From positions 1 to 33,631 of the forward strand of contig DQOF01000172.1 in assembly GCA_015658775.1 (NCBI GenBank): DNA of 33,631 nucleotides, written 5' to 3'. Shown here piece after piece: positions 1-33,631 of this stretch. A program made the position numbers and the translations under genes. The stretch is from Acidimicrobiia bacterium. GTDB taxonomy: Bacteria > Actinomycetota > Acidimicrobiia > Acidimicrobiales > MedAcidi-G1. The stretch's first letter is position 1. The number at the start of each line of letters is the position of its first letter. A model generated the notes under the pieces. It was not told the DNA's origin, did no database searches, and worked only from the letters and a program-made list of their open reading frames with translations.

Positions 1-83
1 GATACCCGACGCACTATCCGAGCCAGTTGGCCCTCGGCCTCGAGCGCGTCGATGAAACTCCGCAGGTCGGCGATCTCAGCCAT
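1..83 (-). CDS. UbiD-family decarboxylase, N-terminal fragment truncated by the window edge
   Basis: Reverse strand from ATG at 83 reads MAEIADLRSFIDALEAEGQLARIVRRV, resembling the UbiD N-terminus (DLR.FL..LE..GEL.RI...V). It lies 46 bp downstream of the amidohydrolase on the same strand, with ubiX nearby. Confidence 0.65.
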   Translation of the reverse strand, partial: MAEIADLRSFIDALEAEGQLARIVRRV

Positions 84-129
84 TGCCGGATTCTATGCCA
101 CTGTCGTTCGGTTGGTGACCGGCGTCGGC

Positions 130-1356
130 TCAGCCGGGCCGGTGGATGCGGGTCTGCTGCTCGGAGGATGCAACGAGCACTCCGCGTCGGAAGACGCGGC
201 GCGACATGGGAGCATCGGCGATCGCCGCCCGTACCGACGGCGCGTCGATGGCCACCAGATCGGCTACATCGCCGGGCTGGATGGACGACTCCGGAAGGCC
301 CAGGGCCTCCCGGGCGTTCTCGCTAACCATCCGGTATGCATCCTCCGGTGCCTGGTGGCCCGCCATGACCAGGAGGGCCGCGGTCTCCAGCGGATCGCTG
401 CGACCCACCAGGTTGAACGGATCCTGGACGTTGTCGGCTCCGGCGGCCACGAGCACGCCCGCCTCATGGAGTGCGGCGATGGCGGTCAGGCCCCGCGGTG
501 TCGCGGATGGATGGTCACGGCCCTGGAGGAAGAGGTTCGTCTGGGGAAGGGGGAACACCCGGATACCGGCCTCTGCGACCAGAGCCGCCACCTCAGCCTG
601 CACGTCGGGCTGCTGCATCCCGAGGGTTACGCAGTGGCCCGCCGAAACCGAATACCCGAATCCGGTGTCGATGACCTGACGAGCCAACTCACGGACGGTC
701 AATACGGACGGATCCAGTATCTCGTCGACATGTAGGTCCACGCCTATGCCCGCCTCGGAGGCGACCTCGAGGGCATGTGAGATCAGGCCTGGCCCGTCGG
801 GGTCAAGGTGGGGGCAGCCGCCCACCAGGTCGGCTCCGGCTTCGATGGCTGCTGCAAGGGCGGCCCTGTTGGCTCTCCCCTCCGGCCCTGTCATCGGGTT
901 GCTTGTAAGGGCGACGATCTGAACGTCCATGAGGCCTTCCATGCGGAGGGCGGCCTCCTGGACGGCTCTCAGGCTTTCGGTTCCTGCACCAACGTTGACG
1001 TGTGTGCGAACGGCGGTGACCCCGTGGACCAGCAGCAGTTCCATTGCCCTTGCCGCACGTTCTGCCGTGTCCTCGTAACTGAACCTCCCGGCCGCTGCGG
1101 CTGAGACCCATGCATCGATGGCGCCGCGGAGGTCGCCGGTCCTGTTGGGCACCGACTCTGCCGTGAGTGCCTTGTCGAGGTGGGCGTGCGGCTCCGCCAT
1201 GGCGGGCAGGACCAGCCAGCCACCGAGCTCCTCGCCAGGAAGGTTCCCGTCGATCGGCCTTCCGGCCTTCCGGACTTCGTGGACCAACCCATCGACCGTG
1301 TGGATGTCCACCCGCCGTCCGTCGGCCAACGTGGCGTCATGCAGGACGAACTCCAT
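130..1356 (-). CDS. Amidohydrolase, cytosine deaminase-like
   Basis: Translation MEFVLHDATLADGRRVDIHTVDGL... with metal-site motifs HAHLD, HVDE, SAGHC and ADNVQDPF typical of cytosine deaminase-like amidohydrolases. The ORF track starts at 1557, but similarity-like sequence begins at the ATG at 1356. Confidence 0.85.
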   Translation of the reverse strand: MEFVLHDATLADGRRVDIHTVDGLVHEVRKAGRPIDGNLPGEELGGWLVLPAMAEPHAHLDKALTAESVPNRTGDLRGAIDAWVSAAAAGRFSYEDTAERAARAMELLLVHGVTAVRTHVNVGAGTESLRAVQEAALRMEGLMDVQIVALTSNPMTGPEGRANRAALAAAIEAGADLVGGCPHLDPDGPGLISHALEVASEAGIGVDLHVDEILDPSVLTVRELARQVIDTGFGYSVSAGHCVTLGMQQPDVQAEVAALVAEAGIRVFPLPQTNLFLQGRDHPSATPRGLTAIAALHEAGVLVAAGADNVQDPFNLVGRSDPLETAALLVMAGHQAPEDAYRMVSENAREALGLPESSIQPGDVADLVAIDAPSVRAAIADAPMSRRVFRRGVLVASSEQQTRIHRPG

Positions 1357-1540
1357 TGCGCTCACCACACTCCGTGTACAGGGCCGGTGGCCGCAGGCTG
1401 TTCGCGCCGACGGCCGTTCCGATACTACCGAGGGGCCTCGATCCAGGAGTGTCTGGTGGGGAGGGCGGCGGAGAGCCATGGTAGGAATGGATTCATGGTT
1501 GGCGTTCCCCCTGGCAGGATTTCGGCACGTGGCTGACGCC

Positions 1541-2125
1541 ATGAGGAGGGTGATCATAGGCCTGACCGGTGCCAGTGGGGTCGCCTATGGCATCCGTGCC
1601 CTGGAGATGCTGGCCGGGCTGGCCGACGTCGAGTCACACCTCATCCTCACCTCGGCGGGCAAGTTGACGATCGGCATGGAGACTGATCGATCGGTTGCAG
1701 AGGTGGAGGGTCTGGCCGACATCGTCCACCCTGTCAGGGACATCTCTGCTGGACCTGCCAGTGGGTCATTCCGGTCGGCGGGAATGCTGGTGGCGCCCTG
1801 TTCGATCCGGGCACTGTCGGCGATCGCCAACTCCCATAGCGCAGACCTCCTTGTTCGGGCTGCGGACGTGACCCTGAAGGAGCGGCGTCCCCTGGTCCTG
1901 ATGGTCCGTGAGGCACCACTGCACCTCGGGCATCTCAGCCTCATGTCCCGGGTGACGGAAATGGGCGGGATCATCTTCCCGCCGATGCCGGCTTTTTACA
2001 CGCAGCCAGCGTGCCTCGACGACGTCGTCTCCCACACCGCTGCCAGGGCACTCGAGTTGCTGGGTGTCGAGTTGAGTGGAATGTTTCGGTGGGAGGGGCC
2101 GGATCGTCCTGTTTCAGGTGGCTGA
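1541..2125 (+). CDS. ubiX: UbiX-family flavin prenyltransferase
   Basis: MRRVIIGLTGASGVAYGIRALEML...LVAPCSIRALSAIANSHSADLLVRAADVTLKERRPLVLMVREAPLHLGHL...GGIIFPPMPAFY: canonical UbiX/Pad1 motifs. Confidence 0.93.
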   Translation: MRRVIIGLTGASGVAYGIRALEMLAGLADVESHLILTSAGKLTIGMETDRSVAEVEGLADIVHPVRDISAGPASGSFRSAGMLVAPCSIRALSAIANSHSADLLVRAADVTLKERRPLVLMVREAPLHLGHLSLMSRVTEMGGIIFPPMPAFYTQPACLDDVVSHTAARALELLGVELSGMFRWEGPDRPVSGG

Positions 2126-2187
2126 CCGGCCGTTCCGGTGGCGTGGCCGGTGGGGTTTGGGGGGCGAGTTGAGGTTATGGTGAGTCC

Positions 2188-2967
2188 ATGTCCGGACGTC
2201 TGGCAGACCTTTCGGGGCCGGAGGTTGCGTCGGCCATTGGCGCCGATTCGGTTGTATTGCTGCCCGTAGGGGCCATCGAGCAGCACGGACCGCACCTGCC
2301 GATGTCGGTCGACGCCGTCATCGCCGACGAGGTCGCCTCGGCCCTCCTCGAGACGGTGGGCGACGACATCGACCTGTGGCTGTTGCCGACGCTGACGGTT
2401 TCGAAGTCCAACGAGCATGCCTGGTCGCCGGGGACGCTCTGGCTGAGCGCCGGGACCATGTTGCGGGTGCTCGACGACCTGGCGTCCTGTGTGGCCACCA
2501 CGTCGGCCCGGAGGCTGGTGTTGCTTAACGCCCATGGAGGCAATTCGTCTCTACTGTCCGTCGCCTGTCGTGACATCAGGGTGAAGCACGGCCTGTTGAC
2601 CTTCCTCGTCCATCCGTGGACGCCACCCGCCTCGGGTGGTCCAAGTACCGAAGAGGAGTTAGGTATGGGTATCCACGGCAGCCGCAACGAAACGTCGGTC
2701 TTCGCCCACTTACGACCTGGCGAGGTCGACATGAGCCGTGCGGTACGCCGGGTACCCGAGTGGCTGGCCGAGAACCGATGGGTGCGCTTCGGTGGGCCGG
2801 TGCAGTTCGGCTGGACCAGCCGGGATTTTGGACCGGATGGCCATATCGGCGATCCGACAGGTGCAGATCCGGAACTGGGTAAGAAGTTGTTCGAAGACTC
2901 TGTGGTCGCTCTGGCCGACCAGTTGAGGGAGATCAGCCGGTTCGATTTTCCGCATGATCTGACGTAA
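2188..2967 (+). CDS. Creatininase-family amidohydrolase
   Basis: LLPVGAIEQHGPHLPMSVDAVIAD...LNAHGGNSS...GIHGSRNETS: creatininase/MftE/FAPy-deformylase family motifs. Confidence 0.9.
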   Translation: MSGRLADLSGPEVASAIGADSVVLLPVGAIEQHGPHLPMSVDAVIADEVASALLETVGDDIDLWLLPTLTVSKSNEHAWSPGTLWLSAGTMLRVLDDLASCVATTSARRLVLLNAHGGNSSLLSVACRDIRVKHGLLTFLVHPWTPPASGGPSTEEELGMGIHGSRNETSVFAHLRPGEVDMSRAVRRVPEWLAENRWVRFGGPVQFGWTSRDFGPDGHIGDPTGADPELGKKLFEDSVVALADQLREISRFDFPHDLT

Positions 2968-3000
2968 GCGTCTCGCGGATCCGTGGGGCATGATGGCGCC

Positions 3001-3234
3001 GTGCAGATCACCGCCGAGTTCACCGTCGAGCCGTTCGTCGAGGGGGCGCCCGGCCCCCATGTCCTGGCCGCCATCCAGGTCGCCGAGTCGGCCGGCCTGG
3101 CCGTTGACGTGGGGCCGTTCGGAACCACCGTGGTGGGCGAGTCGGGGTTGGTGTTGCGTACGGTCGACGGCCTAGTCCGTGCAGCGATCGACAGCGGCGC
3201 CACCAGGGTTTCCCTCCAGTTGACCGTCGGCTGA
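3001..3234 (+). CDS. Thiamine-binding-like protein (UPF0045/MTH1187/YkoF type)
   Basis: GTG start; MQITAEFTVEPFVEGAPGPHVLAAIQVAESAGLAVDVGPFGTTVVGESGLVLRTVDGLVRAAIDSGATRVSLQLTVG matches the short ferredoxin-like family pattern (EPF..G.PG.HV..AI..A...GL.V..GPFGT). Confidence 0.7.
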   Translation: MQITAEFTVEPFVEGAPGPHVLAAIQVAESAGLAVDVGPFGTTVVGESGLVLRTVDGLVRAAIDSGATRVSLQLTVG

Positions 3235-3344
3235 CCTGCCGGTGGCAATCCGCCCGGATATCTGACAGAGTGTCGAACGCTTTGGCGCGGGCCGACGGGG
3301 ATCGACAGAGCGGTTCTGACCGCGCCAGACGGAAGGGGATACAG

Positions 3345-4424
3345 ATGCATCGACGACTCCTCGGCCTGCTGGCCGTGGTCCTGAGCCTCGGAATGGTCGC
3401 AGCGGCCTGTGGTTCCGACGCTACCGCCGAGACCAAGGCCGCGTTCATCTACGTCGGGCCCGTGGGCGACGCAGGCTGGACCTATGCCCACGACCAGGGC
3501 AGGCAGGCCGCAGCAGCCGAGACGGGCATCGAGACGGCGTATGTGGAGACCGTGCCCGAGGGCACCGCCGACTTCGGCAACTACGTGCGCGAGTTCATCG
3601 ACCAGGGATTCACCGTCATCATCGGCACCTCGTTCGGCTACATGGACGACATGCTGGCCCTCGCAGACGAGTACCCGGACGTCGTGTTCGAGCACGTCTC
3701 AGGCTTCAAGCAGAACGACACCAACTTCGGCAACACGTTCGGCCGCATGTACGAGCCCCGCTACCTGACAGGCATGGTCGCCGGTTCGGCCACATCCTCG
3801 AACCTGCTGGGATATGTGGCCGCCTTCCCGATCCCCGAGGTCATCCGGGGCATCAACGCCTTCACCCTCGGCGTCCGCGAGGTGAACCCCGACGCACAGG
3901 TCGAGGTGATCTGGACCAGCACATGGTTCGATCCGGCGGTCGAGGGCGACTCGGCCCAGGCCCTGCTCGACAAGGGGGCAGACGTGATCGCCATGCACCA
4001 GGACTCCACCGCCGCAGGCGAGAAGGCAGAGGCCGCCGGTGCCCGCTGGGTCTCCTACAACTCCGACATGAGCGCCTTCGCACCCAACGCCTACCTGACC
4101 GCACCAGTCTGGAACTGGGGCCCGCGCTACGCCGAGATAATCGAGGCGGCCAAGGCGGGCACCTACGTGCCGGGCGCCTACTGGGGTTCCATGGCCGACG
4201 GCGTGGTCGACATAGCCGACATCGCCGCCGACGTGGACGCCGGGGTGAAGGCTGCTGTCGCCGACAAGAAGGCGGCGATAATCGCCGGCGACTTCCACGT
4301 CTTCAGCGGCCCGATCAACGACCAGGACGGCAACCTGGTCGTCGGTGCGGGCGAGACCATGGACGACGGCTCGATGCTCGGCATGGACTTCTTCGTGGAG
4401 GGAGTGATCGGCTCCACCGGCTGA
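3345..4424 (+). CDS. BMP-family ABC transporter substrate-binding lipoprotein
   Basis: Lipoprotein signal MHRRLLGLLAVVLSLGMVAAAC; AAFIYVGPVGDAGWTYAHDQGR...; BMP/PnrA-like fold; followed by matching ABC genes. RBS-like GGAAGGGG upstream. Confidence 0.9.
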   Translation: MHRRLLGLLAVVLSLGMVAAACGSDATAETKAAFIYVGPVGDAGWTYAHDQGRQAAAAETGIETAYVETVPEGTADFGNYVREFIDQGFTVIIGTSFGYMDDMLALADEYPDVVFEHVSGFKQNDTNFGNTFGRMYEPRYLTGMVAGSATSSNLLGYVAAFPIPEVIRGINAFTLGVREVNPDAQVEVIWTSTWFDPAVEGDSAQALLDKGADVIAMHQDSTAAGEKAEAAGARWVSYNSDMSAFAPNAYLTAPVWNWGPRYAEIIEAAKAGTYVPGAYWGSMADGVVDIADIAADVDAGVKAAVADKKAAIIAGDFHVFSGPINDQDGNLVVGAGETMDDGSMLGMDFFVEGVIGSTG

Positions 4425-4448
4425 GCCGGTTGAAACCGACGAGATGAT

Positions 4449-4484
4449 CGGCGGCGCCGCGGGGCACTCCCGTAGGCGCCGCCG
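4449..4484 (+). promoter_or_regulatory. Strong intercistronic hairpin between the substrate-binding protein and ATPase genes
   Basis: CGGCGGCGCC (4449-4458) and GGCGCCGCCG (4475-4484) are a perfect 10-bp inverted repeat, with an inner CGGG/CCCG extension. No U-tract follows. Confidence 0.7.
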
Positions 4485-4517
4485 GTGCGTCCGGGGTCGG
4501 ATCGACGGTTTGAGGGC

Positions 4518-6098
4518 ATGCATACAGTCATGACCGGGGCGGGAGTGCTGACAACCGGACCGGCTGTCGAACTGCTCGGAATCTGGAAGCGCTTCCCGGG
4601 CGTCGTCGCAAACGCGGGCGCACACCTACGGGTCGAACGCGGCAGCATCCACGCAGTGCTCGGCGAGAACGGCGCCGGCAAGTCGACCCTCATGAACGTC
4701 CTGGCCGGCGTCTACCGTCCCGATGAGGGCGAGGTCTGGGTGGAGGGGGCCGCCCACCGGTTCAGGACGCCGGCAGACGCCCTGGCGGCCGGCATCGGAA
4801 TGGTCCACCAGGAGTTCAGGCTGGTGCCGTCGTTCACCGTCGCCGAGAACGTGGTCCTGGGTGCCGCCGGCCGACTGCTCCGTCGACAGGCGATCGAGGA
4901 CGAGGTGGCCGCCCTGGCCGACCGGTTCGGGCTGGCCACCCAGCCGGATCGACCTGTCTGGCAGCTCTCCATGGGTGAGCGCCAGCGGGTCGAGATCCTG
5001 AAGGCACTCTGGCGTGATGCCCGCATCCTGATCCTGGACGAGCCGACGGCGGTCCTCACCCCAGCCGAGGCGGACGAACTGGGCGCAGTCCTGCGACGCA
5101 TGGCCGACGCCGGCCGATCCGTCATCTTCATCAGCCACAAGCTCCACGAGGTGACCGGGTTCTGCGACGAGGCCACCGTGCTGCGCCGCGGTGAAACGGT
5201 CGCGGCGTCCCTTCCGGTCGCCGAGACGGGCGCTGCAGAACTCGCATCGCTCATGGTGGGGGCCTCGCCGGTGACCACCGGGCGTCCACCACCCCATCCG
5301 CCCGGCGAGCCGCTCCTCGAGGTGACGGGACTATCGGCCGTCGGCGACCGCGGCCTGACCGCCGTGGATGCCGTGGACCTGACGGTCCGGGCCGGCGAGA
5401 TCGTCGGCATCGCCGGTGTCGCCGGCAACGGCCAGAGAGAGCTGTGCCAGGTGATCACGGGGCTGCGCCCCTCCACGGGCGGAAGGGTGAGCCTCGCCGG
5501 AGTCGACCTGACACGGGCGTCGCCACGAACGCGTTTCCGGGCCGGCCTCGGCTACATACCCGAGGACCGGCTCGGCGTCGGCCTGGCGCCCCGGCTGTCG
5601 GTGGTCGACAACGCGATGCTGCGCACCTACGCGGAACACAGGAGGGGGCCGCTGCTGGTGGCGGATCGTGCCGCTGCCCACTGCGCCGAACTGGTCGAGC
5701 GGTTCAGCGTGCGTACCGGGTCGCTGGACGACCCGATCGCGGGACTCTCCGGCGGCAACCTGCAACGCCTCCTGGTCGGACGCGAGTTGAGCGAGCATCC
5801 GCGGGTCGTGGTTGCCGCACAGCCCACCAGGGGCCTGGACGTGCAGGGTGTGAAGTTCATCCAGGATCTCCTGATCGCCGAACGTGGGGCCGGTGTGGCC
5901 GTGCTGCTCATATCGGAGGACCTGGACGAACTGCTCACGCTCGCAGACCGCCTGCTGGTGATGCACGACGGGCGGATCGTCGGCGAGTTCGATCCCAACA
6001 CCGCCGCGCGCCGGGAGATAGGCGAGGCGATGGTCGGCCATGTCCGGGCATCCGGCGATGGCCCGTCCCGACCCGATCCTGCCGGGGAGGGCCCGTGA
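4518..6098 (+). CDS. BMP-type (nucleoside-like) ABC transporter ATP-binding protein with tandem ABC domains
   Basis: Two ATPase modules: GENGAGKSTLMNVLAGVYRPDEG...LSMGERQRVEILKALWRDARILILDEPTAVLTP and GNGQRELCQVITGL...LSGGNLQRLLVGRELSEHPRVVVAAQPTRGLDV. Start could instead be 4530. Confidence 0.92.
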   Translation: MHTVMTGAGVLTTGPAVELLGIWKRFPGVVANAGAHLRVERGSIHAVLGENGAGKSTLMNVLAGVYRPDEGEVWVEGAAHRFRTPADALAAGIGMVHQEFRLVPSFTVAENVVLGAAGRLLRRQAIEDEVAALADRFGLATQPDRPVWQLSMGERQRVEILKALWRDARILILDEPTAVLTPAEADELGAVLRRMADAGRSVIFISHKLHEVTGFCDEATVLRRGETVAASLPVAETGAAELASLMVGASPVTTGRPPPHPPGEPLLEVTGLSAVGDRGLTAVDAVDLTVRAGEIVGIAGVAGNGQRELCQVITGLRPSTGGRVSLAGVDLTRASPRTRFRAGLGYIPEDRLGVGLAPRLSVVDNAMLRTYAEHRRGPLLVADRAAAHCAELVERFSVRTGSLDDPIAGLSGGNLQRLLVGRELSEHPRVVVAAQPTRGLDVQGVKFIQDLLIAERGAGVAVLLISEDLDELLTLADRLLVMHDGRIVGEFDPNTAARREIGEAMVGHVRASGDGPSRPDPAGEGP

Positions 6099-7183
6099 TC
6101 CGACCGGTCCTGGTGCGACGCGAGGCGCCGCTGAGGGGCGGACAGCCGCTGTCGTTCGCGATCGGACTCGTTGTGGCGCTCACGATCGGCATCGTCCTGC
6201 TGATGGGAGCCGGACACGACCCGCTCGTCGTCTACGAGAGGATGTTCGTGGCCGCGCTGGGAGACCCCGACTCGTGGGCGGTCACGCTGAACCGTGCGGT
6301 GCCCCTCGGCCTGGCCGGCCTGGCGGTGGCGATCGCCGGATCGATGGGGCTCTGGAACATCGGAGCCGAGGGCCAGATCCTCGTCGGAGCGGTATTCGCG
6401 GCAGGGGTGGCCCGGGTCGGTGAGGGGTGGTCCGGCCCTGTGCTCCTGATGGCCATGCTGGCGGGTGGGGCCGTCGGCGGTGGCCTGTGGGCCCTGGGCC
6501 CGGCGGTGGCCCGGGCGAAGATCGGGGTCAACGAGATCCTCACGACCCTCATGCTGAACGAGGTTGCGCTGCGCCTCATCCAGTGGCTGATCCACGGGCC
6601 GTGGAAGGACCCGGACTCGTACAATTTCCCGCTGGCGCCCATGCTGCCCGAGCAGGGACACCTGCCGACGCTGTTCGGGCGCGCCCACATCGGGGTGGTT
6701 GTGGCCGTGGCGGTGATCGCCCTGTTCGCCGTCGCGGTCAACAGGACGGCATGGGGGTTCGAGCTCCGGGTGGCCGGATCCTCGGGTGCCACGGCCCGGT
6801 ACGCGGGAATCTCCCTCGAGAGGAAGATCCTGACCGTCCTGATGCTCTCGGGTGCTGTCGCCGGCCTCGCCGGGGGGATCGAGTTGGCGGGTACGGCCGA
6901 CCGGCTGACCGAGGGCATATCCAACGGCTTCGGGTTCGCCGGCATCATCGTCGCCGCCCTCGCGCTCATGCGGCCCTCGGGGGTCGCCGCCGTGGCACTG
7001 CTCTTCGGCGCTGTCCAGATCGGGGGCCAGAGCATCCAGACGCTTGGGGTGTCGTCGTCGGTGTCCACGATCCTCCAGGCCCTGATCCTCTTCGGTGCCA
7101 TCGGTGCCGGAGTGCTCAGCCGATACCAGGTCAGGTTGCTGCCAGGTGATCCGGAGCCGACCGACCGGCAGGCGGAGGCATGA
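6095..7183 (+). CDS. ABC transporter permease (BMP-associated, BPD_transp_2 family)
   Basis: GTG start overlapping the ATPase stop (GTGA). Hydrophobic; LNRAVPLGLAGLAVAIAGSMGLWNIGAEGQILVGAVFAAG...NEILTTLMLNEVA. Confidence 0.92.
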   Translation: MIRPVLVRREAPLRGGQPLSFAIGLVVALTIGIVLLMGAGHDPLVVYERMFVAALGDPDSWAVTLNRAVPLGLAGLAVAIAGSMGLWNIGAEGQILVGAVFAAGVARVGEGWSGPVLLMAMLAGGAVGGGLWALGPAVARAKIGVNEILTTLMLNEVALRLIQWLIHGPWKDPDSYNFPLAPMLPEQGHLPTLFGRAHIGVVVAVAVIALFAVAVNRTAWGFELRVAGSSGATARYAGISLERKILTVLMLSGAVAGLAGGIELAGTADRLTEGISNGFGFAGIIVAALALMRPSGVAAVALLFGAVQIGGQSIQTLGVSSSVSTILQALILFGAIGAGVLSRYQVRLLPGDPEPTDRQAEA

Positions 7184-8112
7184 GCGAGGCGTCCCTGATC
7201 GGCCTGCTCGCTGCGACGGTGTCGTTCGGCGCGCTCCTCTACCTGGCCGCGTTGGGTGAGATGGTCTCGGAGAAGGCGGGCATCCTGAACCTCGGCGTCG
7301 AGGGGATGATGGCCATGGGTGCGGTCAGTGGCTTCATGGCAGCACTGGAGTTCGGGAATCCGTGGCTGGCTCTGCTCATCGCGGTACTGACAGGTGCCGC
7401 CGTGGCACTGGTACACGGATGGTTCACGGTGGTGCTGGGCGCAGAGCAGGTGGTGTCGGGACTGTCGCTCACGATCCTGGGAATCGGCATGGCCGCGTAC
7501 CTCGGCAAGAACGCCGTCGGCCGACCGCCGGGAGCGGTGCTGGCGCCGGTCGACTGGCCGGTCCTGAGCGACATCCGGTGGTTGGGCCCCGTGCTGTTCA
7601 GGCAGTCTCCGATCGTCTACATGGCGGTCGCCGTCGGTGTGGTGGCCTGGCTCGTGCTTAGCCGCACACGGATAGGCCTGGCACTGAGGGCGGCAGGCGA
7701 GTCCGCATCCACCGCCGACGCCGCCGGGCACTCGGTGGTGGGTCTGCGGCTGGGCGCAGTGGCCGTCGGCGGCGGTCTGGCTGGGGCTTCGGGCGCCTAC
7801 CTCACCCTCTCGATCACGCCCCAGTGGGCCGAGGGCATCACCGCCGGCAGGGGCTGGATCGCCGTGGCGCTGGTCATCTTCGGGGCGTGGCGCCCGGGGC
7901 GGGTGGCGCTCGGGGCGCTCCTGTTCGGTGGCACCCTGGCGCTCAAGACCCGCCTGCAGACATTCGGCGTGGACTTCTCGCCGATCCTCCTGTCGATGCT
8001 GCCCTACCTGCTCACGATCGGGGTGCTGGTGGCGATCTCGATCAGGTCGCGGAACCGCCCGTCACCGGCGCCCGCGGCGCTCGGTATCGCCTACCGCCGC
8101 GAGGAGCGCTGA
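7180..8112 (+). CDS. ABC transporter permease (BMP-associated, second permease)
   Basis: ATGA overlap with the upstream permease; ALGEMVSEKAGILNLGVEGMMAMGAVSGF...GITAGRGWIAVALVIFGAWRPGRVALGALLFGG. Confidence 0.93.
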   Translation: MSEASLIGLLAATVSFGALLYLAALGEMVSEKAGILNLGVEGMMAMGAVSGFMAALEFGNPWLALLIAVLTGAAVALVHGWFTVVLGAEQVVSGLSLTILGIGMAAYLGKNAVGRPPGAVLAPVDWPVLSDIRWLGPVLFRQSPIVYMAVAVGVVAWLVLSRTRIGLALRAAGESASTADAAGHSVVGLRLGAVAVGGGLAGASGAYLTLSITPQWAEGITAGRGWIAVALVIFGAWRPGRVALGALLFGGTLALKTRLQTFGVDFSPILLSMLPYLLTIGVLVAISIRSRNRPSPAPAALGIAYRREER

Positions 8113-8138
8113 GCCCCTCCCGGCTCGAAGGGCAGGGT

Positions 8139-9350
8139 TCAGTGTCGGCGCTCTGCGCCGGTCAGGAGAACTACCACCGTCTCGTCCGGCCCTATCAGTC
8201 CGTCCCGCCTCGCCGCCAGCAGTCCGGCCACGCCTGCTGTTCCCGTCGGGTCGGCATCGACCTGCGTGTGGGCATGGACCAGCCGGTGCGCCTCGGCGAT
8301 CTCGGCTTCGGTGGCCACGATCGGCCCGCTGCGGTCGTCGAGCATCGCCCACACGATGGGCTGCCAGTCGTAGACGACATCGTCCAGGATGCCCGTGGCC
8401 AGGGAGGCCGGCTCCTCCCACGGCCACATGTAGCGGCCCGGCTCGCCGTCCACGACGGCATCCAGCGGGTCGTCCGACCGGCTCGCCATGTCGAACGCCC
8501 GGGCCAGTGGGGCACAGCCCTCGACCTGCACGGCGTGCAGCGCCGGTCGCACGTCGAGCACACCGAGGTCGACGGCATCGGTCAACGCCTGGACGGTCGA
8601 GCTGGCAAGGGCACCACCGCCGACCTGGATGAGAAGGTGGTCGGCGGCGGCCCCCCGGTCGGCCAGGTCGGATGCGAGCTCGAACCCGAGGGTCCGTCCG
8701 CCGTCGATCGTCATCAGGTTCTCGGTGCCCTGGCATCCGAACGGGATGGCGCCGTCGGTGACCAGTTCCCGGAATCGCAGCACGCACGGGTCGCCCGTCC
8801 CGCCCTTGCGGCGCTCGCAGACCCGCACGTCGGCCCCCAGGTCTGCCAGCCTGTCCAGGATTCCCGGGTCTGCCCAGGTCGGCACGTGTACCGCCAGGGG
8901 GCGGCCGGTGGCCCTGGCGACCACGGCCGCACCGAGGGCGGCATTCCCACACGAGGCGATGGCGAGCGGCGTGTCGGTGGGAACCCCGTCCACGGCCAGG
9001 TGGAGGGCCAGCCCGAAGAGGTGGCGGGCCTTGTGGCTGCCCGACACGTTGCCGGTCTCGTCCTTGCCGAACAGGCCGCCGGTGTGGCCCATGGCGGTGC
9101 CCAGGTCGCCGAGGTGCAGTAGGGGGGTGTGGCGGAACCCGCCGCCGTCCACCGAGGCCACGGAGTCGTCCAGACGATGGACGAGGTCGACGAAGCCTCT
9201 GTCGTCCATCCCTGTTTCGATCGCGTGGCGGTGGGACCAGAGAAGGTGGCGGAATCGGACGAACGGGTTGGGGTCGGTCTCGTCGCCGGAGGGCCAGCGG
9301 GCTTCTGCCGGCCTGCCCAGCCAACCCACGGGCTTCGCCGGGGAGCTCAC
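8139..9350 (-). CDS. PLP-dependent fold-type II enzyme (threonine synthase/dehydratase-like)
   Basis: [23 protein letters not shown] (PLP lysine context), [19 protein letters not shown] (phosphate loop), [10 protein letters not shown] (Gly-rich motif). Confidence 0.88.
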
Positions 9351-10909
9351 CCGGTGTGCAGTACCCCGGTCCGGGCGTTGAACTCATCGATCATGGCGTC
9401 CCACACGGGTGCCAGGCCGTGCAGGTCCTGCCAGAAGTCCTGGTCGCGGCGGGCCTCGAAGTCGTCCAGGTCCACCCCCTGCTGCTCGACCCAGGTGAAG
9501 TAGCCCAGGTTGAAGATGCGGTTCCGGCCGATCTCGTCGAGCACCTCGACGTGCGACCCGTCGGCGCCTGCCAGGTGTTCGTCGACGGCGGCGGCCGCCT
9601 CGTCGGCGCCGAACCCCGCCGCGTAGCGGCCGGCCTGCATGGCCTCACGTTCGCTGCCGTACATCTCCGCGCCATCGGTGGCTACGGTGACGATGGCGTC
9701 GTCGGGGCCCAGGCCCAGGACCTTGGCCGTCTTGATCGCCGCCAGGACGTTGCAGATGCTGGAGAGGCCGAAGTGTCCGAGTTGGTCGACGACCGTCCTG
9801 TCCACGCCGTGCCTGTCGGCAAGGAACCCACGGCCGGCGTCGGTGTTGAAGACGACACCGAGCTCGTCGCAGGCCCGGTCGCTGACGGCGACCACCACGT
9901 CGGTGTTGGTGACGTTGTGGATGAACGGTATGTGCTTGTCGCCTATGCCCTGGATGTTGTGCTCGCCGAAGCCGTTGTAGAGCATCGTCGGGCACTCGAG
10001 GGCCTCGACGGCCACGATCCGTGCACCGTGGTCGGACTTGAGGCGTTCGCCGGCGGCGAGGGTGCCCGCCGACCCTGATGCGGCCACGAACGCGGCCAGT
10101 CGCAGGCCCGGCTGCCCGCTCTTGTAGTGGAGGTAGAGGTGCTCGAGGGCCCGTCCTGTCACCTCGTGGTGGCCGACGTGGTTGGCGAATTCGGTGAACT
10201 GGTTGAGGATGAAGTTTCCCGGGTCCCTGCCGAGTTCGTCGCAGGCGTCGTAGATCTCCTTGACGTTGCTCTCCGAGCCGGTGGTGCGGATCACGTCGTC
10301 GGGGTCGGCTATCCACCGGTCCAGCCACTCGAACCGCTCCCTGCTCATGTTCTCAGGCAGGACGGCGACGCCTCGGGAGCCCATGAGGCGCGAGATGGCG
10401 ACGCCTCCGCGCGCGTAGTTGCCGGTGGACGGCCAGATCGCACGGTGCTGGGTGGGGTCGAACTGGCCTGTGACAACCCGGGGGACCAGGCAGGCATAGG
10501 CGGCGAGCACCTTGTGGGCACCGATCATCGGGAACCGGTTGCCGAACGCCACGATGATAGGAGCCTCGACCCCGGTCAGTTCTGCGGGCAGGACCACGTG
10601 TTCGGTCAGGTCCACCATGCCGCCGTGGAGGTCGTTGTACCAGTGGACGCGGAAGAGGTTCAGCGGGTCGGCGGCGTCGCGGTCGATCCCGGCCAGCGAG
10701 GACCGGATGTCGGCCGGGATCAGGGAGGGGTCGGCCAGTTGGGCGAAGGTGGGCAGGACTATTCCCTGCGTGCGGAAGCGCTCGACGCTGCGCTCGTAGC
10801 GCCCGGTGTCGACGACCTCGGTGAACAGCCCGAACCGGTTCCTGTCGAAGGCCCTGCCCGGATCGGGCGCACCGGAGGCGCCCGCTTCGATACCGCTGGC
10901 TCCGTCCAT
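9347..10909 (-). CDS. PLP-dependent fold-type II enzyme (cysteine synthase-like, long variant)
   Basis: [74 protein letters not shown]. Overlaps the downstream PLP gene by 4 bp. Confidence 0.85.
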
Positions 10910-10916
10910 GGGCCGC

Positions 10917-10922
10917 AGGCTA
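10917..10922 (-). promoter_or_regulatory. Candidate leaderless -10 element for the PLP operon
   Basis: Reverse strand TAGCCT (TANNNT) is 7 nt upstream of the ATG at 10909, the spacing expected of a leaderless actinobacterial promoter. Confidence 0.35.
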
Positions 10923-10949
10923 TCCCCCGACGACCGGGCAGATTGACAA

Positions 10950-10991
10950 AATGTGTAATCGAGAATGTGTAATCGAGAACGTGTAATACGA
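10950..10991. repeat. Three tandem 14-bp direct repeats (AATGTGTAATCGAG x2, then a diverged AACGTGTAATACGA copy)
   Basis: Read directly: AATGTGTAATCGAG (10950-10963), AATGTGTAATCGAG (10964-10977), AACGTGTAATACGA (10978-10991), in the intergenic region between divergent genes. Confidence 0.9.
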
Positions 10992-11064
10992 GGTCCTGTC
11001 CCGTGTCGGGTGACCGGCGGGCATGCCGCGGAATTCGGGTCGGTAGGTGCGGAACTCAGGGGTC

Positions 11065-11736
11065 ATGTTTCGTCGGATCCTCCAGATCGTGTCAACGGTC
11101 GGCCTGGTCGTCGCTGCCGGTGTGCTGGTGGCGCGCGCCGCCGAGCCCGCCGTCCGGCCCGTGCTGTACCCGCCGCCGCCCACGACCGTGGCTCCGCCCA
11201 CCACCGTGACCCTCCCGCCGACCACCACGACGACGTCCACGACGATCGCTCCCGTGGCAGCGGTGGACGAGTTCGGGGACCCGGTTCCCACGACCGTTCC
11301 CGGCTCGGCGACCACGACGACCCAGTCGACCACCACCACGGCCGTGCCGATCGACGAGGAGGCCGTGCTGTCCGCCACCTACGCCTGGGGTAGGAGCGCC
11401 ACTGCCGAGATGTTGCAGACGCTGCTGGGCGTCACGGCCGACGGCTGGTACGGTCCGGCCACCCGTGCGGCCCACCTCGCAGAACTCCAGGCCCGGGGCA
11501 TGGGCGCCGGTGGGGTTCCCCCGGTTCCGACCACCACCACCTCCACGGTGCCTCCGACGACGGCGCCCCCCGATACGACTACCACGGCCATTCCTGCAGT
11601 GAGCATCCCGTCGACGTTCGGCGGGCTGGGGGCGGAACTCGTGGCGCAACTGCTGGGCCAGCCGTGCATCGCCGACGGTGACCTGAGCGACTGTCCGCCG
11701 GAGGTAGGAGCCCTCATCAGCGGCCTGGTCGGCTGA
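11065..11736 (+). CDS. Secreted or membrane-anchored Thr/Pro-rich protein with peptidoglycan-binding-like region
   Basis: MFRRILQIVSTVGLVVAAGVLVARA (signal/TM), PPTTVTLPPTTTTTSTT linkers, and AEMLQTLLGVTADGWYGPATRAAHLAELQARG (PG_binding_1-like). Confidence 0.7.
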   Translation: MFRRILQIVSTVGLVVAAGVLVARAAEPAVRPVLYPPPPTTVAPPTTVTLPPTTTTTSTTIAPVAAVDEFGDPVPTTVPGSATTTTQSTTTTAVPIDEEAVLSATYAWGRSATAEMLQTLLGVTADGWYGPATRAAHLAELQARGMGAGGVPPVPTTTTSTVPPTTAPPDTTTTAIPAVSIPSTFGGLGAELVAQLLGQPCIADGDLSDCPPEVGALISGLVG

Positions 11737-11778
11737 CCTGTGGTCAGGCTGGGCGGGAGGGACGTACCTACGGATTGA

Positions 11779-11800
11779 GTATCGAACACATGTTCGATAC
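11779..11800. promoter_or_regulatory. LexA/SOS box, actinobacterial type
   Basis: GTATCGAAC-ACAT-GTTCGATAC: perfect 9-bp arms matching the TCGAAC-N4-GTTCGA consensus, directly upstream of dnaE2. Confidence 0.92.
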
Positions 11801-11805
11801 GGTGC

Positions 11806-14800
11806 ATGCCCATGGACAGCCTGGGCATGGACGGGACATCCGTCCCCTATGCCGAGTTGCACTGCCACTCGCACTTCAGCTTCCTGGACGGGGCATCCGA
11901 CCCCGCCGAGCTGGTGGCCGAGGCCGTCAGGCTGGGGCTCACCGCCCTGGCCATCACCGACCACGACGGCTTCTACGGGGTGGTGCGGTTCGCCGCAGCG
12001 GCCCGTGAGCACGACCTCCCCACGGTGTTCGGCAGCGAGCTGTCGCTGGATGCCCCGTCCGCCCGGACCGGGCACCCCGACCCACCCGGCACCCACCTGG
12101 TGGTGCTCGCCGAGGGCCCTGCCGGGTACGCCCGGCTCGGCACCGCCATAGCCGAGGCGCAGCTTGCGGGGAGCAAGGGCCATCCCCGGCTCTCCCTCGA
12201 CGGCCTGACGGACCTGTTCGAGGCGGGCGCCGGGGGAGCAGGCCACGCCCCCTGGGTGGTGTTGACCGGTTGTCGCAAGGGGGCGGTACCCACCGCCCTG
12301 CTGGCCGACGGCCCGACGGCCGCCCGCCGCGCCCTCGACGACCTGGTGGCCCGGTTCGGCCGCGACCGGGTGGTGGTCGAGCTCTGGGACCACGGCCTCC
12401 CCCTCGACGCCGAGCGGAACGAGACCCTCGCCCTTCTGGCCGTGTCGGCCGGTGTCACCGTCGTGGCCACCAACAACGTCCACCACCACCGGCCGTCCCG
12501 TCGCCGCCTGGCCACCGTCATGGCGGCGATCCGGTCACGCCGCTCCCTCGACGAGCTGGACGGCTGGTTGCCCGCTGCCGGAGGCGCCCACCTCCGCTCG
12601 GGTGTCGAGCAGGCCCGCCGGTTCGCCCGCTTCCCCGGGGTGGTCGAGGCGGCCGCCGACCTGGGTCGGCGCTGCGCCTTCGACCTGGACCTGATCGCCC
12701 CCGACCTGCCGCCCTATCCGTGCCCCGACGGGCTGGACGAGATGGCGTACCTGGGTCGTCTGGCCGAGGAGGGGGCCACCGACCGGTACGGGCCCCGGGG
12801 GGCCGAGCGGGTGGCCGGGGCGTGGGCCCGGATCGACCACGAGTTGGCGGTCATCGGGCAACTCGGATTCCACGGCTACTTCCTCGTGGTCTGGGACCTG
12901 GTCGAGTTCTGTCGGCGATCCGGAATCCTCTGCCAGGGTCGGGGGTCGGCGGCCAACTCCGCCGTCTGCTACGCCCTCGGCATAACCAACGCCGACGCCG
13001 TGGGCCTGGGCCTGCTGTTCGAACGGTTCCTCTCCCCGGAGCGGGACGGTCCGCCCGACATCGACATCGACATCGAGAGCGGGCGCCGCGAAGAGGTCAT
13101 CCAGTACGTCTACGGGCGCTACGGGCGCCGCCACACCGCCCAGGTGGCCAACGTCATCACCTACCGGGCCCGCTCGGCGGTGCGTGACGTGGCCAGGGCC
13201 CTCGGGTACGCCCCCGGCCAGCAGGACGCCTTCGCCAGGGGGCTGGAGCGCAGGTCGCGGGTCGGCCCGCCCGGTGGGGAGAAGGGCGGGGGCATCCCGG
13301 CAGAGGTCGCCGACCTGGCCGACGAGCTGTGCGATGCCCCCCGGCACCTCGGCATCCACTCTGGGGGCATGGTCATCTGCGACCGCCCGTTGGCCGAGGT
13401 GTGCCCCGTCGAGTGGGCACGCATGGCCGATCGCAGCGTCCTGCAGTGGGACAAGGAGGACTGCGCAGCGGTGGGCCTGGTCAAGTTCGACCTGCTGGGG
13501 CTCGGCATGTTGAGCGCCCTCCACGGTTCCATCGACCTCATCGCCGCCCACGAGGGTGTCGAGGTGGACCTGGCCCACCTGCCCCAGGAGGAGGCCGTCT
13601 ACGACATGATCTGCGCCGCCGACACCATCGGGGTGTTCCAGATCGAGAGCAGGGCCCAGATGGCCACCCTGCCCAGGTTGCGGCCCCGCTGCTTCTACGA
13701 CCTGGTGGTCGAGATAGCCCTGATCCGGCCCGGGCCCATCCAGGGAGGGTCGGTGCACCCATACATACGGCGCCGCAACGGCCGCGAGCCGGTCACCTAC
13801 CTGCATCCACTGTGTGAGAACGCCCTGGCCAGGACCCTCGGGGTGCCGCTGTTCCAGGAGCAGTTGATGCAGTTGGCCATCGACGTGGCCGGGTTCACCG
13901 CCGTCGAGGCCGACCGCCTGCGCCAGGCCATGGGGTCCAAGCGCAGCCGGGAGCGTATGGCCGCCCTGCACGAGCGCTTCCGGGTCGGGGCCGCCGGCCG
14001 GGGCGTACCGCCCGACACCATCGAGCTCATCTGGGAGAAGCTGGCCGCCTTCTCCGACTACGGCTTCCCCGAGAGCCACTCGGTGTCCTTCGCCCACCTG
14101 GTGTACGCCAGTTGCTGGATCAAGCACCATCACCCGGCGGCGTTCTGCGCCGCCCTGCTGAACGCCCAGCCCATGGGGTTCTACGCCCCCCACACCCTGG
14201 TCCAGGACGCCCGCCGCCACGGGGTGGAGGTGCGCACCCCCGACCTGAACCTGTCGGGGGCCGACGCCTCCATGGAGGATGCCACCCCGGGGGAGCAGGG
14301 CCCGGCGGTCCGGCTGGGCATCGGCTCGGTGCGGGGTGTGGGGGCCGACCTGGCCGGGGCCATCGCCGCCGGTCGCCCCTACCGGTCCGTCGAGGACCTG
14401 CAGCGCCGGATAGGGCCGGGCCGGGCCGTCCTGGAGGCGCTCGCCACCACGGGGGCGTTCGGGTGCTTCGACCTGGACCGCCGGTCGGCCCTCTGGTCGG
14501 CCGGGGCGCTCGCCGGGTCGGGCGCCGATCGGCTGCCCGGAGTGGTCACAGGGGTGGATGCCCCACCGCTGCCGGCCATGTCGGCCCCCGAGGTGGCACG
14601 GGCCGACCTGTGGGCCACCGGGGTGTCGCCCGACGGGCACCCCACCCGGTTCGTGCGGGAGCGCCTGGCAGCAGAGGGGGTGCTGACGGCGGCGGACCTG
14701 CGCTCGGTGACTGACGGCGAGCGGGTGCGGGTGGCCGGCGTGGTGACCCATCGCCAGCGGCCGCCCACGGCGGGCGGGGTCACCTTCGTGAACCTGGAGG

Positions 14801-14991
14801 ACGAGACCGGCCTGGTCAACGTGATCGTGTCGAAGGGATGCTGGGCCCGTCATCGCGAGGTCGTCGTCGGGGCCGTGGCCCTCGTGGTCAGGGGCAGGGC
14901 CGAGGTAGCCGACGGGGTGGTCAACATCGTGGCCGAGCGTCTCTATCCGCTCAGCCTGGCACCACCCTCCAGGGCGAGGGACTTCCGCTGA
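11806..14991 (+). CDS. dnaE2: Error-prone DNA polymerase III alpha-type (DnaE2/ImuC)
   Basis: PHP domain YAELHCHSHFSFLDGASDPAELV...AITDHDGFYGV; polymerase motif GPPDIDIDIESGRREEVIQYVYGRYG; C-terminal OB-fold GVTFVNLEDETGLVNVIVSKGCW. SOS box upstream. Confidence 0.95.
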   Translation: MPMDSLGMDGTSVPYAELHCHSHFSFLDGASDPAELVAEAVRLGLTALAITDHDGFYGVVRFAAAAREHDLPTVFGSELSLDAPSARTGHPDPPGTHLVVLAEGPAGYARLGTAIAEAQLAGSKGHPRLSLDGLTDLFEAGAGGAGHAPWVVLTGCRKGAVPTALLADGPTAARRALDDLVARFGRDRVVVELWDHGLPLDAERNETLALLAVSAGVTVVATNNVHHHRPSRRRLATVMAAIRSRRSLDELDGWLPAAGGAHLRSGVEQARRFARFPGVVEAAADLGRRCAFDLDLIAPDLPPYPCPDGLDEMAYLGRLAEEGATDRYGPRGAERVAGAWARIDHELAVIGQLGFHGYFLVVWDLVEFCRRSGILCQGRGSAANSAVCYALGITNADAVGLGLLFERFLSPERDGPPDIDIDIESGRREEVIQYVYGRYGRRHTAQVANVITYRARSAVRDVARALGYAPGQQDAFARGLERRSRVGPPGGEKGGGIPAEVADLADELCDAPRHLGIHSGGMVICDRPLAEVCPVEWARMADRSVLQWDKEDCAAVGLVKFDLLGLGMLSALHGSIDLIAAHEGVEVDLAHLPQEEAVYDMICAADTIGVFQIESRAQMATLPRLRPRCFYDLVVEIALIRPGPIQGGSVHPYIRRRNGREPVTYLHPLCENALARTLGVPLFQEQLMQLAIDVAGFTAVEADRLRQAMGSKRSRERMAALHERFRVGAAGRGVPPDTIELIWEKLAAFSDYGFPESHSVSFAHLVYASCWIKHHHPAAFCAALLNAQPMGFYAPHTLVQDARRHGVEVRTPDLNLSGADASMEDATPGEQGPAVRLGIGSVRGVGADLAGAIAAGRPYRSVEDLQRRIGPGRAVLEALATTGAFGCFDLDRRSALWSAGALAGSGADRLPGVVTGVDAPPLPAMSAPEVARADLWATGVSPDGHPTRFVRERLAAEGVLTAADLRSVTDGERVRVAGVVTHRQRPPTAGGVTFVNLEDETGLVNVIVSKGCWARHREVVVGAVALVVRGRAEVADGVVNIVAERLYPLSLAPPSRARDFR

Positions 14992-14998
14992 GCGTCGG

Positions 14999-15021
14999 CC
15001 GGATCCGGTCCACGGATCCGG
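14999..15021 (+). terminator. Candidate terminator hairpin after dnaE2
   Basis: CCGGATCC (14999-15006), 7-nt loop GGTCCAC, GGATCCGG (15014-15021); 8 bp downstream of the dnaE2 stop. No clear U-tract. Confidence 0.4.
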
Positions 15022-15072
15022 AGTCGTCCGAAAAGCGCCACCTGCCACCCGATGGTCCACCACACTGGGGTG

Positions 15073-16287
15073 ATGCGCACAGCGCGACGTGCCCCTCTCG
15101 CCGCTCCCTCGGCCGATACCCGCCAACGGTTCGTCGCGCTCCTGATCGGGGTTCTGGCGGCATCGGTCGGCGGCCTGGTGCTGGCCTCGGCCGGGGACAC
15201 CCTGAGAGAACTGCCCGGACTGCTGCTGCTCGTCCCCGGGGCGATCGCCCTGCGGGGAAACGTCTTCGGTGCCATGGGGAGCCGCCTCGGGACGGCGGTC
15301 CATGCCGGCACCTTCCGCCTGGGCCTGCGGCCCGAGGGCGTGGTCGGGCAGAACCTCATGGCTGCGACCGTGCTCACCCTGCTGCTCAGCGTTGTGCTGG
15401 CCGTGCTGGCCAGGGGGACGGCCATCGTGTTCGGCATCAGCCCCACGATGACGCTCGCCGACTTCGTCGTCATCTCCGCATGCGGCGGCCTGTTGGCCTC
15501 GGTGGGGGTGGGCCTGGCCACCCTCGGCCTGGCCGCAGGCTCGGTCCGCTTCGGGTGGGACCTGGACAACGTGATGGCGCCGCTGGTGGGCACCCTCGGC
15601 GACCTGGCGACGGTGCCGGCCCTCGTGGTGGCTGCCCGGCTGGCCGGCGCAGGTGACCTCACCGGGGTGCTGGCCTGGCTGCTCGCGGCGGCGGTGGCGG
15701 TGTCCCTGGTAGCGGCGTTGCGCACCCGACGTGACCGGTTGCGCGAGATCGTGCGCCAGTCGGTGCCCGTGTTGGTGGTGTCCGCGCTGCTGGACCTGGT
15801 CGCAGGCGTGACCGTCGAGAAGCGACTCGACGACCTGTTGGCGGCAGAGGCCGTCCTGATCCTGCTGCCGGCCTTCCTGGGAACGGCCGGAGCACTCGGT
15901 GGCATCCTCTCGAGTCGGCTGTCGACGCAGTTCCACCTGGGCCTCGACGATGCGACGCCGCTGCCCAGCCGTTCCAGCCTGCGTGACATGCGCGGCCTGG
16001 TGGTGCTGGCCGTTCCCATGTTCCTGGTGGCCGCGGTGGTGGCCCACTGGGCGGCCGAGGTGACCGGCCAGACCACGCCGGGGCTCGCCGACCTCGTGGT
16101 CGTCACCATGCTGGCGGGGCTGGTGGCAACCGTCTTCGTGATACTGGTCGCGTACCTCACGACGATGGCTTCTTTCCGGTTCGGCCTCGACCCCGACACC
16201 TACGGGATACCAATGGTGACGTCGTCCCTGGACCTGGTCGGCGCGTTCACCCTGATCTTGGCAATGGTCGCCGTGGGGGTGGCGTGA
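15073..16287 (+). CDS. MgtE/SLC41-like divalent cation transporter with two membrane repeats
   Basis: Hydrophobic throughout; two MgtE-like repeats: LLLVPGAIALRGNVFGAMGSRLGTAVHAGTF and LILLPAFLGTAGALGGILSSRLSTQFHLG. Start chosen at MRTARRAP; the ORF also allows 15052. Confidence 0.8.
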   Translation: MRTARRAPLAAPSADTRQRFVALLIGVLAASVGGLVLASAGDTLRELPGLLLLVPGAIALRGNVFGAMGSRLGTAVHAGTFRLGLRPEGVVGQNLMAATVLTLLLSVVLAVLARGTAIVFGISPTMTLADFVVISACGGLLASVGVGLATLGLAAGSVRFGWDLDNVMAPLVGTLGDLATVPALVVAARLAGAGDLTGVLAWLLAAAVAVSLVAALRTRRDRLREIVRQSVPVLVVSALLDLVAGVTVEKRLDDLLAAEAVLILLPAFLGTAGALGGILSSRLSTQFHLGLDDATPLPSRSSLRDMRGLVVLAVPMFLVAAVVAHWAAEVTGQTTPGLADLVVVTMLAGLVATVFVILVAYLTTMASFRFGLDPDTYGIPMVTSSLDLVGAFTLILAMVAVGVA

Positions 16288-16378
16288 CCATGCGCCAGCC
16301 GCCCCCCGGAGACGAATACAGGAGTACCCGCCGTGGTGGCGGGCCTACCATCTACAGACGACATCGAGCGAGGAGCTG

Positions 16379-17602
16379 ATGGACGAGAGACCCCGCAACC
16401 TGCGGGCCATGCTGGCCGAGGCCAAGGACACATCCGAGTTGATGGTCGACCTCGCCTACGCATCGGTCTACTTCGACGACCCCGACATGGCGGAGGAGGT
16501 CGACGAGCTTGAGCACCAGATGAGCGAACTGGTGCACGACATGCGGGCCGTGTGCGTGCTGGCAGCCCGTAGCCCGCGCGAGGCCGAGGGCATGTCCTCG
16601 GTGCTCCAGGTGGTCTCGGCCATCGAGCGCATCGCCAACGACGCCGTCGACATCTCGCACATTGTCACGCGCCGCATGGGCATTCCCCGCCAGTTGGTGG
16701 CCGACCTGTCCGACGCCGAGGAGGTGTCGCACCGGGTCCTGGTGAGCGACGGGTCGCACATGGCCAACCGGCCGCTGTCGGCCCTTGAGCTGACCGTGCA
16801 GGCCGGCATGCGCGTCATGGCCGTGCGCCGCGGCCGCCAGTGGATCACCGATGTCAGGGGCGACACGGTCCTCGTCCCCGACGACGTGCTGTTCCTACGA
16901 GGCTCCCCCGACGGCATCACACGCCTCCGGGAGTTGGCTGCGGCACCGGTGTGGGAGCCGCCGAGGCCCGACGAGGGTGACGACCTCACGGACCTGGACC
17001 GGGCGGTCGACGTGCTGGTCGAGATGAAGAACCTGTCCGAGACGGCGGTCGGACTGGCGTACAGCGCGCTCGTGCTGGCCGACCGCGGCCTGGCCGCCGA
17101 GGTGCGCCATCTCGAGGACCGCCTGGACGAGATGAAGAACCACCTGGAGCTCTGGGTCCTGCGGTCGGCCGGCAGCGGTCTCGATCCGGCGGCCCTGCGA
17201 GGCCTCCTGCAGCTCGCCGAGGCGGCCGAGGACATCGGCGACCAGGCCCAGGCCATGGTGTGGCTGATCGAGGAGGACGAGGAACTGCACCCCATCCTGG
17301 GCATCGCCCTTGGCGAGGCTGACGAGGTGGTGGTGCGGTACCCGATTGCAGGCGGATCCGCGGTCGACGGCGCCACGTTGTCGGAACTGCAGCTCAACAT
17401 CGAGCCCGGCTTCAACGTGCTGGCCGTGCGGCGGGGCGGCGGCTACGTATACCGACCGCGGGGGCCGGTGCGGCTGGTCGAGGGCGACGAGATAATCGCT
17501 AGCGGTCCCGAGGAGGGCCAGGCGCTGCTGGCGCGCCTCTGCGGCTGGGACCTGGTCGAGGAGGAGGAGGGGGAGGACGAGCTGGTGCCCGCCGGTAGCT
17601 AG
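16379..17602 (+). CDS. PhoU-like/TrkA_C (RCK_C) regulatory protein with duplicated architecture
   Basis: Two PhoU-like helical segments ([21 protein letters not shown]..., [21 protein letters not shown]...), each followed by an RCK_C-like module ([79 protein letters not shown]). Confidence 0.85.
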
Positions 17603-18549
17603 CCGTCGCCGGGGTCGGAGCCGGTGAACAACTCGGCTATCGCACCGAGCGACCCCATGGTCGAGGTCAGCTCGGCCGGCAGGAAGATCTTGGTGGCCTG
17701 GCCGTCGGCGATGGCGCCGAGGGCCTCGAGGTACTTGATGGCGATGAGGTCCGGCGTGGGATCACCCTCGTGGATGGCCCCGTACACGCTGCGGATCGCG
17801 TCGGCCTCACCCTCGGCAACGGTCAACTGCCGGTAGCGCTCGGCGTCGGCAACAGCCCGGATTGCCTGGGCCTCGCCCTCGGCCACCAGGATATTCTGCT
17901 GCTTGACGGCCTCCGAAGCCAGGATCAGGGCCTGCTTCTCGCCCTCGGCGCGGGTGATAGCCGCCTCACGGACCCCGTCGGCTTCGAGCACGACCGCCCG
18001 CCTGGTCCGCTCCGCCTTCATCTGCTCGTGCATGGCGTGCATGACGTCTGCCGGTGGGTCGATCCGCTGGATCTCGACCCGGACCACCCGTACGCCCCAC
18101 TTGTCGGTGGCGTCGTCGAGCACCAGGCGCAGCGACACGTTGACGTTGTCCCGGGAGGTCAGGAGGCTGTCCAGGGTCATGTCGCCGATCACGTTGCGGA
18201 GGTTGGTCTGGGCCAGCTTGGTGATGGCCATCATGAAGTTGGCCACGTTGTAGACGAGCCGCTGTGCGTCGGCGGGCTCGTAGTAGATGACGGCGTCGAC
18301 GGTGACCGTGACGTTGTCCTTGGTTATGACCTCCTGGGGTGGTACGTCGACGACCTGTTCGCGCATGTCCACGCGGATGAGCGTCTGGACCATCGGGATG
18401 ATCAACTTGAGACCCGGGTCGGTGGTCGTCTTGTACCTGCCGAGCTGTTCGATGATCCCCCGCTGGAAGGGGCGGACGATCTTGATCGCCGTTGCGGCGA
18501 ACACGAACAGGACGAAGGCGACGACGATCAGGACGATTACTGCGGCCAT
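17599..18549 (-). CDS. SPFH/Band 7 (stomatin/QmcA-like) membrane protein
   Basis: [90 protein letters not shown]: stomatin-family signature. Confidence 0.95.
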
Positions 18550-18598
18550 TTGGTTTTTCCGAATGCCTTTCGGTTGGCGGGTGGGTGTGTGTGTCGGC

Positions 18599-19057
18599 TC
18601 AGCCGGCTTCGCCGAGCGGTCGGACCACGGCTCTCGTGCCCTCGATCTGGACGACCTCGATGCGGGTGCCCGAGGGCAGGTGGCTGCGGTCGGTGGTCTC
18701 GGCGTGCCATTCCTCGCGGCCTATGCGTACAGCTCCGAGATGTGCGGGGTCGGGTGTGAGGTCGGTGATCACGACCCCCGTCTCGCCGACCAGGCGGCCG
18801 GCTCCGACACCGATCGGGTTGTCGCCGCTGTTCAGGCGCCTGGCCAGTGGTCGTACGGCTGCGAACGCGGCGGCCGACACGGCCACGAAGGCCAGCCACT
18901 GCCAGGCCGGGTCGGCGCCGGCGAAGGCGATGACCGTGGCGACAGCGGCGCCCGCGCCGAACGGGAGCAGGAAGAACGTGCCGGCCATGGCTATCTCACC
19001 GACCACGAACGTGGCCGTGGCGACGAGCCAGATCCAGCGCCAGACCTCGGGTTCCAC
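18599..19057 (-). CDS. NfeD-family membrane protein
   Basis: Four TM-like segments, then an OB-type domain ([59 protein letters not shown]); paired with SPFH. Confidence 0.9.
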
Positions 19058-19156
19058 CTGGAGGCTCCTCTCGTCTCGCGGCCCTTACCTGCAACGTACT
19101 ACGGGGTCCGTGGCTTCGGGCAGCGCGGGCATCGTCGCGCGCTACCGTGATCGCCC

Positions 19157-20092
19157 ATGAGTGCGCCTGCGGGGTTCCAGTTGCGGCTCCTGACAGTGCA
19201 CGCACACCCTGACGACGAGGCGTCCAAGGGGGCGGCCACGGTCGCCGCCTGCCACGCAGAGGGTGCACACTGCGTGTTGGTCTGCTGCACCGGCGGCGAG
19301 GCCGGTGACATATTGAACCCCGCGGTCGACACAGCGGAGGTGCGGGCCAACCTGGGGGAGGTGCGTGCCGCAGAGCTCGCCAGCGCGGCGGCCGTCATCG
19401 GATACGACGAGGTGGTGATGCTCGGTTACCGCGATTCGGGCATGGTCGACTCGGAGGCGAATGCCCATCCGGATGCCTTCGCCAACGCTGATTCCGATGA
19501 GGCCATCGGTCGACTGGTGGCGATCATCCGCAGGGTCAGACCGCACGTCATGGTGACCTACCCCGACGACCGTCGGGGGTACAACCACCCCGACCACATC
19601 CAGGTGCACGACATCTCGGTGCCCGCCTTCGAGGTCGCCGGTGATCCCGACCGCTATCCCGATGCCGGCGAGCCGTGGCATCCCCTCAAGCTCTACTTCA
19701 CCACCTGGTCGCGGGCCGGCATCGAGGCACTGCACCGCAAGCACCTGGAGTTGGGCATCGATTCGCCGTTCAGTGAACGGTGGTTCGATCGGCCTTCGAA
19801 CGACCACCTCATAACCACCAGTGTCCCGGTCGGTGACCACTGGGCTGTGCGTGGCGATGCGCTAAGGGCGCACCAGACCCAGGTGGATCCGGCTTCGCCG
19901 TTCTGGTTCGGACTGCCCGACGACGTCGCGCGGACCGTGCACCCCTACGACGACTACGTGCTGGAGCAGTCGCTCGTAGGCGGTCCGACCGGTGGTCGGA
20001 TCGAGGACGACCTGTTCGCCGGCGTGCGCACCCTCACCCCGGAGGAGGTCGAGGCGATCGCAAACAGGAGTGCGGCCGCGAGGCACGGCTGA
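19157..20092 (+). CDS. mca: Mycothiol S-conjugate amidase (PIG-L family)
   Basis: LLTVHAHPDDEASKGAATVA...CCTGGEAGDILNP...LGYRDSGMVDSEANAHPDAF...MVTYPDDRRGYNHPDHIQVHDIS: Mca-type PIG-L deacetylase. Confidence 0.92.
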   Translation: MSAPAGFQLRLLTVHAHPDDEASKGAATVAACHAEGAHCVLVCCTGGEAGDILNPAVDTAEVRANLGEVRAAELASAAAVIGYDEVVMLGYRDSGMVDSEANAHPDAFANADSDEAIGRLVAIIRRVRPHVMVTYPDDRRGYNHPDHIQVHDISVPAFEVAGDPDRYPDAGEPWHPLKLYFTTWSRAGIEALHRKHLELGIDSPFSERWFDRPSNDHLITTSVPVGDHWAVRGDALRAHQTQVDPASPFWFGLPDDVARTVHPYDDYVLEQSLVGGPTGGRIEDDLFAGVRTLTPEEVEAIANRSAAARHG

Positions 20093-20484
20093 TGGCCGGC
20101 TTCCTCTCCGCGGACTGGTTGGCCGAGTTGGCGGTCGGTGCATCTGGCCTGGCCGACCGGCCCGGCGTCGCCGGCTCGGTGAGGTTCGTCGTGACGGGCA
20201 CGCCCCTCGGCAGGGTGGAGTTCCTGCTGGTCGTGGCCGACGGACGCGTGGTCGACCTGGTGCCGGGCAGGGCCGGCGATGCGGATGCCACAGTCACGTG
20301 GAAGTACCCCGAGGCGGTTTCGTGGTTCCGCGGCGACCTGGACCCGGATGTGGCGTACATGACCGGCCGGTGCAAGGTCGAAGGCGACTACGCGGCGTTC
20401 GTCTTCGGACTGCGTCCCGTGTTCGGCAGCCGGGACTGGTCGGGGATGTTGGCGGATCTGGCCGAGCGGACCGACTTCGGGTAG
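20092..20484 (+). CDS. SCP2 sterol-binding-like protein
   Basis: Overlaps the mca stop (TGATG). GSVRFVVTGTPLGRVEFLLVVADGRVVDLVPGRAGDADATVTWKYPEAVSWFRGDLDPDVAYMTGRCKVEGD matches the SCP2 domain pattern. Confidence 0.7.
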   Translation: MAGFLSADWLAELAVGASGLADRPGVAGSVRFVVTGTPLGRVEFLLVVADGRVVDLVPGRAGDADATVTWKYPEAVSWFRGDLDPDVAYMTGRCKVEGDYAAFVFGLRPVFGSRDWSGMLADLAERTDFG

Positions 20485-20507
20485 CCGGGACGGCCGGAAG
20501 CCCAGCC

Positions 20508-21341
20508 TCAGTTTCCGGCTCTCTGCGCCTCTCGGATGTCACGCCAACTGACCAGTTTCACGCCGCCCCTGTCGAGGTCGGCCCGAAGTTCGGTGTTGTC
20601 ACAGACCAGGTCGCGGTGCTCGACCCGTCGGCCCCAGCCGGGGCAGAGGGCACGAAGTTCCGGCGTGTCGGATGCAGGTTCGAGCGTGATCTCGGTGACA
20701 CCCGGGGCAAGGTCCATGGCCGCCCGTTCAAGGGTCGACGGTTCGGCGAGGCGGCGCAGGCTGTGGTGGTCGACGCTCAGCACGCCCTCCTCGGCGGCGA
20801 GGGACCGGAACGGGAAGCCTGCTGCCTCCTCGGCGTTTCTACTCTCGAGCCTGATCGGCAGCCTGAAGTCGACGGCCAGGTCCATGTAGACGTCGAAGAA
20901 CTCGGGCCGGTTCTGGAGCGCTCCCAGGTGGGTGCTGAGGTGGCTCACGTCGAATCCCCACAGGATCGCCCGCTCCAGTTGCGCACGGCACTCTCGTAGG
21001 ACCTCGTCCAGGTCGGCGTGGTCCCACAGGTCCTCGACCGTGCGGGGAAACCCGCCGTCACCGTCGAGCAGGGAGGGGGCGTGGGTGATCGGCCGCCAGC
21101 GGTAGCAGTCCAGCTCGGCGTTCAGGGTGAGCTGGACGCCCACGGGCTCTCCCCGGTAGTGCGAGGCGGCGTCGCGTGCCCAGGGCCCCGGGACCATGAG
21201 GGTGGCGCCGGTGGCGAGGCCCGAACGGAGGCTCTCGTAGACGCCGACGTTCGACGAGTGGCACATGCCCAGGTGGTCCGCCGTGAGGATCAGGAGCCGG
21301 TCCTCGGGGCCGGCACCCAGAGCATCGGTCAATGCTGTCAC
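20508..21341 (-). CDS. ChbG/HpnK (YdjC-like) carbohydrate deacetylase family protein
   Basis: LLILTADHLGMCHSSNVGVYESLRSGLATGATLMVPGPWA...GVQLTLNAE...DVSHLSTHLGALQNRPEFFDVYMDLA: YdjC-like. Confidence 0.85.
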   Translation of the reverse strand: MTALTDALGAGPEDRLLILTADHLGMCHSSNVGVYESLRSGLATGATLMVPGPWARDAASHYRGEPVGVQLTLNAELDCYRWRPITHAPSLLDGDGGFPRTVEDLWDHADLDEVLRECRAQLERAILWGFDVSHLSTHLGALQNRPEFFDVYMDLAVDFRLPIRLESRNAEEAAGFPFRSLAAEEGVLSVDHHSLRRLAEPSTLERAAMDLAPGVTEITLEPASDTPELRALCPGWGRRVEHRDLVCDNTELRADLDRGGVKLVSWRDIREAQRAGN

Positions 21342-21395
21342 GGCGTGAACGGTACCTCACCGCCCCCTGGGCGCGGCCTTAGACGGGTGCGGTCG

Positions 21396-21899
21396 TCAGT
21401 CGAGAGGCTCGTGGGGTCCGTTGCAGGCGGACCACAACCCGAGTCCGGCCGCCCTGGCCCGGCTCTCGGCGGCGGCCAGCTCCATCCTGAGACCGTCGTT
21501 GGGCTGGATGTGCAGTGACGAGGCGAAGCCCCGTTCGACCATCGAGGCGTTGACGCCCAGGCCGTCGGAGAGCCGCTCGACGTAGGCGAGCAGTCGGCCG
21601 TAGCGGTCCCGTGCCTCGACGTCTCGTTGCACGAGCACGGCGGTGCCCGGCGGTAGTAGCAGCGCCAGCCGGTTGGAGGCCTCGGAGCCGAAGCACTCGG
21701 GTGGCCGATCGGGGTGGACGGTCTCGGGGGTGTCTATGCCGAGCAGCCGCACGATCTCCTGTGTGCCCCGGAGGTCGATGACCACGGTGTCACCGTCGAT
21801 GATTCCGACGACCGTGCCGAGGCCGTCGGTGGGAAGGGGGTCGGCGCCGCATGCCGCTATGCCGGCCATCAGGGCCAGCAGCATCCAGATCGGCAGCAT
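21396..21899 (-). CDS. Thermonuclease-family (SNase-like) lipoprotein
   Basis: MLPIWMLLALMAGIAACGADP (lipobox) + GTVVGIIDGDTVVIDLRGTQEIVRLLGIDTPETVHPDRPPECFGSEAS...RDRYGRLLAYV. Confidence 0.92.
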   Translation of the reverse strand: MLPIWMLLALMAGIAACGADPLPTDGLGTVVGIIDGDTVVIDLRGTQEIVRLLGIDTPETVHPDRPPECFGSEASNRLALLLPPGTAVLVQRDVEARDRYGRLLAYVERLSDGLGVNASMVERGFASSLHIQPNDGLRMELAAAESRARAAGLGLWSACNGPHEPLD

Positions 21900-21945
21900 C
21901 GCCCGGGTGCAGGGCCTGGTCTTGTGCGGCGATGCCACGGTGTGG

Positions 21946-22146
21946 TCAGGCGGCCCTGGTGGCCGGCTGCTCGTCGGAGATCGCCCCGTCCCCAGTTCGT
22001 GCACACCCGGGCCCGGGATGGGAGGCGAGCACCGATCTGGCTGCTGCCACCCCCGCACGTCCTATGGCACGCGTGCGCGCGTCCAGCCTTGCGACGGCAG
22101 GCCACTTCGCCGACTGTTCGGGTGTCAGGCAGAGTTGCTCGTTCAT
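21946..22146 (-). CDS. Small hypothetical protein (66 aa), possibly leaderless
   Basis: MNEQLCLTPEQSAKWPAVARLDARTRAIGRAGVAAARSVLASHPGPG...; reverse-strand CATAAT (22154-22159) is 7 nt upstream of the ATG. Confidence 0.4.
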   Translation of the reverse strand: MNEQLCLTPEQSAKWPAVARLDARTRAIGRAGVAAARSVLASHPGPGCARTGDGAISDEQPATRAA

Positions 22147-22260
22147 GGTTCCGATTATGCGGGCAGGGTGTGACACTCCATCGGCTGCCCACCACTTCGG
22201 CCCGCCCACACGGACCCCTCAGGTGCCGATCAGGGGCGAGATGGCCTGTTCCCACCCCTG

Positions 22261-23292
22261 ATGGTGTGTCCGACCTCGTCCAGGGTCATCATCCTCGACG
22301 TGGAACCGGCCGACCCCGTGGTTGACACCCTTGACCGCTACGGCATGACCGTGCCACTGCCCGGCCCGCTGCACGAGCAGCGCGACGGCATCCGGGACCT
22401 GGTCGACCTGGGCTACACCGACGCCTGGACGGCCGAGGCCGACGGCAGCGACGGCCTCACCCCGTTGGCCCTCGCGTCCACCTGGGCGCCGGAGCTGCGG
22501 CTCGGAACCGCGATCCTGTCCGCCTACACCCGTGGCCCGGCCCTCCTTGCGCAGAGCGCGGCGACCATGGCATGCGCCGCACCCGGCCGTTTCGTGCTCG
22601 GCGTCGGCTCGTCGTCGGACGTCATCGTCGAGCGGTGGAACGCCATACCGTTCGAGCAGCCGTACCAGCGGGTACGCGACACCGTCCGGTTCCTGAGGGC
22701 GGCCTTCACCGGCGAGAAGGTCACAGAGGAGTACGAGACGTTCCGGATCGCCGGGTTCCGGCTGCGGATGGTGCCGGACCTGCCGCCCAGGATCCTGGTG
22801 GCTGCGCTGAGGGAGGGGATGCTGCGCCTGGCCGGCCGTGAAGCCGACGGGGCGATCATCAACTGGCTGTCCGCGACGGACGTGGGTCGTGTCGCCGGAA
22901 TAGTCAACTCGGCAGGCCCGGACAGGGAGGTGGTCGCCCGGATCTTCGTGTGTCCCAGCGACGACCGTGAGCAGGTGCTCGATGCCGCCAGGTTCGTCAT
23001 GGCCGCCTACCTGAACGTGCCGGTCTACCGGGCCTTCCACGAGTGGCTGGGAAGGGGTGACCTGCTCGGTGAGCACTGGGAACAGTGGGCCGCAGGTGAC
23101 CGCCGGGGTGCGCTCGGGAAGATTCCCGAGAAGGTGGTCGACGACCTGATCGTGCACGGCTCGCCCGACCGGTGCCGGGCCCACGTGGAGCGCTACCGGG
23201 CGGCCGGCGTCACCTGCCCGGTGCTGTCCGTGCTGCCCATCGCGGGCGTCGACGTACACCAGGCGGTGCGCGACCTGGCCCCCGTAGGCTGA
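22261..23292 (+). CDS. LLM-class (F420-dependent type) oxidoreductase
   Basis: LGYTDAWTAEADGSDGLTPLALASTWAPELRLGTAILSAYTRGPALLAQSAATMACAAPGRFVLGVGSSSDVIVERWNAIPFEQPYQRVRDTVRFLR: luciferase-like monooxygenase signature. Confidence 0.93.
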   Translation: MVCPTSSRVIILDVEPADPVVDTLDRYGMTVPLPGPLHEQRDGIRDLVDLGYTDAWTAEADGSDGLTPLALASTWAPELRLGTAILSAYTRGPALLAQSAATMACAAPGRFVLGVGSSSDVIVERWNAIPFEQPYQRVRDTVRFLRAAFTGEKVTEEYETFRIAGFRLRMVPDLPPRILVAALREGMLRLAGREADGAIINWLSATDVGRVAGIVNSAGPDREVVARIFVCPSDDREQVLDAARFVMAAYLNVPVYRAFHEWLGRGDLLGEHWEQWAAGDRRGALGKIPEKVVDDLIVHGSPDRCRAHVERYRAAGVTCPVLSVLPIAGVDVHQAVRDLAPVG

Positions 23293-23299
23293 CCCGACG

Positions 23300-23914
23300 A
23301 TGCTTCCAGCCGGACGGGTGCTCCGCCGCGTGCCACGCCTGCTGCTGGGACTGGTCCTGTTCGGATTTGGCCTGGGAATGGTCGTACTCGGTGGCTACGG
23401 CCTGCCGGGCTGGGACGTGTTCCACCAGGGGCTGGCCGAGCGGACGCCGTTGACCATCGGTACAGCGGTGATCGTGGTCGGCGTCGTCCTGTTGATCGTA
23501 ATGTTGGTGCTTCACGAGCCCATTGGCGTCGGCACCCTCGCCAACGTCGTGGTCATAGGCCTGGTGCTCGACGCCACCCTCTGGCTGATCGACGCTCCTG
23601 TGAACACCGCTGCCAGGGTGCTGCTCACGCTGACCGGCCCGATCGTGGTGGCGATCGGGTCCGGCTACTACATAGGCGTGAGGCTGGGGCCGGGTCCGCG
23701 TGACGGCCTCATGACCGCGCTCGACAGGCGGGGCGTGACCCTCTGGAAGGCCCGTTTCGGCATAGAGGCCGTAGCCCTGTCGAGCGGGGTCCTGCTGGGT
23801 GGCACGGCCGGGTGGGGAACCGTCTGGTTCCTCGTGTCCATAGGTCCCGCCGTGCAGTTCTTCCTCAGGTACCTGTCGGTCCCGCTGGAGCCAGGTGAGC
23901 GGGTGCCCGCCTGA
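23300..23914 (+). CDS. YczE/YitT-like integral membrane protein
   Basis: Multiple TM segments; RLLLGLVLFGFGLGMVVLGGYGLPGWDVFHQGLAERTPLTIGTAVIVVGVVLL...GPRDGLMTALDRR. Confidence 0.85.
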   Translation: MLPAGRVLRRVPRLLLGLVLFGFGLGMVVLGGYGLPGWDVFHQGLAERTPLTIGTAVIVVGVVLLIVMLVLHEPIGVGTLANVVVIGLVLDATLWLIDAPVNTAARVLLTLTGPIVVAIGSGYYIGVRLGPGPRDGLMTALDRRGVTLWKARFGIEAVALSSGVLLGGTAGWGTVWFLVSIGPAVQFFLRYLSVPLEPGERVPA

Positions 23915-24890
23915 GGCCCGGGTCGGGGTCCAGCTCCCTGGCGAGTGCCGCCAGGTGTCGTGCCACGGCGGCCGGACCTGACCGGCCGGCCTCGCCCTCG
24001 ACGACGGAGTTGTAGTTGGTGTTGGTGTTGATGTCGTAGGTGACGAGGCGTCCGTCGGCGGTCTCGATGAACTCGAAGCCTGCTACCCCGATGCCCCAGA
24101 GGCGGCAGAAGTCGAGATAGTGGTCGATGATCGGGTAGTCGAAGTCCCGCCGCCAGTGGAAGAGGCCCTTCTCCGGCAACTTCCCGGCGGGCCCGTCGCC
24201 GACGGGACACAGGTCGAATCCGGCGCCCGTGTCGGGGTCGACGACGCACTCGTCTGCCGGACACAACTCGAACCCGGCGCTTACGCTGGCCGTGAGGGCG
24301 TAGAGGAACTCACCGCCGACGATCTCGACTCGCGTGATGTACCCAGCGGCGGGTTGCACGTACTCCTGGAGCAGGGTGATCCCGTCGACCGGCTTCTCGA
24401 AGTCGGGGCCGTCCACGTAGTCGTCGAAGTCCCCGTGGTTTTCGAACCTCCGCACCCCCAGGCCCTTTCCGCCCTGGTTGTGCTTGGTGATGAACGGCAG
24501 GGCCATGGCCCGCGCCTTCTCCTTGAGCAGGCCACGACCGACGACCGCGACGGTGCGTGGAACGTCGAACCCGAAGGCCCGTAGCGCAGCGTGCTGGTCG
24601 ACCTTGCTCATCTCCAGCTCCACGACCCGTCGTCCGTTCACGACGGTGCGGCCGTGGCTCTCGAGCCAGCTCAGCACCGACCTCGTGTAGTCCTTTGACG
24701 CGGTGTGGCCGCGGGTGTGCGAGGAGGCGCTCATGCGAGAGTAGAAGACGCCCTCGGGCGGGGTGGCGTCGAGGTCCAGGGCACCCTCCACCAGGCACCA
24801 CTCCTCCCACGGCACGCCCTCGGCGTCCAGGGCCTCGGCAAAGGGAGGGAGCCACTCGGCGTTCTCGTGGATTACGAAGATCCTGGACAT
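23865..24890 (-). CDS. RimK-like ATP-grasp protein
   Basis: MSRIFVIHENAEWLPPFAEALDAEGVPWEEW...PFITKHNQGGKGLGVRRFENHGDFDDYV...LLQEYVQPAAGYITRVEIVGGEFLYAL...AGFEFIETADGRLVTYDINTNTNYNSVVE: ATP-grasp nucleotide and metal motifs. Confidence 0.85.
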   Translation of the reverse strand: MSRIFVIHENAEWLPPFAEALDAEGVPWEEWCLVEGALDLDATPPEGVFYSRMSASSHTRGHTASKDYTRSVLSWLESHGRTVVNGRRVVELEMSKVDQHAALRAFGFDVPRTVAVVGRGLLKEKARAMALPFITKHNQGGKGLGVRRFENHGDFDDYVDGPDFEKPVDGITLLQEYVQPAAGYITRVEIVGGEFLYALTASVSAGFELCPADECVVDPDTGAGFDLCPVGDGPAGKLPEKGLFHWRRDFDYPIIDHYLDFCRLWGIGVAGFEFIETADGRLVTYDINTNTNYNSVVEGEAGRSGPAAVARHLAALARELDPDPGLRRAPAHLAPAGPTGT

Positions 24891-24947
24891 GGTCAACGGC
24901 ACCTGTCGCTGGTCGACTCCAATACCCGACCAATCCTATCGGGATTG

Positions 24948-25688
24948 TCAGGAAATGTCGCCGTCGGCCAGGTCGGCGGCCGCTGCGAGATGGGCCGCCA
25001 GGTCCGCCAGGCGGCTGTGGGCGTTCAGTCCGCTGGTGTGCGGCATGAGGTAGACGGGCCGCCCACCCAGTGGGTGCTCCTGGATGCCGGCCACCGCCGA
25101 CCTGTCGACCACCGAGCGCCAGCCGCCCAGGCCGACGAAGCACACTGCCTTTGGCGCCAGCCACGCTACGAGCCGCCCGACCCGTCCGTAGCCGCGGGCG
25201 AACTCGTCCCGGTCCACCTCGGCGGCCCGGGTGGTGGTTCGCCTGACCAGGTCGGTCATGCCGAGCCCGTGTTCACGTAGGGCGTGGCGCGGGTCGCGGT
25301 CGACGCTCACGATGCCCGCCTGGAGGGCTGCAGGCCAGAAGCGGTTTCCCGGGTGCCCGTAGCCGATGGCCGAATCGGCTGAGAACGGGCTGGGGTTGAG
25401 GCCCACGATGAGCAACCGCATTCCGGGTGCCACCGTGTCCGGCAGGCTGTGGATGCGTGTGGCGTCGACGACGGTCGCCACCGACCTGCTGACCGGGCCG
25501 GCTTGGTCCGGCGAGAATCCCGCTCCGATCATCAGGTCCAGGGCGCGTTGCCGGCACCAGCCGTCATCCGGTGTCGGTTCCAGCCTGCAGGTGACCAGAT
25601 CACCGGGGCGCAGCGACACGTGCAGGTCGGCGAGCCTGAGTGGCAGGGTGGTTGCCTGTCCGTGGAAGGTGTGTACGTCTGGGGGCAC
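24948..25688 (-). CDS. Mug/TDG-like uracil-DNA glycosylase superfamily protein with N-terminal extension
   Basis: GTG start. LLIVGLNPSPFSADSAIGYGHPGNRFWPAALQAGI and C-terminal VYLMPHTSGLNAHSRLADLAAHL correspond to the Mug GINPG...HPxNRFW and LPNPSG motifs. Confidence 0.8.
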   Translation of the reverse strand: MPPDVHTFHGQATTLPLRLADLHVSLRPGDLVTCRLEPTPDDGWCRQRALDLMIGAGFSPDQAGPVSRSVATVVDATRIHSLPDTVAPGMRLLIVGLNPSPFSADSAIGYGHPGNRFWPAALQAGIVSVDRDPRHALREHGLGMTDLVRRTTTRAAEVDRDEFARGYGRVGRLVAWLAPKAVCFVGLGGWRSVVDRSAVAGIQEHPLGGRPVYLMPHTSGLNAHSRLADLAAHLAAAADLADGDIS

Positions 25689-25783
25689 CGCTGGAGGGTA
25701 CGCCGTGGCATGCCGTGGAAACCGTGGCGCGGTTCCGACGGTTTGCGTCTAGTGTGGGTCAGGCAGGACGACGGGAGATGGCC

Positions 25784-25963
25784 GTGACCGAGACACTCGA
25801 TACCACGACGATCGATGAGATCAAGGCTGTCATCGACCGCGGTCTGGGAACCACCAAGAGTCGCGAACTGATCGCCGCCTCCGAGGTGGCCGACCTGCTG
25901 CTCGATCTGCGCCTGCTATTGGCGACGAGCGACGTCGGGGCCGAGGCCGCATCCTCCAACTGA
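25784..25963 (+). CDS. Small hypothetical protein (59 aa)
   Basis: MTETLDTTTIDEIKAVIDRGLGTTKSRELIAASEVADLLLDLRLLLATSDVGAEAASSN. GGGAG at 25773-25777 fits the GTG start at 25784; the ATG at 25778 is in frame but too close to that RBS. Confidence 0.55.
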   Translation: MTETLDTTTIDEIKAVIDRGLGTTKSRELIAASEVADLLLDLRLLLATSDVGAEAASSN

Positions 25964-25970
25964 GCCCGGT

Positions 25971-26582
25971 CTATCTGAGCGGGAGCGTCTTCCTGATCAT
26001 CCGGCCGAGCGCCAGGCCGATTCCAGCACCCACGAGCACGTCGCTGGCGTGGTGGATGCGCACGTGGATGCGTGAGGCCGCCACGACGCCGGCCAGCCCG
26101 TACCAGAGGGGCTTCACCCTAGAGCGCTCGGCCAGCAGGGTCGCTGCCATGAATGCCGCCGAGGCGTGTCCCGACGGAAAGCTGCTGGTCAGGGGCTGGC
26201 GAAGGTTGTGCGGCCGGTCGTCCTCGTGGAGCGGCCGTTCCCAGTTGAACAGGGACTTGACGGCGCCGTTGACGAGTGCCGACTCGGCGGCGAGGGCGAG
26301 CGCCAGGCGGGCAGCCTCGCGGTGGCCGCGGCGCGTGGTGAGCCCCCGGGCCATGCCCGCCATGTGCCAGATCAGGCTGAAGTCGCCCAGCTCGCTCGCC
26401 GTGTAGAAGATCCGGTCGATGGTGGGGTTGCCCCGCAGGGGCTCCCAGACCCGGTCGACGGCATTGTCGAGCGCTGCCCCGAGCGGTCCGAGGGGATGTA
26501 CCGGTTCGACAGCACCTGGATCCGGTTCATCGTCCACGGAGGTGAGATGGACTCGCGGGGTCGACTCGGGAGCGGTGGGCAC
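25971..26582 (-). CDS. PAP2-family phosphatase
   Basis: KSLFNWERP...LTSSFPSGHASAAFMAATLL...SRIHVRIHHASDVLVGAGIG: PAP2 motifs (KxxxxxxRP, PSGH, SRxxxxxHxxxD). Confidence 0.93.
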   Translation of the reverse strand: MPTAPESTPRVHLTSVDDEPDPGAVEPVHPLGPLGAALDNAVDRVWEPLRGNPTIDRIFYTASELGDFSLIWHMAGMARGLTTRRGHREAARLALALAAESALVNGAVKSLFNWERPLHEDDRPHNLRQPLTSSFPSGHASAAFMAATLLAERSRVKPLWYGLAGVVAASRIHVRIHHASDVLVGAGIGLALGRMIRKTLPLR

Positions 26583-26591
26583 GGTTCCAGC

Positions 26592-27815
26592 CTATTGGCA
26601 TGTTGGTGGGACGATCTGCCGGTGGTATGCGCCCGGTCGGCCCAGAGCACCGGGCCTCCAGCGGCGGGGTGTCGCGACGAGTGCCCTGGGGTAGTCCTCG
26701 AACAGCCAGCGGGCGAAGTTGCGCCTCGTCCAACCGGTCAGCCCGGCCAGGGCCAGGGTGGTCCCGGCAGCCGGTGGGTATGCCATGACGCGCTGCAGCA
26801 ACGCCGACATGCGGTGGTCTGCCACCAGCTCCCTCCGGACCGCCCGCCGGTAGCGCGAGCCGATCACCTCGGGCGTTCCACCCGTCAGGATCGATTCGGC
26901 GGCCAGGGCGCCGGTGAGCAGGGCCTGGCCGATGCCCTCGCCGGTCAGCGCATCGGTGGCGGAGGCGGCATCGCCGGTGAACAGCACGGGGCCGTGGTCC
27001 AGCACCGATCGGTTGACGCGTGCCGGGATGGGCCAGGCGGCGTGGCGCCCCTCCGCAACGGCGTCATCGCCGAGAACGCCGCGGATTCCGGGGCGGTCCA
27101 GCAGCTCGATCCAGATGCGGCCGGTGTCGCCGATGGCAATCCGGCCGCCGCGCAGCACGCCGAAGCCCACGTTCGCCCGGCGGCCCGGCAGCGGGAAGCT
27201 CCACACGTAGCCGGGAAGCAGGTCGGCCTCGAACCAGACGTGGAGATCGGCTGCCGCCGGGCCAACGTCGGCCACGTACTGGCGAAATGCGTGCCACTCC
27301 CCCCGGTAGCCGTCCTCGGCAAGGCCGAGGGCCCTGCGTGTCGGTGACCACATGCCGTCGGCGGCGACCACCGCTGCCGCCTCGACGGTGCCGATTCCGT
27401 CGACGTCGAGGGACGCCACCCCGTCGGCTACCCGTATTCCCGTCAGGCCGCAACCGGTGCGGACGTCGGCACCGGCACCGCGGGCCAGGTCCAGCAGCGC
27501 GGCGTCGAACTCCGCCCTCGGGACGATCGCCGCGTACTGACCGGATCCCTCCGGCAGGGGGAAGCGCCTCGACCTCCCCGACGGCGGGTGCAGGACGACG
27601 TCGTCGACCGCCTGCCAGTTGGCGAGCCGTGCGTGGTCCAGGCCCAGCTGCTCGCAGAGTCGCAGGGCCAGGGCCGTGAGGCCGTCGCCGCAGCACTTGT
27701 CCCGGGGGAAGGTCGCCCTGTCGACCACCAGCACCGATCGGCCCGAGCGGGCGGCGACGATGGCGGCGGCCGACCCGGCCGGCCCTGCGCCGACCACGAC
27801 CACGTCGACCCTCAT
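26592..27815 (-). CDS. Geranylgeranyl reductase-family FAD-dependent oxidoreductase
   Basis: [51 protein letters not shown]...LFTGDAASATDALTGEGIGQAL; start overlaps the nucS stop (TGATG). Confidence 0.92.
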   Translation of the reverse strand: MRVDVVVVGAGPAGSAAAIVAARSGRSVLVVDRATFPRDKCCGDGLTALALRLCEQLGLDHARLANWQAVDDVVLHPPSGRSRRFPLPEGSGQYAAIVPRAEFDAALLDLARGAGADVRTGCGLTGIRVADGVASLDVDGIGTVEAAAVVAADGMWSPTRRALGLAEDGYRGEWHAFRQYVADVGPAAADLHVWFEADLLPGYVWSFPLPGRRANVGFGVLRGGRIAIGDTGRIWIELLDRPGIRGVLGDDAVAEGRHAAWPIPARVNRSVLDHGPVLFTGDAASATDALTGEGIGQALLTGALAAESILTGGTPEVIGSRYRRAVRRELVADHRMSALLQRVMAYPPAAGTTLALAGLTGWTRRNFARWLFEDYPRALVATPRRWRPGALGRPGAYHRQIVPPTCQ

Positions 27816-28474
27816 CAGAACAACCTCGGCACGTCGGGCTCGATGCCGCGCAGGTCGTCGTAGTCGACCTCCACCCAGCCGATTCCGCGGTCCTCGGCGA
27901 GAACCCGTGCCTGAGGCCTGACCTCCTGGGCGACGAACACGCCCCGCACGGGTCGCAGCAGGGGATCGCGGTTCAGGAAGTCCAGGTACCTGGTGAGTTG
28001 CTCCACGCCGTCGATCTCGCCGCGGCGCTTGATCTCGATGGCGACGGCTCCGCCGCCCGCGTCGCGGCACAGCAGGTCGACGGGGCCGACGGCGGTCGGG
28101 TACTCGCGTCGCACGAGTGTGAGGCCGTCGCCGATGGGCGACGGGTCGGCGGCCAGGAGCTCCTGGATGTGGGCCTCGACGCCGTCCTTCTGGAGGCCGG
28201 GGTCCTCGCCGAGCGGGTGGTCAGTGTCGCTCAGGACCTCGTGGATCGTGATGGTCAGGGTCTCGCCCTTCGGGCCGGTCACCGTCCAGACGCCGTCCTC
28301 CTCGACGAGGGTGTTGGGGGAATTCATCCAGTTGAGTGGCTTGTACGCACCTCCGTCGGCGTGGATGGCCACGCAGCCGTCGGCCTTGACCATGAGCAGC
28401 CGGGTGGCCTCGGGGAGGTGGGCGGTGAGCCGGCCGACGTAGTCGACGGTGCAGCGGGCGATGACCAGGCGCAC
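27815..28474 (-). CDS. nucS: Mismatch-specific endonuclease NucS/EndoMS
   Basis: [56 protein letters not shown]...[48 protein letters not shown]: canonical NucS N-terminal and RecB-like nuclease motifs. Confidence 0.97.
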
Positions 28475-28480
28475 GGGAGA

Positions 28481-29260
28481 TCAGGAGTGGTGGCCGGGAC
28501 GGGAAAGCGTGGACAGCACGACGTCGGCCAGCTCGGCCCGGCAGATCACCAGGTCGGGGAGGTACGGGTCGGCGTGGTTGTAGGTGAGCGGCGAGCCGTC
28601 GATCCGGGAGACGTGCAGGCCGGCCGCCGCCGCGACAGCCGCCGGGGCGCAGTTGTCCCACTCGTACTGTCCGCCCGAATGGACGTACACGTCCGCTTCG
28701 CCGCGCACCACCGCCATTGCCTTGGCCCCGGCGGAACCCATCTCGACGAGCACGCCGTCGAGGGCGCCTGCGACGGCCAGGGCCTCGGCCGGCGGTCGGG
28801 TGCGGCTCACGACCACACGCGGGGCCGGGGGAACGGGCGGGAGGGAGGAGGCATCGGGCGGGTCGGGCGTGGACAGCGTCAGGTCCAGCCCTGGCAGGGC
28901 CACCGCTCCGGCGGTCGGCAGGCCGTGCTCGGCGAGTGCCACGTGGACGGCCCAGTCGGTGCGCTGCGGTTCGCCGAACTCACGGGTGCCGTCCAGGGGG
29001 TCGATGATCCAGGTCCTCCCGGCCGTGGCCCGATCCGGGTGGACGTCGTGGCCCGAGCCCTCCTCGGAGAGCACGGCGTCGTCGGGGCGGGCAGCGGCCA
29101 GGGCGTCCATGAGGAAGGCGTGGGCGAGGCGGTCGCCTTCGTCCTTCAGGACCGCCGCCGGAGCACCGTCTGCGGCCAACCGGCCACGGACCTCCAGCAG
29201 CAGGGCGCCGGCTCCCGTGGCCAGGTCGGCCGCCAGCACGTGGTCATCCTGCGTGGCCAT
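28481..29260 (-). CDS. cysQ: 3'(2'),5'-bisphosphate nucleotidase (inositol monophosphatase superfamily)
   Basis: AVLSEEGSG...TWIIDPLDGTREFGEPQRTDWAVHVAL...GSAGAKAMAVVRGEADVYVHSGGQYEWDNCAPAAVAAAAGLHVS; adjacent to cysDNC. Start taken at MATQDDHV. Confidence 0.9.
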   Translation of the reverse strand: MATQDDHVLAADLATGAGALLLEVRGRLAADGAPAAVLKDEGDRLAHAFLMDALAAARPDDAVLSEEGSGHDVHPDRATAGRTWIIDPLDGTREFGEPQRTDWAVHVALAEHGLPTAGAVALPGLDLTLSTPDPPDASSLPPVPPAPRVVVSRTRPPAEALAVAGALDGVLVEMGSAGAKAMAVVRGEADVYVHSGGQYEWDNCAPAAVAAAAGLHVSRIDGSPLTYNHADPYLPDLVICRAELADVVLSTLSRPGHHS

Positions 29261-29352
29261 TTCGGCTGTGGTGCTCCCCGGGATCGGCAATACGCTGCGC
29301 AGTCGAGTATCGCCCGTCCGGAGGGCGTCCCGTCGCTGCACAGTGGAGCACG

Positions 29353-30267
29353 ATGACCGCCACCAACTACGAGCTCAGTCACCTCAGCCACATCGAGGCC
29401 GAGTCGATCCACATCTTCCGCGAGGTGGCCGCCGAGTTCGAGCGCCCCTGTCTCCTGTTCTCGGGCGGCAAGGACTCCATCGTCATGCTGCGCCTGGCCG
29501 AGAAGGCGTTCCATCCGGCCCGGATGCCGTTCCCGGTCATGCACATAGACACGGGCCACAACTTCCCCGAGGTGCTCGAGTTCCGCGACCGCCACCTGGC
29601 CGAGGTGGGTGCCCGCCTGGTGGTGGCATCGGTGCAGAAGTCGATCGACGACGGACGCGTGGTCGAGGAACGCGGCCCCCGTGCCAGCCGCAACCGGCTC
29701 CAGACAACCACCCTGCTGGACGCCATCGAGGAGCACCGCTTCGACGCCCTGTTCGGCGGTGCCCGCCGTGACGAGGAGAAGGCCCGGGCCAAGGAGCGCG
29801 TGTACTCGTTCCGTGACGAGTTCGGGCAGTGGGACCCCAAGAGCCAGCGGCCCGAGATCTGGAGCCTCTACAACGGCCGGATCCGCCAGGGCGAGCACAT
29901 AAGGGTGTTCCCGATCTCCAACTGGACCGAGCTCGACATCTGGCAGTACATCCGCCGGGAGGGGATAGGGATCCCGGACGTGTACTTCGCGCACGAGCGG
30001 CGTGTGTTCGAGCGGGACGGCATGTGGCTGGCAGAGTGCCCCTATGTCGACCTGCTCGACGGCGAGGAGGTCACGACCCGCCGGGTGCGCTACCGCACCG
30101 TGGGCGACATGAGTTGCACGGGTGCCGTCGACTCCGCCGCCTCGACGATCGACCAGGTCATCGAGGAGGTCTCGGCCACACGCATCACCGAGCGCGGCGC
30201 CACGAGGGCCGACGACCGGGTCTCGGAGGCCGCCATGGAGGACAGGAAGAAGGAGGGGTACTTCTGA
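29353..30267 (+). CDS. cysD: Sulfate adenylyltransferase subunit 2
   Basis: MTATNYELSHLSHIEAESIHIFREVAAEFERPCLLFSGGKDSIVMLRLAEKAFHPARMPFPVMHIDTGHNFPEVLEFRD...: CysD PP-loop ATPase. Confidence 0.97.
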   Translation: MTATNYELSHLSHIEAESIHIFREVAAEFERPCLLFSGGKDSIVMLRLAEKAFHPARMPFPVMHIDTGHNFPEVLEFRDRHLAEVGARLVVASVQKSIDDGRVVEERGPRASRNRLQTTTLLDAIEEHRFDALFGGARRDEEKARAKERVYSFRDEFGQWDPKSQRPEIWSLYNGRIRQGEHIRVFPISNWTELDIWQYIRREGIGIPDVYFAHERRVFERDGMWLAECPYVDLLDGEEVTTRRVRYRTVGDMSCTGAVDSAASTIDQVIEEVSATRITERGATRADDRVSEAAMEDRKKEGYF

Positions 30268-30340
30268 TGGAGCCCACTCTTCCAGGGACTGCCTCTGGCG
30301 AGGCACCCATTGTCGGACCCGAATCGGTGGGTGCCCGCTG

Positions 30341-31597
30341 ATGGAACTCCTCCGTTTCGCCACTGCCGGCAGCGTCGACGACGGCAAGTCCACCCTCATC
30401 GGGCGCCTGCTCTACGACACCAAGTCGATCTTCCAGGACCAGCTCGAGGCCATCGAGCGCACGTCGTTGCAGATGGGCAACGAGTACACCAACCTGGCCC
30501 TGCTCACCGACGGGCTGCGTGCCGAGCGGGAGCAGGGCATCACCATCGACGTGGCCTACCGCTACTTCGCCACGCCGAAGCGGAAGTTCATAATCGCCGA
30601 CACCCCGGGGCACATCCAGTACACCCGCAACATGGTGACCGGCGCATCGACGGCTGACCTGGCCCTCGTGCTGATCGATGCCCGCAACGGCGTGGTCGAG
30701 CAGTCGAGGCGCCACGCCTTCCTGGCGTCGCTGCTGCGCATCCCCCACCTCGTCGTGTGCGTGAACAAGATGGACCTCGTCGACTTCGACCAGGACGCCT
30801 ACGAGGGTGTCAAGGCCGAGTTCCGGGACTTCGCCATGAAGCTGGACGTCGCCGACCTCACCTTCATCCCGGTCTCGGCGCTGCGCGGCGACAACATCGT
30901 CGAGCGCTCGTTGAACACGCCCTGGTACGAGGGCACGTCGCTGCTGCACCACCTCGAGGAGGTGCACATCGCCAGCGACCGCAACCTCATCGACGCCCGG
31001 TTCCCCGTCCAGTACGTGATCCGACCGCAGTCGGACGACCACCACGACTACCGGGGCTATGCGGGCACCGTGGCCGGTGGGGTGTTCAAACCGGGCGACG
31101 AGGTGATGGTGCTGCCGAGCGGCTTCACCACGACGATTGCGTCCATCGACACGTTCGACGGCCCGGTGGACGAGGCCTTCCCGCCGATGTCGGTCACCAT
31201 CCGGCTTACCGACGACCTCGACGTGTCGCGTGGCGACATGATCTGCCGCCCGCACAACCAGCCGACCGCCGGCCAGGACATCGAGGCCATGGTCTGCTGG
31301 ATGTCCGAGTCGACGTCGCTGGCGCCCCGGATGAAGCTGGCGGTCAAGCACACCACCCGTTCGGCGAGGGTCATGGTCACGGACCTGCAGTACCGGATCG
31401 ACGTCAACACGCTCCACCGTGACGACTCGGCCACCTCTCTCGGCCTGAACGAGATCGGCCGGGTCTCGCTGCGGTGCACCCACCCGCTGTTCTTCGACGA
31501 GTACCGGCGCAACCGGACGACGGGCAGCATCGTGCTGGTCGACGAGGTCACCAACGCCACGGTCGCCGCCGGGATGATCCTGGGTGGCGTGCGCTGA
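30341..31597 (+). CDS. cysN: Sulfate adenylyltransferase subunit 1 (GTPase), CysC not fused
   Basis: MELLRFATAGSVDDGKSTLIGRLLYDTKSIFQDQLEAIE...EQGITIDVAYRYFATPKRKFIIADTPGHIQYTRNMVTGASTADLALVLIDARNGV...NKMDLVDF. Confidence 0.97.
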   Translation: MELLRFATAGSVDDGKSTLIGRLLYDTKSIFQDQLEAIERTSLQMGNEYTNLALLTDGLRAEREQGITIDVAYRYFATPKRKFIIADTPGHIQYTRNMVTGASTADLALVLIDARNGVVEQSRRHAFLASLLRIPHLVVCVNKMDLVDFDQDAYEGVKAEFRDFAMKLDVADLTFIPVSALRGDNIVERSLNTPWYEGTSLLHHLEEVHIASDRNLIDARFPVQYVIRPQSDDHHDYRGYAGTVAGGVFKPGDEVMVLPSGFTTTIASIDTFDGPVDEAFPPMSVTIRLTDDLDVSRGDMICRPHNQPTAGQDIEAMVCWMSESTSLAPRMKLAVKHTTRSARVMVTDLQYRIDVNTLHRDDSATSLGLNEIGRVSLRCTHPLFFDEYRRNRTTGSIVLVDEVTNATVAAGMILGGVR

Positions 31598-31598
31598 C

Positions 31599-32192
31599 AT
31601 GACCGGTCGCAGCCCCGACGTGGTCTGGCAGCCCGGCCTGCTGGACCGTGACGAGCGCTGGGCGTCAACGGGGCAGCGGGGAGCGACGGTCTGGTTCACC
31701 GGGTTCTCCGGCTCGGGCAAGTCGACGGTGGCGGCGGCGTGTGAGCGCCTGCTGGTCGCGTCCGGCCGCACCGCCTACCTGCTCGACGGCGACAACCTGA
31801 GGCACGGCCTCAGTGGCGACCTGGGGTTCTCCGACGACGACCGCGCCGAGAACATGCGCCGTGTCGCCGAGGTCGCCCGGCTGTTCGCCGACTCGGGCAC
31901 GGTCGCCCTGGTTGCGCTAATAAGCCCGTACCGGGTCGGCCGTGAACGCGCCCGGGCGCTGCACGAGGCGGCCGGCGTGCCGTTCTACGAGGTGTTCGTG
32001 GACACCCCCCTGGACGTCTGTGAGGGGCGCGACCCCAAGGGCCTCTACGCCATGGCGCGGGCCGGCGAGATCGCCGACTTCACCGGTGTCGACGGTCCCT
32101 ACGAGCCGCCCGAGGCGCCCGACCTGGTGTTGACCCCCGACGACGGTCCCGCCATGGCCGCGGCCATCAGGGTGCTCGACCTGCTGCGCTGA
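31599..32192 (+). CDS. cysC: Adenylylsulfate kinase
   Basis: GATVWFTGFSGSGKSTVAAACERLLVASGRTAYLLDGDNLRHGLSGDLGFSDDDRAENMRRVAEVARLFADSGTVALVALISPYR: APS kinase. Confidence 0.97.
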   Translation: MTGRSPDVVWQPGLLDRDERWASTGQRGATVWFTGFSGSGKSTVAAACERLLVASGRTAYLLDGDNLRHGLSGDLGFSDDDRAENMRRVAEVARLFADSGTVALVALISPYRVGRERARALHEAAGVPFYEVFVDTPLDVCEGRDPKGLYAMARAGEIADFTGVDGPYEPPEAPDLVLTPDDGPAMAAAIRVLDLLR

Positions 32193-32256
32193 GCCACCGG
32201 GGTCGTCTACCGGCGACGCTCGTGATGGCTGTGGCCTCAGTTGGCAGGGGTCGACT

Positions 32257-32760
32257 TCATCGGTCCATTGGCCTCCGCCGCACCGTCTCATGCGACTGGG
32301 GCTCTCGGGGTGGCAGGCCGAGCCGCACCGTCCAGCCGCCGTCGGATCCCCGTTCGAGCACCTGGCCGCCTTCGTGCACGTCGTGGCGGCGGCGGCAGAG
32401 CAGGGCCAGGTTGTCCAGGTCGGTGGGGCCGTCGTCGCGGAGCCATTCGTCGAGGTGGTGGCTTAGCACCAACCCGGGGGCCGGTCGCATCCGGTCCACA
32501 CGCTTCCGCCGTCACGAACGACCTGTGCCCGCTGTTGGGCGGGGTTGATGCGGTAACGACGCCTACCCACGTCAAGTGGTTGGGAGGCACCGCCCAGGAC
32601 CATCGGGATGATGGCGGCGTCGCGGGCCGGGCGTCGCGCAGTGACGGGCGCCAGGTCGCCGACGTCGGGGATCTCGCATCGGGGCAGGCGCCCGTCGGCG
32701 ACGCCGTCCCCAAGCCCGACTCCACATCATCGAAGGCGAACTCGAGGAGGTGAACCCGAA
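32257..32760 (-). pseudogene. DUF222/HNH endonuclease (13E12-like) remnant, frameshifted
   Basis: Reverse strand reads ...GVADGRLPRCEIPDVGDLAPVTARRPARDAAIIPMVLGGASQPLDVGRRRYRINPAQQRAQVVRDGGSVWTGCDRPPGWC*, then in another frame SHHLDEWLRDDGPTDLDNLALLCRRRHDVHEGGQVLERGSDGGWTV. The HNH motif is split by a stop/frameshift near 32464. Confidence 0.8.
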
Positions 32761-32964
32761 AGAACTCACCGACACAGCCTGATAGAACAACAACGAGGCA
32801 GACGCGGCGACCACACCGCTACACCACCTCAAGGGAGCATGACCGGCTCGGTTTGGAGTATGCGAAGGACCCCTGTCCGGGCAGACTCGAACCAGCCATA
32901 CTCCATCTGGCAGACTCTGTCACGTTCTAGGAAACAGGTCCCATGTAGGGGGTTCGTAGTGCCG

Positions 32965-33631
32965 ATGGTGGAGTTGGATACCGGTATCGAGATGTACTAC
33001 GAGGTGGAGGGCTCCGGAGATCCGCTGTTGCTAATCATGGGTACAGGAGCAGACCATTCAACATGGTCTGCTCAGGTCGAGTGCTATCGGGACCACTTCA
33101 CGGTGATCACCTTCGACAATCGTGGAACTGGCCAGTCAACCCATTTGCCCGATCCGACCTCCTACAGCATGCGGGTACTGGCCGACGATGCTGCATCGCT
33201 CCTGAACCTGATTGGCGTCGACTCTGCTCATGTCGCAGGCGTGTCTCTCGGCAGCGCCACCGCGCAGGAACTGGCTATCAACCACCCAGAGCGAGTCCGG
33301 ACCCTTCAGTTGCACAATACCTGGGGCCGGTCGGACGAATGGTTCCGGAGGATGATCGATTCGATGGCCTTCATGGTCGAACACGACGATATGGAGGCGT
33401 ACATTCGCTGTGCGCTTCTCTGGGTGTCGAGTCCGGCGTTCCTGAGCGAGAGACCGGGTGACGCAGCCGCGTTTGAACGTGGATTCATCCTCGAGAATCC
33501 CCACCCTCCGTCGAAGGAGGGACTACTGGGTCATTTTCATGCCGACAAGGTCCACGATTCGCTCGACCGACTCGTGGAGATCAAGGTGCCTGTCGTGGTT
33601 ACATCCGGCGAGTTGGACTGGCAGGTGCCAA
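32965..33631 (+). CDS. Alpha/beta hydrolase, 3' end truncated by the window
   Basis: MVELDTGIEMYYEVEGSGDPLLLIMGTGADHSTWSAQVECYRDHFTVITFDNRGTGQSTHLPDPTSYSMRVLADDAASLLNLIGVDSAHVAGVSLGSATAQELAINHPERV..., open to the window end: alpha/beta-hydrolase fold with GxSxG. Confidence 0.88.
   Translation, partial: MVELDTGIEMYYEVEGSGDPLLLIMGTGADHSTWSAQVECYRDHFTVITFDNRGTGQSTHLPDPTSYSMRVLADDAASLLNLIGVDSAHVAGVSLGSATAQELAINHPERVRTLQLHNTWGRSDEWFRRMIDSMAFMVEHDDMEAYIRCALLWVSSPAFLSERPGDAAAFERGFILENPHPPSKEGLLGHFHADKVHDSLDRLVEIKVPVVVTSGELDWQVP

Follow-up and report, generated by a model that had tools for sequence, protein, structure and literature searches.

A reductive pathway for uric acid was described in 2025; it runs through XdhD-YgfM-YgfK-SsnA-HyuA-YgeW-YgeY-YgeX in E. 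coli, forms yanthine, ureidomethylhydantoin, and pyruvate from urate, and has a UacX/UacY variant in C. difficile (PMC12507026, PMC12990295). Replacement of YgfK by an F420-dependent luciferase-family reductase has already been predicted for Chloroflexota (PMC12507026). Two further groups of described proteins are relevant here, the purine-binding BMP proteins AtzT and 3s99 (PMC6834077) and the HmfF/AnInD branch of the UbiD decarboxylases (PMC8988006). Nothing was found in the literature on the gene combination reported below or on purine use by MedAcidi.

The window, that is, the whole stretch of DNA analyzed (33,631 nt), is a complete contig (C30) from a marine Acidimicrobiales bacterium (MedAcidi-G1 relatives). 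Its left end was overlapped over 304 bp by contig C121 at 96.7% identity, a divergence that looks like strain variation, and exact 95-bp end overlaps joined contigs C50, C86, and C121. We treat the resulting island as continuous on the basis of these joins, the overlap with the window, and the same gene order on single contigs in four loci (L063-L066). The approximately 46 kb around the window carried Mo-hydroxylases, SsnA-like and 8-oxoguanine-deaminase-like hydrolases, and a carbamoylase. Taken as a whole, the explanation that we regard as probable is that two catabolic modules meet in the window, within an island of approximately 46 kb devoted to purine degradation. Module A is probably an uptake and breakdown set for a purine, most plausibly uric acid, like the reductive uric-acid pathway of gut bacteria, and module B is probably a second set, arranged around a UbiD decarboxylase, that breaks down a related ring compound; a common substrate class for both is what we infer. 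Every gene named in the original prediction was found in its place and on its strand, including UbiX, the creatininase-family gene, the PF01910 gene, a complete BMP-type ABC importer, and the PLP pair. The UbiD-like fragment does belong to UbiD, but it is only the first 27 residues of a complete 447-aa protein on the overlapping contig.

Module A consists of a Mo-hydroxylase, SsnA, an F420-type luciferase-family reductase, an 8-oxoguanine deaminase, a PF01910 protein, the BMP importer, and the PLP pair. Its part in the window extends from 2983 to 10909, and the genes for SeXDH, SsnA, the F420-type luciferase-family protein, 8-oxoguanine deaminase, an AllC-like carbamoylase, and a nitrilase are on adjoining contigs. 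The small PF01910 ("thiamine-binding", MTH1187/YkoF-type) protein (2983-3234, + strand) was supported by Pfam only (33.3 bits; cut-off, 24.9), with no NCBIfam match. Degradation of thiamine or HMP, an idea taken from this protein and from the NitT-type ABC, gained no supporting match, and no support was found for a modified pyrimidine, as proposed originally, or for a thiamine-derived compound as the substrate. The importer, all on the + strand, comprises a BMP-family lipoprotein (3345-4424), a tandem ABC ATPase (4485-6098; PF00005 in two stretches), and two permeases (6095-7183 and 7180-8112; both PF02653). The closest NCBIfam model of the ATPase was that of a putative B6 ABC ATPase (NF047930; 469.7 bits, below the cut-off of 670).

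The lipoprotein was homologous over its full length to the purine-binding BMP proteins (E about 1e-82), namely, 3s99 from Brucella, modelled with adenine (E 7e-83), and guanine-bound AtzT (E 6e-82). All seven pocket positions (W45, S96, F97, E165, W194, H218, and D220) were equal to those of 3s99 (PMC6834077). The AtzT residues S97, F98, E165, and W194 were kept, whereas Tyr45, Asn218, and Asn220 of AtzT were Trp, His, and Asp, as in 3s99. The BMP system of module A is predicted to import a purine, which agrees with the original proposal that a nitrogen heterocycle is taken up and degraded, as do the enzymes encoded in the surrounding 46 kb and the linkage of the PLP pair to such genes in 10 families. 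That pair is encoded on the − strand by PALP1 (8139-9350; PF00291, 138 bits) and PALP2 (9347-10909; 520 aa; PF00291, 46 bits), both of fold type II, and the two genes overlap by 4 bp. The AlphaFold model of PALP1 (pLDDT 83.6) had threonine synthases as its best Foldseek matches, a result that gives no specificity, and that of PALP2 was poor (pLDDT 45.9). PALP1 is closer to threonine synthase than to diaminopropionate lyase. A plain YgeX orthologue was ruled out for the pair: the match of PALP1 to E. coli YgeX was weak (E 3e-7, 24% over 229 aa), and no match to YgeX diaminopropionate ammonia-lyase was found at E 0.001 in this 90.5%-complete genome.

The XdhD-like protein matched E. coli XdhD at 34.8% over 1006 aa (536 bits), and the best NCBIfam model of its family was TIGR03313 (711 bits, below the cut-off of 1101.9). 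A YgfM-like protein showed 28% to E. coli YgfM, with a YqeB match of 48%. Thus, a candidate urate-reducing Mo-enzyme (XdhD with YgfM, or an XDH homologue) was present as judged by homology only. SsnA, whose gene is split at the C50/C86 join, showed 38% over 240 aa to the E. coli protein, and the best match of its family was PRK07203 (262 bits, below the cut-off of 444). A HyuA-type hydantoinase is encoded outside the island (C37:42437-43831), with 57% to a relative's protein that passes TIGR02033 (500.7 vs. 393 bits); the SsnA, HyuA-family, and carbamoylase assignments are family-level matches. Full-length YgfK was not found in the 90.5%-complete genome, which gave only a partial GltD-like match (residues 453-847, 31%), and at the step of this dearomatizing reductase F420-type LLM proteins adjoin SsnA, the one next to it being encoded at C86:15215-16216. 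The YgfK function is apparently taken over by an F420-type reductase, with F420 use suggested by membership in the luciferase family; the PLP pair may fill the role of YgeX.

The right-hand half of the locus closely resembles the reductive uric-acid pathway (PMC12507026), so the earlier view that no named pathway fits is not supported there. In the reaction sequence that we infer, a purine would probably be degraded through urate along an F420-dependent version of that pathway. The Mo-enzyme would convert urate to yanthine, an F420H2-dependent dearomatization would stand in YgfK's place, SsnA and HyuA would open the ring, AllC/nitrilase-type enzymes would remove the carbamoyl group in place of YgeW/YgeY, and the PLP pair would cleave a diaminopropionate-like product in YgeX's place. 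Alternatively, SeXDH and the XdhD-type enzymes could work in the oxidative direction.

Module B separates the 8-oxoguanine deaminase gene from the PF01910 gene and consists of UbiD, UbiX, a CodA-like protein, a creatininase-family hydrolase (Crn), LLMa, an FAD oxidase, XdhD, SsnA2, and a NitT-type ABC; LLMb, YgfM, deaminase c11, LLM c9, and RidA also accompany the window genes. The NitT-type SBP (c10) matched no Pfam or NCBIfam family and was not found in the 90.5%-complete genome. The first 27 codons of UbiD are at 3-83 (− strand), with an N-terminus identical on C121, where the complete gene (L002:3797-5140) encodes the sole UbiD found in the 90.5%-complete genome. UbiD passed TIGR00148 (274.9 bits; cut-off, 244.85) and PF01977 (169.5; cut-off, 23.3), and UbiX flavin prenyltransferase (1541-2125, + strand) passed NF004685 (235 bits; cut-off, 188) and TIGR00421 (207; cut-off, 108.9). 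The best structure matches of UbiD were 6h6v and 7p9q, and it lies nearest the heteroaromatic decarboxylases HmfF and AnInD. Residues H299 and R308 were invariant (44/44) and aligned with two putative functional residues of HmfF, a furan-2,5-dicarboxylate decarboxylase, provisionally numbered His296 and Arg304; we do not assign UbiD to that enzyme type on this basis.

The CodA-like amidohydrolase (130-1356, − strand; PF07969) is, by its sequence, not a typical cytosine deaminase: its best NCBIfam model, PRK07583, scored 211 bits (cut-off, 403), another cytosine-deaminase model scored 179 (cut-off, 438), and the Asp-Asp of the E. coli enzyme was Asp-Asn in 65/65 homologues, with the metal ligands kept. 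Crn (2188-2967, + strand) belongs to the PF02633 superfamily (E 1e-61) and had an invariant N-A-H-G-G-N motif (57/57), but it scored below the creatininase equivalog TIGR04448 (86 vs. 235 bits) and also failed the MftE and IolN equivalogs. In other families as well, Crn occurred close to XdhD/Mo-hydroxylase genes. Creatinine was ruled out as the substrate because both the creatininase and the cytosine-deaminase equivalogs failed.

Among the 397 genomes of the order, UbiD was present in 22. It co-occurred with XdhD in 19/22 (Fisher test, p 9e-21) and with LLMa in 20/22 (p 7e-16), and XdhD co-occurred with LLMa in 28/33 (p 7e-21), all three tests counting every genome as an independent observation, regardless of phylogeny. 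UbiD was <11 kb from LLMa in 19/20 genomes. The substrate of module B would be a purine-like heterocycle with a ring carboxylate, present from the start or acquired on the way, which prFMN-dependent UbiD probably strips off. Tentatively, and at somewhat less than even confidence, we propose that module B forms an undescribed pathway whose substrate is a purine-like heteroaromatic outside the common purines; an FAD oxidase, a luciferase-type monooxygenase, and a paralogous set of XdhD, F420-reductase, and SsnA2 would act together with UbiD, the latter removing a five-membered-ring carboxylate. A 7-deazapurine such as queuine, degraded via 7-carboxy-7-deazaguanine, a compound similar to the indole-3-carboxylate of AnInD, is a concrete but very improbable candidate.

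The order UbiD-CodA-UbiX-Crn-PF01910-BMP-ABC-PALP1-PALP2 recurred on single long contigs in two genomes of the same genus (L025 and L026); thus, it is not due to chance. A single UbiX/UbiD-centered pathway, as predicted originally, would take one heterocycle in sequence through BMP import, CodA, Crn, UbiD, and the PLP enzymes. The contiguous genes, with their order conserved in genus g1 and, without BMP, in genus g3, are what such a pathway would leave, and PALP2 was present in 22/22 UbiD genomes and, in family f27 as well, lay close to UbiD (L164 and L165). The conserved neighborhood nevertheless comes apart in relatives. Sister genera had module A alone, with BMP, PF01910, the PLP pair, and purine genes but no adjacent UbiD, UbiX, CodA, or Crn. 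In seven loci of genera g2, g4, and g5, the PF01910 gene directly followed the 8-oxoguanine deaminase gene, at a distance of only 16-50 bp, where approximately 22 kb stands in this island. Two members of the genus itself (L023 and L024) kept BMP and PALP with no UbiD/UbiX at the locus, PALP2 occurred in 157 genomes against 22 for UbiD, and module B was also found away from module A (families f27 and f35). The sister genera thus make it unlikely that everything belongs to one pathway, and two modules are the reading we retain.

The second alternative, which we consider doubtful, is a xanthinase-type (Rabinowitz) route, with hydrolysis of the purine's pyrimidine ring to an imidazole carboxylate, decarboxylation by UbiD, and finally CodA-like and Crn enzymes that deaminate the product and open its ring. 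A clostridial xanthinase gene cluster was reportedly described by Tong et al. in 2023. The known clostridial route includes hydrolytic and decarboxylative steps (PMC12507026), and the genes here combine a purine-type importer and a heteroaromatic decarboxylase with several amidohydrolases and a deaminase; however, that route needs no LLMa monooxygenase-type protein, FAD oxidase, or F420-type reductases, all of which are in module B, and the cluster was reported from Clostridia and Bacilli. The 2012 C. acidurici genome paper could not assign the xanthinase-pathway genes. A loose catabolic hot spot, with ordinary oxidative purine/pyrimidine salvage or creatinine use and UbiX/UbiD serving an unrelated aromatic acid, is improbable: the Mo-hydroxylase, amidohydrolase, creatininase, and BMP families are common in nucleobase and creatinine use, and 22/43 PALP2 loci (some of them short) lacked two purine genes, and some genomes and loci have PALP2 but no purine gene close to it, but linkage was repeated over many families (beside PALP2, at least two of SeXDH, SsnA, F420-LLM, 8-oxoguanine deaminase, AllC, nitrilase, HyuA, and BMP in 21/43 loci and 10/22 families), and Crn and CodA fell below their equivalog cut-offs.

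If the two-module explanation is true, widespread Acidimicrobiia from the sea and from sponges also carry out the reductive breakdown of purines seen in gut anaerobes, using F420-dependent and PLP-enzyme replacements, and uricase-based surveys would miss a route taken by part of the purine nitrogen in the ocean. The island would then name candidates for the reductase and the lyase that are missing, and through module B the catabolism of N-heterocycles would gain a decarboxylation step that is so far unexplained.

The reductive uric-acid pathway itself is known; what is new is the putative variant in module A and the uncharacterized catabolic module B. In common with that pathway, this genome has an XdhD/XDH-type Mo-enzyme, a fold-type-II PLP enzyme, YqeB/YqeC/XdhC maturation proteins, a HyuA-family gene, and an aminohydrolase that is SsnA-like at the family level. 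It differs in having AllC-like and nitrilase-like genes rather than YgeW/YgeY, in having the PALP1/PALP2 pair, in having a BMP ABC importer rather than UacT, and in its host, a free-living marine lineage. In module B, the CodA-like protein shares the fold family and metal ligands of the cytosine deaminase/AtzC amidohydrolases, and UbiD, unlike the HmfF/AnInD branch (PMC8988006), stood in the loci examined with UbiX in an LLMa/XdhD context rather than among furan or indole genes.

The window, a whole contig of 33,631 bp from a metagenome assembly (2.0 Mb in 216 contigs, 90.5% complete), contained the genes listed in the original prediction, as its gene calls bore out. Functions of all genes described here were assigned by homology and neighborhood, and several key proteins scored under curated equivalog cut-offs. 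UbiX was above its NCBIfam cut-offs; the creatininase-family hydrolase (Crn) was a PF02633 member in the profile search but below the creatininase, MftE, and IolN equivalogs, and the CodA-like amidohydrolase was under every cytosine-deaminase cut-off. The BMP importer was complete, and the genes of the two adjoining fold-type-II PLP enzymes (PALP1 and PALP2) overlapped by 4 bp. The UbiD fragment (window 3-83, minus strand) was the beginning of a UbiD whose full 447-aa gene lay on C121, another contig of the same genome. C121 overlapped the left end of the window by 304 bp (window 1-304, L002:5058-5361; 96.7% identity), and the 10 mismatches in this contig-end overlap suggest a strain mixture in the assembly.

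Exact 95-bp end overlaps linked contigs C50, C86 (reversed), and C121, which together with the C121-window join gave an island of approximately 46 kb. Its left part encoded an amidase, a CoxM/S/L-type hydroxylase, an AllC-like carbamoylase, a nitrilase, the Mo-hydroxylase SeXDH, SsnA, an F420-type luciferase-family protein (c9′), and 8-oxoguanine deaminase. These were followed by an M15-type protein, LLMb′, YqeC, YqeB, XdhC, SsnA2, the Mo-hydroxylase XdhD, YgfM, and deaminase c11, and then by luciferase-family c9, RidA, a NitT-type permease and ATPase, luciferase-family LLMa, an FAD oxidase, LLMb, and UbiD. Inside the window came CodA, UbiX, and Crn, and the right part encoded a PF01910 protein, BMP, ABC, two permeases, PALP1, and PALP2. 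Relatives kept this gene order, SsnA2 through the BMP importer, within one contig (L064, L065); relatives with names were marine Acidimicrobiales, including MedAcidi-G1. A DnaE2-type polymerase gene lay after the island (window 11806-14991) and a gene of ImuB/Y-family appearance, judged by sequence, before it (L157:200-1777), thus bracketing approximately 44 kb of catabolic genes. DnaE2 and ImuB/Y-family genes are usually paired in mutasome cassettes.

The locus comprised two sets, which we call module A (SeXDH to the PALP pair) and module B (the UbiD-XdhD set of approximately 22 kb). Among relatives (40 creatininase loci and 80 LLMa loci, genes called with a simple codon-usage caller), three genera of the same family (g2, g4, and g5) had a locus of SeXDH, SsnA, c9′, 8-oxoguanine deaminase, PF01910, BMP-ABC, and convergent PALP1/PALP2, beyond which the flanking genes were those of the window's genus, mostly with DnaE2. 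The deaminase-PF01910 gap was 16-50 bp in seven loci (L178, L179, L181, L182, L184, L185, and L188); at this point the window's genus had approximately 22 kb holding UbiD, UbiX, CodA, Crn, LLMa, XdhD, and others. A set comparable to module B was on a separate contig in g5 (L032, L036), and a similar set was located elsewhere in families f18, f27, f35, and f53 (L164-L167, L171). In two g4 genomes (L181, L182), the BMP gene was absent or a short remnant, with ATPase and permeases kept.

Among 397 genomes of the order, UbiD was found in 22, XdhD in 33, LLMa in 62, and PALP2 in 157. XdhD was present in 19 of the 22 UbiD genomes (P = 9e-21) and LLMa in 20 (P = 7e-16; Fisher tests over the 397 genomes, a statistic that ignores phylogeny). 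UbiD and LLMa were at most 11 kb apart in 19/20 genomes, the window's own counted, and both at contig ends in the 20th; Crn and XdhD were within approximately 17 kb in f1, f17, f27, and f53. UbiD belonged to the branch of HmfF and AnInD, decarboxylases of heteroaromatic acids of the five-membered or indole type, and the residues at the aligned positions of HmfF His296 and Arg304, a His and an Arg, were invariant. XdhD, SsnA2, and c9 were akin to module A enzymes (c9 was 51% identical to its counterpart). From the linkage to XdhD and LLMa and the branch of UbiD, module B looks like a predicted pathway for a purine-related heterocycle, including a ring carboxylate step.

LLMa-like genes also occurred in unrelated settings (L087, L090, and similar loci, with CaiB-like and other genes), so LLMa by itself is no marker of module B. 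A small TIGR03792/ABM protein (c13) immediately preceded LLMa in many loci (L108:8413-8703 plus 23 further members). The NitT-type substrate-binding protein c10, which had no Pfam match, carried an extra C-terminal part in L028:2901-4101 (first residues of a BMP domain, ended by the contig end) and in L032:11084-12569 and L100:18236-19721 (by eye, an OpuAC-type binding-protein-like stretch).

The BMP protein of module A matched 3s99 and AtzT over its full length, and its seven pocket positions were those of 3s99; AtzT bound guanine with a KD of 0.11 uM, and 3s99 was modelled with adenine (PMC6834077). In 21 of the 43 loci sampled, PALP2 had at least two of the following as neighbors: SeXDH, SsnA, c9′, 8-oxoguanine deaminase, AllC, nitrilase, HyuA, and BMP. 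Such loci were found in 10/22 families.

Relatives of XdhD, YgfM, SsnA, YqeB, and YqeC from the reductive uric-acid cluster of E. coli (NC_000913.3) were encoded in the island; a HyuA-type gene was present in the genome, on a contig outside the island. YgfK had only a partial match and YgeX no match in the 90.5%-complete genome. We infer that the PLP pair may substitute for YgeX, given the shared fold class, the shared neighborhood, and no other candidate found; by structure comparison the PALP1 model was threonine-synthase-like, and thus is no proof of this replacement. Li et al. (2025) described the reductive pathway, listed SsnA in Actinomycetota, and predicted an F420-dependent luciferase-family reductase in Chloroflexota (PMC12507026). 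Module A is consistent with this predicted variant.
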